A stretch of DNA of 52,064 nt from positions 1 through 52,064 of the forward strand of contig VXPE01000054.1 in the NCBI GenBank assembly GCA_009839745.1. The letters run 5' to 3'. The translations under genes were made by a program, and so were the position numbers. The DNA is from Candidatus Poribacteria bacterium. GTDB lineage: Bacteria; Poribacteria; WGA-4E; WGA-3G. Below are positions 1 through 52,064 of the stretch, one piece after another. Numbering within the stretch: position 1 is the stretch's first letter; every line of letters starts with the position of its first letter. Below the pieces are notes generated by a model. That model saw only the letters and a program-made list of their open reading frames with translations. It was not told the origin of the DNA and did no database searches.

Positions 1-30
1 CCAAAGGGGTTCTCTTCATACAAACACTCT

Positions 31-561
31 TCAATTATTTATCAAACTCACGTTAGAATACGCTAAAAGACGAAATCCCAGACGGGTCTCCTTGAGTGTA
101 TCGTAGCTCAGTGCGAGTTTTCGATAGGTATCCTGCCACCCGAAGGTTCGCTCAACTTTATATCGGTCTTTGTATATCTCTTTGCGAAACCAACGAAACA
201 TGCGGGCAATGACGATAGGTTCCTTAGCATTGCGTCGGTTGGGATAAATCACGGGGATCAGTCCATGTGCTGTAATCAGGTGATGATTCGCCTTAGAATC
301 AAACCCCGAGTCAAGGGTGAGAGCCGACCCCGAAAGATCCATGCCAATGCGTTTACTAAAGGCACTCATATCGCTGAAGGCTTCGGGCAAAATCGTTGTA
401 TCATGCTTATTGACAGGTTGGGTCGTTATGGGTGCGATGATGAACCCATGATTATCGGTGATCGTCAGTTCTTTTTCACCTTTCTGGTGTTTGTGTCCTG
501 AATATCCTATGCCATCACCCCTTTTTTGACGACCGTATTTGACCCATCTCCATGAAGGCAC
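31..561 (-). CDS. IS5-like transposase, C-terminal frame (orfB, DDE core)
   Basis: This frame carries the catalytic core of the DDE transposase, which cuts and joins IS ends. YSGHKHQKGEKE follows the first-Asp region, LDSGFDSKAN contains the second Asp, and KVERTFGW contains the catalytic Glu. The first residues of the frame, before GDGIGYSG, overlap orfA in the other frame and are probably not used; expression would come from a -1 shift at the A6G4 run. About 300 aa for the fusion is normal for the family. The protein ends intact 30 bp from the window edge, so the element may still be active. Confidence 0.75.
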   Translation of the reverse strand: MPSWRWVKYGRQKRGDGIGYSGHKHQKGEKELTITDNHGFIIAPITTQPVNKHDTTILPEAFSDMSAFSKRIGMDLSGSALTLDSGFDSKANHHLITAHGLIPVIYPNRRNAKEPIVIARMFRWFRKEIYKDRYKVERTFGWQDTYRKLALSYDTLKETRLGFRLLAYSNVSLINN

Positions 562-887
562 GTCGCGTCAAGTTGGTCAGTCTCGAGTAGGTGTAGCACC
601 GAGGCTTCAAAGAGTTTCTCATACGAACCATCTTTGGACCAGCGATTCTGCCATTTATAGACGTTAGACCAATGGATTTCATTTCGCCGGGTTCGGAGCT
701 GATTCCATTGAATGCCGGTATGTAGGACATAGAGGATATAGTTGAATATCTTGTAGAAAGAGAGTTTCGGCTCTGGTCCTTTGAAGCGTTTCTTGAGATG
801 TGGCAAGATATAGCGATTGAAATCCTTGCGGGACACCTGCTTGGGAATACCGTTGTATCTCGGTTGCTTTTCGGGGGTGTTTGTCAT
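507..887 (-). CDS. IS5-like transposase, N-terminal frame (orfA)
   Basis: This is the N-terminal half (126 aa) of an IS4/IS5-superfamily transposase. It carries the helical domain found before the catalytic core (TGIQWNQLR, then IHWSNVYKWQNRW) and ends with LHGDGSNTVVKKG, which supplies the first catalytic Asp (HGDGS). The frame stops just after an A6G4 tract near positions 518-528. Slipping back one base there joins it to the following frame to give a full-length DDE protein. Because both frames are otherwise intact, this looks like programmed frameshifting rather than decay, but a recent single-base mutation gives the same picture. Confidence 0.75.
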   Translation of the reverse strand: MTNTPEKQPRYNGIPKQVSRKDFNRYILPHLKKRFKGPEPKLSFYKIFNYILYVLHTGIQWNQLRTRRNEIHWSNVYKWQNRWSKDGSYEKLFEASVLHLLETDQLDATCLHGDGSNTVVKKGVMA

Positions 888-1042
888 GAGAAGACCTCAG
901 CGAGAAAAGAATCGTTATCAACTCGAAAGAAAGGACATAAAGTCTCACATTTTCTTTCACTATTGTACTACATTTCTACTTTTTACTCAATATGACTTCA
1001 CAAGAAAAGACGCGTGCCAGCCGCACGGAATCTCCAGTGACG

Positions 1043-1120
1043 CAATTTTTGCGTGTTGACATACAATTTTTGCGTGTTGACATACAATTTTTGCGTGTTG
1101 ACATACAATTTTTGCGTGTC
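1043..1120 (+). repeat. 21-bp direct tandem repeat, 3.7 copies (iteron-like)
   Basis: The unit CAATTTTTGCGTGTTGACATA occurs as three perfect consecutive copies starting at 1043, 1064 and 1085, plus a partial fourth ending in GTGTCGTC. A 21-bp period is two helical turns, so proteins bound to each unit would lie on the same DNA face, as in iterons or multi-operator arrays. Each unit contains TTGACA, but no -10 lies at the right spacing. No replication initiator gene is nearby. Confidence 0.9.
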
Positions 1121-1307
1121 GTCAACAGACCGCGGATACCGAAGTCATCTGCTTTTTTCAGGAAAATAAACTTTTAAAGCGAAAGTCAGAGATAATGTGT
1201 AGAGGTGGATAACCCCTGTGGAGACGCGGGTTTTGGAACGTTCTATACCGAAAATATCTTTGGAATATCAGCGGTTTTGGTCAAGAAAATGCTATTTTTT
1301 AGCCCAT

Positions 1308-1323
1308 TGGCACGAAACTTGCT
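1308..1323 (+). promoter_or_regulatory. Sigma-54 (-24/-12) promoter motif
   Basis: TGGCACGAAACTTGCT matches the RpoN consensus TGGCACG-N4-TTGC(A/T) at every conserved position. GG at 1309-1310 and GC at 1321-1322 are separated by exactly 10 bases. Transcription would start near 1334. The next gene downstream on this strand is the small exported protein at 1632, leaving a leader of about 300 nt that includes the MITE hairpin. A bound activator is expected upstream, but no activator gene is seen in the window. Confidence 0.6.
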
Positions 1324-1411
1324 TAAAGCGGATAAAGTGACAGAAGTTACGTACGCTTGACTGTAGATAGTTCTGTGAGATGTGAATTTTCGTAAAACGG
1401 AGGCAGGCTCT

Positions 1412-1550
1412 TAACACAAACTAATGAAGATTAATTTATTAATTCGGTAATTTTTAAAACAAATCCAGTGCGGTTGGAAACCGCACCTACCAGGCCGGGG
1501 GAAATACAGAATTACCGAAATATTTAGTGAAACTTCATAAGTTTGTGTTA
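1412..1550. repeat. MITE-like inverted repeat with central REP hairpin
   Basis: The outer arms TAACACAAACTAATGAAG (1412-1429) and CTTCATAAGTTTGTGTTA (1533-1550) are inverted copies with one mismatch. An inner pair, TTCGGTAATT and AATTACCGAA, is perfect. The centre is a GTAG-type REP hairpin at 1468-1490 (GTGCGGTT-GGA-AACCGCAC-CTAC). The whole can fold into one long stem. No coding capacity. Similar composites occur at 24980, 30503, 34508 and 50946. Confidence 0.8.
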
Positions 1551-1631
1551 CAAAAGAGAAATCTGCGTAAGTCCTAACAGTTAAGTTGCTTAAAATCCAG
1601 CTTTCCTTCGGAGAGCAGAAAGGAAAATTTT

Positions 1632-1877
1632 ATGAAAGGATTAACCTCCAAATCGATTTTCGCTGTCTGTGTCCTCGTGCTAGGATTTATGGCGTTCATG
1701 CTATTTAACCCGCAGGTAGCGGCAACTCCTAGCTATTATATTGTAAAGCACACTAACGTAGATTGCTATGAACGGGATGGGGCGTGGATGGCGTTTTGTA
1801 GAAGTTTTACAGTGACGACCGCTTTTCCGGTACAGCCGTGGAGTGGACATGAAGATGAGGCTGTTCACGCTAGGTAG
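1632..1877 (+). CDS. Small exported or membrane-anchored protein, unknown function
   Basis: An 81-aa protein that I do not recognise. The start is supported by AAAGGA 9 bases upstream. Residues 1-32 form a signal peptide or single membrane segment (basic KGLTSK, then a hydrophobic stretch ending near PQVAATPS). The mature part is about 50 aa, with two Cys (DCYERDGAWMAFCRS) that could pair, and an acidic/His end. It lies downstream of the sigma-54 motif and is followed by a hairpin-rich gap, so it is probably monocistronic. A real gene is likely from the SD plus signal peptide, but its shortness limits certainty. Confidence 0.55.
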   Translation: MKGLTSKSIFAVCVLVLGFMAFMLFNPQVAATPSYYIVKHTNVDCYERDGAWMAFCRSFTVTTAFPVQPWSGHEDEAVHAR

Positions 1878-2195
1878 TGTTTACATTGTGGCTCCGGATC
1901 CAGTCATGGCAAGGCTTCCATAGTTCTGCAATATCCATTTGATCTATAGACGTAAATTCTGATAGGCACTGACTTCCGGACGATTTTGATGATGGAATGT
2001 AAACACAACGTAGCCATTACTATACTACAGATGACGTAGAGTATGACTCCGCGACGAGAGTCTATTCAAGTTGTAGTTCCTGCTACTAAGTGTTACCCAA
2101 GCTGTCATCTATTGGGTGAAATGCTTATAATCTTCGCGTTGATTCGAGAACAACGGAACCTCTGCATCAACGCGAAGATTCAAAGGAGAATTTAG
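1878..2195. other. Gene-free gap with 11-bp inverted repeat and leader hairpin
   Basis: No coding sequence. An 11-bp perfect inverted repeat, GTGTTTACATT (1877-1887) and AATGTAAACAC (1996-2006), brackets about 108 bp and overlaps the preceding stop codon; it may mark a small mobile element or a terminator-like structure. TATAAT occurs at 2126-2131 with only a weak -35. The 3' part is the 15-bp leader hairpin listed next. Confidence 0.55.
2129..2188 (+). promoter_or_regulatory. 15-bp perfect leader hairpin directly before the Shine-Dalgarno
   Basis: AATCTTCGCGTTGAT (2129-2143) pairs perfectly with ATCAACGCGAAGATT (2166-2180) around a 22-nt loop. AAGGAG (2183-2188) follows two bases later and precedes the ATG at 2196. 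There is no T-run, so it is not an intrinsic terminator. It could stabilise the mRNA, be cut by RNase III, or control access to the ribosome site. Whether the hairpin is transcribed in full depends on where transcription starts. Confidence 0.6.
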
Positions 2196-2828
2196 ATGAA
2201 AAAACTGACTGTCGCTGCTATCATTTTTATTATTTTTCTAAGCGGTTTTGTGGTCTACACAGAGTGGGATAAAAGAAGATTTATCAACAACCTGCCCAAA
2301 CTGCCAACTGTTAAACAAACTGTTGAAACGCATTCTCATCATCATGACGAACCTGTACAGGCGGCTCCATCAAATATCGTCGAATTTGCGCCTGAAGTCA
2401 TTGTCGAAGAGCGCACAGACTCCGCGCAGCTACCCTCCAATGATGAATCTCAACCTAATGATGAATCTCAACCTAATAATGATTGGCGATTTGATGCTGT
2501 ACATATAGACGAGCCCGCACATCAACACACCAGCCCCTCATTCGAGCAGAGGCTTGAGGTACATCCCGACGAAATGGACCCGGATGAACTCGCAGACATG
2601 CTGCTCCAGGGACTACTTCAACGGTTTGGAGACATTCCAGAGGTCCACACATTTATGGCATTGAAACGGAGAATGTTTAAAAATGAGCATCTCACCTTGG
2701 ATGAACGCATTGATTATACGACTGCCCAATTGCATCTCTTCCCTCATCCAGAAACTCAGAAAACGCTCGATATTTTTTTAGAGAGAAGAGCCACTCAGTA
2801 TCCAAGAGGGACTAAACTCGTGAGGTAA
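2196..2828 (+). CDS. Membrane-anchored protein with C-terminal FGDIP domain
   Basis: A 210-aa protein of unknown function. Residues 4-22 are one hydrophobic segment with an N-in anchor. A long low-complexity, acidic, His-rich linker follows (HSHHHDE; a DESQPN repeat in tandem; AHQHTS). The C-terminal about 65 aa is a compact domain, LLQRFGDIPEVHTFM...LHLFPHPET, that recurs in the next gene (KKFGDIPQVRTYM...FHLYQSPST), so the two are diverged duplicates. AAGGAG 7 bases before the ATG fixes the start. It is 6 bp from the next gene and surely cotranscribed. The His-rich stretch could bind metal, but that is only a guess. Confidence 0.65.
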   Translation: MKKLTVAAIIFIIFLSGFVVYTEWDKRRFINNLPKLPTVKQTVETHSHHHDEPVQAAPSNIVEFAPEVIVEERTDSAQLPSNDESQPNDESQPNNDWRFDAVHIDEPAHQHTSPSFEQRLEVHPDEMDPDELADMLLQGLLQRFGDIPEVHTFMALKRRMFKNEHLTLDERIDYTTAQLHLFPHPETQKTLDIFLERRATQYPRGTKLVR

Positions 2829-2834
2829 AATTAG

Positions 2835-3443
2835 ATGAAAACATTACTTGGGATTTTTATGCTAACACTCTTGTTATCAGGTTGTGGTGCTAGTCAAAAC
2901 ACAACCTCGCTTGATACCCAGGATGCCAAAGAACCTTTTATCCTCGTCAATCCACTCAAGGATGATCCGGAAAATCCCAGCCCGCACAATCCTCTCATCA
3001 AGAAATTTGGGGATATTCCGCAAGTTCGAACGTATATGCGGTTACACCAAAAAATATTAAGCGGCACTCCACTTACGCGTGATGAGGCGATAGATTTCTT
3101 TAGCGCAGAGTTCCACTTATATCAGTCTCCATCCACTGCGGAAGCACTCAAACGCCAAAAAGAAAGCAAAAAAAGAGACGAGAAGTTGGGATACTCCTCT
3201 GATCTACCTGTATTCAGGTACACCGGAAAAAAAATAATAGATTTTAGTCGTGTTGACGATGGCGGCAGTATTAGCGTAACGATAATCGATCCAGATGGGA
3301 CTAAAACGATAATAGATCCGCGCCTGAATAACGGCGAACCTCTGCTAATTCCCCCCGCTGACGCAGACGCAAGTTATGATGATCGACCCAGATGGTACCA
3401 AAACGATTGGGAGGAAAATGATAATGGATCCGCGCCTGAATGA
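2835..3443 (+). CDS. Lipoprotein with FGDIP domain, C-terminus frameshifted
   Basis: A 202-aa predicted lipoprotein. The signal peptide ends in the lipobox LLSGCG, so the mature form starts at Cys17 and is lipid-anchored. The FGDIP domain (about residues 54-105) matches the C-terminal domain of the upstream gene. GAGG inside the end of that gene serves as Shine-Dalgarno. The tail has an IIDPDGTKTIIDPRLNNGEPLLIP segment; the DNA for it occurs again about 90 bp downstream, but there the frame is shifted by one base, so the ORF ends early in unrelated residues (PRWYQNDWEENDNGSAPE). The original protein probably had two copies of this segment. Confidence 0.65.
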   Translation: MKTLLGIFMLTLLLSGCGASQNTTSLDTQDAKEPFILVNPLKDDPENPSPHNPLIKKFGDIPQVRTYMRLHQKILSGTPLTRDEAIDFFSAEFHLYQSPSTAEALKRQKESKKRDEKLGYSSDLPVFRYTGKKIIDFSRVDDGGSISVTIIDPDGTKTIIDPRLNNGEPLLIPPADADASYDDRPRWYQNDWEENDNGSAPE

Positions 3444-3510
3444 CGGCGAATCCCTGGTAATTCCCTTGAGTGAATTCATCAAATTTTTTAGGCTAAAGGT
3501 GGAAGGGTGA
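3444..3510 (+). pseudogene. Frameshifted C-terminal extension of the preceding lipoprotein
   Basis: Read one base out of frame with the lipoprotein gene, the DNA from about 3378 encodes IDPDGTKTIGRKMIMDPRLN, then DGESLVIP and a further tail, ending at TGA 3508-3510. It is a second copy of the in-frame segment at about 3288-3357. The junction lies near AGTTATGATGATC (3374-3386), where one extra T would explain the shift. A sequencing error is also possible. Confidence 0.5.
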
Positions 3511-3536
3511 AATAGAACGAATTTTGTTCACCGCAG

Positions 3537-3581
3537 CGGTATTTGTAATAACCGTATGTTATCACAATACCGATTTTATTT
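3537..3581 (+). terminator. Hairpin with AT-rich tail, probable terminator
   Basis: CGGTATTTGTAATAAC (3537-3552) pairs with GTTATCACAATACCG (3558-3572), giving about 14 bp with a bulge and one mismatch, followed by ATTTTATTT. It lies between convergent genes and could stop transcription from the plus strand. Confidence 0.6.
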
Positions 3582-3633
3582 ATCCTCTTGAGGTGAAACC
3601 TTATATTCTATCAGGAGAAAGCCACATAGGTAT

Positions 3634-5226
3634 CTAAACCGATGAGGGATGCGTCTGCAGTACCGGAATCACGTAACTCCGAATCGTTAGGCCTTCAAGG
3701 GTCTCCGTTTCGACACGGGGTTCCGGGGTAGCACGATGGTCAAACACGACATAATAACCTTCTCTCGCTCCCTCTAACTTGAGATACCTCGATAGTTGTT
3801 TTTTCCCTGCCTGATACCGCCGCTCGCCTTCCCATATCTTCGTCTCAACGATGTATTTCTGACCGTTGTGGAGAATGATAAGGTCCATTCTGCCGCGCCC
3901 GGTTTGGACTTCAAGGAACATATCCGCACCGACGCTGCGGATAAAGTGATCCAGATAGGCGTAAAGTAGGTATTGACCGACGTATTCTTGGGGTGTATTC
4001 GGCACCTGCAAAATACGGAACCCAGCACGGGCGATGAACGCCTGAAAGTTATCAAGGAGGGCCTCCAGTGCAATCGCGCCGTCAGAGGTGAGATAATCAA
4101 TAAAATCGTCCCCGTTTTCTTCGGAGAAGTACTCGCCCTCTAACCCATTAAACAACGGCTTGAAGGCTTGCAGAATCCGGTGCTGATAGATCGGGTTGAC
4201 GATCTCACACATCCCATCAGCACTTTTTGCGATGACCCCATACGTAGCGAGTTCCGCTATGATTTCATCATCTGGATTGAAATGTAAACCCCTCTCATAA
4301 GAAGTGATCCGCATCAGGAGACTTTCAAACTGGCGGTCCCTGCGGATATTGGTAAGCAGATGCTCAATGTTAGGATTCCGTTCCTCAAGGAGTTGCCGAT
4401 GTGCTTTAGAGAAGTGTGTCATCGTAATCATTTCGGTTTTCGGGATGTGTAACACCTCAGTGAGAATTTGGGCGCACCTATTGACGAGGAAAGGTTGTCC
4501 GGCAGTTTGTCTGTGAATGGCGGTAGTAACCTCAGGCGCGAAGGCTTGTCCGACTTCATCGGTATACTGTGCCAAGAGTTCTTGTACCTGCTGGCAGGTG
4601 AAGTTGGGTAAGTGAAACTCGTCTTGTATATTGAATGGGGAGACGGATCTGTCGTAGTTGAGTTGTGTGATGCTCTTGACACCCACGATGCCGACACTGT
4701 GTGGGCATCGCGTCCTTCCAGAGAGGTAAATATGGCGAAGCGAGTGCAGAAATCCTCTGATCGCGTCTTGGGGGATACCGTCAAACTCGTCGATAATCAG
4801 AACGAACCGTTGCTCTTCCAACAGGCGCCCAAGGTCTTCAAAAAAAATTCGCATTGAAATGTGTTCGGTTATCTTCGCGTTCGCTAAGAAACGGTTGAGC
4901 CTGTCGGAGGGAGCCTCTTGGCGTTTTTGAAAGACCTTTTTAATTTGCTTGCATATCTCTTCGCAGAGGGACGTATAAAAAGTAGGGGCATTACTGTCCA
5001 CGTATCCCTCAAAATTAAGGTGTATTGGGAAATAGAGACGCTCTTGGTCTTCAAGCGTGTTGAGCGCATTTTGGAAGAAGGTTGTCTTGCCTGTCTGGCG
5101 CGGCGCAAAAAGGACGATATATCTGCCTTTTTTTAATCGGTCCACAAAATCCGCAAGTTCCTCAGTGCGTGCGACGACGTAGTTATCCTCAACATAGACA
5201 GGCCCGCGGGTCTCAAACCATCTCAC
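3634..5226 (-). CDS. AAA-like ATPase fused to PD-(D/E)xK nuclease domain
   Basis: A protein of about 530 aa with two parts. The N-terminal STAND/AAA-like ATPase has Walker A APRQTGKTT (about residues 41-49) and Walker B FVLIIDEFD, followed by a helical region. The C-terminal nuclease fold of the DUF1703/PDDEXK type has GRMDLIILHN and then YIVETKIWEG, the D...ExK arrangement. Family members often lie near mobile DNA; the role is not established. The start is taken as GTG at 5226 because AGGAGG lies 8 bases before it; a TTG nine codons upstream has no such signal. A TPR gene and a nuclease-methyltransferase follow on the same strand, which hints at a defence-related setting but does not prove it. 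Confidence 0.75.
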   Translation of the reverse strand: MRWFETRGPVYVEDNYVVARTEELADFVDRLKKGRYIVLFAPRQTGKTTFFQNALNTLEDQERLYFPIHLNFEGYVDSNAPTFYTSLCEEICKQIKKVFQKRQEAPSDRLNRFLANAKITEHISMRIFFEDLGRLLEEQRFVLIIDEFDGIPQDAIRGFLHSLRHIYLSGRTRCPHSVGIVGVKSITQLNYDRSVSPFNIQDEFHLPNFTCQQVQELLAQYTDEVGQAFAPEVTTAIHRQTAGQPFLVNRCAQILTEVLHIPKTEMITMTHFSKAHRQLLEERNPNIEHLLTNIRRDRQFESLLMRITSYERGLHFNPDDEIIAELATYGVIAKSADGMCEIVNPIYQHRILQAFKPLFNGLEGEYFSEENGDDFIDYLTSDGAIALEALLDNFQAFIARAGFRILQVPNTPQEYVGQYLLYAYLDHFIRSVGADMFLEVQTGRGRMDLIILHNGQKYIVETKIWEGERRYQAGKKQLSRYLKLEGAREGYYVVFDHRATPEPRVETETLEGLTIRSYVIPVLQTHPSSV

Positions 5227-5459
5227 TTTTCTATCCTCCTTTTCCCGCCGCAAGTTTTGTAAACGGAATTATGGACTGACAATTATTAGGTGTCAGTGTC
5301 AAGGACCATGCGGATCTGCCCCGTCGGGAGTTGGAGCATCTCTATACGTTTTGACGTTGACAGCGTTGGAAAGTTCATAAGCGGCTTTACCTTGTGTGAT
5401 AAGCGTTTTCTTTAGTATATCACGTATGGAAAAAGATGGGGATTTATTTTTCTGCTATT

Positions 5460-6521
5460 TCATTCGTCTTCCCGCCGAAAGGATTCCATAAAAGGTTCAG
5501 GGAGTTCGTCAAAGTCTTCGGCTATTTTGACTTTTCCCTTCCACTGTCCACCGCGGCGCGGTTTCTTGTTGTTTTGTTTTGAGGCTGCCTGATTGAGTTG
5601 TTGTAACTGCTCCTCAACAAAGGTTTTGAGGTTATCGTTCTCTTGTTGTTCTACCAGTTCTAAAGCAACCTGAAAATCCGATTTTGCTGCGTCAATGTTG
5701 CCCAAACCCAACTGTGCCACACCGCGATTGGCGTAAGTATTCATGAAATTAGGTTGTAGACGAATCGCCGCGTTTAGGTCAGCAAGCGCTGCAGCGTGCT
5801 TGCCGAGTCTGAATTTTGTAGATCCCCGGTTGCTGTAGGCTTCAGCGAAATTCGGATTGAGACGAATCGCCTCACCGTAATCGTCAAGGGCAGCATCACG
5901 CGAGTCCAATCTACTTTTGATATTGCCTCGGTTGTTGTAAACTTCTGCATAGTTTGGTTGCAACCGAACTGCGGTGTCGTAAGCAGAAAGTGCTTTTTCT
6001 GTCTTCCCACCTTCCCAGAGAAGACAACCGATCGAGAAGAATCCGTGCGCAGCAAGTTCGTTATCACTCAGTTCTGAGGCGTAAGGTGGCGGGTTGCTGT
6101 TTTTGTTAGGAACTTCAACAGGTGCCTCCTCTGCCAATCCTGGAAACAACTCTGTCAGTTTTGGGACGTATTTATCCTCATAGTTGGCAATGAGCCGAAT
6201 AACGAATTCCATCAGTGGTGCTAAGGGGTGGTTTTCATCTTCACCAATGGAATAGATTAACTCTTCTAATACATCGTCCAACCATTGATACTCGTCTTCG
6301 GTCAGTTCAATGATACCGTAATGTCCATGCCGTCGTCCGAAATCGATTAATCCATCTAATACCCTCGCTAACCACTGATAAGCAGTTTCGGGATACGGAG
6401 CGGGTACAGTTGATTCGGATGTGCGCGTTTGTACAGGTTTAGAGTTATCCAACAATTGGGGCATACTTGGCACGATGTCCGTGAGCAAAAGGTTATTTTT
6501 CCCAAATCTGAATGTTGACAT
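5460..6521 (-). CDS. Tetratricopeptide-repeat protein
   Basis: A 353-aa protein. The first about 145 residues are unassigned (an acidic helical part around EYQWLDDVLEELIYSIGED). Four TPR units follow at about residues 155-290; each has the hallmark A...G....L...A...Y..A..L.P pattern, for example ALSAYDTAVRLQPNYAEVYN and AALADLNAAIRLQPNFMNTY. The C-terminus is charged and low in complexity (NKKPRRGGQWKGK). No signal peptide, so probably a cytoplasmic scaffold for protein contacts. A fragment of a second gene with the same C-terminal segment lies just upstream (6544-6640), implying an earlier tandem pair. Confidence 0.8.
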   Translation of the reverse strand: MSTFRFGKNNLLLTDIVPSMPQLLDNSKPVQTRTSESTVPAPYPETAYQWLARVLDGLIDFGRRHGHYGIIELTEDEYQWLDDVLEELIYSIGEDENHPLAPLMEFVIRLIANYEDKYVPKLTELFPGLAEEAPVEVPNKNSNPPPYASELSDNELAAHGFFSIGCLLWEGGKTEKALSAYDTAVRLQPNYAEVYNNRGNIKSRLDSRDAALDDYGEAIRLNPNFAEAYSNRGSTKFRLGKHAAALADLNAAIRLQPNFMNTYANRGVAQLGLGNIDAAKSDFQVALELVEQQENDNLKTFVEEQLQQLNQAASKQNNKKPRRGGQWKGKVKIAEDFDELPEPFMESFRREDE

Positions 6522-6543
6522 TATTTACGCCTACCTCTGTTTA

Positions 6544-6640
6544 TCATGTTTCATCGGTTTGCGATGTTGAATTGTTAAGTTCTTGAAGATGTCTTTCAGT
6601 AAAGGCTTTAAGGTCATTATTTTCTTGCTGTTCTGCATAA
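6544..6640 (-). pseudogene. Remnant of a second TPR gene (C-terminal end only)
   Basis: Read on the minus strand this stretch encodes EQQENNDLKAFTERHLQELN followed by NSTSQTDET and a stop. It matches the region VEQQENDNLKTFVEEQLQQLN of the TPR protein at 5460-6521. No start or upstream domain remains, so it is the tail of a deleted paralogue. Confidence 0.65.
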
Positions 6641-6658
6641 ACTCAATTTTCATAAGCG

Positions 6659-9600
6659 TTATGATTCCTCCCTGTCAATATCTAATGCCGACAACCTCTC
6701 AACAATCCCCACTGTCTCCAAACTTACACTGATCACCTTCCGAATGAGATCGACGATGTATTTCTCATCATCCGCGCGGTTCGGATTATTCTCAATGCCG
6801 CTCCGTCTATCTGTTTTTACGCGATACTGATCGACCACCCACTCCAACGCTGAGCGGTTCCCTAACCGATACTCAAATACCTCTGCGGGGATCCCTGCCA
6901 GTGTGAGAAAATCGTTGTATTTTATCTGTGTTTTGTCTTTGGAGAACCGCATTTGTTCTACATGCCAATCCAGCGGCATATCTGGTGTTTCAATCAGGTC
7001 TAAGTTATACTGCGGTTGGTCTTCGTAGTGGACATGAATTTCCGCTAACCGCCTTCCCGTCTCAACGAATTCCCAAAATTTAGGGGCAAACGGGATATTG
7101 GGTAAATCCCGTTTGAGATTCACCTGATACCGCTCGCGGTACACAGGATGATGCAAGAGTGCGTAGGTATAGTGAAAAATATCCCATTTGGTAACCTGCT
7201 CGTCTGTATAACGCTCCCGGAATTGCGTCAATGCCCAATCTGTGATGTTTTCCCGTCTGTTTGTGCCGTCTTCATCGTAGATATAAAAAGGAAAATATTG
7301 GCCAGCTGAGCCGAAACCACCTGTCATAATATGCTCAGGAATGCAATTAGTCATGAGACAGGTAAATGGTTTCTCTTGCGAAATATTGACACAAATGACT
7401 CGGTTCCCTGCTTCAGTTTCAGGTGTAGGAAAGATTGAAGGAAATACGTACACCCTCTCTACCATGAATCTATCAAAGTAAAATCGCGATTTTGTGAATG
7501 GACGATAGAGTGTCTTCCTTACTTTTTCTGGGGTGAATTCTGCAATATATCCACCCATCAGTTTTTGTTTTAAACCTGAACTCCAACTAATTTTCTCGTG
7601 ATCATACACCACAAAATCATCAAGGTCTATACCTGATTTGTCCACAATCCCTTGCCACTTAAACACCTGCGTATTATAGAATTCTGTCATTCGCTGGACG
7701 TTTGTGGCGAGTGTGTCTTGATCAAAGTTGATCGCCCATGCATCACGATTTGTCTTTACCCCACTGCTAAATTGATGGAAAATCACACCTGAAACCTCAC
7801 CCTTCTCTGCTTTTGCTGCCTTACTTCCGATTGGCACAAAGGTTTCAAAATCCTCACGCAGCCCCTCGGTGAGCCAAGTATGGCGTGCATCGGGTTGAAT
7901 CGTTTGCCAATTGACACTGCCGACGTGTTCACATGTGTCCAGAAATTCAAACGTTGTTTCTTTGTTCATCTCAGCGGTCTCGACGTTGTAAAAAATACGG
8001 GCAGGTCCTTTACCGTCTTGATGCTTTTTCACAAACAGGTTGATGCTCACCCCTACCTGAATGTCAAAGACATTGGAATCGCCTGCGTGACCTTTACGGA
8101 CATTGCCCCCCAAATCCAGCAGATAGATCGCATCACACGCCTCAGCGAGGTGTTTCCGCATCCCGTCGAATGCCTGACCGGTGATAAAGTTGTGATTCGT
8201 TATGAATGCGACAATCCCCTCCCCTTCAATCCGATCTAATGCCCAGAAAATTGCTTTGACATAGGGATCATAGAGTGAAGTTTTGTTCGTCGCGCTGGAG
8301 GCTTGAGCATACGTCTCCTGAATCTGTTTATCCAACACAGGATATTTCCGATTCCGGTTGGCATCGTTTTCATCCATCTGGCGCGCATTATAGGGTGGAT
8401 TGCCAATTACCACAAACATCTCGGTTTGCTTCTGTTTTTCAACCCGACGGGTGTTCTCTGGTGCGAACATGGATAACTGACGTTCTGTTGTCAAATCAAA
8501 GGTGTCCACAAGACAGAGATTATCAAAAGGCTGATACTGTTTTGTGGCAACATAGAACTCATGCTCAATGTTCATACTCGCAATGTAATACGGCATCAAC
8601 AAGACTTCATTGCAGTGGAGTTCATTGCTATATTTCGCTTTGAGTGCGGTTTTGTTGATTTCTTGTATGAGCCGCACGATGAAGTTGCCGGTGCCGACGA
8701 ATGGATCGATGAGGTGAACCCCTGTATCCGAAAGTGAACGTCCAAACTCGGTTTCAAGGAGATGTGAAACGCTCTTTACCATGAAATTGACAATCGGCTG
8801 CGGTGTATAGACGATGCCGTGTGTATCCGCAACCTTGACAGAGAAGCCTTGAAAAAACTGCTCGTATACGGTATTGAGAAAGTGCTGTTTCTGCGAGAAG
8901 TCGATGAAGGTTGCGGCGGCACGTTCAATTGCCCTGTAGAATGGGTTGAGTTCTCGGAGGAGTTCGGAGCGGTTATAGGATTGCTGTATGAGGGCATCAA
9001 TCACATTTTCAATTTCACGTGCGATGATATTTCGGCGTGTGAAATCGGGATTGTCAAAAACAGTGCGGAAAATTCGCTCCGTTAAGAGGTGTTGGATGAG
9101 CATCTCCTCCACAGCAGATTTTGAGAGGTTCGGATTAATCGCCTCCTGACACTGGCGGCAAAAATCCGCAAACGCCTCCTGAAATCGTGCGTTGATCTCC
9201 CCTTCGTTTTGGATGAGTGCTGCGGCGCGTTTGCCGAGTGCTGGCACTCTGTCCTTGAATTCAACAACGGCACGTTCCCAATTGGTAATATCTGTTTGTT
9301 CGTACCTGAAGAAGGTGTGAAGGGCTCGGATAAATGCTTCTGGGTCGGCGACATCTACATCCATGACCTCTCGTCCATCTTGATAGAGAACGGCGCGTTC
9401 TTGGGTCGTAAAGAGAATGTTATCTTGTGGATAGTCTACATCAAATTTCTCTCTAATCACTGTAGGGAAGGGGTCGTGGAGGTCTTTCGCTTCCCAGTAG
9501 CCGCGTGGCAAGCCGAAGTCGTTATCGGTGAGCATCCCATCGACGTAAATCGTCCTGTTTTGCGGGGTTCGGAGCGATTTCTCACAGATAAGTGTTAGAT

Positions 9601-9742
9601 TATTCTGTCGGGCGTAGTGTTGGAGGAGCGTCGCAAAGGCGAGTCGGACTTCGGTTTCATTTGTCGCGCCGAGACTTTCGTATTGTTTGAGTTCGGCGTA
9701 AAAGTTTTTTATCGGTTTGTGCGTCGGTTTGATGTTTAGCAT
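6659..9742 (-). CDS. Single-chain nuclease-adenine methyltransferase (type IIG/ISP-like)
   Basis: A restriction-modification protein of about 1027 aa in one chain. The N-terminal nuclease motif is VDGMLTDND...GYWEAKD (Asp68, Glu84, Lys86: PD-(D/E)xK). The N6-adenine methyltransferase centre has TPQPIVNFMV, the SAM-binding loop DPFVGTGNF and catalytic NPPY (VVIGNPPYNA). The long C-terminal part resembles the type ISP target-recognition region. There is no helicase domain between nuclease and methylase, unlike LlaBIII-type ISP enzymes, so it would act more like type IIG. The start is taken at MLNIKPTHKP (9742); 23 in-frame codons upstream look untranslated. The target site cannot be read from sequence. 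Confidence 0.85.
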   Translation of the reverse strand: MLNIKPTHKPIKNFYAELKQYESLGATNETEVRLAFATLLQHYARQNNLTLICEKSLRTPQNRTIYVDGMLTDNDFGLPRGYWEAKDLHDPFPTVIREKFDVDYPQDNILFTTQERAVLYQDGREVMDVDVADPEAFIRALHTFFRYEQTDITNWERAVVEFKDRVPALGKRAAALIQNEGEINARFQEAFADFCRQCQEAINPNLSKSAVEEMLIQHLLTERIFRTVFDNPDFTRRNIIAREIENVIDALIQQSYNRSELLRELNPFYRAIERAAATFIDFSQKQHFLNTVYEQFFQGFSVKVADTHGIVYTPQPIVNFMVKSVSHLLETEFGRSLSDTGVHLIDPFVGTGNFIVRLIQEINKTALKAKYSNELHCNEVLLMPYYIASMNIEHEFYVATKQYQPFDNLCLVDTFDLTTERQLSMFAPENTRRVEKQKQTEMFVVIGNPPYNARQMDENDANRNRKYPVLDKQIQETYAQASSATNKTSLYDPYVKAIFWALDRIEGEGIVAFITNHNFITGQAFDGMRKHLAEACDAIYLLDLGGNVRKGHAGDSNVFDIQVGVSINLFVKKHQDGKGPARIFYNVETAEMNKETTFEFLDTCEHVGSVNWQTIQPDARHTWLTEGLREDFETFVPIGSKAAKAEKGEVSGVIFHQFSSGVKTNRDAWAINFDQDTLATNVQRMTEFYNTQVFKWQGIVDKSGIDLDDFVVYDHEKISWSSGLKQKLMGGYIAEFTPEKVRKTLYRPFTKSRFYFDRFMVERVYVFPSIFPTPETEAGNRVICVNISQEKPFTCLMTNCIPEHIMTGGFGSAGQYFPFYIYDEDGTNRRENITDWALTQFRERYTDEQVTKWDIFHYTYALLHHPVYRERYQVNLKRDLPNIPFAPKFWEFVETGRRLAEIHVHYEDQPQYNLDLIETPDMPLDWHVEQMRFSKDKTQIKYNDFLTLAGIPAEVFEYRLGNRSALEWVVDQYRVKTDRRSGIENNPNRADDEKYIVDLIRKVISVSLETVGIVERLSALDIDREES

Positions 9743-9833
9743 TGCTCCATTTTCGCCCTTAAATAATAAATGTATGTCAAGTATTATACACAAATCCACA
9801 ATAGATTTCAAATGAAAACAGATATATAATCGT

Positions 9834-9862
9834 TTGACAGAAAATCGTTTTTAGCGTATAAT
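9834..9862 (+). promoter_or_regulatory. Perfect-consensus sigma-70 promoter giving a leaderless transcript
   Basis: TTGACA (9834-9839), a 17-bp spacer and TATAAT (9857-9862): both hexamers match the consensus fully. Transcription should begin near 9868-9870, only a few bases before the ATG at 9873. No Shine-Dalgarno fits in that space, so the glycosyltransferase mRNA is predicted to be leaderless. Confidence 0.8.
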
Positions 9863-9872
9863 ATTTAGAAAT

Positions 9873-10535
9873 ATGAAAGCATGTCTGTTGCTACCGGCTT
9901 ACAATGAATCTAAAACAATTGGACAGATAATTCAGGAATCCTCTGCGTTTATCAGTGAGATTGTTGTCATTGATGACGGTTCATCAGATGAAACAGCGGA
10001 GATCGCAGTTGCCTGTCGCGCGGTCTGTTTGCGGAACGCTACGAACTGTGGGAAAGGGAACGCCTTACGAAAGGGGTTTGCCTATGCCCTCAAACACGGA
10101 TACGAGCTGGTTTTCACGATGGATAGCGATGGGCAACATCAGCCTGCGGATATACCCCGTTTCTTGGAACACTTTGACGATAGAGGTCCGGACATACTCA
10201 TAGGGGCAAGAGAAACCAAGGATTTGCGGACATCCATGCCGCTGCACAGACGGATTAATAACTGCTTCATTTCTTATGTCGGTTCAAAGTTGTGTGGACA
10301 ACGGGTGCCAGATTTTCAATCGGGATATCGGCTTATTCGTGCTGAAGTCCTGCGACAGGTTCACTTGGAAACAGAGCGTTATGAAATGGAATCTGAACTG
10401 CTGATAAAAGCAGGACGGCTCGGGTTCCGAATCGAAAGTTTACCGATTCCGACACGGTATGGTGACGAAGTCAGCCACATCAAACCGCTTCGAGAGATAT
10501 GGCTCTTTACAAAGTTATTGCTTCGCAGTTTGTGA
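9873..10535 (+). CDS. Family 2 glycosyltransferase (dolichyl/undecaprenyl-phosphate sugar synthase-like)
   Basis: A 220-aa GT-A enzyme that transfers a sugar from a nucleotide donor, most likely to a polyprenyl-phosphate carrier. Motifs: LLPAYNESKTIG at the N-terminus, nucleotide-binding VIDDGSSDET, NCGKGNALRKG, and the metal-binding DSDGQH. The later DFQSGYRLIRAEVL segment is typical of DPM1-like enzymes. It lacks the C-terminal membrane helices of longer GtrB forms. The neighbour downstream is a DUF368 lipid-carrier flippase, which supports a lipid-linked sugar role. Transcribed from a perfect promoter with almost no leader. Confidence 0.85.
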   Translation: MKACLLLPAYNESKTIGQIIQESSAFISEIVVIDDGSSDETAEIAVACRAVCLRNATNCGKGNALRKGFAYALKHGYELVFTMDSDGQHQPADIPRFLEHFDDRGPDILIGARETKDLRTSMPLHRRINNCFISYVGSKLCGQRVPDFQSGYRLIRAEVLRQVHLETERYEMESELLIKAGRLGFRIESLPIPTRYGDEVSHIKPLREIWLFTKLLLRSL

Positions 10536-10587
10536 AGAAGCGTTTTTCCCTGCTTTAGGTTTGGAAAGGTTACTAACTTTACCGGAA

Positions 10588-10639
10588 ACCGTTGCGTAAT
10601 GTAATGGAGCAACGCCCAGAAGTAATAAATTAAAAAATG
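10588..10639 (+). repeat. SR2 start-site repeat, copy 1
   Basis: CGTTGC (10590-10595) and GCAACG (10609-10614) form a 6-bp stem around GTAATGTAATGGA. CCCAG and an A-rich run follow, ending on the ATG at 10637. The element at 51933-51984 has the same loop with a compensated stem. A clear Shine-Dalgarno is lacking in this copy (GAAGTAAT). Confidence 0.75.
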
Positions 10640-11668
10640 GATTCACTTCGGCTCTTTATTAACGGTTTTCTGATAGGTATCGCCAACATCATCCCCGGTA
10701 TGAGTGGCGGGACGCTTGCCCTCGTTTTAGGTATCTATGAACGGCTCATCGGTGCTTTACGGCGTATCGGGCTTTCAACGGTAAAAAAACTGTTGAGAGG
10801 TGCGACCTTACGAAAAAACGCTCTGGAAGACGCAAAGGCAGAACTCCGTCGAATTGATTTCGGTTTTCTATCACTGTTAGGCATCGGTGCGATCGCCGCC
10901 GTGCTGCTCACATCAAAACTGATTGTTTATCTATTAAACCATCACCACGATGCGACTTACGGGTTCTTTAGCGGGTTAATTCTGATCTCTATCCTGATAC
11001 CGATGCGTATGCTCAAGGCGTTCGGTTGGAAAGAACTGTTAGTCCTCGTGATCGCTGTTGCCTTGATATTCAGTCTGTCTATCGGGACAACGGAAAAACA
11101 GTTAGATCGGGTGGCGTATAAATCTGGGATAGAAACAACGACAGGGAGCGCGGTATCCGAACGCGGCACTGCGCTGCCAACGTCCTGGGAACTCGTGCTT
11201 TTTTTTGGGAGCGGCGCGCTGGCGATTTCAGCAATGATTCTGCCCGGTATCAGCGGCTCGTTTCTGATGCTTGCACTCGGGGTCTATTTCCCCCTCTTGA
11301 CGGCGATAAACACAATGTTAGAGAGTATTCCAGAATTGCTCAAAGGGATTTTTGAGGCGTCATTGTTGGGAAGTTTACTCATTATCGGTTTCACAACAGT
11401 TGGATGCTTGTTCGGACTCTTAGCATTTACACGCTTGCTCAACTACCTACTGGAACACTATCGCAACCTGACGATTGCCTTTCTCATTGGACTGATGGTA
11501 GGTTCACTTTACGGGTTATGGCCCTTTCGCGAGTTCACACTGATAGATGGGGAACGGATAGACACGGCTCACATTTTACCGCACTTTGATATGAACCTAC
11601 TTATCACGCTGGCGGCTTTTTTTGTCGGTTGTGGGGTTATCTACTTATTTACGCGCTTAGAGAATTAG
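10637..11668 (+). CDS. DUF368 / PopT-type undecaprenyl-phosphate flippase
   Basis: A 343-aa polytopic inner-membrane protein. The DUF368 hallmarks are present as two inverted half-signatures, IIPGMSGGTLALVLGIYERL near residue 18 and MILPGISGSFLMLALGVY near residue 205, each at a membrane re-entrant position. DUF368 proteins are known to recycle undecaprenyl phosphate across the cytoplasmic membrane; here this is by family. About 8-9 membrane segments can be counted. It follows a lipid-carrier glycosyltransferase and its stop is directly followed by nadK (TAGATG), so they form an operon. Confidence 0.85.
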   Translation: MDSLRLFINGFLIGIANIIPGMSGGTLALVLGIYERLIGALRRIGLSTVKKLLRGATLRKNALEDAKAELRRIDFGFLSLLGIGAIAAVLLTSKLIVYLLNHHHDATYGFFSGLILISILIPMRMLKAFGWKELLVLVIAVALIFSLSIGTTEKQLDRVAYKSGIETTTGSAVSERGTALPTSWELVLFFGSGALAISAMILPGISGSFLMLALGVYFPLLTAINTMLESIPELLKGIFEASLLGSLLIIGFTTVGCLFGLLAFTRLLNYLLEHYRNLTIAFLIGLMVGSLYGLWPFREFTLIDGERIDTAHILPHFDMNLLITLAAFFVGCGVIYLFTRLEN

Positions 11669-12679
11669 ATGAAAAAAATAAAGAACGTCGGTTTATTCGT
11701 CAATACGACCAAAGCAAACGCGGCGGGTGTCGTCGAAGGCGTGTCTATGTGGTTAGAGGAACAGGACACCGTTCCACTTTTATCAGACGAACAAGCCGTT
11801 GCCTTAGGACATCCGCAAACGGGCATCTCCAAAACAGAGGTCGTAGAGCACGCCGATGTGCTTCTCGTGCTTGGCGGAGATGGGACGCTCCTCAGCGCAG
11901 CGCATACACCGAAAATTGAAAATGTGCCTATCTTAGCGATCAACATCGGAACGCTTGGATTCCTGACAGACGCATCCCTCGATGAACTCTATCCGACACT
12001 GACCGCCCTTTTGACAGGGGCTTATCGGATAGAACATCGGATGATGTTGGAGGTCATTGTGAACGGTCTCCAAGCCGATGCCAACGAACTGCAAGGGACC
12101 CTTAACACCAAAAACGCAGCCCGTAACGCGCAGGGACGAGGTGACCTCGCCCAGACAGAGGACGGATATACAGAAAGACACGTCACACATGAAACCCAGC
12201 TGACTGAACCGCAAGGTAACATTAAAACTTTTGCCCTCAACGATGTTGTGATTCGGCACTACACGCATCTCATTGAATTAGATGCTTACGTCGACGGAGA
12301 ACTCTTTATACCTTATAACGCCGATGGGCTGATCATCGCAACGCCGAGCGGATCGACCGGATACTCGCTCTCCTGTGCTGGGACTATCGTCGCCCCACAG
12401 GTGGAGGCGATTCTGCTGACCCCCATCGCACCCCATAGCTTGACAGTGCGCCCCTTTATCGCTGACGGTGCTGCGGAAATAACCGTCAAAATGCGCGCTG
12501 CATACCAGAGTGTAGATGTTTTTGTGGACGGTCAACGCGAGACCTACAGTCTCACCGCGGGTGCCGTCATCAGCGTGAAAAAAGCGGAACGAACAATTCA
12601 ACTCATCCGTTCACAGAACCATAGTTACTACAGAGCTTTACGCGAAAAACTCATGTTGGGCGAGAGAATTTTTAAATAA
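11669..12679 (+). CDS. nadK: NAD kinase with repeat-derived internal insertion
   Basis: This enzyme phosphorylates NAD to NADP, a cytoplasmic housekeeping step. Core motifs: LGGDGTLLSA (about residues 68-77), NIGTLGFLTD, ALNDVVIRH, and the active-site ADGLIIATPSGSTGYSLS with PIAPHSLTVRP. At 336 aa it is 40-50 aa longer than usual. The excess is one block, residues about 135-188, between RMMLEVIVNG and ALNDVVI, encoded by repeat SR1 (EDGYTERHVTHETQLTEPQG). The insertion is in frame and all catalytic motifs remain, so the enzyme is probably functional, with the block as a surface loop. Its ATG follows the previous stop by zero bases. Confidence 0.9.
   Translation: MKKIKNVGLFVNTTKANAAGVVEGVSMWLEEQDTVPLLSDEQAVALGHPQTGISKTEVVEHADVLLVLGGDGTLLSAAHTPKIENVPILAINIGTLGFLTDASLDELYPTLTALLTGAYRIEHRMMLEVIVNGLQADANELQGTLNTKNAARNAQGRGDLAQTEDGYTERHVTHETQLTEPQGNIKTFALNDVVIRHYTHLIELDAYVDGELFIPYNADGLIIATPSGSTGYSLSCAGTIVAPQVEAILLTPIAPHSLTVRPFIADGAAEITVKMRAAYQSVDVFVDGQRETYSLTAGAVISVKKAERTIQLIRSQNHSYYRALREKLMLGERIFK
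12115..12227 (+). repeat. SR1 repeat, copy 1, inside nadK (in frame)
   Basis: Runs from CGCAGCCCGTAACG through a REP-like hairpin (CGAGGTGACCTCG) to GACGGATATACAGAAAGACA and the core CTGACTGAACCGCAAGG, then TAACATTAAAA. It shares this order with the copies at 14664, 31698, 32459 and 36701. Translated in the nadK frame it gives EDGYTERHVTHETQLTEPQG followed by NIK. Confidence 0.85.
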
Positions 12680-12715
12680 TGTACATATCCCTATCCGAGT
12701 TGGAATTAACTGAAA

Positions 12716-12806
12716 ACCGTTGTGGAACGAAATTATGCCTTAAATGGCATAATTTGTCTTTGCTTTACATTTGGAACAATGCCCAGCGTTAAGGGTTTAA
12801 AAAATG
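12716..12806 (+). repeat. SR2 start-site repeat, copy 2 (interrupted by a hairpin)
   Basis: CGTTGT (12718-12723) pairs with ACAATG (12776-12781). The loop contains a second perfect 10-bp hairpin, AAATTATGCC-TTAAAT-GGCATAATTT (12730-12755). CCCAGCG, AAGGG and TTTAAAAAATG follow, so the copy supplies the Shine-Dalgarno and abuts the recN start at 12804. Confidence 0.65.
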
Positions 12807-14552
12807 ATCGAAACACTCTCTATTCGCAACATTGCCCTCATAGATGAACTTGATTTGGAACTGGCACCGGGTCTGAATATTTTCACGGGCGAGACGGGTG
12901 CTGGTAAGTCGGTTATTCTCAGGTCGATCGGATTGGTATTGGGTGAGAGAACCTCCGCGGACATTGTCCGTGAAGATGCCGATTTCGCGGAAGTGGTAGC
13001 AAGCGTTGCTCCCGACGCTGAACATCCGATCTGGCACACAAACGCAGATGAAACGGCTGATCCGGTCTTGAAAGGTGCTTTTACGGATATATTGGATCCA
13101 TCGGACGCGGTGATCCTCGCCAGGAGAATCACAGCAAACGGTAGGAGTCGTTGCCAAGTCAACGGACGCTTGGTGAATTTGAAGCAACTGCAAGCCCTCG
13201 GCACACTACTTGTCGATATACACGGTCAACACGAACATCAATCGTTATTTAGAACACAAACGCATCTTAAACTCTTGGACGATTTCGGCGGTAACAGTGA
13301 GGCACAACGACACGTCGGCAAGATACATGCCCAGTTACGAACCTTGCAACAAGAAGCAGCGTCTCTGGCGGAGACCTTGAAAGCATCAGAACGGGAAAAG
13401 GAACTCCTCGAATTTGAAATTAAAGAGCTGACTTCGGCACATCTGGAGGAAGGCGAAGACGAAAAATTGGCAGATGAAGCGCGGATCCTTAAGAACGCAG
13501 AGGCGTTGCGGAAGTCCGCAAACTATGTGTATCAACAACTGGAGGACAATGGCTCTGGGATGGGAAATCACGGCAGCCCACTTGAACGCTTGAGAGATGC
13601 CGCCAAGGAACTGATAAAATTGTCCGAAATCGATGACAGTCTCTCGGAATTGGGAGACCGGTTGGAATCATCGCTTTACGAATTGGAGGACATCACTTCA
13701 CAGGTCCGGTACTATGCAGAAACGATCGAATCTAATTCAATGCGGTTGGACGAAGTGACCGATCGGTTAGCGTTGATAGCGAAACTCAAACGACGCTACG
13801 GAAACACTATTGCAGAGATATTGGCGTATCACGCCGATGCGGAAGAAAAATTAGAGACGCTCCACCTCGGCACAGAGAAACAGGATTTGCTGCAAACGGA
13901 GATCGACAACACCATTCGAGAAGCGCAACATCTATGCACCACGCTCTCTGCGAAGCGGCAGCACATTGCTCAGCATCTTTCAGAACGGATCGAAAAGGAG
14001 TTACGCACGCTCGGTATGGACAAAGCGGAATTTCATGCCTCCGTTCGGCTTATGCCGGATGCGCGGGGTCCGTTTCAGATAGACGGGCAACGCTATGCCT
14101 TCCGCGCGGACGGGATGGACGACGTGGAATTCTTAATTGCACCGAATGTAGGATCCGAAGCGCGTCCGATCGTCAGAATCGCATCAGGGGGTGAAATCTC
14201 GCGTATCATGCTCGCCCTCAAAACAGTGCTCGTTCAAGTCGACGAGATCCCAACACTCCTCTTTGACGAAATCGACAGCGGTATTGGCGGCAAGGTTGCA
14301 GACGTAGTTGGCAAAAAGTTGAAGGAACTCTCAGCATCTTCTCAGGTTATCTGCATTACACATTTGCCACAGATTGCCCGTTTTGCAGATAGACATTTTC
14401 GGGTCGAAAAGCAGGTGATCGGCGAGCGGACCCTGATTACTGCGAAATCGTTGACCGCAGCAGAACAGGTTAACGAAATCGCCCGAATGCACGGCGGTGA
14501 AGAAACCGAAATAGGACTTGCACATGCCCGAGAACTATTGTCTGAAAAATAG
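12804..14552 (+). CDS. recN: DNA repair protein RecN
   Basis: A 582-aa SMC-like ATPase acting in double-strand break repair. The N-terminal head has Walker A FTGETGAGKSVILRSI. The centre is a long coiled coil (about residues 150-400, rich in E/K/L). The C-terminal head has the ABC signature IASGGEISRIMLALK, Walker B TLLFDEIDSGIGG and VICITHLPQIARFAD. Length and domain order are typical. Shine-Dalgarno AAGGG lies within the SR2 repeat. Placing recN after nadK is a common bacterial arrangement. Confidence 0.95.
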   Translation: MIETLSIRNIALIDELDLELAPGLNIFTGETGAGKSVILRSIGLVLGERTSADIVREDADFAEVVASVAPDAEHPIWHTNADETADPVLKGAFTDILDPSDAVILARRITANGRSRCQVNGRLVNLKQLQALGTLLVDIHGQHEHQSLFRTQTHLKLLDDFGGNSEAQRHVGKIHAQLRTLQQEAASLAETLKASEREKELLEFEIKELTSAHLEEGEDEKLADEARILKNAEALRKSANYVYQQLEDNGSGMGNHGSPLERLRDAAKELIKLSEIDDSLSELGDRLESSLYELEDITSQVRYYAETIESNSMRLDEVTDRLALIAKLKRRYGNTIAEILAYHADAEEKLETLHLGTEKQDLLQTEIDNTIREAQHLCTTLSAKRQHIAQHLSERIEKELRTLGMDKAEFHASVRLMPDARGPFQIDGQRYAFRADGMDDVEFLIAPNVGSEARPIVRIASGGEISRIMLALKTVLVQVDEIPTLLFDEIDSGIGGKVADVVGKKLKELSASSQVICITHLPQIARFADRHFRVEKQVIGERTLITAKSLTAAEQVNEIARMHGGEETEIGLAHARELLSEK

Positions 14553-14663
14553 TTTTTAATTCTATGGGCCCCTGAGCTGCTCACCACGTCATTTCCGGCA
14601 AGCCTCCCAAAGACAGGATGTTTGCCAAAGATGCCCAACCGCGCACAAGCACTCATTAAAAAA

Positions 14664-14759
14664 GTGCGCAGCTTGGTGCGTAGTGGAAAGCGACTCTACG
14701 GAATAGAACGTCGATAGCCAAACCAATTGGACCGAACCGCAAGGAACATTTAAAAAATG
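14664..14759 (+). repeat. SR1 repeat, copy 2, ending on a start codon
   Basis: From GTGCGCAGCTTGGTGCGTAG (a weak CGCA/TGCG hairpin) through CTCTACGGAATAGAACGTC to the core TTGGACCGAACCGCAAGGAA and CATTTAAAAAATGG. AAGGA sits 11 bases before the ATG at 14757, so the repeat supplies the ribosome site and the start codon. The TERH frame is broken here (TE-stop-N), so this copy is not translated through. Confidence 0.85.
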
Positions 14760-17700
14760 GACGACAGGTTTACACAAGCCAGTGGAACACATGTCTATAC
14801 CGGATGCGAGTTATTAGTTAAGGGTGCCTTAGAGAGCGGTGTTAGCCTCCTCACGGGTTACCCCGGCTCCCCACTCGCCGAAGTATTTGACACTATTGAA
14901 CGCAATGCTGAATTGTTGAAAACCAACGGCATCGTCGCGCAGATAGCCAATAACGAGGCATTGAGTATCGCGCGCCTCAACGGTTCGCAGATGGCGGATG
15001 TCCGTGCGATTACATTTATGAAAAGTGTCGGCTTTCATGTCGCCTCTGATGCCCTAGCGATTAGTAACCTTGCTGGAACAACCGGGGGTGCCGTTGTCGT
15101 GGTTGGTGACGATACATGGTCCCACAGCACGCAGGTCCCCGCTGATTCCCGATTTCTGGCACGGCATGTCCAAACACCTCTGATTGAACCTGCGACATTT
15201 CAGGAACTTAAGGACTGGATTCACTGCGCCTTCGAGATTTCCGCGGCATCGAACCTCTACGTCTGCTACTTAACGACCGAAAATCAGGCGAGCGGCGGGG
15301 GCAATGTAGAACTCCATCCTAACATTTATCCTGAAATCAGTGATTTGAAGCAGATTAACTTGGATACCCAATACATCGATGCCGATAAACGGGTTGTTCT
15401 ACCGCCACATACTGCACAGATCGAAGTGGAGGCATTGAGAGAGCGGATTCCGACCGCCCTTGAGACAGCACGGAACCTCGGACTTAACACAATCCAGTTC
15501 ATGGGTGAAGGCGAGGGAACCGCGCCCCTACGGAAGAAACACCGTATCGGATTTGTCAGTGCGGGTTTAGCGTATAGTTGCCTCCTTCACGCCCTCGGGG
15601 AACTGGGGGTGGACGGTGAGATCCCGATTCTCAAACTCGGTATGACGCATCCTATTGACACGGACCTCATCAGAGAGTTCGCTGCACAGGTTGACGAAAT
15701 CTACGTGTTTGAGGAAAAACGCCCGCTTTTAGAGAACGAAATAAAAGCATTCATCACGCAAGGGTATCAGAATGGTGATATGGATCGATATGTAAACGTG
15801 TGGGGAAAACAATTTCCCAACGGTCTGACAGGAATTCCGGTAACTTCTGGTTTAGATACCTCTATCCTTATCCAAAAACTTATCCCACTTCTCAAACATC
15901 TGCTCGGCACAAGCGATACATCTACTGTAGGCGGGACCTCCAGCCCACGACAGACGCCGCCAACCTATCACGATCCAAAAATCGATTTGGAACATATCTC
16001 AGGCGAAGAAACACTTCAACAACAGGTCTCCGCGCAGCAGATCGACATTCCACAACGCACGCCGACCTTTTGTCCGGGCTGTCCGCATCGTGATTCTTCG
16101 AGCGTCTTCCTTGAAATTACGGAACAATTCATGGATGTGGGCTATATGAAGAAACATCACGATTCAGGACCGGTTGATCTCGTTTTTCATGGGGATATCG
16201 GTTGCTATTCGATGCTCAAATATGAACCGTTTCCACGTTTAATGCACAATCTTTCCGCGATGGCATTGGGTGGCGGTGCGGGGGCTGGCATTGACCCATT
16301 TATCAAAAACAAGCAGATCGTTTTCATGGGGGATTCGACCTTTTTCCACGGCGGGATGGCAGCTATTTCGGATTCAATCAAAAACGACCAAGACATCGCC
16401 TACATTATTTTAGACAATCAGACAACAGCGATGACGGGACATCAACCGACGCCTGCTGGTGAGCTGGACCTCCTCGGCAATCCGACGTTCGCACAAGATA
16501 TTGAGCAAGTGGCACAAGGACTCGTGGGTAATTCCGATATAGAAATCGTGCGGACCAACCCGGAAGACAGGGTGAACTACAAAAAACATCTGGAGAAAAC
16601 CATTCTCAAATCGGGTGTCAAAATTATCATCGCCGATAAGGAGTGTGCGATTACCTATCAGCGTCGCATCCGCCGCGAACAACGGCAAACAGTCGCTAAA
16701 GATGGTTTTCTTAAATACGAAAAGCATATTAACATAACGCCTGAGGTCTGTGAGTTTTGTCGAGAATGTACCACTGCCACGGGATGTCCAGCTCTAAAAA
16801 TAGTCGATACCGATTACGGCGAGAAAATCGCCATCGATCAGTCAAATTGTGTTTCCGATGGTGCTTGTGCCCGAATTAAATACGCATGTCCGGCGTTTGA
16901 AGAGGTTATCGTCACACGTAAACGTCCGCCGCAAGATCAAACAACAGACTCCAGAAATCGTGCCCTCTTGAGTGATGAACCTTTACCACCGCCTCCCCTA
17001 CGGACGTTCGAGCAGCGGTGGAACATGTACGCCGCAGGTGTCGGGGGCATGGGGATCGGCACGATTTCAAAAGTTCTTGTGGTTGCGGGTTATCTTCAGG
17101 GCTACAACGTGACGTTTTGCGATAGGAAGGGATTGGCAATCCGCAATGGCGGTGTTTATACACACATCACATATATGCAACCGGGTGTTCACGCCTCGCC
17201 AATGATTCCTTATGGTAAGGCGGATCTGCTATTAGGGCTTGATATTTTAGAAGCCGTCCGCGGTATCACTGCGCAATCGCTCTTCCGCATTGCGTCACCA
17301 CATCGAACCACTGCTGTAGTGAATACAGCGAAAACTGAAACGATCACCACGCTCATCGGCAAAGACGATTTCGATCCAGAGACCCTTGAAGCGTCCCTCC
17401 AGACCTATACGAATGCGGACACATATTTTGGGACGGATCTATTCAGAGTCTCTGAGCAATTGTTCGGGAACAAACTCTACGCGAACATGATGCTTCTGGG
17501 GACAGCCTTCCAACGGCAAATGATACCTCTCGAATTGGAACCCCTCCGATTGGCACTAAAGCAGATGGTCCCGCACGCCGATTTGGATACCAATATGAAA
17601 GCGTTCACCGTTGGACGCCGTCTTGCATTAGAAAACACCGAATCCCTTGCGGATACACGTTCAGAAAGGGATCCGCTGGGAACTTATGCTGAAATGCTTT

Positions 17701-18407
17701 CCGAAAAACAACGGATCCTGACAAAAAAACGTAATGGGAAACGTTTAACGCGAGAATACGTAACACTTGTTAAAAATACCATTGAAACGCTGAATCTCGA
17801 TTCAGACAGCATCCACCGAATCCTCGCACTCTATATCTATGATTTGATCCAGTTCGAGGATATTAACTACGCGCGGATATACGTTGAAAAAATTAAACAG
17901 GTCTACGCCCACGACTCAGAAGTGTATCACTATCGCGCGACAAAAGCCGCGATTCGCTATCTCCACAAGGTGATGCTCATCAAGGACGAGGTCTACGTCG
18001 CACATCTGCTAACGAGCGAGGAAAAATTGCAGCGGGATAAGGAATTGTATAAGGTTGACCCAGCAAACGGTGATAGGATTAAATACGTCCATCTCAACCG
18101 TCCACATTTCACCGTGATGGGGCTTGATCTTGAAGGGGATATTGACACACGCAATTGGCAATTGCATCTGATGAAACGGATGAAGTTCTTAAGACGTTGG
18201 CTTCCAGAATGGCACGCCAAGGAAAAAGCGTTTCGAGACTGGTATATTACCCGCGTAATTGACACCTTCTCACCGATTGACACTGAGACGTATGAAAAGC
18301 ATCTCCAAGCGTTAGAATGTGTGGAGGAAGTTCGTGGCTATCGCGACATTCGCTATCCGAAAATGGAAACGGCGAAACAGAAAGTTGAAGGCCTACTTGC
18401 AGAATGA
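14757..18407 (+). CDS. Fused indolepyruvate:ferredoxin oxidoreductase
   Basis: A 1216-aa single-chain 2-oxoacid:ferredoxin oxidoreductase that oxidatively decarboxylates aryl pyruvates to acyl-CoA. Order: an N-terminal domain (GYPGSPLAEVFDTIERN), a linker, a TPP domain with TFCPGCPHRDSSS, GDIGCYSML and GDSTFFHGG...ILDNQTTAMTGHQPTP, a ferredoxin-like Cys cluster (CEFCRECTTATGC, then CVSDGACARIKYAC), a gamma-type domain (GVGGMGIGTISKV, DRKGLAIRNGG) and a C-terminal domain of about 200 aa seen in fused forms. The linker at about residues 388-405 (TSTVGGTSSPRQTPP) is low in complexity and coincides with a GTAG hairpin. The stop overlaps the next ATG (ATGA). Confidence 0.9.
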   Translation: MDDRFTQASGTHVYTGCELLVKGALESGVSLLTGYPGSPLAEVFDTIERNAELLKTNGIVAQIANNEALSIARLNGSQMADVRAITFMKSVGFHVASDALAISNLAGTTGGAVVVVGDDTWSHSTQVPADSRFLARHVQTPLIEPATFQELKDWIHCAFEISAASNLYVCYLTTENQASGGGNVELHPNIYPEISDLKQINLDTQYIDADKRVVLPPHTAQIEVEALRERIPTALETARNLGLNTIQFMGEGEGTAPLRKKHRIGFVSAGLAYSCLLHALGELGVDGEIPILKLGMTHPIDTDLIREFAAQVDEIYVFEEKRPLLENEIKAFITQGYQNGDMDRYVNVWGKQFPNGLTGIPVTSGLDTSILIQKLIPLLKHLLGTSDTSTVGGTSSPRQTPPTYHDPKIDLEHISGEETLQQQVSAQQIDIPQRTPTFCPGCPHRDSSSVFLEITEQFMDVGYMKKHHDSGPVDLVFHGDIGCYSMLKYEPFPRLMHNLSAMALGGGAGAGIDPFIKNKQIVFMGDSTFFHGGMAAISDSIKNDQDIAYIILDNQTTAMTGHQPTPAGELDLLGNPTFAQDIEQVAQGLVGNSDIEIVRTNPEDRVNYKKHLEKTILKSGVKIIIADKECAITYQRRIRREQRQTVAKDGFLKYEKHINITPEVCEFCRECTTATGCPALKIVDTDYGEKIAIDQSNCVSDGACARIKYACPAFEEVIVTRKRPPQDQTTDSRNRALLSDEPLPPPPLRTFEQRWNMYAAGVGGMGIGTISKVLVVAGYLQGYNVTFCDRKGLAIRNGGVYTHITYMQPGVHASPMIPYGKADLLLGLDILEAVRGITAQSLFRIASPHRTTAVVNTAKTETITTLIGKDDFDPETLEASLQTYTNADTYFGTDLFRVSEQLFGNKLYANMMLLGTAFQRQMIPLELEPLRLALKQMVPHADLDTNMKAFTVGRRLALENTESLADTRSERDPLGTYAEMLSEKQRILTKKRNGKRLTREYVTLVKNTIETLNLDSDSIHRILALYIYDLIQFEDINYARIYVEKIKQVYAHDSEVYHYRATKAAIRYLHKVMLIKDEVYVAHLLTSEEKLQRDKELYKVDPANGDRIKYVHLNRPHFTVMGLDLEGDIDTRNWQLHLMKRMKFLRRWLPEWHAKEKAFRDWYITRVIDTFSPIDTETYEKHLQALECVEEVRGYRDIRYPKMETAKQKVEGLLAE
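15927..15946 (+). repeat. Degenerate GTAG-REP inside a coding linker
   Basis: GTAG followed by GGCGGG-ACCT-CCAGCC, a hairpin with one G-A mismatch. It falls in the low-complexity linker of the oxidoreductase gene, where an inserted element would be tolerated. Confidence 0.4.
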
Positions 18408-18454
18408 AATCCCAGACTCACGTCATCGAACCGCAAGGCACAATAAAAAAATTG
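18404..18454 (+). repeat. SR1 repeat, copy 3 (3' part), at the ior/aroE junction
   Basis: ATGAAATCCCAGACTCACGT then CATCGAACCGCAAGGCACAA and TAAAAAAATTG. It begins exactly at the end of the upstream gene and ends on a TTG. Same reading frame as in nadK (EPQGTIK). Aligns with the copy at 31698 (GTGAAATCATTAACCCACTT). Confidence 0.8.
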
Positions 18455-19291
18455 ACCGGACATACTCGTATTGTCGGTGTTATTGGTGATCCCGTTGTGC
18501 ACAGCCGTTCACCACAAATGCACAATGCGGCTTTTGCCAAAGCAGGTCTCGATTATGTATATGTCCCGTTTCATGTCCGCCCTGATGATTTGGCAGCTGC
18601 GATTGCTGGGTTTAAAGCGATTAACGTCGTCGGGATTAACGTAACACTCCCACACAAACAAGCCGTCATCCCGTTCCTTACATCAATCTCTCGGGAAGCG
18701 GAACTCATCGGTGCTGTGAACACCCTGACGTTTGTTGACGGGAACATACATGGCGATAATACAGATGCCCCCGGTGTCTTACAAGCGTTAGACGAGGACG
18801 GAAACCTGTCTGGGACGCCGGTAGGCGAGAAGGTCGTGGTTTTGGGAGCAGGCGGCGCTGCGAGGGCTGTCGTTGTTGCGTTAGCACTGAGAGGCGTAGC
18901 CGCGATTACAATCGCCAATCGCACGGTGGAAAAAGCGGTTTCTTTAGCAACAGAGATGGATCAGAAGACAGGGGTTTCCATGCAAGGAATGGGGCTCACA
19001 GATGAACGATTGCCGCTATCTGTTCGGGAGAGCAAACTCCTTGTCAACACTGCAACGATAAGCATGGATGTAACACACCCCTTACTGATTTCCGCTGACT
19101 GGCTTCAACCGAATACTATTGTTTATGACATTGTGTATACGCCGCCGGTAACACCTTTGATGCAAGCCGCGACCGAGCGCGGCTGTCAAACGCTTGGTGG
19201 TATTGGGATGTTAGTTCATCAGGGGGCTATCGCGTTTGAGAAATGGACGGGTGTTGCGCCGTGCATTGAGACAATGCGTCAAGCCCTATAG
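18404..19291 (+). CDS. aroE: Shikimate dehydrogenase
   Basis: This enzyme reduces 3-dehydroshikimate with NADPH in the chorismate pathway. Motifs: SRSPQMHNAAF (substrate), NVTLPHKQ with the catalytic Lys, GDNTDAPG, the Rossmann loop GAGGAARAVV and NRTVEKA. The first 16 residues (KSQTHVIEPQGTIKK) come from an SR1 repeat and are not part of a normal AroE, which would begin at about LTGHTRIVGVIGDP. Two starts are therefore possible: ATG 18404, overlapping the previous stop, or TTG 18452 with AAGG 12 bases before it. Aromatic pathway and aryl-pyruvate metabolism are thus linked in one operon. Confidence 0.93.
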   Translation: MKSQTHVIEPQGTIKKLTGHTRIVGVIGDPVVHSRSPQMHNAAFAKAGLDYVYVPFHVRPDDLAAAIAGFKAINVVGINVTLPHKQAVIPFLTSISREAELIGAVNTLTFVDGNIHGDNTDAPGVLQALDEDGNLSGTPVGEKVVVLGAGGAARAVVVALALRGVAAITIANRTVEKAVSLATEMDQKTGVSMQGMGLTDERLPLSVRESKLLVNTATISMDVTHPLLISADWLQPNTIVYDIVYTPPVTPLMQAATERGCQTLGGIGMLVHQGAIAFEKWTGVAPCIETMRQAL

Positions 19292-19423
19292 ACAGGGAAA
19301 CCCTCCGCTGGAGAGATTCACAGGCATTCCTTTTAAGCATCCGGGTGGGGTGCCAGGTCTATAGCGTAACCTCACAATCCTATATGGTTCACCAAGATAT
19401 ACGAAAGGGGCAATAAAACTACA

Positions 19424-19729
19424 ATGCAGCAAGAACAGGATTTCGCGCCGATTCGTTTTGTTATACTCGGCACACCTTATACCATAAAACCGACAGAAGA
19501 TCTAACGCCAGCAGCAATCAATGAACTGGTTGAATACGTCAAAGATTTAGTTGAATCCTATCTCAGAAAAGGTTTTGACGAACAGAGGGTTCCGTTGTTA
19601 GTCGCTTTTCATATCGCTGATGAGAACCGTCGTCTTCAGAAAAAGTATGAATTGCCCTTGTACCGAATAGTCGAGCGGTTACAATTTGCGATTGAAGAGG
19701 TGGCGGAACCGCAGCACTCAGAAGAGTAA
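19424..19729 (+). CDS. zapA: Cell division protein ZapA
   Basis: A 101-aa cytoplasmic FtsZ-ring stabiliser. The N-terminal beta-hairpin region (IRFVILGTPYTIKP) is followed by a long C-terminal helix suited to coiled-coil tetramers (VPLLVAFHIADENRRLQKKY), the usual ZapA plan and size. It stands about 130 bp after aroE, with AAGGGG 14 bases before the ATG. I looked for a 6S RNA fold between aroE and zapA, since the two are often adjacent in bacteria, and saw nothing convincing. Confidence 0.75.
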   Translation: MQQEQDFAPIRFVILGTPYTIKPTEDLTPAAINELVEYVKDLVESYLRKGFDEQRVPLLVAFHIADENRRLQKKYELPLYRIVERLQFAIEEVAEPQHSEE

Positions 19730-19802
19730 CCCGCGGCGGTCAATACTGTCCTATAAGTTTTCTATAGAGGCTTGCGCTTATTTGCGGTATCTGTCGACCA
19801 CC

Positions 19803-21167
19803 CTAACGCAGCAACAGCACAGCGAGAATGCCCAATACGGGTAGCAAGAGGATTAAAACTTTGACTTCAACCAAATAATTTTTGTAACGTTGAACCGCAG
19901 AATTATGCTCTATCCACTGGTTGATGAATTCAACGCGTCGATAGATGGACGGGTGGGTATTGAAGATTTCAAAGAAACGCTGAATTGATTTCGGCACTGA
20001 ATTCAGGACTGCGAGTTTCACCAAGGCATCTTTGAATGCTTCCGGTTTCTCTGTAAGCCGAACCGCATACAGGTCGGCTTGATGTTCGCACCGCCTTGAC
20101 AAATATCGGAAGATAACTATGAAATAAATGATTAGAAAAGCCAGCGAACATAAGGTCGATACCACTGACAAAAGGGACTGTGATTCTCCAAGGTATGTTA
20201 ACAGCGGTTCTTCAACAAGCACATAGAAAAAGGGATAATTCAAGAGATAGAAGAGTGAAAACAGCATATACGTTGGAATGTGCCGATAGCGGATATGTCC
20301 AAGTTCATGAGCGACAACCGTTTCAATTTCTTCATCCGTGAAGTATTCGAGAAGCGCGTCTGTGAGAAAAATGCGACGATTCCATGGAAGCGTTCCCGCC
20401 ACAGCTGCGTTGGCAATTAACAGCGAACCGGTTTGCCATACGACCACCTCCCGGTATTTTATACCGCTCTGCCTCGTCAAACGATCCAATCTCTCCTTTA
20501 GCACTGAATCCACCGCGAGGGGTTCTGTTTTCCATAGAAACTGCATCAAGAATGGTGCAAAGATATACGCAGAAATAATTACCGGTAGGATCAGCCCGAT
20601 TAGAATATACGGATGCTCAACAATGAAGACTTTTGCTGAATATGGAAGCCAGTGAATCGCGTCCATCATCACTAAATACAGGAACATCGGCAATAACGGG
20701 AAAAGCAGAAACTTGAATTGCAGACTGAGAATCTCTCTGTAATGACCGGGTTGTAGCTTATTCACCTGATAAAACGCAAGGCGGATACATATCAGTCCGA
20801 TCAGTAGCGGCAGCAAGGCGAGGGTCTGGCGCAGATGTGCCATGGGAAAGAAGACGAAGTATTTGTCAATCAGCATTGGCAGATTCAACAGATACAGATT
20901 GCAGAGGTATGCCGCTAAACTGAGGCACTCAAAAACAATCATGAAGCGGCGCAGCCGATAGAGTGTTGGTAGGTTCTCCTCTTCGTCCGCGGGAAAGGTT
21001 CTTGCGACATAGGAGGTCACAAAACATGTGATAAGAATAGGGAATCCTGTCAAGACAATTGTCCAGAGGACGACCTGCATATCACTGATATTCATGCTTG
21101 TTTGCGGTGGCTCAAACGAAAAAAGAAAGAGGAGTCCCGCAATTAAGATGATACTTATCTGTCCCAT
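19803..21167 (-). CDS. M48-family membrane zinc metalloprotease
   Basis: A 454-aa integral-membrane peptidase. Six or so hydrophobic segments fill the N-terminal half. The catalytic motif VVAHELGHIRYRH (HExxH) supplies two zinc ligands and the general base, and CEHQADLYA supplies the third ligand Glu. A final membrane segment ends the chain (VLILLLPVLGILAVLLL). The Ste24/HtpX-like layout suggests a membrane-protein quality-control role. It faces zapA tail to tail with a gap of about 70 bp. Confidence 0.85.
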   Translation of the reverse strand: MGQISIILIAGLLFLFSFEPPQTSMNISDMQVVLWTIVLTGFPILITCFVTSYVARTFPADEEENLPTLYRLRRFMIVFECLSLAAYLCNLYLLNLPMLIDKYFVFFPMAHLRQTLALLPLLIGLICIRLAFYQVNKLQPGHYREILSLQFKFLLFPLLPMFLYLVMMDAIHWLPYSAKVFIVEHPYILIGLILPVIISAYIFAPFLMQFLWKTEPLAVDSVLKERLDRLTRQSGIKYREVVVWQTGSLLIANAAVAGTLPWNRRIFLTDALLEYFTDEEIETVVAHELGHIRYRHIPTYMLFSLFYLLNYPFFYVLVEEPLLTYLGESQSLLSVVSTLCSLAFLIIYFIVIFRYLSRRCEHQADLYAVRLTEKPEAFKDALVKLAVLNSVPKSIQRFFEIFNTHPSIYRRVEFINQWIEHNSAVQRYKNYLVEVKVLILLLPVLGILAVLLLR

Positions 21168-21698
21168 TCTTTTAATTTTACCTTGCAGATAATTTTACCT
21201 TGCAGAGGAATAGCGTCCATTTCGACTATCAAGGACGTTCTTTAAAGTCAGCAAAGTGTTCGTAAGTGCCTAAAGTTGTCAGAGGTGGTTTGACCTTCCA
21301 AACCGCTCTTCTAACTTTACAGACTTCCTAATTTTAGTACACTTCGCAACTTCAAAACTTTCATGGAATCTCTGGCGAGTCATAGAATTTTAACGTATTT
21401 CGCATCAAAAATCAAGAGGATTTTAAAGCCCTGGTCCAATCGCCTCGGCGTTTGTGAAAAAAACTCTTGACTTTTTTTAGGAAAAAGTTGTATAATTTAT
21501 ATTAAAAGTGCCTGTGAGAATAAACCGCTTACAGGTCCCCCATATTGGTCGAGATGTAAAATGCCTGCGGAGTCCGTGTAAGACCTTATACAATCAGCAC
21601 TACGATGCTGGCGGCGGCAGTGGACGTTGAAACAGGAACTACCTCTACAGACATAACCAGTTATCTGCAATTATCTGTAGTAAAAGGAGCAGGAATCC
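21168..21698. other. Long divergent intergenic region
   Basis: No coding sequence. Just upstream of the protease gene, ATTTTACCTTGCAGA occurs twice in tandem (about 21176-21210). A strong promoter for the OmpA-like gene lies at 21467-21496. Its leader of about 195 nt can form CCTGT...ACAGG soon after the start (about 21511-21536). The rest shows nothing I can name. Confidence 0.6.
21467..21496 (+). promoter_or_regulatory. Sigma-70 promoter of the OmpA-like gene
   Basis: TTGACT (21467-21472), an 18-bp spacer, TATAAT (21491-21496). Five of six and six of six consensus bases. Start predicted near 21503, giving a leader of about 195 nt. Confidence 0.7.
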
Positions 21699-22574
21699 AT
21701 GATAAGTAGAACCGCTTTCACAATTATCGCTCTTCTGGGTGTTGCACTTGTTGTGAGTAGTTGCGGCAAGTTAGATCAGGAAGAGTTCGAAATGTGGAAG
21801 AATGAACATGTCTCAAAGATAGAACAAAGTGAAGCAGACATGTCAAACAAAATTACAATGCTGGATGGCAAGGTTGATCAGCAGGGCAAAGATCTAACGG
21901 AAGCCATCTCCAAAGCAAAAGATGAGGCGATTGCCGTATCCCAACAAGGGGATGCCGATACCATTGCTGCTGCGAATCAAAGTGCCAAAGAACAGGATGC
22001 GCAACTCCGTGCAGACCTGACAGCGGTGCTTGATGCGCAAGCCCAGGAATCGATGGCATCTGTCGAAGCTGTAAAGGCAGAACATGAAGAAGAGTTCATG
22101 GCACTTAAAAAAGCCAATATGGCTCAGGACGAGACGGTAGAGAAGCTCGCGTCTCGAGTGATGGCTTTGGAAGAAGGTTTAGCGATGGTGGCAGAAGAAG
22201 TTGCCTCAGCCCCCACACTGCTGGTTACCGTCACTTTCGCCAGTGGTCGCACCAGTTTATCCGGCGACGCGGAGCAGATGCTTGACGGTATCGTTGAACA
22301 ACTCATGGAAGCGTCGGACGCAAAGATCAAGGTTGTTGGACACGCGGACGGCATGCCAGTGCTGAAGGGAAATTACGGAAGTAATTGGGATCTCTCACAG
22401 GCACGTGCGAACTCCGCTGCAAAACACCTGAAATCCAAAGGAATTGAGGCTGGCAGAATTGAGGCTGTTGGCAAAGCACACACGGATCCTGTTGCGCCAC
22501 AGAACACTGCCGCAGGCAGAGCCATGAATCGTCGGGTCGAAGTTATTCTGGTTCCTGCAGGCCATTCACATTAA
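21699..22574 (+). CDS. OmpA/Pal-like lipoprotein with coiled-coil stalk
   Basis: A 291-aa envelope protein. The signal peptide ends in lipobox VVSSCG, so Cys22 would be lipidated. Residues about 30-170 are Ala/Glu/Lys-rich coiled coil. The C-terminal OmpA domain (about 180-288) has VTFASGRTSLSGDAEQ, VVGHADGMP, LSQARANSAAKHL, and GRAMNRRVEVIL with the peptidoglycan-binding Asp and Arg positions. It probably tethers the outer membrane to the cell wall. AAGGAG 10 bases before the ATG, and a strong promoter upstream. Confidence 0.88.
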   Translation: MISRTAFTIIALLGVALVVSSCGKLDQEEFEMWKNEHVSKIEQSEADMSNKITMLDGKVDQQGKDLTEAISKAKDEAIAVSQQGDADTIAAANQSAKEQDAQLRADLTAVLDAQAQESMASVEAVKAEHEEEFMALKKANMAQDETVEKLASRVMALEEGLAMVAEEVASAPTLLVTVTFASGRTSLSGDAEQMLDGIVEQLMEASDAKIKVVGHADGMPVLKGNYGSNWDLSQARANSAAKHLKSKGIEAGRIEAVGKAHTDPVAPQNTAAGRAMNRRVEVILVPAGHSH

Positions 22575-22641
22575 TTCTAGTGGAAGCCGCTTTAGTTCCG
22601 CTGCCCTAATGAATGCAGCCCGAGGGCTCTTGTATCAATAT

Positions 22642-22712
22642 ATAGGCGGGTCGCTAACGGAGGCACGCCATCACAACGATAGTGATCGCGTGACCTCCGA
22701 GTACTCGCCTAT
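22642..22712. repeat. 71-nt imperfect palindrome with about 26 paired bases per arm
   Basis: ATAGGCG...CGGAGG-CACGCC-ATCAC (22642-22674) folds onto GTGATCGCGTGA-CCTCCG...CGCCTAT (22682-22712) around AACGATA. There is no T-run after it, so it is a poor intrinsic terminator. It lies between the OmpA-like gene and the next gene and may be a structured RNA, a protein-bound palindrome or a transposon relic. It does not share the GTAG mark of the REP elements. Confidence 0.7.
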
Positions 22713-22763
22713 TGCTGTCATATCACTGCTCTCTATGCGCAGTAGATAAGGACTTTACTACTT

Positions 22764-23447
22764 ATGCGTTTGGTATTTGCCTGCTGTTTGTTTCTGTTGC
22801 TAATTCCCTGCTTAACACTTGCAGATACCGCCGATGGACCCCCCTTGAGACCCTCCCCTGTCCGAGATTTTTTGGCAGAATATCTGCACGCGCCATCGTT
22901 TCAGTTGTCCCTATTTTCATACAAACCGGAGTTGGGCAGCTTGGCAGATATTCTCCAGAGCGTCGGCGTATCCCGGGTTCCGGGTGCGCTGTTACCAACG
23001 GTTTCGGTTGTATTTGAACATAGTGCTGAGTTCGATTCACGTTTAGAATTCGGCTATTGGCAAATGGAACTTGACATTCCACCGCCTACCTCCGCGAACC
23101 TCTCTACCACCCTCATCCCGATTTCGTACCAGTTTATCTATCGTCCAATGCTCCTCTCCGAATATCTCCCAATTTACTTGGGGGGTGGTATCGGTTATTT
23201 GGGAACACACCTGAGTGGTAGTGCGATTGACCTCATTGAACAACAGGGTATCCGCTTTGACAATAGCTCCTCAGGACCAACCGGATACGTCCTCATCGGG
23301 GCAGAACTGCTGGAGTGGGAACAGAACCTATCCCTCAACTTTGAGGTGAAACGGATACTCAAAACGGTAGAAACAACTGGCACTACCCCACTCGACCTGA
23401 TTTTAGACGGCACTGCGATTGGTTTAGGCATTAAAATGCGGCTTTAA
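22764..23447 (+). CDS. Predicted outer-membrane beta-barrel protein
   Basis: A 227-aa protein with signal peptide (MRLVFACCLFLLLIPCLTLA). The mature part alternates hydrophobic and polar residues in strand-like runs with aromatic girdles (VVFEHSAEFDSRLEFGYWQM, TLIPISYQFIYRP, GIGYLGTHLSG, LSLNFEVKRIL) and ends at a hydrophobic/charged strand (GIGLGIKMRL), as in small 8-stranded barrels. AAGGAC 10 bases before ATG. Its stop directly abuts the next ATG (TAAATGG), so it is cotranscribed with the O-antigen-ligase-like gene. Precise function unknown. Confidence 0.65.
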   Translation: MRLVFACCLFLLLIPCLTLADTADGPPLRPSPVRDFLAEYLHAPSFQLSLFSYKPELGSLADILQSVGVSRVPGALLPTVSVVFEHSAEFDSRLEFGYWQMELDIPPPTSANLSTTLIPISYQFIYRPMLLSEYLPIYLGGGIGYLGTHLSGSAIDLIEQQGIRFDNSSSGPTGYVLIGAELLEWEQNLSLNFEVKRILKTVETTGTTPLDLILDGTAIGLGIKMRL

Positions 23448-24848
23448 ATGGAAACCATGAAAGGCAAGCGCATTCTCCCTTATGTCGTCTGTCTCGTATT
23501 CGGTTGTATCATCGGTGGTTACTCGGATACGCCGCTCCCACTTCTCAGTTTGCTGGCTGTAACGTGTGCTTTCATCTTTTTAGGCATGGAGCTTGCGGTC
23601 TATCTGCTGTTAATCGCCCTGCCATTTTCATTTCGCTATATTCTCCCAGGTCGCTTTGAGATTCAAACACCGACAGAACCCCTCTTAGGGATGCTCGTTG
23701 CCGTTTACTGCGTGCGACGCATACTGGATCGGGTAATCCGGTCGGGAACCGGAGTTCCCGCCTACGGGACTAAATCGGAAAATACCTTCCCTTTTTTTCC
23801 CCCTCTCTGCTTCTACATCCTTGTTACATTTCTTTCTGCCATCAACACGCCCGATCTTTTTGGGACACTTAAGGGAGCACTCCGTGCGACAGCCTACATG
23901 CTGTTCAGTGTGATAGTGCACACTGTCATCCAAAACAGGAATTCCCTGAAACGACTTTTTGTCGCCAGTTTTCCGTCCGCTGCGGTTGCCGTCATCTGGA
24001 CAGTTATTGTCCTCATCTATCACATAGATGCCTGGCAGTGGACAAGTGCGTATCGGAGTGCGCCGTTTACAAATTATTCCGTCTACGGTGCGTTTGCTGC
24101 GCTTTTCTTCCTCGTCTGTCTGAGTCGTCTTCTCTTTGACAATAGTGGGTACGACCGTGTGCTCTGGACGGCATGGTTCTTATGCTTCGGTGTGGGACTC
24201 CTGTTCTGCTTTTCGCGTGGGGTCTGGCTATCGGTCATCGTTGCGATCGGTTTCATGCTGCTGCAACTGGGGAAAGGCGTTACGCATAAAAAGATTCTGT
24301 TTATCGGTGCGGCATGCTTTATCCTACTGGCGTGTCTGAATCTTCCCGGTATCTACAATATTCTCGTTGAACGTGTCACATCCGCGGTGGACCTCAGTTA
24401 TGCTTCAAACCGAGCGCGTCTCTTACGATGGGGACAGGCTTTCGTGATGTTCGCTGAAAGCCCTATTTTGGGGAAAGGATACGGGGCGTTTGCGATGTTA
24501 TACGAGGAGGATGTGGCACTTGTTGGAAGTTATACGGCGCAGTATCAACTCGGTGCCCACAGCGAATATCTCCAAGTGATGGCGGAATTGGGAATCGTTG
24601 GATTAGGGATATGGGTATGGTTGAACTTTGCCTTCCTACGCTATGGGTTTCGTGCCCTCCAAACGTTAGAAGACGGGTTTTACCGTGCCATGGTCATTGG
24701 ATTAATGGCGGCAGAAATTTCATTGATGGTGCACTTCACCGTAAACAATCTGCTGAACGGGGACGCCATTGGGATTCCCTTCTGGGGTATCTACGGATTA
24801 TTGCCGGCTGTTGTGCAAATGGCGAACCGCGAAAAGACTTCATCATAG
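23448..24848 (+). CDS. O-antigen ligase / polymerase family membrane protein
   Basis: A 466-aa polytopic protein with about 10-12 membrane segments. The large periplasmic loop carries the Wzy_C hallmark: RLLRWGQAFVMFAESPILGK, GYGAFAMLYEED and, later, HSEYLQVMAELGIVGLGIWV, where the His is the usual essential residue. It would ligate or polymerise lipid-linked glycans at the outer face of the inner membrane. Residues about 97-110 (RVIRSGTGVPAYGTKS) form a variable loop coded by a REP hairpin. No Shine-Dalgarno is obvious; translation is probably coupled to the preceding gene. Confidence 0.82.
   Translation: METMKGKRILPYVVCLVFGCIIGGYSDTPLPLLSLLAVTCAFIFLGMELAVYLLLIALPFSFRYILPGRFEIQTPTEPLLGMLVAVYCVRRILDRVIRSGTGVPAYGTKSENTFPFFPPLCFYILVTFLSAINTPDLFGTLKGALRATAYMLFSVIVHTVIQNRNSLKRLFVASFPSAAVAVIWTVIVLIYHIDAWQWTSAYRSAPFTNYSVYGAFAALFFLVCLSRLLFDNSGYDRVLWTAWFLCFGVGLLFCFSRGVWLSVIVAIGFMLLQLGKGVTHKKILFIGAACFILLACLNLPGIYNILVERVTSAVDLSYASNRARLLRWGQAFVMFAESPILGKGYGAFAMLYEEDVALVGSYTAQYQLGAHSEYLQVMAELGIVGLGIWVWLNFAFLRYGFRALQTLEDGFYRAMVIGLMAAEISLMVHFTVNNLLNGDAIGIPFWGIYGLLPAVVQMANREKTSS
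23743..23765 (-). repeat. GTAG-REP inside the O-antigen-ligase-like gene
   Basis: On the minus strand: GTAGG, then CGGGAAC-TCCG-GTTCCCG, a perfect 7-bp stem. It is read through in frame and encodes part of a loop (SGTGVPAYG). Confidence 0.7.
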
Positions 24849-24979
24849 GTATTTGGAACCAATCCTTACAATCCTTTAGGTTTGCGTGCTATGACACTGG
24901 TAATCGCCGAAAACACGCAAGAAAATCTTCTGTCAGATTTAAGAATATCACAAAACCCAAATCAGGACAACTGAAAAGT

Positions 24980-25119
24980 TATACCAAATCTGAAAGATAA
25001 ATTCGCATTTTAGAGATTTTGAAACGTTATGAGGTTTCCGCTGGCTTGGACGGGCGAGGGGACCTCGCCCCTACGAACCGGTTTTCGTTAATGAGAAAAG
25101 TTCCTTTAGAAATGGTATT
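24980..25119. repeat. MITE-like inverted repeat with central REP
   Basis: The arm TACCAAATCTGAAAG (24982-24996) matches the inverted CTTTAGAAATGGTA (25104-25117). The centre is a perfect 8-bp hairpin, GGGCGAGG-GGA-CCTCGCCC-CTAC (25052-25074), identical to the one at 30549. It occupies most of the 343-bp gap after the ligase gene. Nothing else is seen there apart from the sulfatase promoter. Confidence 0.75.
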
Positions 25120-25132
25120 AGACTACACCTGA

Positions 25133-25161
25133 TTGAAAAATATCATACAGTATGTTATTAT
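25133..25161 (+). promoter_or_regulatory. Sigma-70 promoter of the sulfatase-like gene
   Basis: TTGAAA (25133-25138), 17-bp spacer, TATTAT (25156-25161), each one base off consensus. It overlaps a small palindrome, ATTAT-ATGCG-ATAAT, that could be an operator. GAGGA lies 8 bases before the ATG at 25192. Confidence 0.55.
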
Positions 25162-25191
25162 ATGCGATAATCTTTTCAATGAGGAAGTGCT

Positions 25192-26550
25192 ATGAACATC
25201 ATCCACATTATTTCAGACACATTTCGACGGGATAACCTTGCTATCTATGGCGGAAAGGGATACACACCCTCCCTGAATGCTTTCGCGGAAAAATGTGTCG
25301 TTTTTGACAAAGCGTATGTCTGTGGTTTTCCGACTGTTCCGATTCGTGGCGAACTCGTGACAGGGCAAGTCAGTATCTGTCGAAGGGGGTGGGAACCTCT
25401 CAAACGAGATGTCCCCGTCATCGCTGATGACTTAACGAACGCTGGGATTGTGAGTATGATGATTGCGGATACGCCGCATCACATCAACAACGGTTTCTTT
25501 TACAACCGTGGGTTCACGGGATGGAAGTGGATTCGCGGGCAAGAGGGTGATCATTTAGAGACGCAGCCCTACGATTATGAATCGAAAAAATCGTTGCAGT
25601 ATCGTGAGTACACACGAACACATCCGAACAAATTGCCCGGTGGACTCGGCAATCACCTGAGAAACATGGCGTTCCGACAGACCGAGGCGGACACTTACGT
25701 TGCGCAGACGATGCAGACGGCTTGCGACTGGTTGGAACGTAACCATCAGCACGAAAACTTCTACCTGATGGTGGACACTTTCGATCCGCATGAACCGTGG
25801 GATGCCCCCGAATGGTATCTAAAGCGTTTCGATGCGAGCGATTACGACGGACCGGAACCGATCTATCCCCCCTACGGTCCCAATCCGATGAATGAACGAG
25901 AGACGGAACGGCTCAACGCCCTCTACCGGGCAGAAGCATCACTGGCTGACAACTGGATCGGACAACTCCTGCGGAAAATCGATTATATGGGCTTGATGGA
26001 AAACACAATGGTGATCTTCATGGCGGATCACGGTTTCCTACTGGGTGAACACGGACTCCTCGCGAAGAACCTCAGCATGTATGAAGAGGTTATCCATATC
26101 CCACTCATGGTTTATCACCCAGAGGCGACACCCCGGCACACCAATGCGCTCGCCAGCATTATTGATATTCCGCCTACCGTTATTGATGTGTTGGATGTGG
26201 AACACGAGGCGCAAGTGGAAGGTAACAGTCTTCTGCCCGTTATCATGGGAGATACTGACACAGGACGCGAGTATACTGTTACGCATGGTGCCTGGGTCGG
26301 GGGCTGGAGTCCTGATGGCGGTAGCCCGCATGGAAGCATCACGGACGGCACATGGTCTCTGCTTTTAGAGAACCAAGGCGCGCCGCAGCAGTTATTCCAT
26401 TTACCCTCTGATCCGGAACAGATGAATAATCGGTTTGAATCAGATACGTCAGAGGCGCGGCGGCTCTACCAAGCATTTCTGGACTTCTTAGGGCAGCATG
26501 GCGCACCTGACGCAATGGTGACAGAATTCCAGAGTCGATGGCAAGACTGA
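25192..26550 (+). CDS. Sulfatase-fold hydrolase with Thr at the catalytic position
   Basis: A 452-aa member of the alkaline-phosphatase/sulfatase superfamily. The fold is clear: IISDTFRRDNLAIYG at the N-terminus, DTFDPHEPWDAP, and FMADHGFLLGEHGLLAKN with the metal-binding Asp-His and the Lys. In the signature (C/S)-x-P-x-R the first residue is Thr: GFPTVPIRGELVTG, Thr48-Pro50-Arg52. Thr cannot become formylglycine, so this is probably not a true sulfatase; Thr nucleophiles occur in related phosphodiesterases. No signal peptide, so cytoplasmic. Transcribed alone from its own promoter. The substrate is unknown. Confidence 0.82.
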   Translation: MNIIHIISDTFRRDNLAIYGGKGYTPSLNAFAEKCVVFDKAYVCGFPTVPIRGELVTGQVSICRRGWEPLKRDVPVIADDLTNAGIVSMMIADTPHHINNGFFYNRGFTGWKWIRGQEGDHLETQPYDYESKKSLQYREYTRTHPNKLPGGLGNHLRNMAFRQTEADTYVAQTMQTACDWLERNHQHENFYLMVDTFDPHEPWDAPEWYLKRFDASDYDGPEPIYPPYGPNPMNERETERLNALYRAEASLADNWIGQLLRKIDYMGLMENTMVIFMADHGFLLGEHGLLAKNLSMYEEVIHIPLMVYHPEATPRHTNALASIIDIPPTVIDVLDVEHEAQVEGNSLLPVIMGDTDTGREYTVTHGAWVGGWSPDGGSPHGSITDGTWSLLLENQGAPQQLFHLPSDPEQMNNRFESDTSEARRLYQAFLDFLGQHGAPDAMVTEFQSRWQD

Positions 26551-26596
26551 TTTCTACTCAGTACCCCCATTTCTCAAAAACGGTATGGTTCTTAGG

Positions 26597-26618
26597 GGTT
26601 GGGTAACCCAACCTCTAC
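26597..26618 (-). repeat. GTAG-REP between convergent genes
   Basis: On the minus strand: GTAGA, then GGTTGGG-TTA-CCCAACC, a perfect 7-bp stem. It lies between the convergent sulfatase-like and WD40 genes and may help terminate transcription. Confidence 0.75.
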
Positions 26619-26653
26619 TCTCACAATTCATCGCGCATTGTGTAAGTCCCGAT

Positions 26654-28825
26654 TTACCTTTTATGGTGTAGATACAGTGTCACGTCCCACAAGAGAACAG
26701 TGCCATCAAAACTACCGCTGGCGAGAAGCGTGCCATCTGGTGAAAAGGCAATGTCCTGAACGTCAGTGGAGTGCCCCCAGAAAGTGACGATATTCTCACC
26801 CGTTGCCACCTCCCACAACCGGATGGACACTTTCTCTGTACCATCCCACCAAGCACCAGAAGCGAGGAAGTATCCACATGGTGAAAATGCCAAGGCAAAC
26901 TGCCTCCGACACGTTAAGGGCGGTAATATCGCTCTGAGCACTTCATAAGTCTTCGCATCCCATAACCGAATTTCGCCATATAGCCCACCCGCAATGATAT
27001 CACCACGAGGGGAAAAAGCAAGTGCCCCGATTTCAGGACGCGCAGGTTTATCTCCTCGCTCGCGCCTTTCACGCTGCTGCTCTATGAACTCTTGTTTGTG
27101 ATACAGATCACCATTATAGCGTTCTGGGTTTAACTGGGTTAAGGAGAGTGAGATCAGTTCCGCACCGGATGCGACATTCCATACCCGAACCGTTTCATCA
27201 TTTGAAGCACTCACGAGGCGTTTACCATCCGGGGCAAACGCGAGTGCCTTAATAGTAGCAGTGTGTCCAATGAGAGCATTCCGCTGGTTTCCATGTCTAT
27301 CCCACACATATAACTTGCCATCGTAGTCTCCACTTGCCCATTTTTCGCCTGTAGGCGAGAACACAGCCGCCTGCACATACTCTTCGTGTGCAGTGTGCCC
27401 AATGAGCGTATGGTGATTACCTTGCCTATCCCACACATATAATCTACTATCTAGATCCGCGCCTTGCTCCCCAGGCCTTGCCGCGAAGGGTACAGACTCC
27501 TGGAGTAGAGCGGACCAATCAATTGTTTGATGCGTTTCAAGATTCCACACGTAAAGCATGTTCCGAGCACTGCCCAATGCGTCTACATTTCCAGAAGGGG
27601 AAATATAGACAGAATGGACTTTCGTTTCTGTATTGACAGGGGTCTTTGTCGTCACACGGGATATCAACCGCCGGGATTGTTTTTTGGAAAGCACATCCCA
27701 ACAAGTGACAGGTCCCGTGCCAGCAGTTAGGAGTGTTTCACCATCTGGCGAAAATGTGACACACGCTGGAAAGGAAATTTCTGTAGAAACAACGGCAACA
27801 GCGTGTGGCATATCCACATCCCACAAGTTAATCTCTGCTGCACGCGCGAAAGCCAAAGAAGTGCCTTTTGAAAACCGGATGCTACCGATGGAAGCAGGTA
27901 GTTTGAAGGTTTTTAATTTTTCATGGCGTTCCACATCCCACACAAAAGTTGCAGCGGTGTCAGTTTTACCCACCCCAGCAGCACGCAGCGCGCCCGAGGG
28001 TAAATAAGACGGAACCATCCAATACTTCTCAGCATATTTGGAAAATACGCGTGTCTGGTTGCCGGTGGTGACACACCACTCTCGTAAGATGCCAGACATA
28101 TCACCAGCGGCAAGATACCTTCCACAAGGAGAGAAGGTAAGGAAAAGGACTTGTGCCGTATTTCCGTTGAAAGAAGCGACGTGTTCACCTGTTGTTACGT
28201 GCCACACTGAGATGCAATCAACGGTGCCCGCTGCGTCAGCCGGACTAGCGCATGCCAAAAAGCACCCATCATCGGAAAAACAGAGGGGTCGCCGCAATCC
28301 ACGCCATTTAATCTTTATATCTGGAGTGGCGGAACATCGGGAGATCTGTTCACCCGTTTCCGAATGCCAGATGTAAATGACACCCATTGATGTCACCGAA
28401 GCAGCAATGTACTGACCGTCCCCAGAAAAGGCAACCCGTGAAATTCCGTCACGCCACTCGTCACTTTTCCCTTCCGAATATTTCATTCTGGAAACGCGTA
28501 TTCCGCGATGAAGATCCCATACCTTGAGGATACCATCCGCATTGCCAGTGACAAGCCAACGGCTTTCATTAGGGGAAAAATCCACAGTGGTAACCATCCC
28601 GCGTTCCGTGTCCCACAACGCGATAGGCACTAGCATCGAGTAGTCATATACCCACACCCCTATATCGGTTCCAACTGCAAAATATTTCCTATCTTGCGAA
28701 ATGGCCAGGTCGTTCACGCTTCCTCGCCCCAATCGGGCAATTGCTCCGTTAGGTAACCTCCATGTTGCAACATCTTTGTTTATATCTACACATTGTTTCT
28801 GAATTTGCGAGATTTGATTTTTCAT
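26654..28825 (-). CDS. WD40-repeat beta-propeller protein
   Basis: A 723-aa protein made almost entirely of WD40 units, about 12-14, enough for two 7-bladed propellers. Clear units include IKALAFAPDGKRLVSASNDE (then TVRVWN), VQDIAFSPDGTLLASGSFDG (then TVLLWD) and VTTVDFSPNESRWLVTGNAD. The conserved GH, D and W/D positions are visible. There is no signal peptide, membrane segment or catalytic domain, so it is a cytoplasmic scaffold whose partner is unknown. An inserted Arg/Glu-rich segment (EFIEQQRERRERGDKPARPE) separates two blades. The start codon has only a weak ribosome site. Confidence 0.88.
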   Translation of the reverse strand: MKNQISQIQKQCVDINKDVATWRLPNGAIARLGRGSVNDLAISQDRKYFAVGTDIGVWVYDYSMLVPIALWDTERGMVTTVDFSPNESRWLVTGNADGILKVWDLHRGIRVSRMKYSEGKSDEWRDGISRVAFSGDGQYIAASVTSMGVIYIWHSETGEQISRCSATPDIKIKWRGLRRPLCFSDDGCFLACASPADAAGTVDCISVWHVTTGEHVASFNGNTAQVLFLTFSPCGRYLAAGDMSGILREWCVTTGNQTRVFSKYAEKYWMVPSYLPSGALRAAGVGKTDTAATFVWDVERHEKLKTFKLPASIGSIRFSKGTSLAFARAAEINLWDVDMPHAVAVVSTEISFPACVTFSPDGETLLTAGTGPVTCWDVLSKKQSRRLISRVTTKTPVNTETKVHSVYISPSGNVDALGSARNMLYVWNLETHQTIDWSALLQESVPFAARPGEQGADLDSRLYVWDRQGNHHTLIGHTAHEEYVQAAVFSPTGEKWASGDYDGKLYVWDRHGNQRNALIGHTATIKALAFAPDGKRLVSASNDETVRVWNVASGAELISLSLTQLNPERYNGDLYHKQEFIEQQRERRERGDKPARPEIGALAFSPRGDIIAGGLYGEIRLWDAKTYEVLRAILPPLTCRRQFALAFSPCGYFLASGAWWDGTEKVSIRLWEVATGENIVTFWGHSTDVQDIAFSPDGTLLASGSFDGTVLLWDVTLYLHHKR

Positions 28826-28845
28826 CTGAAACCATTTCTCTTGGA

Positions 28846-28942
28846 AAACGAGAGCGTCCCATGCCTTATAGACGAATGTTAACAGCTACGTAAATACCTT
28901 CACTCGAAATTAACATCGGATGCTCTCGTTTCACATGAAACG
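28846..28942. repeat. Inverted repeat ending in a parS-like palindrome
   Basis: AAACGAGAGCGTCC (28846-28859) and GGATGCTCTCGTTT (28918-28931) are inverted copies with one mismatch. An inner pair, CGAATGTTAA and TTAACATCG, extends the stem. The right end runs into CGTTTCACATGAAACG (28927-28942), which differs from the ParB-binding parS core GTTTCACGTGAAAC at one position. It lies between two minus-strand genes. Confidence 0.55.
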
Positions 28943-28943
28943 T

Positions 28944-29282
28944 CTATTTCTCTGTACAACCAGCACCACCACTACATACTGAATTATTTTTGCATTCTTG
29001 ACAGGTGCTAGGGTAACTACAACCATTTCCACCAGTTGGACATGTAGGTGTACTGTTGCTGAAACTGCTTGCCGGAAGGGGATTATCCTTTCCACCACAA
29101 CAGTCGTCAGTAACTGTAGTATCCGCAGGGATACCACCTCCGAAATCCGAGCTGCTGTCAACGGCAGAGGAAACTGCCTTTGCCTCACCATCACAGCAAT
29201 AGGTGGCTTGGGACTCTGAGACCGCTCCATTATTATACGTAAACAGGAAGAGAGCACCACTCAGGAATATCAAAGCAGCCAT
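28944..29282 (-). CDS. Small cysteine-rich exported protein
   Basis: A 112-aa protein that I do not recognise. Residues 1-18 are a hydrophobic export or anchor segment (ALIFLSGALFLFTYNNG). The rest is Gly/Ser/Thr-rich with about 10 Cys, in CC pairs and CxxC-like spacings (ATYCCDGE, DDCCGGKD, TCPTGGNGCSYPSTCQECKN), ending GGAGCTEK. The spacing suggests disulfides or metal/cluster binding outside the cytoplasm. An in-frame stop just upstream fixes this ATG as the only start. A promoter-like element lies at 29313-29341. Confidence 0.55.
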   Translation of the reverse strand: MAALIFLSGALFLFTYNNGAVSESQATYCCDGEAKAVSSAVDSSSDFGGGIPADTTVTDDCCGGKDNPLPASSFSNSTPTCPTGGNGCSYPSTCQECKNNSVCSGGAGCTEK

Positions 29283-29312
29283 AAACCGCCAGATGGTGTG
29301 CCGGTTTAGGTG

Positions 29313-29341
29313 AGTCTATCTGAAATCGCAAAAAATGTCAA
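29313..29341 (-). promoter_or_regulatory. Candidate sigma-70 promoter of the Cys-rich gene
   Basis: On the minus strand TTGACA (29341-29336), 17-bp spacer, TAGACT (29318-29313). The -35 is perfect and the -10 weak. Start expected about 24 nt before the ATG at 29282. Confidence 0.45.
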
Positions 29342-29399
29342 ACTTTTTTCGGCAAAAAAGTAAAAATTGATTTCCCTGCCTTCTCAGAACAGACCCCAA

Positions 29400-29415
29400 G
29401 CGCAATGAATTGCGC
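29400..29415. repeat. Short hairpin repeat, variant type
   Basis: GCGCAA-TGAA-TTGCGC followed by GAC. The hairpin at 31634-31649 (GTGCGAT-AA-ATCGCAC, then GACCAC) has the same layout. It could also help end transcription of the dehydrogenase gene at 29439. Confidence 0.5.
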
Positions 29416-29438
29416 GACTGTAAACTCCCGCACAAACA

Positions 29439-30446
29439 CTACGTCCAGTCCATAATCACACCCAAGTATTCATCTTTGCGATCCGCCAATCCATCGTAGG
29501 CAGATTGTGCGGATACCTCCGGGTCAATGACATGCGTCAGCAATTCTTGCGCCTTGAACTTGCCCTCACACATCAGTGAATAGACCAAGCGCGAGTTGCG
29601 TTCAAGTGAATGTTTCGACTCGCCAGAGTGCATCGTCGGGTAGACCCACTCATGTGCACTTCTGAGCGTAATCGCGCCCAAACCGACACTGTGGCTGTAG
29701 TTTAAAATGGCGGTTGCATCTGTGACGTATTCACCGCGCGGCGAACCGAGTAAGATGACCTCTCCCTGTCTGCCGGTCAACTGATATGCTGTTTCGACGA
29801 GTCGTGGGTTTCCGATCGCTTCGACAGTGACCGCGGCTTTCTCGCCGTTTGTCAAATCTATAACCCGTTCCAGCGCATCTTCTTCATCTGGATTAATCAG
29901 GTGTTGGATACCGCACTGCCGAGCGATTTCAAGTCGACGCGGCACCCGCTCGATGCTGATAACTTTCATGCCTGCCAGATTGAAAAGTTGCGAGGCAGAG
30001 TTGCCGACCAATCCCAAACCGATAACCGCAACGGTATCCCCGAATTCGGCGGAAGATACCCGTAGAGAGGTCATTGCGACTGTCGCCATTCGGACGAACG
30101 GAACCAATTTCTCGTCTATGTCTAAAGGCGGTTTAAACGCTAAAAGGACTGACTCGGTTTTGGCGATAGAGGCGTGTGGACCATAGCAGAAGGCGAGGTC
30201 TCCGACGGCACATTTGGTCACATTTTCACCAACTTTGCGGACTTCGCCGATCGACGTATAGCCGGAGCCGTGTGGGAACTGTGTTCCACTTTCGAGTCCA
30301 GTATACCCTGCGCCTTCGGTGCCGGGACTAATCAAACTGTAGTGCGTTTTTAACAGAATTTGGTTCGGCGTGAGTGTCTCATCAAGTTCAAAATCCTCCA
30401 GCGTTGCTGAACGTTTCGCTGGCATCACAATCCGTTTTCCTTTCAT
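29439..30446 (-). CDS. Medium-chain (MDR) alcohol dehydrogenase-like oxidoreductase
   Basis: A 335-aa zinc-type MDR protein. The N-terminal GroES-like part has YSLISPGTEGAGYTG and FPHGSGYTSIGEV. The Rossmann part has VAVIGLGLVGNSASQLFNLAG and then SIERVPRRLEIARQCG. The usual catalytic Cys and GHE zinc ligands are not evident in the first part, so it resembles the group of zinc-poor MDR enzymes acting on sugars or polyols. AAGGAG 9 bases before the ATG fixes the start. It is divergent from a PhyH-like oxygenase across a MITE. Substrate unknown. Confidence 0.78.
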   Translation of the reverse strand: MKGKRIVMPAKRSATLEDFELDETLTPNQILLKTHYSLISPGTEGAGYTGLESGTQFPHGSGYTSIGEVRKVGENVTKCAVGDLAFCYGPHASIAKTESVLLAFKPPLDIDEKLVPFVRMATVAMTSLRVSSAEFGDTVAVIGLGLVGNSASQLFNLAGMKVISIERVPRRLEIARQCGIQHLINPDEEDALERVIDLTNGEKAAVTVEAIGNPRLVETAYQLTGRQGEVILLGSPRGEYVTDATAILNYSHSVGLGAITLRSAHEWVYPTMHSGESKHSLERNSRLVYSLMCEGKFKAQELLTHVIDPEVSAQSAYDGLADRKDEYLGVIMDWT

Positions 30447-30502
30447 GCCGTAATGCTCCTTGTTGAATTTTTTCCATTATGGTATCATATTTGCCAAACT
30501 TT

Positions 30503-30637
30503 TTATATTTTTATAGTAAAACCCATAATTAATGGGACATTTGACAGCGGGCGAGGGGACCTCGCCCCTACGAGGTGAGGCAGGCATGTCGGAGCGTTAA
30601 AATGTCTTTTTAATTCTAAACTTTACTATAATTATTC
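30503..30637. repeat. MITE-like inverted repeat with central REP, between divergent genes
   Basis: The outer arms contain TTTATAGTAAA (about 30510) and TTTACTATAAT (about 30622), with partial matching inward (GGGACATTT against AAAATGTC). The central hairpin GGGCGAGG-GGA-CCTCGCCC-CTAC is at 30549-30571. The same outer TTTATAGTA ends occur at 50946-51050. It occupies the shared upstream region of the MDR and PhyH-like genes and may carry promoter activity. Confidence 0.72.
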
Positions 30638-30660
30638 CTTGCGGTAGGGAGAGATTTTTT

Positions 30661-31542
30661 ATGAGACTCACGCCAGAGCAGTGCGAAACCTTCTGGACAC
30701 AAGGTGTTCTAATCGCCAAAAATGTCTTGACTGACGAAGACCTCCAGCCGGTGATTGACGAGATTTCAGATTGGATTTCGGAACGCGCCCTTGCCTTAAA
30801 GCAGGAAGGTAAAATCGAAGACTTGCATGAAGATGACCCCTTTGATAAACGGTTCGGTAAGTTGTTAGCACAATCCAACGAGATGGTGAGTGGCTTGGAC
30901 ATCATGCACTACCGTGGCAAAGCCATCTTTGAATTCCTGAAGAACGACAACCTTTTAGATGTCGTTGAAGGTATTGTGGGTCCCGAAATTACGTGTAATC
31001 CGATTCAGCATCTACGTGCGAAACCGCCCGTTATAGACGGGAATGCGAGTTGGGCAGGGGGTGTGCCGTGGCACCAAGATGCTGGTGTGATGATGCCAGA
31101 AGCGGAGGGATCCGCCATCATCACATGTTGGCTTCCACTGGGGGACAGCACAATAGAGATGGGATGTCTTGAAGCGTTGCCGGGTATTACTGAAGACAAA
31201 GGCTATCTGAGCCACCAAAAAGAGGGCGGGACGATGATCAAACCGGAGTTGATGCCGGATGTTGAACCGCTTATGTTGGAATGTTATCGTGGTGATGTTA
31301 TCTTATTGAGCCGCTTCACCCCACATCGCTCGCAACCGAACACGTCCGATCGGTGCCGTTGGTCGCTGGATTTACGTTATCAGACCACAGGACATCATAC
31401 GGGACGCACGGCGCATCCAGACTTCATCGTCCGGAGTCGTAAAAATCCCGAAACTGTCCTATCTGAACACCAAGAATGGTGCGATTTGTGGACAGATGCT
31501 TTTGAAAACCCACGCGGCTTCGCAGGACATAGGTCGGTATAA
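30661..31542 (+). CDS. Phytanoyl-CoA dioxygenase-like Fe(II)/2-oxoglutarate oxygenase
   Basis: A 293-aa PhyH-family protein predicted to hydroxylate a small molecule with O2 and 2-oxoglutarate. The Fe(II) facial triad is visible: VPWHQDAG (His and Asp) and RFTPHRSQPN (distal His). The nearby Arg in RWSLDLRYQ probably binds 2-oxoglutarate. The N-terminus LTPEQCETFWTQGVLIAKNV is the usual PhyH opening. GGGAG 8 bases before the ATG, just after a CCTTGCGGT motif that resembles an inverted SR1 core. Substrate unknown; many members occur in sponge-symbiont genomes. Confidence 0.85.
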   Translation: MRLTPEQCETFWTQGVLIAKNVLTDEDLQPVIDEISDWISERALALKQEGKIEDLHEDDPFDKRFGKLLAQSNEMVSGLDIMHYRGKAIFEFLKNDNLLDVVEGIVGPEITCNPIQHLRAKPPVIDGNASWAGGVPWHQDAGVMMPEAEGSAIITCWLPLGDSTIEMGCLEALPGITEDKGYLSHQKEGGTMIKPELMPDVEPLMLECYRGDVILLSRFTPHRSQPNTSDRCRWSLDLRYQTTGHHTGRTAHPDFIVRSRKNPETVLSEHQEWCDLWTDAFENPRGFAGHRSV

Positions 31543-31633
31543 CCATCAGCGGTTGGCAGTCGATTATCGGTTATCGGAAAATTGTAGCACAATCTATATG
31601 AGGATTCAGGATTTAATTCGGTCATTTCTGAAC

Positions 31634-31649
31634 GTGCGATAAATCGCAC
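31634..31649. repeat. Short hairpin repeat, variant type
   Basis: GTGCGAT-AA-ATCGCAC followed by GACCAC, in the 244-bp gap after the PhyH-like gene. Layout matches 29400-29415. Upstream, at about 31545-31575, lie GGTTATCGG-type heptamer repeats. Confidence 0.5.
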
Positions 31650-31697
31650 GACCACGAACCAGCCTGTTATTTAGATTGTATAGGTTTAACAGTAATT

Positions 31698-31789
31698 GTA
31701 GCCTGCAACAACGGCGCAGGCGGATATACGCAAAAGCACGTGAAATCATTAACCCACTTGATCGAACCGCAAGGAAAAATTAAAGAATG
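31698..31789 (+). repeat. SR1 repeat, copy 4, ending on a start codon
   Basis: Starts with GTAG-CCTGC...GCAGG, a REP-like hairpin, then CGGATATACGCAAAAGCACG and TGAAATCATTAACCCACTTG. It ends with the core ATCGAACCGCAAGGAAAAAT and TAAAGAATGG. AAGGA lies 11 bases before the ATG at 31787. Read in the nadK-like frame it encodes GGYTQKHVKSLTHLIEPQGK. Confidence 0.88.
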
Positions 31790-32467
31790 GAAGCGATTAT
31801 TCTGTGCGGCGGTCTCGCCACGCGGCTCGGTGAGACAGCGAAAACACTGCCGAAGATTCTGCTGGAGATCGCTGGGAAAACAGTATTGGAATGGCAAATC
31901 CAATTGCTGAGAGATGTAGGTGTCACCTCGGTCATCCTCGCGTCGGGACACCTTCACGATGTGCTTTATGGGCGGGTAGGAGACGCTTACGCTGGGATGT
32001 GTATCCGTTATGCCAAAGAGGAAAAGCGACTCGGTACTGGCGGCGCGATTCAGCATGCGATGCAGCAGATCGATACATCGCCCTTTTTTGTCCTAAACGG
32101 CGATATTCTGATCGCTAACTTTTCGCTACGGGAAATGTTGGTTCGATTTGAGCAAGGGATGGCAGGGGTGCTGTTAAGTGTGCATGTCCCGGACATCCGT
32201 CCCTACGGCGAGATTGTATCGGACGGTGAGGGAAAAATTCAGGCGTTTCGTGAGAAACAGTCTACCCGTTGTGCTGGGTATATCAACAGTGGGGTATATC
32301 TTTTCGATCGAAGCATTGCTGACACGTTTCCAAGCGACCGAGAAAACTTCTCTATGGAACGAGACGTTTTTCCATCCGTTTCCAATCTCTATACTTTAGA
32401 AACGGATGCCGACTGGATCGATATCGGTGTTCCAGAGCGGCTGGCTCACGCCCGTGAACATTTTTAA
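31787..32467 (+). CDS. Sugar-1-phosphate nucleotidyltransferase (HddC/RmlA-like)
   Basis: A 226-aa cytoplasmic enzyme that activates a sugar phosphate with an NTP. It has the signature MEAIILCGGLATRLGE, TLPKILLEIAGKTVLEWQI, GTGGAIQHA and the metal-binding LNGDILI, then the C-terminal Asp region ADWIDIGVPERL. Size and motifs match the heptose-1-phosphate or mannose-1-phosphate group; donor and sugar cannot be told apart. It is flanked by inverted SR1 copies: its ATG is the end of one, and its TAA lies inside the other. Confidence 0.87.
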   Translation: MEAIILCGGLATRLGETAKTLPKILLEIAGKTVLEWQIQLLRDVGVTSVILASGHLHDVLYGRVGDAYAGMCIRYAKEEKRLGTGGAIQHAMQQIDTSPFFVLNGDILIANFSLREMLVRFEQGMAGVLLSVHVPDIRPYGEIVSDGEGKIQAFREKQSTRCAGYINSGVYLFDRSIADTFPSDRENFSMERDVFPSVSNLYTLETDADWIDIGVPERLAHAREHF

Positions 32468-32559
32468 TTTTCCTTGCGGTTCGATCAGGTGAGTTTAGCA
32501 CTTTGACGCTTCTTTCCGTAGATCCGCTTTCTGTACGGGTTGGGCGACCCAACCGCTAC
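32459..32559 (-). repeat. SR1 repeat, copy 5, inverted, with REP head
   Basis: On the minus strand: GTAGC-GGTTGGG-TCG-CCCAACC (REP, 32559-32538), AAAGCGGATCTACGGAAAG, a middle part, CACCTGATCGAACCGCAAGG, AAAATTAAAAATG. The last bases overlap the stop of the nucleotidyltransferase gene. Its ATG leads only into the antisense of that gene. This copy shows most clearly that the REP hairpin is the 5' head of SR1. The two SR1 copies face inwards around the gene. Confidence 0.85.
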
Positions 32560-32621
32560 GCGTTCCAAGCTACCTGATCTTTAACCTATATCCCTCTTTA
32601 CTGACAATTTTTTGTCGACTG

Positions 32622-33575
32622 CTACCCGTCTGTTCCCTCTGTTCGCAAGACGACATAACTCCGATACCGTTCTGCATGTATTTCACCGGCTTCAACGGCA
32701 TCCTGAACAGCACAATCGGGTTCCGCAACGTGGGCACAATCGTTGTATTTGCAGGTGCCGAGATACGGTTCCATTTCTGGGAAATAGTACTCTAAATTCT
32801 CTGTATCTATCCCCCACAATCCGACTTCCCGTATACCGGGCGTGTCGGCGACTTCACCCCCGAGGTCTAAGGGAAAGAGTTCGACAAGGGTCGTTGTATG
32901 CCGTCCCTTCTGGGTTCTGATACCGACTTCACCTGTCCGCAAGTCTAAACTCGGTTGAAGTGCGTTCAGTAGGCTGGATTTGCCGACACCAGATGCACCG
33001 ACAATAACACTAAATTTATCACTCAGCACATTTTGGAGTGCGTCCAGGCTCTCAGGAACATTGATACTGGTATAGATGACCCGGTACCCCAATTTCTCAT
33101 AAACGGCAAAGGTCGTTTCGAGTTCCGTCCGTTGTGCCGCATCCACTAAGTCCATTTTGTTGAGACATACCACGGCTTCCATGTCGCCGGCTTCCGCCAA
33201 GATAAGGAATCTATCGAGTGTCCGAAAGTTAAGGGGCGGCATCAGCGTGGAGACAACGGCTACGATTTGATGTGCATTCGCAACGATAACCTGTTCAATG
33301 TCCCCGTGTTTTCCAGCGTACTGCCGCGAGAATTTTGTCTGACGCGGCAGAATATCCTCTACCACTCCCTCCTCCATATCAAGTTGCGTGAAAAGGACCC
33401 AATCACCCACAGCAACTGGATCGGCATACAGTCTGCGTCCGGTTTCAGAACGGTGTCTCCGTTTGAGGGTGCCACGGAGTGTGCAGCGCAGGATAATATC
33501 ATTGTATTGGACATCATAAAACCCTGTCCGCGCCCGGATGACTCTGCCTTGTTCGCGTGTAAGGATAGATCCCAC
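32622..33575 (-). CDS. rsgA: Ribosome small-subunit biogenesis GTPase RsgA
   Basis: A 317-aa circularly permuted GTPase for late 30S maturation. OB-fold N-terminus (GRVIRARTGFYDVQYNDIIL), G4 NKMDLVD, G1 GASGVGKSSLLNAL, G3 ADTPGIREVGLW, then the zinc site CKYNDCAHVAEPDC. The order G4-G1-G3 is the family hallmark. The start is unclear: GTG at 33575 overlaps the only Shine-Dalgarno (GGGAGG), leaving no spacing, and no ATG fits the frame nearby. It follows the TIM-barrel gene by 28 bp and is probably cotranscribed. Confidence 0.93.
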   Translation of the reverse strand: MGSILTREQGRVIRARTGFYDVQYNDIILRCTLRGTLKRRHRSETGRRLYADPVAVGDWVLFTQLDMEEGVVEDILPRQTKFSRQYAGKHGDIEQVIVANAHQIVAVVSTLMPPLNFRTLDRFLILAEAGDMEAVVCLNKMDLVDAAQRTELETTFAVYEKLGYRVIYTSINVPESLDALQNVLSDKFSVIVGASGVGKSSLLNALQPSLDLRTGEVGIRTQKGRHTTTLVELFPLDLGGEVADTPGIREVGLWGIDTENLEYYFPEMEPYLGTCKYNDCAHVAEPDCAVQDAVEAGEIHAERYRSYVVLRTEGTDG

Positions 33576-33603
33576 CTCCCAAAAGTGTGGAAATATTCAT
33601 TCC

Positions 33604-34371
33604 TCAGATATACGTTTTCATGGTCTTTAAAGCTACCTCAACATCTTCGTCAAAATTGTCAAACTTGCACTCGCATGAGACGCGACCGTCATAGCCCGCT
33701 TTTTGGAGTGCCGTGAAGAAATCTGTGAAATCGAAATCGTCGTTTCCGGGATAGGAACGTTTAACAGGTTCCGCTATGTGAACGTGCGCGAGCCACTCAG
33801 CAGCGTCGATGGTGTTTTGCATCGGTTCTTCTTCCTGGTGGATATGATAGAGGTCGGCCAACGCCTTGACACCGGGACGATTCACTCGTTTTGCCATAGC
33901 GAGTCCATCTGCGACGGTCCGAAGGATGTTTCCTTCTCGCCAACAAATTGGTTCAATAACAATCGTCATGTTATGCGTTTCGGCGTGATCCGCCGCCATA
34001 TCCAGGAACTCAGCAATTTGCGCCAATGCACGTTCGCGCGAATAGCCTTCCTCTATACTACGGGAACCGCTGCTGCCGTAGACGATAACTTCACCGCCAA
34101 TTTCATTGCCTCTCCGACATGCAGTCTCCACATACCGCGATAAACGCGAAAAATCGACGACATCGCCTACGACGCGCAAGTCACCCGGAATGAACCCCGA
34201 ATAGGATTCCGGCTTTAAGGGTGCCTTCGCTACCTGTTGACGAATTTTCTGGAATTCAGTCTCATCTGCCTCAGGCATCAACCCCGGACGCACGCCTAAT
34301 TCAATATAGTCATATCCGACTTCCGCGAGCCGATTGACATTCTCCAAACCTGTACAGACCCCAAATCTCAT
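33604..34371 (-). CDS. Sugar phosphate isomerase/epimerase-like TIM-barrel protein
   Basis: A 255-aa AP_endonuc_2/xylose-isomerase-like barrel. Likely metal ligands are the Glu in VIEPICWREGN, Asp/His in LADLYHIHQEEEP, His in HVHIAEPVKR, and the C-terminal Glu in VSCECKFDN. These enzymes interconvert sugars or act in polyol and aromatic catabolism; the substrate cannot be inferred. AAGGGG lies 12 bases before ATG. Leads a short operon with rsgA. Confidence 0.82.
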   Translation of the reverse strand: MRFGVCTGLENVNRLAEVGYDYIELGVRPGLMPEADETEFQKIRQQVAKAPLKPESYSGFIPGDLRVVGDVVDFSRLSRYVETACRRGNEIGGEVIVYGSSGSRSIEEGYSRERALAQIAEFLDMAADHAETHNMTIVIEPICWREGNILRTVADGLAMAKRVNRPGVKALADLYHIHQEEEPMQNTIDAAEWLAHVHIAEPVKRSYPGNDDFDFTDFFTALQKAGYDGRVSCECKFDNFDEDVEVALKTMKTYI

Positions 34372-34507
34372 GTGTTCACATCCCCTTATCAGTGTACTTA
34401 AAGCATAGGAATAAATGAATGTAAAACACCTTTAACAACAATTAAGGTATTTTACTCGTCCGCTTGTCCTTCTAATTGTTTCTGAAGACTATAAATCGTC
34501 CAATTGG

Positions 34508-34630
34508 CAGTATTGCTCTGATAAAGTAAGAGTTAGCTTTCGGATTCCATGAAGAATACCTGGAGCTGTCGGGTTTCGCTGACGCTCTACCCGACCTACT
34601 CATCATAAACTCAATCTTGATGCAATACTA
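34508..34630. repeat. MITE-like inverted repeat with central REP
   Basis: The ends CAGTATTGC (34508-34516) and GCAATACTA (34622-34630) are inverted. The centre is a stem-loop, GTCGGGT...ACCCGAC-CTAC (34568-34599). It fills most of the 286-bp gap upstream of the TIM-barrel gene. The right end continues into AGGTGTCGGT, resembling the ends of the heptamer elements at 43869 and 48311. Confidence 0.62.
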
Positions 34631-34657
34631 GGTGTCGGTGCGGTATCCGTTTCTTTC

Positions 34658-34858
34658 TCACGAGCATCCGCAGGTGTTTTCTGGCGTTGACACAGAGGGG
34701 TCGACGGTCCGCGTCTGCCGCTTGAGCGTTTCAGTGGAGTGACATTCACAAGAGGTATGATCACTTATAGAACGGATTCGCTTTTCTGCCACCATCACGC
34801 TCATACCAATAGCGAGAGAAAAAAGTGTGATGGACAGGAAGATACGAAATTTTTTCAT
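34658..34858 (-). CDS. Small exported protein with paired cysteines
   Basis: A 66-aa protein, unrecognised. Start chosen at MKKFRIFLS (34858), where a normal signal peptide begins, with GGGAAAA before it; upstream in-frame codons overlap the neighbouring gene. After the hydrophobic segment (SITLFSLAIGMSVMVA) comes a short mature part with two Cys pairs (TSCECHS near the middle, TCGCS at the end), suited to disulfide or metal binding. It follows the beta-repeat gene by 34 bp and is probably cotranscribed. Confidence 0.5.
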   Translation of the reverse strand: MKKFRIFLSITLFSLAIGMSVMVAEKRIRSISDHTSCECHSTETLKRQTRTVDPSVSTPENTCGCS

Positions 34859-34892
34859 GAAGGTTTTCCCTTTCCCTATTTTTGTGAGGTGT

Positions 34893-35501
34893 CTATTCTT
34901 TGGTATTCGGGTGAGCTCTACCACGGGGAGGTTCACCATTCCCTATTTTTGTGAGTGTCTTCATATCGTCATTTTCAGGATCATCCGCTCCGGGGGTTCT
35001 GAGAAGGATAATGCCTTCATCTGTTTCTCTCGTGACACCCAACAGGACACGCCCCGCACCATCCTGTTCGCCATTTACGGAAACAAAACCTCCGTATCCA
35101 TAATGTGAACCGAGTTCCACACTATAATTATAATTTCTTCGGGTGTTTAACGTGCCCCCACCGCCCAAGTCTTCAGCCTCGATTCCTAAGCAGACAACAT
35201 CTTTGCGCGGCAAAATACAGGGGTCCAAGATTTCTGTGAACTGCTTGAAAACTTCAAGAAACCCACCGCCTTTATCGTCTTCGCCACAAATGTAAACACC
35301 ACTCATGCCGTTAACGCTTCCAACTCGGATCTCACCAGAGCCTTCTTCATTCACGGAGAGCGTAATCACAGATTCTCCTTCTGTATCAACAATATGGAGT
35401 TCAGTGCATTTTAAAACGGGCTTGGATTCGGCTTCAGCGAGCCTACGTTCCAATTCTTCAATACGACGCTGAAGTCCCTCAAAATCTTCTGTAGTGGACA
35501 T
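34893..35501 (-). CDS. Unknown protein: coiled-coil head with beta-repeat domain
   Basis: A 202-aa protein. Start chosen at MSTTEDFEGL (35501), with GGAG 9 bases before it, instead of an upstream Met. Residues about 6-30 are a coiled coil (LQRRIEELERRLAEAE). The rest is made of short strand-rich units with Gly-rich turns (LHIVDTEGESVITLSVNEEG, GGFVSVNGEQDGAGRVLLGV), resembling the bacterial beta-solenoid proteins that repeat V(V/D)DxxG...L. No signal peptide. A CTATTTTTGTGAG sequence near its 3' end is repeated before the next gene. Function unknown. Confidence 0.6.
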   Translation of the reverse strand: MSTTEDFEGLQRRIEELERRLAEAESKPVLKCTELHIVDTEGESVITLSVNEEGSGEIRVGSVNGMSGVYICGEDDKGGGFLEVFKQFTEILDPCILPRKDVVCLGIEAEDLGGGGTLNTRRNYNYSVELGSHYGYGGFVSVNGEQDGAGRVLLGVTRETDEGIILLRTPGADDPENDDMKTLTKIGNGEPPRGRAHPNTKE

Positions 35502-35627
35502 CTTTGAAACTCCGGTAATTCTAAAATCTACCATAACGCTGTGGTCTAATTCACTCAAGTGAGTCCGTCTCCCCAGAATGAATTTGGAAGTTTTAGAAAC
35601 TATTATAACGTCTAAGGTCCCCTACTC

Positions 35628-36431
35628 CTATTTCCCAAATCGTCGTTTTCGTTGGCTATACGCACGCAACGCCCGGAGAAAATCAATCTTCCGAAACGAG
35701 GGCCAGTACGTATCGCAGAAATAGAATTCCGAGTAGACGCTCTGCCACAGCAAAAACCCCGATAACCGCACCTCTCCGCTGGTGCGAATAATTAACTCAG
35801 GATCAGGAAGGTTTGAGGTGTAAAGATAGGGTGTAATCTTATCCACTGTGAGTTCGTCTGCGATCTGGTGAATAGGTTTACCACTCTCACCCTCGGCTTT
35901 GAGGTGCCCCCGAAACGCTTCAATAATTTCCTCTCGCCCGCCATAAGCGACAGCGACATTTAAGATAAATTTGTCGTAATGTTGCGTTGCCTCCTCTGCC
36001 TCCCGAATTGCTTCTTGCAGGCTACTGGGTAAGAGTTCTATCTGTCCCATCGCACGCACTTTGATCCGGTTCGTATGGAGTCCCTTAATAGTGACAAGCT
36101 CCCGCATTTTCCCTTCAATCAGCCCAAGAATTCCTTCAACTTCATGTGCGGCGCGTTTGAAATTATCAAGAGAGAAAATCCAGATAGAGAAAATTTCAAC
36201 GCCGAGTTCGTCACACCAATGGAGTACCTCTTCGAGTTTGTCCGCACCTTCATGATGCCCTTCAATGACATCCTCAAGTCCACTGGCTTTCGCATAGCGA
36301 CGATTTCCGTCTAAAATTACACCGATATGGCGTGGGATATTCCATGCATTGGCTTCGGATTCCAAACGCCTCTGATAAGCCCTGTAAAAAAATCTTTCAA
36401 CTCTATTTTTAATATAGTGGAATGGGTTCAT
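35628..36431 (-). CDS. cis-Prenyltransferase (undecaprenyl-diphosphate-synthase-like)
   Basis: About 267 aa. It adds isoprene units in cis to make a long polyprenyl carrier. Motifs: HIGVILDGNRRYAKASG with the catalytic Asp, IFSLDNFKR, VAVAYGGREEI, and IIRTSGEVRLSGFLLWQSVY. The DGNRRYA form and the N-terminal amphipathic part (IKNRVERFFYRAYQRRL) look more like archaeal/eukaryotic DHDDS-type enzymes than the common bacterial DGNGRWA, so chain length may differ. Start taken at the second Met (36431), which has AGGA 7 bases upstream. It supplies the carrier used by the lipid-linked sugar and flippase genes elsewhere in the window. Confidence 0.88.
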   Translation of the reverse strand: MNPFHYIKNRVERFFYRAYQRRLESEANAWNIPRHIGVILDGNRRYAKASGLEDVIEGHHEGADKLEEVLHWCDELGVEIFSIWIFSLDNFKRAAHEVEGILGLIEGKMRELVTIKGLHTNRIKVRAMGQIELLPSSLQEAIREAEEATQHYDKFILNVAVAYGGREEIIEAFRGHLKAEGESGKPIHQIADELTVDKITPYLYTSNLPDPELIIRTSGEVRLSGFLLWQSVYSEFYFCDTYWPSFRKIDFLRALRAYSQRKRRFGK

Positions 36432-36501
36432 ATACATATCCTGAGTCGTTACAGATGCAATGTAGGCACAACCTGTTTAGGTCTCCCATATTGCGACATT
36501 T

Positions 36502-36510
36502 ATTATACCA
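36502..36510 (-). promoter_or_regulatory. Extended -10 promoter of the cis-prenyltransferase gene
   Basis: TGGTATAAT on the minus strand is a perfect extended -10. No good -35 is present, as often in this class. Start expected near 36495, giving a leader of about 60 nt. Confidence 0.55.
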
Positions 36511-36556
36511 CAGAAGCGTTATTTAGAAAAGTCTATAATCAACAGAGATTTTAAAG

Positions 36557-36585
36557 TTGACATGTTGAAGAAAGTGTGATAAATT
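36557..36585 (+). promoter_or_regulatory. Candidate promoter for the large membrane-protein gene
   Basis: TTGACA (36557-36562), 17-bp spacer, TAAATT (36580-36585). The -35 is perfect and the -10 matches at 4 of 6. It would give a leader of about 125 nt including SR1 copy 6. Confidence 0.4.
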
Positions 36586-36700
36586 TATTGGGAAATATTC
36601 ACAGATGGCAGTCGGGTGTCTGTAGGGATCCCTAAAACAATACGTATCCATCTACTCTCAAACTTGCAGTATATTTATGTGCAAACTCCTAATCACTGAC

Positions 36701-36791
36701 GCGCAGCCCGTAACGAAGTGGAGGGCGGTTTTACGGAAAGGCACTTCATTCATCAAACCCGCCTCAACGAACCGCAAGGAATAATTAAAAA
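36701..36791 (+). repeat. SR1 repeat, copy 6, read into the following gene
   Basis: GCGCAGCCCGTAACG, GTGGAGGGCGGTTTTACGG, AAAGGCACTTCATTC, and the core CAACGAACCGCAAGGAATAA then TTAAAA. In the frame of the downstream gene it reads EGGFTERHFIHQTRLNEPQG then IIK, closely similar to the nadK copy. No ATG follows the core in this copy. Confidence 0.85.
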
Positions 36792-38727
36792 TTCGCTAAC
36801 ATTATCACAAATTCCCGCCCACGGTGTCACACTCAAATCTATTCTTATTGCTGTTATTCTAATACCGATTAACTGCTACTGGGTTATTGAGATGGAGGTT
36901 ATTCGGTATTCAGGTCATCCTGTGACGATTTCCCTCTTTTTTAATGTGATCTTCAGTCTATTCCTGATTATCGGCATGAACGCCCTGTTGCGCCGTTTCA
37001 TCCCGAGTTTAGCATTGGCACAAAGCGAGTTAGTCATTGTTTACCTGATGCTTTCCATTGCTTCGGGAATTACTGGTCACGATATGCTTGAGATTTTGGT
37101 ACCGATGTTAGGGCATGCCTTCCGTTTTGCTACCCCGGAAAACGAATGGCAACAGTTGTTTGTCCCCTTCCTGCCAAAGTGGCTCACCATTAGCGACCCG
37201 TCCCTTCTACACGGCTATTATGAGGGTGAACTCCCGCTTTACACAGTTGACACATTGCTTGGCTGGGCAACGCCGGTCCTCTGGTGGACTGCCTTTATTA
37301 CTGTGTTGATTTTCGGAATGCTTTGCATCAATATAATTGTTCGTAAACAATGGATCGAACACGAGAAATTAAGTTATCCGATCATCCAACTCCCGCTCCA
37401 ATTGACAGAAACACCACGGAATCGCCTCTTTCAGAATAAATTGATGTGGCTCGGTTTTGGCATTGCTGGTGCGCTTGCTTTCTGGAATGGTGTCAACTTT
37501 CTGTACCCGATCCTACCTGAGCTACGAACCCGTGTGCGAAGTTTCCAAATTTTTACGGAGAGCCCGTGGAACGCTATGGGGAGAATTCCGTTTTCATTGT
37601 ATCCGTTCGCGATCGGACTCGGTTTCTTTATTCCTCTTGATCTCTCCTTCTCGTGTTGGTTCTTCTTCTGGTATTGGCGTTTCATGCGTGTCCTCGGTGC
37701 TGCCCTTGGATTACGGAGTCTGCCTCGCTTTCCGTACATGAACGAGCAGGCATCAGGTGGCTACCTCGCTTTGTGTGCTTTAGCTATCTGGGCAAGCCGC
37801 AAACACCTTTTGGACGTTGCCAAAACAGTCTTTGGATTTGGAAGGATTTCGGAGGACACCCGGCAAGAACCGATGTCATATCGCGGCGCGACGATCGGTC
37901 TTATCGCAGTAATGGCATTCCTTGTACTTTTTTGCTACTATGGGGGTGCTGAAATTTGGGTGATGTTTGCATTCTTCGTTATTTATTATATGATCTCCAT
38001 TGCTATTACGCGAATGCGCGCCGAATTAGGCACGCCTGTGCATGATCTTCACTACTCCGGTCCTGATGAGATTTTGAGTCGGACTGTCGGAACAAGGCGT
38101 TTGGGGAGAGACAACCTCATTATGTTTTCGATGTTTTGGTTTATCAATCGTGCGCATCGAAGCCATCCAATGCCGCACCAGCTCGAAGGTTTCAAGATCA
38201 TGGAACGGACAAACATGACGATGAACCGTATCATTTTCGCCTTAACGCTTGCGACTATTTTAGGATCGTTAGCAGGATTTTGGGCGTTAATCGACCGCGG
38301 GTATCGCCTCGGCATGGAGGTCCGCGCCTATTGGCCCTCTCTCAGTGCCTTTGGCATAGAGCCGTATCGTCGGCTTGCGGGATGGTTGCAAGCCCCAGAA
38401 GAGACACTCATCCCTGAAAGCGGATTTATGGGTCTGGGGTTCCTCTTAACAACAGTGTTAATGTTCTTTCGGATGCGATTCGTATGGTGGCCCTTTCATC
38501 CCGCAGGTTTCGCTATCTCTACGAGTTGGGGGATGAATGTTACGTGGAGCTGCCTTTTCATGAGTTGGTTAATCAAGTGGCTTATTCTTCAGTATGGCGG
38601 TGTCGTCCGGCATCGCAAGATAGCTCCCTTTTTCTTAGGGTTAATTTTGGGGGAGTTTACGGTCGGGAGTCTCTGGACAATCTTAGGGATTATCGCCGGC
38701 ATTCCGACTTATGGATTTTGGGTGTAG
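36718..38727 (+). CDS. Large polytopic membrane protein (DUF6785/OPT-like)
   Basis: Up to 669 aa with about 12-14 membrane segments. The first (IAVILIPINCYWVIEMEV) is followed by GHPVTISLFFNVIFSLFLI, and ELVIVYLMLSIASGITGHDM lies near residue 95. This resembles the DUF6785/6784 proteins of Planctomycetes and allies, distant relatives of oligopeptide transporters; substrate unknown. The start is a problem: GTG 36718 lies inside the SR1 repeat with no Shine-Dalgarno, and no ATG/GTG/TTG follows the repeat core before the first membrane segment. Either the repeat peptide is a real N-terminus or a rare start is used. Confidence 0.72.
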   Translation: MEGGFTERHFIHQTRLNEPQGIIKNSLTLSQIPAHGVTLKSILIAVILIPINCYWVIEMEVIRYSGHPVTISLFFNVIFSLFLIIGMNALLRRFIPSLALAQSELVIVYLMLSIASGITGHDMLEILVPMLGHAFRFATPENEWQQLFVPFLPKWLTISDPSLLHGYYEGELPLYTVDTLLGWATPVLWWTAFITVLIFGMLCINIIVRKQWIEHEKLSYPIIQLPLQLTETPRNRLFQNKLMWLGFGIAGALAFWNGVNFLYPILPELRTRVRSFQIFTESPWNAMGRIPFSLYPFAIGLGFFIPLDLSFSCWFFFWYWRFMRVLGAALGLRSLPRFPYMNEQASGGYLALCALAIWASRKHLLDVAKTVFGFGRISEDTRQEPMSYRGATIGLIAVMAFLVLFCYYGGAEIWVMFAFFVIYYMISIAITRMRAELGTPVHDLHYSGPDEILSRTVGTRRLGRDNLIMFSMFWFINRAHRSHPMPHQLEGFKIMERTNMTMNRIIFALTLATILGSLAGFWALIDRGYRLGMEVRAYWPSLSAFGIEPYRRLAGWLQAPEETLIPESGFMGLGFLLTTVLMFFRMRFVWWPFHPAGFAISTSWGMNVTWSCLFMSWLIKWLILQYGGVVRHRKIAPFFLGLILGEFTVGSLWTILGIIAGIPTYGFWV

Positions 38728-38804
38728 TAAAAGGGATCTGATTTAACCAAACCTTTTTAACCGAAAACTGAAAGGGCTGCGTAGCCACCCGGACTGACAA
38801 TCCT

Positions 38805-41684
38805 TTAAAAGTTGTCAGATCGCGAACCTACTGCCAAATTCAGCGGCAATAGCAGCAATGTTAGACTAAATAGGAGTGTCCACTGCCATTCCCATTTGAG
38901 GGGTGCCATTCCTAAAAATTGCGCTACAGGTTCAATATAGAGCGTCGCCAAATGGAGTGCTATAATAACAAGTGAAATAATGATGAGACGAAAGTTCGCG
39001 AAGACCCTTTGAACCAGCGATTCCCATGGATACCGTAAAGCTTGCCAACATGTAGCCAGCTGCGTGAAAATAAGGGTGGTACACGCTGCTGTTCGCGCGG
39101 TCGCAATACCTAAAGCATTTGGATCTGTCATATCTCCGACGGAAAGGACATCCCTCATTAATGTTGAAACACCGAATGTATCGGATGCTATAGGGGAACG
39201 CCAGAGAATAAAGAAGAAGGGGATGATTGTCATCAGACTAATAGTCACAGCACGGCAAACGATGTCTATACCTGTCGTTTTTGAAAGGAAGCGCGACCTC
39301 GAAAACCGCGTTGGCCGGTGATGCCGGTTGGTATCGTTGGCATCAGCAAATATCCGTTCTGTGCCTATAACGAATGATGGTAATAGGGTCAGGAGAAATT
39401 GGGTCCAAATTATCTGTGTTAACGTCAATGGCATCGGCATCTTATAGAGATAGTGGAGAACCGTCCCAAAAGAGAGTGTGAGAAGTAGGGAGAGTGTACA
39501 AGAAAAGTTCCATCGTAGAAAACCGGCAGCGTTATGGTAAGCCTCGCGAGCATGCAGCAGCACATCTTTTACAGCCTGAAACCCTTCCTTGTTAATGAGT
39601 CCATCGGCTGGGGCTTGGACAACATGCGATGCATCACCCTTACTCGCAAGTGTAATATCCGCAACGGTCATTGCTCGGAGGTCTTCCCTATTTTGCCCCA
39701 GAAATCCGACTGCATGGCTTTGACGTTTTAAACTGAGGACGATATTCCGACGCTGATACCACGTCGGTTGCGAATAAGCGATCCACTTTGCTGTTTCAGC
39801 ATCGAGTTGTTCACGCGAGACCTTCTCAAGTTCCTCTCTTGACACGACGGCTTTTCGGTTATGGACAAGCCCAAGATCCTTCGCAAGATCGACCGTCTCT
39901 TGCTCCTCGCTTTCAGTGATGAGGATAATTTTAAGTCCAGTATCAAGGCTGGACTTCAGGATCGTCTTCGTCCGTTCATCATTGCTAGCAGAAAAACTGA
40001 TAAATCCTAAAAAGATAAGATTGTACTCCATTTCCTGCGGCTTCAGCATAACATCAGAGGAATGATAGGCTACGCCATAGACATGCGATTTCGTACTCAT
40101 CAGATAGTCTATAATTTCATGATACATTTCGTGCCTATCGTCCGATAGGGGTATTGCTTCGCCATTAACGAGTACATAACCGCAAGTGTCAAGCACTGTT
40201 CGGGCATCTCCAAAGATGATATTAAGATAATCCTCGGGTGCTGACTCGAAGACTTGCATTTGATAGGGATAGTTACGCGTGCCAGGATACGTATTCACCA
40301 AGGGAAGTCGAGTCCTGACATTTTTCAGTTGGTAGCCGAGTTTCTTCACATCCCTTTGGATGGCGATCTTGGGCGATATCCCCCTGCCGGAAGACATAAC
40401 TTCTGAAGTTGCCTGCGTGTTAAGGAGGTTAACACTGTCTGTATCCTGTCCATCAGAAGTCCCGAGTCCTGCTGTGAACACTAAGTGCGGGGCCCCTTGC
40501 GGAATTTTTCCGCCGGGTGCCAGTGTCTCAATCGCGTTTTGTCGCTCTGCGGGGGTAAGCGCCTTGAGAGAATTTAACCAATCCTTCCATGTTTTGGCAT
40601 CCACCAATTGTTCATCAACGAAAAGGCTTGAAATTGTTAGGGAGCGTGTGGTGGAAAGCCCATTTTCATTCGCCAAAAAAGTGGTAATGCGACTTAGTTT
40701 TTCAAGGCTACGTGAATTCCGTAGCACAACTCCTTTCTGCAACAATCTTTGGGCGTGTTTAGAAAAGAATAAACGGAGCAGTTGAATCACATCTTGCGGG
40801 GCAGATGCGACGGCAAATAGCATCCCTAAATGGATGAGAGATTGCCAATTGGTTGCACGATTCTGATATTCGAACCACCATGCGATTGCGACAGCCACTC
40901 CTCCCACAACCATGCCGATAACTTTTATAACTGTATATAAACCTTTTATCTCACCCTCTGCGAGGGTATGCGAGACGAGCGTTGGACGTGCATCCGGACG
41001 TTGTTTCCATATTTCCAATTGCTTCCCTGTCTGCACAACGATTGCGAGTCCATGCCCTGCTACAACATACGTCCCGCCGAACGCCATATTTTTTTGTCTT
41101 TGAGGTGGTAAAGCACTATCTTGAACATCTATCGCCACCTTTTGTACAGGTTCCTCAGTTCCAAAAAGTCCGGACTCATCAATCATAAGACCTTCTGATT
41201 CAATGATCCTGGCATCAGCAGGTACATAGTCCCCCGCGCTGAAAGGCAGTAGATCCCCAGGCACGATGTCCTCTGGGGCACACTCATCTAATTTCCCTTG
41301 TCGAATCACCTTGATACTATGCACCATAAGCCTATTATGGGTGGTATCACGGCTGCGAATGCGATATTCCATCGTGTATGCGGACACGGCATGAATAACC
41401 AGAACTGCTCCAACAACGCTGACTGCCTGAAGTGTAACACTGCTCGTCCCGTTGGTCAGGGAAACACCGAGGATGACTGTGGCGACTCCCAAAACAATCA
41501 CACGCCACGTGAACAACGCTTTAAGAAATGCTGCAAAAGGAAAAGCGTCCTTCTCTGGGGCCCCCTCGTTTTTACCGTGCTGTGCTTTCGCCTTCTGAAA
41601 GGCTTCGGCACTCAGTCCCTGCTCCATGTTGGAGTTGAATTTATTCAGTATTGATGCAATGTTTTCCGCATAAAAATTTGACAT
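38805..41684 (-). CDS. Catalytically dead P-type ATPase homologue
   Basis: A 959-aa protein with the full P2-type cation ATPase plan: N-terminal cytoplasmic part, membrane pairs, actuator domain (VPGDLLPFSAGDYVPADARI), P/N domains and a C-terminal membrane block. Every catalytic motif is altered: phosphorylation DKTGTLT is NENGLST (Asn339), actuator TGES is GTEE (175-178), the membrane-4 PEGL is PQDV, KGAPE is ESAPE, TGD is TES, and hinge GDGVNDAP is GQNREDLR. It should not be phosphorylated or pump ions. The reading frame is intact and long, so a non-catalytic role (sensor, scaffold or channel-like) is more likely than decay. Its upstream region is SR1 copy 7. Confidence 0.85.
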   Translation of the reverse strand: MSNFYAENIASILNKFNSNMEQGLSAEAFQKAKAQHGKNEGAPEKDAFPFAAFLKALFTWRVIVLGVATVILGVSLTNGTSSVTLQAVSVVGAVLVIHAVSAYTMEYRIRSRDTTHNRLMVHSIKVIRQGKLDECAPEDIVPGDLLPFSAGDYVPADARIIESEGLMIDESGLFGTEEPVQKVAIDVQDSALPPQRQKNMAFGGTYVVAGHGLAIVVQTGKQLEIWKQRPDARPTLVSHTLAEGEIKGLYTVIKVIGMVVGGVAVAIAWWFEYQNRATNWQSLIHLGMLFAVASAPQDVIQLLRLFFSKHAQRLLQKGVVLRNSRSLEKLSRITTFLANENGLSTTRSLTISSLFVDEQLVDAKTWKDWLNSLKALTPAERQNAIETLAPGGKIPQGAPHLVFTAGLGTSDGQDTDSVNLLNTQATSEVMSSGRGISPKIAIQRDVKKLGYQLKNVRTRLPLVNTYPGTRNYPYQMQVFESAPEDYLNIIFGDARTVLDTCGYVLVNGEAIPLSDDRHEMYHEIIDYLMSTKSHVYGVAYHSSDVMLKPQEMEYNLIFLGFISFSASNDERTKTILKSSLDTGLKIILITESEEQETVDLAKDLGLVHNRKAVVSREELEKVSREQLDAETAKWIAYSQPTWYQRRNIVLSLKRQSHAVGFLGQNREDLRAMTVADITLASKGDASHVVQAPADGLINKEGFQAVKDVLLHAREAYHNAAGFLRWNFSCTLSLLLTLSFGTVLHYLYKMPMPLTLTQIIWTQFLLTLLPSFVIGTERIFADANDTNRHHRPTRFSRSRFLSKTTGIDIVCRAVTISLMTIIPFFFILWRSPIASDTFGVSTLMRDVLSVGDMTDPNALGIATARTAACTTLIFTQLATCWQALRYPWESLVQRVFANFRLIIISLVIIALHLATLYIEPVAQFLGMAPLKWEWQWTLLFSLTLLLLPLNLAVGSRSDNF

Positions 41685-41692
41685 ATTTTAAC

Positions 41693-41729
41693 TTTTAATT
41701 GTTCCTTGCGGTTCGGTCAGGTGGGTTTA
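41693..41729 (-). repeat. SR1 repeat, copy 7 (3' part), between thrB and the pseudo-ATPase
   Basis: On the minus strand: AAACCCACCTGACCGAACCG, CAAGGAACAATTAAAA. It begins directly at the thrB stop (TTTTTTAAACCC) and ends 9 bases before the next ATG. AAGGA is 18 bases from the ATG, further than in the other copies. Frame: THLTEPQGTIK. Confidence 0.82.
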
Positions 41730-42644
41730 AAAAACGCTTGCTCCGTGAGCATCCGGCTTCAAAATTTTAATATCAGACGCGATCTGGTGCTTTTCAAAGG
41801 CGGCTTGCATTTTCTCAGCAACCCGTTCTGTGTGCTCCAGACAATAGGCTGCGATCGTTGGTCCTGCCCCGCTCAATGTAACGCTAAGTGCGCCAGCAGC
41901 GGTAGCGGCTTCTGCCACATCATCAAATCCTGGAATTAGTGAAGTGCGGTAAGGTTGATGCAACCTATCCTTCATTGCCACACGCAACATTTCAAATTGT
42001 CTTGTAGCAATACTGGCGATTAGCAGTGTGCTCCGGCTTGTATTATAGATTGCATCTGCGAAATCTACTGATTTCGGTAAAACCCCGCGTGCTTGCTCCG
42101 TTGAGAGTGGAAAATCAGGAATCGCCAATACAATCGACAGGAGGGACGGACATTCTAATCGAACAGTATGCACCTGATCACCCTCCTGTGCTGAAACGAC
42201 AAGCCCGCCATACAGTGAGGCAGCGACGTTATCGGGATGCCCTTCCAGTTCAGTCGCAAAGTTGAGCAGTTCCGTGTCAGAAAATGGAGTGTCGCAGAGG
42301 GCATTTGCAGTAAGCAACCCTCCAAGAATGGCTGTTCCACTGCCGCCGAGACCCCGAATTGCAGGTATCCCATTTTCTATCTGCAATCTGAAGCCTTTCG
42401 GACGTTTCGTCCCACTTCGATGGAAAACGAGTTCTACGGCTTGAAACGCGACATGCGCCGGCGTACTGGGTATTTTATCCGCATCTACGCCGCTGACAAT
42501 CACTTCAGTCCCGGTTTCAGAAGGTTCTAACGTAACAGTGCTATAGAGTTGGAGGGCAAGCCCTAACACGTCGAATCCGGGTCCCAGATTCGTTGTGCTT
42601 GCCGGGATCCGTGCGGTAACTTTTCGGTTAAAAGTAGGAGGCAT
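41727..42644 (-). CDS. thrB: Homoserine kinase
   Basis: A 305-aa GHMP kinase that phosphorylates L-homoserine in threonine synthesis. ARIPASTTNLGPGFDVLGLA at the N-terminus, the ATP-binding loop IPAIRGLGGSGTAILGG, and GALSVTLSGAGPTIAAYC at the C-terminus are all present. It follows the aminotransferase gene by about 35 bp. The start region GAAGGTGTAATTAAAAATG resembles the tail of the SR1 repeat and provides the ribosome site. Confidence 0.93.
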   Translation of the reverse strand: MPPTFNRKVTARIPASTTNLGPGFDVLGLALQLYSTVTLEPSETGTEVIVSGVDADKIPSTPAHVAFQAVELVFHRSGTKRPKGFRLQIENGIPAIRGLGGSGTAILGGLLTANALCDTPFSDTELLNFATELEGHPDNVAASLYGGLVVSAQEGDQVHTVRLECPSLLSIVLAIPDFPLSTEQARGVLPKSVDFADAIYNTSRSTLLIASIATRQFEMLRVAMKDRLHQPYRTSLIPGFDDVAEAATAAGALSVTLSGAGPTIAAYCLEHTERVAEKMQAAFEKHQIASDIKILKPDAHGASVF

Positions 42645-42679
42645 TTTTAATTACACCTTCGATAACTGATAACTCCTCG

Positions 42680-43852
42680 CTACAACCGTGAGATTGCAGT
42701 TTCCATTCTGCCTAATGCCTCTTGGATATTATCTAACGAATTGGCATACGAAAGACGCAGGTAACCATCACCATATTTGCCGAAAGAGGTCCCGGGCAAC
42801 AGGGCGATATCCGCTTCCTCCATGAGATAATCAGCGAGTGCTTCACATGAAAGTGGCAGTTGCGTAACGTTAGGAAAGACATAGAAGGCACCGAGCGGTT
42901 TGATACAACTGATCCCTTCAATGGCATTCAGCCCATCTACAATTGCGTCACGTCGCTTCTGAAATTCCGAAACCATCTGTGTAACAGAGGCTTGTTGCCC
43001 TGTCAGTGCCTCTATCCCAGCGAGTTGTGTGAAGGTAGCAGTACAGGAATTGGAATTAATAGTTAGCTGGGTGATTTTATCAGCGATTGCTTGGGGAGCA
43101 ATACCGTATCCCAACCGCCATCCTGTCATTGCGTAAGTTTTAGAATGCCCTTCGATCAGAATTGTCCGTTCCTTCATACCGGGCAGACTGAGAACGCTGT
43201 GGTGTTTACCTTCATAGAGAATACGTGAATAGACTTCGTCTGTCAACACATAAAAATTGTGTTTCTGTGCGAGTTCTGCGATTGCGTCCAGGTCTTCAGC
43301 GGTTAACGTGCCCCCTGTAGGATTTTGCGGTGAGTTGAGAATCAGGAGTTTCGTTCGATCAGAGATCGCAGCTTCAAGATCGTCAAGCCTGAATCGGAAA
43401 TCCACCTCTTCACGAAGGGGTAACGGGACGGCTTTTCCGCCGATGAAGTCGATAACAGATTCGTAGACGGGGAACCCCGGTTCAGGATAGATAACCTCAT
43501 CCCCCTCATCAATTAACGCTAAAATAGTGAAGAAAATAATAGGTTTCGCGCCCGGTGTCACTGTGACTTCGTCAGGGTGTATGTTAACACCGCGCGTTTC
43601 CGTTATATGTTGTGCGACAACCTCACGAAACTCCGGCACACCAGCAGACGGGCAGTAGCCGGTATGCCCGTCCTTCATCGCTTTGTATGCTGCCTCAATA
43701 ATATTAATCGGTGTTGGAAAATCTGGCTGTCCTATTTCCAAGTGAATAATGTCTTTGCCCTGTGCCTCTAACTGTTTGGCTTTAGCTAAGACTTCAAATG
43801 CGGATTCCGTTCCTAATCGACTCATCCGCGTTGCGAATGTGGATACTTCCAA
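42680..43852 (-). CDS. Class I/II PLP aminotransferase (aspartate-aminotransferase-like)
   Basis: A 390-aa cytoplasmic enzyme transferring an amino group between amino and keto acids. Motifs: IIHLEIGQPDFPTP, YCPSAGVPEFREVVA, NSPQNPTGGTLT, YVLTDEVYSRILY, the PLP lysine in LIEGHSKTYAMTGWRLGYG, and LRLSYANSLDNIQEAL at the end. It belongs to the aspartate/aromatic subgroup (AspC-like). The start is a TTG at 43852 with GAGG 9 bases before it; an ATG nine codons in is the alternative. Next to homoserine kinase, suggesting aspartate-family amino-acid metabolism. Confidence 0.92.
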   Translation of the reverse strand: MEVSTFATRMSRLGTESAFEVLAKAKQLEAQGKDIIHLEIGQPDFPTPINIIEAAYKAMKDGHTGYCPSAGVPEFREVVAQHITETRGVNIHPDEVTVTPGAKPIIFFTILALIDEGDEVIYPEPGFPVYESVIDFIGGKAVPLPLREEVDFRFRLDDLEAAISDRTKLLILNSPQNPTGGTLTAEDLDAIAELAQKHNFYVLTDEVYSRILYEGKHHSVLSLPGMKERTILIEGHSKTYAMTGWRLGYGIAPQAIADKITQLTINSNSCTATFTQLAGIEALTGQQASVTQMVSEFQKRRDAIVDGLNAIEGISCIKPLGAFYVFPNVTQLPLSCEALADYLMEEADIALLPGTSFGKYGDGYLRLSYANSLDNIQEALGRMETAISRL

Positions 43853-43868
43853 AATTATACCTCGCTAA

Positions 43869-44003
43869 TGGTTTTCAGTTTTCAGTTTTCAGTTAGAGAG
43901 ATGTGGCGCGGAAACCGTAAAGTTACTGTAATCACCACAAAACCTTAACTGAAGGCCGATGACTGAAAAGGATTTTTTGAGAAAAAATCCGTACTGACAC
44001 CTA
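43869..44003 (-). repeat. Heptamer-type element with hairpin, abutting a stop codon
   Basis: Imperfect tandem TTTTCAGTTTTCAG units, then a hairpin GGATTTTTT-GAG-AAAAAATCC (43970-43990) and GTACTGACACCTATTA, ending right at the stop of the Ycf48-like gene. The element at 48311-48412 is a related copy in the opposite orientation. On the minus strand the hairpin is followed by TTTT, so it may terminate that gene. Confidence 0.65.
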
Positions 44004-45023
44004 TTACTTTGCTTGCATTATAGCTCCGGTGGAACTCGCTATCCACACGTTTTGTCCGTCAAGCACAAAAACTTTGACTAATTTTTCCTTGGAATTTTCC
44101 AGTTCCCAAGTATCACCACCATCACTGGTGCGTAGGATGGCACCAACGCCGAAGTCGCCACCAACAGCCCAACCGTTCTTCTCATCTGCGAACCCAACAC
44201 TTCGTAGTGTTTCTTCTGTGCCACTGGTTTGATCTGTCCATGATTCGCCGCCGTCACTGGTATGAAGAATTACACCATTTTCACCAACAGCCCACCCCAT
44301 TGACGCATCAAGGAAAAAGATGTCTTCAAGGATATCCTCTCTGTTGGTTTCTTGTGTGACCCACGTCTGTGCACCATCCGTTGTTTTCTGAATCAAGGCA
44401 TGTTGCCCCTGTGTACTCGGACTCACGCGGACCCCGGCAACCCATCCGGTCTGCTCATCAAGAAATTGAATGGCGTTGTACATATTTGCGTCATCATCGC
44501 CAACTGCCCCGAGTTGCCCCCCTTGAAGCACTTTCCATGAGCGCCCGCCATTTTTCGTAGAAAGGATGGTGTCACTTTCTCCTACTGCGTACCCGGCCTC
44601 TTTATTCACAAAATAGATGCCTTTAAGTCCGTTACCGACCTTACTGGTTTGCAGTTCCCAGTCTCTACCATTATCGGTCCCGACTATGGTCCCGTTTGCG
44701 CCGACAGCCCAACCATATTTATCATCGAGGAAGTACACTTCTGCTAAATCGGCAGGGATTTTGATTTCCGATTTTTGCCACGATTTACCACCATCCATCG
44801 TATATCCGATGAAACCTGGATTTTCAAAGTCTTCAAAGGAGGCGGCACCGACCACCCAACCCGTACTCTTGCCCGTGAAAGTGATTGACATGTAATCCCG
44901 AACTTCTGGATCACGTTCTTGTAAAATGCTCCAATTCCCTAACGCCGGTAGAACGGTTCCTAAAATACCGAGGGTCGCGAGCAGTATTATTCCCGTCAGT
45001 AGGCGTGACTCAAGCCTGTTCAT
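44004..45023 (-). CDS. Ycf48/BNR-repeat beta-propeller protein, exported
   Basis: A 339-aa protein starting at MNRLESRLL, with AAGGAG 11 bases upstream, although an in-frame ORF extends further. A signal peptide/anchor (LLTGIILLATLGILGTVLP) precedes about seven propeller blades. Each repeats GWAVG......T.DGG..W, for example YGWAVGANGTIVGTDNGRDW and MGWAVGENGVILHTSDGGES. This is the plan of Ycf48/HCF136, a photosystem II assembly factor in phototrophs; elsewhere the family is a generic binding propeller. Transcribed from a promoter at 45160-45189. Confidence 0.82.
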   Translation of the reverse strand: MNRLESRLLTGIILLATLGILGTVLPALGNWSILQERDPEVRDYMSITFTGKSTGWVVGAASFEDFENPGFIGYTMDGGKSWQKSEIKIPADLAEVYFLDDKYGWAVGANGTIVGTDNGRDWELQTSKVGNGLKGIYFVNKEAGYAVGESDTILSTKNGGRSWKVLQGGQLGAVGDDDANMYNAIQFLDEQTGWVAGVRVSPSTQGQHALIQKTTDGAQTWVTQETNREDILEDIFFLDASMGWAVGENGVILHTSDGGESWTDQTSGTEETLRSVGFADEKNGWAVGGDFGVGAILRTSDGGDTWELENSKEKLVKVFVLDGQNVWIASSTGAIMQAK

Positions 45024-45159
45024 TTTTATTCTATCTCCTTTTTTCATAAAAATATATGTTAATAGCAGATTGTTTTGGGTGAAGCTTGCATATCCCCAAA
45101 AACTTGCCTCACAGAGCGTGATGCAGCTTAGCAAGTCAACGACCCGCTAATAAAATTAT

Positions 45160-45189
45160 AATATAACCTTGAATTAGAAATTAAGTCAA
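45160..45189 (-). promoter_or_regulatory. Promoter of the Ycf48-like gene
   Basis: On the minus strand TTGACT (45189-45184), 18-bp spacer, TATATT (45165-45160), followed by ATAAT. Start expected near 45153, leader about 130 nt. Confidence 0.55.
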
Positions 45190-45246
45190 CAAATTTTTCC
45201 CAAGCACCCAAGGGACTGAAACGTTGAAAAAGGTAAATTAAGAAAC

Positions 45247-46614
45247 CTACTTCGCAACGATTAAAGTTCCGGTTTTAAAACTCTCTCCCACCTGAAGTTG
45301 GTAGACGTAAATGCCGCTTTCCACGATCTCACCAGATTCGTCGTGTCCATCCCAAATCAGCTCCGTTTCACCCGGTAGTGCGTTCAAAGACTTAACGAGC
45401 ATTCCGTCAATGTCAAAGATGAGAACTGTGAATTCACCTGAAGCCTCTTCCAATGTGCGCGCAGGGAAGACAACCCGATTGAAGTCTTCGTCTGGAGAAA
45501 GCGGTGTAAAAGGATTCGGATAGGGTTTGTCAAAAATACGAAGCCTTTTTTCCAAGGGGATGGATTCGTTATTTGCCTCGTCAATAGCGATGACCGCATA
45601 AGTAAAACTCCCTATAGGTAGCTGGCGGTCGTCAATAAATTTATATTCTGTTTTTAACTCATTGATTTCTGTAAGCGTGGTAAGTCCCTCGGTAATTCGG
45701 TAGGTTGTTACATCACGACTGACGCTCGGTTTCCACAACACCTCGACCCCATCGCTTGAAGGGATAATGCTAAGCATCGTTGGTGGCTCCGGTGCAGCCG
45801 TATCCGGTGATACATTTACTGTTTGTATCGGTGAGCGTTCCGACTGCAAGAAAAGCGTTTTGTAAGCGGTAATCTGATAGGTATGGTTTCCGGGAGAAAC
45901 GTTTACATCGCGAAACGTCGTCGAGGATCGGTTTTCGACCTGAATCGTAGAATCGTCCTTGTCTCTGTAAATGAGATAACCGTTGACATCTGAATCCGTT
46001 GATTTCTGCCAACGGAGGGTCACATCGTTTTCTCCGGTTTTATCGGCTTCAGCGGTGAAACCTATAACTGGATCGGGCGGCACATTCGGAATAACCTGTA
46101 AGGTAAAATCGTCGTTGTTGAGTTTTCCGTCTGCCTGCCCGGGTCGGATGAATTCACCGATGGGACCGTCTTGAAGGTTGCGAAGCCGCGCTCTGAAAAC
46201 AGCCTCAGGGATCAGTGTATTGGGTGTCTGACACTCAAAGGTAATTTCATAGAGTGAGTTCTGAAAATCAACGATAGCATCTGCGAGTTCAACGCGTAGC
46301 ACACTTCCGCCTGAGACGACAGCCCTTGCTACAATTTGGTTACCATCCCGCGAGATACCTCTGAAAAAGGAGGATTCGGTCAGAAAACCTCGTGGCATTG
46401 TGATTTCAATCGTTTTAATTTCTTCACCTGGCTCCGCCAACGACCGGTCAATTACAAGCGTCACGAGCAAGGGCACGGTTGAACTTGCAGGCACAATGCC
46501 TTCCTTTTGCCCTACGACGTTAATTTCTCCAACGGAGGTCACTGCTCCATAACCGTTAGCAGAAACCAAGAGCAGGCTACCGATAAATATCAAAGCAATA
46601 AATGTGTTTTTCAT
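45247..46614 (-). CDS. Exported protein with FN3 domains and FlgD-like C-terminus
   Basis: A 455-aa protein. Signal peptide (FIALIFIGSLLLVSANGYGA); an unassigned beta-rich part to about residue 180; two fibronectin-III-like domains (VTLRWQKSTDSDVNGYLIYR and VEVLWKPSVSRDVTTYRITE); then a C-terminal FlgD-like/T9SS-type sorting fold, PYPNPFTP...LIWDGHDESGEIVESGIYVY...KTGTLIVAK. The tail suggests export across the outer membrane or surface anchoring. It lies 22 bp after a PorV-like barrel gene on the same strand, so the pair may form one export/surface unit. No Shine-Dalgarno is obvious. Confidence 0.78.
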   Translation of the reverse strand: MKNTFIALIFIGSLLLVSANGYGAVTSVGEINVVGQKEGIVPASSTVPLLVTLVIDRSLAEPGEEIKTIEITMPRGFLTESSFFRGISRDGNQIVARAVVSGGSVLRVELADAIVDFQNSLYEITFECQTPNTLIPEAVFRARLRNLQDGPIGEFIRPGQADGKLNNDDFTLQVIPNVPPDPVIGFTAEADKTGENDVTLRWQKSTDSDVNGYLIYRDKDDSTIQVENRSSTTFRDVNVSPGNHTYQITAYKTLFLQSERSPIQTVNVSPDTAAPEPPTMLSIIPSSDGVEVLWKPSVSRDVTTYRITEGLTTLTEINELKTEYKFIDDRQLPIGSFTYAVIAIDEANNESIPLEKRLRIFDKPYPNPFTPLSPDEDFNRVVFPARTLEEASGEFTVLIFDIDGMLVKSLNALPGETELIWDGHDESGEIVESGIYVYQLQVGESFKTGTLIVAK

Positions 46615-46636
46615 TTTTGTTAAGAGTTGTCAGTCC

Positions 46637-47584
46637 TTAGAGTAACAGATTCAGAGAGAACCGCTGTGTTGTATTGTTTTGAAAATTTCCACTGAGCAGT
46701 TGAAACCCATAATCGATCTGGAGGGCAGTCCCACTGATTGGAAGTTTAGCACTTCCACCGAAACTTAGGGTCGTTGCTGAACTGCTCCCGCTTTTCACAC
46801 CATAACCGCCACGAACAGCAACGGATCTGTTCAACCAGACTTCTATGCCTGTGCGTATATAAATTTCGCCATTGCGAGACGCTACCTGAAAACTCCCAAG
46901 ACTGCCTCTTAACAAGTTGCTGACTGCGGCACCTTGTGCACTCATCTCCGCGATGGACGCAAGTTTGTACGCCAAACCCGCCCGAATGTTTAACGGCACT
47001 GGATCTGTTTGGGTGTCGGATATGCTCATATCCGCAGGGAGCAAGTTCTCTATGGATGCCCCAAGACTCAGACTCTGAAAAGGTTTTGCGATTACGCCGA
47101 GATCAAAAGAAACGGCTGAACTGGAGGTATTGACGAAATATGGATTCTCTGCGACGAATTCGTTTGCCTCGTCAAAAGCAGTGCCGAAGAGTTTTAGATT
47201 CGCACCGATTGCGAATTGTTTGAAAAGCGCATTTCCATAAGAGAGGCGCAACGTCTGCTCACGATACACTTCGGAGTCCTCTGCTAAAACACCGAGACTG
47301 GCGCCAATTGCCCCCAACCTCCCGAATGGGAGAATGCCACTGGCAGTGTTGTAAGTGATAAGTCCATTAAAGCGTTGTGCGTGTGTCACACTGAAGTGTA
47401 TATCATTAATATAACCCAATCCTGCGGCGTTGTAATCCGCAGCGTTACTATCATCGGCAAGTGCGACAAACGCTCCGCCTAAACCTAACGGTCTCGCGCC
47501 GACACCAATATTATTGAATGTAGCAGCGGCGACCGCAGGAAAAAGCAATACAATAAGCAACATTAGACAGAATATATGCTTCAA
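46637..47584 (-). CDS. PorV/PorQ-like outer-membrane beta-barrel protein
   Basis: A 315-aa exported barrel. Signal peptide (IFCLMLLIVLLFPAVAA), then the family hallmark GVGARPLGLGGAFVALADDSNAADYNAAGLGY and repeated amphipathic strands up to the C-terminal strand TTQRFSLNLLL. PorV is the substrate carrier of the type IX secretion system in Bacteroidetes, but PorV-like barrels also occur without it; no other T9SS gene is in the window. The start is TTG (47584) with GAGGA 11 bases before it. Leads the operon with the FN3/FlgD-like gene. Confidence 0.82.
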   Translation of the reverse strand: MKHIFCLMLLIVLLFPAVAAATFNNIGVGARPLGLGGAFVALADDSNAADYNAAGLGYINDIHFSVTHAQRFNGLITYNTASGILPFGRLGAIGASLGVLAEDSEVYREQTLRLSYGNALFKQFAIGANLKLFGTAFDEANEFVAENPYFVNTSSSAVSFDLGVIAKPFQSLSLGASIENLLPADMSISDTQTDPVPLNIRAGLAYKLASIAEMSAQGAAVSNLLRGSLGSFQVASRNGEIYIRTGIEVWLNRSVAVRGGYGVKSGSSSATTLSFGGSAKLPISGTALQIDYGFQLLSGNFQNNTTQRFSLNLLL

Positions 47585-47613
47585 TTTTCTAATTTTCCTC
47601 GTATCAATTCAAT

Positions 47614-47639
47614 GGAATTCGGGGTTACAAACCCCTCCC
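47614..47639. repeat. GGAG-REP, intergenic copy
   Basis: GGAATTC followed by GGGGTT-ACA-AACCCC-TCCC (GGAG on the minus strand). The same 26 bases occur exactly at 48602-48627 inside the sppA-like gene. Confidence 0.85.
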
Positions 47640-47642
47640 ACT

Positions 47643-48305
47643 TTAATTCAGTCCACCTATCATCGGGACAAAACGGACAGGAATAATCTCAGTGGTTTCG
47701 AGAGATAATCCTGAATTCTCATCGGTTTGGCGTCCTTTTTGAATTAAAAGGAGATTTTGCTCGGAACCGCCGACAGGGATTACCATCCTACCGCCGGGTT
47801 TGAGTTGCTGAATGAGTCGCTTCGGCACGTTCGGAGGTGCTGCCGCGACAAGCACAGCATCATAAGGGGCGTGTTCTTGCCAACCGTAATACCCATCTCC
47901 TTTTTTGAGATGAACGTTCCGATAGTCGAGTGCCTCTAATCGCGCTTTCGCACTTTTGACCAGTCCGGGTATAATCTCAACGGAATAAACCTCTCTCGCC
48001 AATTCTGCCAGCACCGCTGTTTGATAGCCACACCCCGTTCCGATCTCAAGAACTTTTGAAGTTAGGGTGAGCTGAAGCAAATCCGTCATCAATGCCACGA
48101 TATAGGGTTGCGAGATCGTTTGATCACAATCGATCGGTAACGCCCCATCCTGATATGCCACATTCAGATACTGCGGTTTTACAAACAGATGCCGCTCCAC
48201 CTTCCGCATAACAGCGAGGACTCGCGGATTGTGGATGCCACGCGCTTCAATCTGATTTCGAACCATTTTGCGACGTAGTGTCGTGTAGTTCTTGGCGAAG
48301 AGCAT
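47643..48305 (-). CDS. pcm: Protein-L-isoaspartate O-methyltransferase
   Basis: A 220-aa SAM-dependent enzyme that repairs isoaspartyl damage in proteins. Motifs: MVRNQIEARGIHNPRVLAVM, TISQPYIVALM, the SAM loop VLEIGTGCGYQTAVLAEL, YSVEIIPGLV and GGRMVIPVGG. Length matches the family. Cytoplasmic. It lies between the barrel-SppA and PorV-like genes on the same strand. No strong Shine-Dalgarno. Confidence 0.95.
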   Translation of the reverse strand: MLFAKNYTTLRRKMVRNQIEARGIHNPRVLAVMRKVERHLFVKPQYLNVAYQDGALPIDCDQTISQPYIVALMTDLLQLTLTSKVLEIGTGCGYQTAVLAELAREVYSVEIIPGLVKSAKARLEALDYRNVHLKKGDGYYGWQEHAPYDAVLVAAAPPNVPKRLIQQLKPGGRMVIPVGGSEQNLLLIQKGRQTDENSGLSLETTEIIPVRFVPMIGGLN

Positions 48306-48310
48306 CTTTT

Positions 48311-48412
48311 TAGTAGTGGTCAGTCGTCAGTACAGATTTTTTTCAAAAATCCTTTCAGTTTTCAGTCAAGAGATGTTCGTTTAACTGATAACCGATAACT
48401 GACAGCTGACGC
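48311..48412 (+). repeat. Heptamer-type element, inverted copy
   Basis: GTCAGTACAGATTTTTTTCA, AAAATCCTTTCAGTTTTCAG, then AACTGATAACCGATAACTGA and CAGCTGACGCC. It ends exactly at the stop codon of the sppA-like gene (TAG in GAATAGGCGTCAG). Same modules as 43869-44003 in reverse order. Shorter runs of the heptamer lie at 31545, 42661, 50925 and 51050. Confidence 0.65.
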
Positions 48413-50911
48413 CTATTCCACACTTATATGATAAGGCATGAGCAGAAATAATCGATGTTTCCTGATTATATTTAGGAGTCTCGCGGTGGTGCTCAAGCCA
48501 CCGTACTGTGTAATAAACTGCAGCCGAGACTCAGTCTCCACATCTTTATCCTCCGTGCGCAAGTTTCCTACAGAGGAGACCTGTGGAACACTGTTCTTAA
48601 AGGAATTCGGGGTTACAAACCCCTCCCGCAATAACGAGATTAACGGAAGTCCGAGGTTGTTGAGTAGTTGTGACATCCATGTCTTTTTCGGAAATTCGAC
48701 GACCTCAACTGATTTTCCACCCAATTCTGCGTGCTCTCGCGCGATTGCGATAGCGAGGCTTAAACCACCCAACTCGTCCACAAGTCCATTCTCCTTTGCT
48801 TGTCTACCTGACCAGATGCGTCCTCGCCCCAGTCTATCTACATCCTCGACTGTGAGTTCGGTCCGCCCGAGCGCCACCTTTTTAACGAAATCGCCATAAA
48901 TCTCTTTAATCTGTTTCTGGACGATCGCTTTTTCAGCAAGTGGATAGTCCCCGTAATCTGTGTAAAAATCAGCGTGCTCTCCCCGTTTGAGGATCTCTTT
49001 ACGGATGCCGAGTTTTTCATAAAGCCCTTTGAAACTATACTTACCGCCAACAACGCCGATAGACCCCGTAATTGTTCCAGGTTCAGCAACGATCACGTTC
49101 GCGGGCGCAGCGATGTAATACCCACCTGATGCCGCCACATTCCCCATTGACACCACGAATGGTTTCACCTCTTTGAGTTTTATCAACTCACGCCATATAA
49201 TATCAGCGGCAACAACAAGCCCACCGCCACTGTCAATTCGCAACACAACTGCTTTTATGGAATCGTCGTCTTTTACCCACTTGATAATATCTGTAATTGT
49301 GTCCGCTCCCATCACCTGAGTGCCCATTAAGGGATCGACGAAACTATCACCCGTCAACATCAATCCTTCAGCCTTAATGATTGCGATCTTCGGTTTTGGC
49401 ACCTGCCACTCTTGTGGGGACAGTCCACTTCTTAGGTATCCACTCAGCGGCACTAAATCGGTTTTGGCATCAGTGAGTTCAGTCACAACATCATGCAATT
49501 CATCTTCATAGACGAGTCTATCCACCAGTTCAATCGCAAAGGCTTGACGTGCTGTGTAAGGTCCAGCGTCGATACGTTCTTTGACGTTTTCACGCGTCCA
49601 TCCACGTCCGGTTCCGATTGCCGTTACGAGTTGTTCATAGAGGTCATCCAAAATGATGTTTTGGATCTCGCGGTGTGCTTCGGACATTTCGCGCCGAGTG
49701 AACGCCTCGGATGCGGATTTATATTCACCGAAATGCTCAAGATCCGCCCGAATACCGAGCATGTCTAACGCGCCTTTGTAGAAGGAACGCTCCGTGCGTA
49801 TACCAATTAACCGGACCTCAGCAGATGGATGGATCAGAATACCGTCACACACAGACGCGACAATATAGTCGCCAGTGGAACAATTAGAGAGATAGCAGAG
49901 CACAATACGGCCAGACTCCCTAAAATCCAAGATGGCATCTGACATCTCTTGCAGCTGCGCAATACCGTAACCACTTCCGTTGATGCGGACAAGAACCCCA
50001 GCGACATCGTCATCCCATTTTGCGATAGGTAGGACCCGTTGGATGGAGCGCATTGGTAAGTCAAGGAACGTCCTGCGGCGGGGCAGCGGTTTGGCTATCG
50101 GTGCATTGGAAAAATGAAAATAGCCAACACCCGACCATGCTTCTCGATTGTTGTCAAAGGCGTTCCCGGTTCCAAATCCCCAATTTCCGATATTTACACC
50201 GAAACGCACATCAAAGCTCAGGTCGTTATTTACGGTGCCACGGAGCATGAATTCGCGAATAGGACGGACCTCCAAAGCGTACTGGAGTTCTACACCCTCA
50301 ATACCTTGCGTTTTCTGCATGTCAATTGAGAGCGTTGCGCGCCAGGTTCCCGGACGGAGTGCTACCCCTAAATCGTAAGTACGTCCGAGTTTTTCTCCAA
50401 GCAATTTAGGACGATTGAGATCGCGTGCCGTTGCGCCAATCGAGAAATAACGTCGTCGATACATTAAACCCATGGAGAGCGAACGGAATCTGTCATATCC
50501 CGTATTGTCCGAATTCATCCAACTATAACTCGTTCCCCAATAGAGTGTACTTCCGAGGTGATACCCCCCCGAAAATGTATAGCGCGTGAAATCGGTATCG
50601 GCATCGGCGGTGCCGAATTCTATACCGAAACCTGCGCCTGGGACAGCAAGAAAGAACGCATCGTCGCCAGCCCAATCGCTTTGATATGTTCGGAGGTAGT
50701 ATAAATTCAGGCCGCGTCCCGCGGCAAGTCCGGCTGGATTAAAGAAGGTAGCGAGGGCATCATCGCTCATAGCAATGGAGCTTGAAGGCAAGTGGGTACG
50801 CGCCTTTGGCGGCGCAGCGACACACAATGTGCTTATCCCACAAATGAACACTGCGGAGATAACATTTCTACCGATATGCCCTAAATGCTTGCGAAATAAA
50901 ACTGGAACCAT
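48413..50911 (-). CDS. Outer-membrane barrel fused to SppA-type serine peptidase
   Basis: An 832-aa fusion. After the signal peptide, residues about 36-275 form a PorV-like barrel (SDDALATFFNPAGLAAGRGL, then alternating strands such as FSGGYHLGSTLYWGTSYSW). Two SppA/S49 domains follow. The first carries the general base Lys in FGEYKSASEAFTR; the second carries the catalytic Ser in VAASGGYYIAAPA and GTITGSIGVVGG. Normal SppA (about 600 aa) is inner-membrane bound and degrades signal peptides; the barrel suggests this one sits at the outer membrane, active side in the periplasm. The C-terminal tail (REGFVTPNSF) is coded by a REP element. No Shine-Dalgarno. Confidence 0.88.
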   Translation of the reverse strand: MVPVLFRKHLGHIGRNVISAVFICGISTLCVAAPPKARTHLPSSSIAMSDDALATFFNPAGLAAGRGLNLYYLRTYQSDWAGDDAFFLAVPGAGFGIEFGTADADTDFTRYTFSGGYHLGSTLYWGTSYSWMNSDNTGYDRFRSLSMGLMYRRRYFSIGATARDLNRPKLLGEKLGRTYDLGVALRPGTWRATLSIDMQKTQGIEGVELQYALEVRPIREFMLRGTVNNDLSFDVRFGVNIGNWGFGTGNAFDNNREAWSGVGYFHFSNAPIAKPLPRRRTFLDLPMRSIQRVLPIAKWDDDVAGVLVRINGSGYGIAQLQEMSDAILDFRESGRIVLCYLSNCSTGDYIVASVCDGILIHPSAEVRLIGIRTERSFYKGALDMLGIRADLEHFGEYKSASEAFTRREMSEAHREIQNIILDDLYEQLVTAIGTGRGWTRENVKERIDAGPYTARQAFAIELVDRLVYEDELHDVVTELTDAKTDLVPLSGYLRSGLSPQEWQVPKPKIAIIKAEGLMLTGDSFVDPLMGTQVMGADTITDIIKWVKDDDSIKAVVLRIDSGGGLVVAADIIWRELIKLKEVKPFVVSMGNVAASGGYYIAAPANVIVAEPGTITGSIGVVGGKYSFKGLYEKLGIRKEILKRGEHADFYTDYGDYPLAEKAIVQKQIKEIYGDFVKKVALGRTELTVEDVDRLGRGRIWSGRQAKENGLVDELGGLSLAIAIAREHAELGGKSVEVVEFPKKTWMSQLLNNLGLPLISLLREGFVTPNSFKNSVPQVSSVGNLRTEDKDVETESRLQFITQYGGLSTTARLLNIIRKHRLFLLMPYHISVE
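48602..48627. repeat. GGAG-REP inside the sppA-like gene
   Basis: An exact copy of the 26 bases at 47614-47639, here translated on the minus strand as REGFVTPNS near the C-terminus of the barrel-SppA protein. Confidence 0.85.
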
Positions 50912-50945
50912 TTTTTTATGGCACTGATAACTGATAATTGATAAC

Positions 50946-51050
50946 TTTTATAGTAGCATCCGTAATTACTGTTACACCAGATTCGTGCGGTTAGAAACTG
51001 CCCCTACCGGGGGTGTGCAGATATTTTCTTCGGGCTTTACTATAATAAAA
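50946..51050. repeat. MITE-like inverted repeat with central REP
   Basis: Ends TTTTATAGTA (50946-50955) and TTTACTATAA (51036-51045), the same as at 30503-30637. Centre GTGCGGTT-AGA-AACTGCCC-CTAC (50985-51007), matching the hairpin at 1468. It lies between the sppA-like and PhyH-like genes with heptamer repeats on both sides. Confidence 0.75.
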
Positions 51051-51119
51051 CTGATAACCGAAAACTGACACCTATAAAATACCACAAAATCGTAAGGATT
51101 GCAATGGAAACACCAAAAC

Positions 51120-51935
51120 CTATGCGCGTCGGGCATATTGCGGAAACAATTCGTCATGAATGTCGCTACATTGCTGGAGATGGGTCTGTCGTTCGGTGTC
51201 TGCAGTGTCAACCATTGTCGGGAAATACATTCCCGCGCCCGTTTCAATGTTATATCCGCCTGCCGAATGGACGCTTAAGTACTGATGCAGCGTTTCTAAA
51301 TCCGGTTCGGTCGTGCAATGTTGCGTGCAATTCATCGTGAACATCCGCCGTCGGGTTCCGCCTCCAAACGCTGCATGATAGGTGTCATGGTTGAAAATCA
51401 CGACATCACCGGGTGTGCTTTCCAAAGCGATGCTGGTCGGAAAATCACGCGGATGGATACCGTATAACGCCTCTGATTGATTTGGGTCAATCTTTTCCGC
51501 TCTGACAAAGTGTGCGGGGTTTTGGCTGCCGGGAATGATACGTAAACATCCGGTGTCTTTCGTCAAGGGATCGAGGTAAAACGCCACCTTACACGCGAAG
51601 AGGCATCCCCAACTGCCATCCGGATGCCAACCGGTGTCGCCGGTGTAATAGTTCCCGTCGCCGCCAGCGTAGTTGAAGTCTTTACCGATCACACCCCCAA
51701 TGAGTCCTTTAACCCGTTCATCGTCGAGCAACGTGCAGAGGCGAGGCCGATGTTCAATCGGGCCCCCGAACATTGTGCGGCGTGTTCCATCATGATCTTT
51801 GCCGCCCCCACATTCTTGGATTGATATTTCAAATTCTTCGATAATCCATTCCATCTCGCTTGGGGCAAACATGCCGGGTATTGCAAGATAGCCGAAGGTA
51901 TTGAAAAAATTCACCTGATATTCTGTCAATTCCAT
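51120..51935 (-). CDS. Phytanoyl-CoA dioxygenase-like oxygenase, second copy
   Basis: A 271-aa Fe(II)/2-oxoglutarate oxygenase of the PhyH family. His/Asp in GDTGWHPDGSWG, distal His in HDTYHAAFGGG, and Arg in GTRRRMFTMNC form the metal and cosubstrate site. The N-terminus LTEYQVNFFNTFGYLAIPGM is typical. The start is at MELTEYQ (51935), immediately after SR2 copy 3, which supplies AGGAG; codons upstream are the repeat. Only distantly related to the PhyH gene at 30661, so the two probably act on different substrates. Confidence 0.87.
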   Translation of the reverse strand: MELTEYQVNFFNTFGYLAIPGMFAPSEMEWIIEEFEISIQECGGGKDHDGTRRTMFGGPIEHRPRLCTLLDDERVKGLIGGVIGKDFNYAGGDGNYYTGDTGWHPDGSWGCLFACKVAFYLDPLTKDTGCLRIIPGSQNPAHFVRAEKIDPNQSEALYGIHPRDFPTSIALESTPGDVVIFNHDTYHAAFGGGTRRRMFTMNCTQHCTTEPDLETLHQYLSVHSAGGYNIETGAGMYFPTMVDTADTERQTHLQQCSDIHDELFPQYARRA

Positions 51936-51984
51936 ATTTTTAACTATTGCTCCTGGGCTGTGCTCCATTACATTACGCACAGGT
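51933..51984 (-). repeat. SR2 start-site repeat, copy 3
   Basis: On the minus strand CTGTGC (51982-51977), loop GTAATGTAATGGA, GCACAG (51963-51958), then CCCAGGAGCAATAGTTAAAA and ATATGG. The stem differs from copy 1 at two positions per arm, but pairing is kept; the 13-nt loop is identical. AGGAG acts as Shine-Dalgarno. The remaining 80 bases to the window end show nothing identifiable. Confidence 0.8.
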
Positions 51985-52064
51985 TTTTGGCTAATTTCAT
52001 GCTGCATTCAAGGCGGTAACGATTTTTAATAGAAGAGTATGTCCGACTATTCCCAGCGCGCCCA

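Follow-up and report, generated by a model that had tools for sequence, protein, structure and literature searches.

SR1, a Dispersed Poribacterial Repeat Adjoining Gene Starts and Lying In Frame within an NAD Kinase Gene

Introduction

Rickettsia and Wolbachia, which are intracellular bacteria with small genomes, already provide examples of selfish repeats read in frame within bacterial proteins. According to PMC2229807 and PMC10969869, the RPE (Ogata et al. 2000/2002) is a dispersed repeat of about 100–150 bp that carries an open frame and also occurs between genes. It is described there as lying in frame within conserved protein genes that are unrelated to one another, with 19 reading frames in one report, and its inserts, such as that in guanylate kinase, are considered likely neutral or slightly detrimental (PMC2229807, PMC10969869). 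Protein-coding palindromic repeats of Wolbachia are mentioned in PMC2229807, which cites Ogata 2005 for them.

Here we describe SR1, a repeat that would be an independent case, with 5–6 Mb genomes, sponge-associated bacteria, and many sites within one genus that can be compared with and without the repeat. The window, the whole 52,064-nt stretch of DNA that was analysed, comes from a Candidatus Poribacteria genome (G000) of 5.04 Mb over 141 contigs. The relatives named below are Poribacteria MAGs and are likewise sponge-associated. Our preferred reading, with a probability of about 0.82, is that SR1 is a non-coding, genus-specific repeat that has landed in frame in permissive loops or linkers, where it would be translated as a tolerated spacer.

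Results and Discussion

SR1 is a dispersed repeat of about 88 nt with a covarying hairpin at its 5′ end and a conserved 3′ end, CCGCAAGGWAWAATTAAAA; its consensus reads GTAGCCYGNAAC..GGCGGATATACGGAAAGGCAC..TCCAAACCNACCTGACCGAACCGCAAGGAAAAATTAAAA. The core GAACCGCAAGG occurs in the window seven times exactly and eight times with one mismatch, against 0.9 expected. Across the G000 genome, the 3′ core was found 281 times (6 for the reversed control) and the 19-mer CCGCAAGGWAWAATTAAAA 276 times (0 for the control). These copy numbers rule out chance resemblance among the copies. From about 0.5 Mb, 103 distinct copies were drawn, of which 99 extend to the 3′ end; about two thirds have a complete 5′ end, the others a ragged one. 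Covariation in the 5′ hairpin amounted to 19 two-sided-change cells, compared with 5.6 after shuffling (0 of 500 shuffles as high) and 0–7 in slid controls. The consensus fold was no better than that of shuffles. Rfam 15 gave no match in the window at the gathering score and none in four SR1 loci at E ≤ 1, and a literature search found no published description of SR1, which does not prove absence.

Exact 3′ ends were counted in 35 of the 36 genomes of the genus, at 1–284 per genome (control 0), and gave one match among 24 genomes of other families. Within this sampling, SR1 is restricted to a single Poribacteria genus. G021 is the sole genome of the genus with no exact 3′ end and G028 has one, while others exceed 280; these two genomes are natural controls for SR1 effects.

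The copy of main interest lies inside nadK, an essential gene, where the following features were located.

11669–12679, + strand: nadK, NAD kinase, 336 aa, with Pfam NAD_kinase and NAD_kinase_C
11873–11893, + strand: GGDGTLL catalytic motif, upstream of the insert, intact; invariant across a 40-sequence alignment
12086–12113, + strand: 3′ end, degenerate, of an SR1 copy preceding the full one, GAACTGCAAGGGACCCTTAACACCAAAA, in frame; core with one mismatch, and the inserts of G026, G034, and G005 are arranged alike
12117–12227, + strand: full SR1 copy in the nadK frame, residues about 150–186; profile match, with insert-free orthologues
12341–12367, + strand: TPSGSTGYS motif, downstream of the insert, intact; near-invariant across the 40-sequence alignment

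This gene encodes the sole NAD kinase found in G000, the remaining matches listed being repeat copies or UvrA. Pfam NAD_kinase matched residues 56–119 of the product and NAD_kinase_C residues 195–314, with an unmatched block in between. An SR1 profile matched 12117–12227 in the nadK frame with 52.0 bits (model positions 2–88), a score that is not fully independent, since the 12 copies behind the profile include this one. The copy has a local GGGACGAGGTGACCTCGCCC hairpin within the 5′ stem region, and its allele encodes the insert peptides HVTHETQLTEPQGNIK and GDLAQTEDGYTER. Just upstream, 12086–12096 (GAACTGCAAGG) is the SR1 core with one mismatch, and residues about 138–149, ANELQGTLNTKN, look like a spacer together with the 3′ end of another, degenerate copy. 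An earlier note on this DNA had called residues about 135–188 exactly SR1 read in frame; the in-frame repeat stands, but not the "exactly", as SR1 proper covers about 150–186 and is preceded by the degenerate copy and spacer.

The insert occupies the loop between MMLEV and FALNDVV. Loop length was 14–20 aa in 60 loci and 53–93 aa in 14, some of these loci being duplicates of one genome; the G000 loop has 60 aa. Insert-free orthologues measure about 287–308 aa; roughly two thirds of the genus and every other family examined have them. The same note had described a kinase 40–50 aa longer than usual, with intact catalytic motifs flanking the block and SR1 as an internal segment of its reading frame. 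All of this was borne out: the block adds about 40–45 aa over insert-free orthologues, GGDGTLL precedes it and TPSGSTGYS follows it, and insert-free orthologues occur both within the genus and throughout the other families examined. Distant NAD kinases thus lack the insertion, whose presence in them the note had named as refuting.

Read from its frame, the SR1 segment of nadK is probably translated, and it is probably retained in the mature NadK. Its size and patchy distribution would be compatible with removal beforehand, as an intron, an intein, or a segment bypassed by ribosomes. This is scarcely credible, as every insert-bearing allele has an insert that is a multiple of three in length and stop-free, the segment is far shorter than an intein, and the Rfam scan of the window gave no intron or other RNA. 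In an AlphaFold model of NadK, the insert lies between strands 119–131 and 184–189, with a pLDDT of about 30 at residues 136–182. Disorder of the insert is only suggested by this, as the model is of mediocre quality (mean pLDDT 65) and residues 211–255 are also low, probably from a shallow alignment. The best structural matches, the P. aeruginosa NAD kinases 7qvs and 7mh7, have a short corresponding loop (about residues 132–144). We infer that the insert is structurally inert.

Three versions of the insert were distinguished: one in G000, G008, and G023; one in G034, G026, G005, PCPOR4, G006, and G020; and one in G001, G012, and G035. In the second, the insert is tandemly duplicated in G026 and longer by 54 nt in PCPOR4, G006, and G020; PCPOR4 and G006 appear to be one genome, as their proteins agree. 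The third seems, from its sequence, to be made from a different repeat subtype. Contamination or misassembly is possible in single MAGs; the insert recurs in about a dozen genomes. On a tree of the nadK core with the neighbouring DUF368 and RecN genes, insert presence required eight changes, seven of them forced by well-supported branches, and insert-bearing and insert-free genomes were repeatedly sisters. Comparison of filled and empty nadK sites showed no visible target duplication, and flank identity between clades was not raised beyond about 30 nt, giving no sign of a recombination tract around the insert. Between nadK and recN, at 12677–12786, a second dispersed repeat is present, the palindrome AAATTATGCCTTAAATGGCATAATTT, whose core of about 50 nt recurs at 94–98% identity in dozens of places in the relatives.

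The dN/dS ratio was 0.01–0.12 for the nadK core, which shows purifying selection on the enzyme, and 0.18–0.89 for the insert. With every allele stop-free and a multiple of three in length, it is the frame and not the sequence of the insert that is kept. Between distant clades, insert dS was 0.12–0.51, well below the core values of 0.5–1.8, so the insert looks either younger than its lineages, through recent transfer, or constrained at the nucleotide level, and a purely neutral spacer is unproven. A single ancestral insertion followed by many clean losses would concern history and is compatible with our preferred reading. Version-specific features common to inserts of distant clades favor it, as do insert-bearing genomes poor in SR1 (7 exact ends in G005 and 5 in G012), where a fresh local insertion is unlikely. 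We nonetheless consider it a doubtful history, given at least two repeat subtypes at the nadK site, the low insert dS across clades, and at least seven changes on the tree.

The earlier note had further proposed that the reading frame is conserved across SR1 copies. This did not survive a count in 72 non-coding copies: the nadK frame was open in 42 (58%), against 60% expected from column frequencies under the assumption that SR1 columns vary independently, and the other two forward frames were open in 11–12%. Departures from the consensus were equal across codon positions (0.276, 0.276, and 0.303). Chance-level openness and equal codon-position variation give no sign of peptide selection in the SR1 family as a whole, and peptide-level selection across all copies is rejected. 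The open frame is a property of the SR1 nucleotide consensus, and on present alignments it is kept only in copies located in a gene. The similar peptide at 36718, offered as support, lies in a copy that is itself in a coding context and is not independent evidence; its likeness to the nadK peptide is a by-product of DNA homology.

Copies of SR1 also lie inside other genes, whose boundaries were taken from ORFs, not annotation; the search for in-frame cases was targeted and non-exhaustive. Both G000 and G026 carry an internal in-frame copy in the linker of a tandem UvrA-UvrA protein (1973 aa, L231:762-6680 on contig C66 of G000; contig C83 in G026) and another in a YegS/DAGK lipid kinase. The UvrA linker and the nadK insert share the extended segment EPQxxIADSNKxIARNAQGRGDL. 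The YegS/DAGK lipid kinase fold is related to that of NAD kinase, and the lipid-kinase insert sits in what seems to be the loop equivalent to that of NadK. A membrane glycosyltransferase-like protein and further unnamed ORFs also contain internal in-frame copies, and an AI-2E-type permease contains one in another frame, the permease and the glycosyltransferase-like protein being named by sequence appearance only. A repeat-like peptide, FNYTLRSNDMRLDFELRSSNPPAP..LQAAVL, adjoins SR1 inside ORFs of several genomes (L260, L261, and L271; G026 C82 and G010 C1), so in-frame reading may extend to more than a single repeat family. At 1043–1124 of the window, about four tandem 21-nt units, CAATTTTTGCGTGTTGACATA, each contain a TTGACA hexamer.

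Could SR1 instead encode a functional peptide module that is selected as protein and spreads through the peptide's action? In nadK, UvrA, and the lipid kinase, as in most N-terminal fusions, SR1 is indeed read in the same frame, and among the matches listed for five genomes nadK and UvrA alone have the extended EPQxxIADSNKxIARN version at full length within a long open frame. We regard this as very improbable, because openness of the non-coding copies is at chance, their codon positions are equally variable, the insert dN/dS is loose, and RuvC of relatives and the permease use another frame. Under our preferred reading, SR1 would be a dispersed non-coding element whose 5′ hairpin covaries, whose A-rich 3′ end is strongly conserved and often stops 1–2 nt before a start codon, and whose consensus is stop-free in one forward frame by happenstance. 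A copy (in nadK, a piece of a short tandem array) landing in a permissive surface loop or linker, in the right frame and with a length divisible by three, would be tolerated. It would then be translated as a flexible, probably disordered spacer, with selection keeping the frame and barely constraining the sequence.

Six further copies in the window illustrate the usual setting of SR1.

14668–14755, + strand: SR1 directly 5′ of an ATG; absent from G030, G010, and G026
18395–18455, + strand: partial SR1 before an aroE-like ORF (named by eye); absent from G030, G010, and G026
31698–31784, + strand: SR1 5′ of an ATG; other subtype in G008, G010, and G030, at most a short remnant in G023 and G026
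32461–32572, − strand: SR1 5′ of an ATG, non-coding control; lengths in relatives differ by non-multiples of three
36703–36790, + strand: SR1 forming an in-frame N-terminal fusion with ORF 36700–38724; no native ATG, GTG within SR1; length differences in multiples of three in G008, G023, and G030
41693–41761, − strand: 3′ part of SR1 between a stop codon and the following ATG; a full-length copy of another subtype there in G030, G010, and G026

In the genomes of the nadK comparison, the non-coding copy at 32461 showed 23- and 7-nt differences plus stops. The site at 31698–31784 and its syntenic counterparts hold differing SR1 subtypes or almost none across G000, G008, G023, G010, G030, and G026, a pattern that suggests fast turnover or copy replacement.

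An ORF of at least 80 aa began within 25 nt on the 3′ side in 60 of 102 copies, compared with 19% of random positions, and started at exactly +1 or +2 after SR1 in 38 of the 102. The AAGG of the SR1 3′ end sits about 11–12 nt before the ATG, a distance at which its role as a ribosome-binding site is putative. That SR1 might be mainly a regulatory 5′-UTR element, its nadK hairpin acting inside the ORF on expression or on the stability of the mRNA, would agree with the covarying hairpin, with most copies abutting start codons, and with the low insert dS expected if nucleotides matter. For nadK this is unlikely: the copy lies about 450 nt into the gene, well away from initiation, the stability of its fold does not reach significance (z −1.24), and many relatives lack the insert.

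About 13 genes have lost their native start codon and carry SR1 fused at the N-terminus. These include CoaD, CoaBC, RuvC, a formate dehydrogenase-like protein, a TrpB-like PLP enzyme, QueG, homocysteine methyltransferase, the window ORF 36700–38724, and others. An in-frame ATG within SR1 (positions 22–87) was present in 8 of 13 fusion copies, which were chosen by eye as open frames without a nearby in-frame ATG, vs 3 of 39 copies before a native start (Fisher p = 0.0002). For CoaBC, the relatives keep a native ATG start, of the MEF/MEY/MEL-KxRT-IILGVTGG type; in G026 SR1 lies 5′ of the intact ATG, and in G000 and G008 it is joined directly to IILGVTGG. The ATG excess and the CoaBC comparison together suggest that SR1 supplied the start codon in the fusion genes. 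If the start codon of CoaD lies in SR1, its predicted N-terminus begins with MHQTHLTEPQGILK. In RuvC of G008, G030, and G026, SR1 is read in another frame.

These features allow a tentative proposal, which we hold at somewhat short of even odds, that SR1 is a mobile translation-initiation module. It would combine AAGG and an A-rich leader at the 3′ end with an internal SD-like GGAAAGG and, after it, a codon easily turned into ATG. By inserting at gene starts, it would take over initiation of the essential genes coaD, coaBC, ruvC, trpB, and formate dehydrogenase after loss of the native start and add a repeat-derived N-terminal tail, and internal insertions of the nadK type would be the extreme of the same tolerance.

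Conclusions

SR1 makes it possible to test which loops tolerate repeats, whether their peptides are selected, and how start codons are replaced. Caution is advised with automatic start-site calls and with "insertions" in such proteins, as both may be repeat-derived.

Among known repeats, MITEs (Correia/NEMIS, RUP, ERIC) resemble SR1 in being small repeats of non-autonomous appearance, able to change the ends of genes and to fuse with ORFs. They differ in that the SR1 ends are not inverted repeats, the nadK filled/empty comparison shows no target duplication, and SR1 bears a start-proximal A-rich end. REP elements have GTAG at the hairpin foot, are mostly intergenic, and reach high copy numbers. 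The SR1 consensus, GTAG-CCYG..RGG, likewise places a GTAG head beside a hairpin, recalling REP/RAYT systems, whose RAYT enzymes are IS200/IS605-like Y1 transposases, but SR1 also occurs inside genes. G000 has seven PF01797 matches; of four loci examined, one has SR1 about 1.2 kb from the Y1_Tnp match, and none has flanking SR1 pairs.

Compared by description rather than by sequence, the RPE appears to be the closest precedent, and the Wolbachia repeats, likewise protein-coding in symbiont genes, differ from SR1 in the same ways. Like the RPE, SR1 lies in frame in unrelated genes that have insert-free orthologues (nadK and the CoaBC N-terminus), and also in UvrA and the lipid kinase. Unlike the RPE, it is no whole-length palindrome, pairing with covariation being shown only for positions 1–33, and its host belongs to another phylum. 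SR1 also has a conserved AAGG..A-rich end, is strongly enriched directly before start codons, apparently provides such codons itself, and reaches up to about 280 exact 3′ ends per genome. SR1 may thus be viewed as a start-proximal counterpart of the RPE in one Poribacteria genus.
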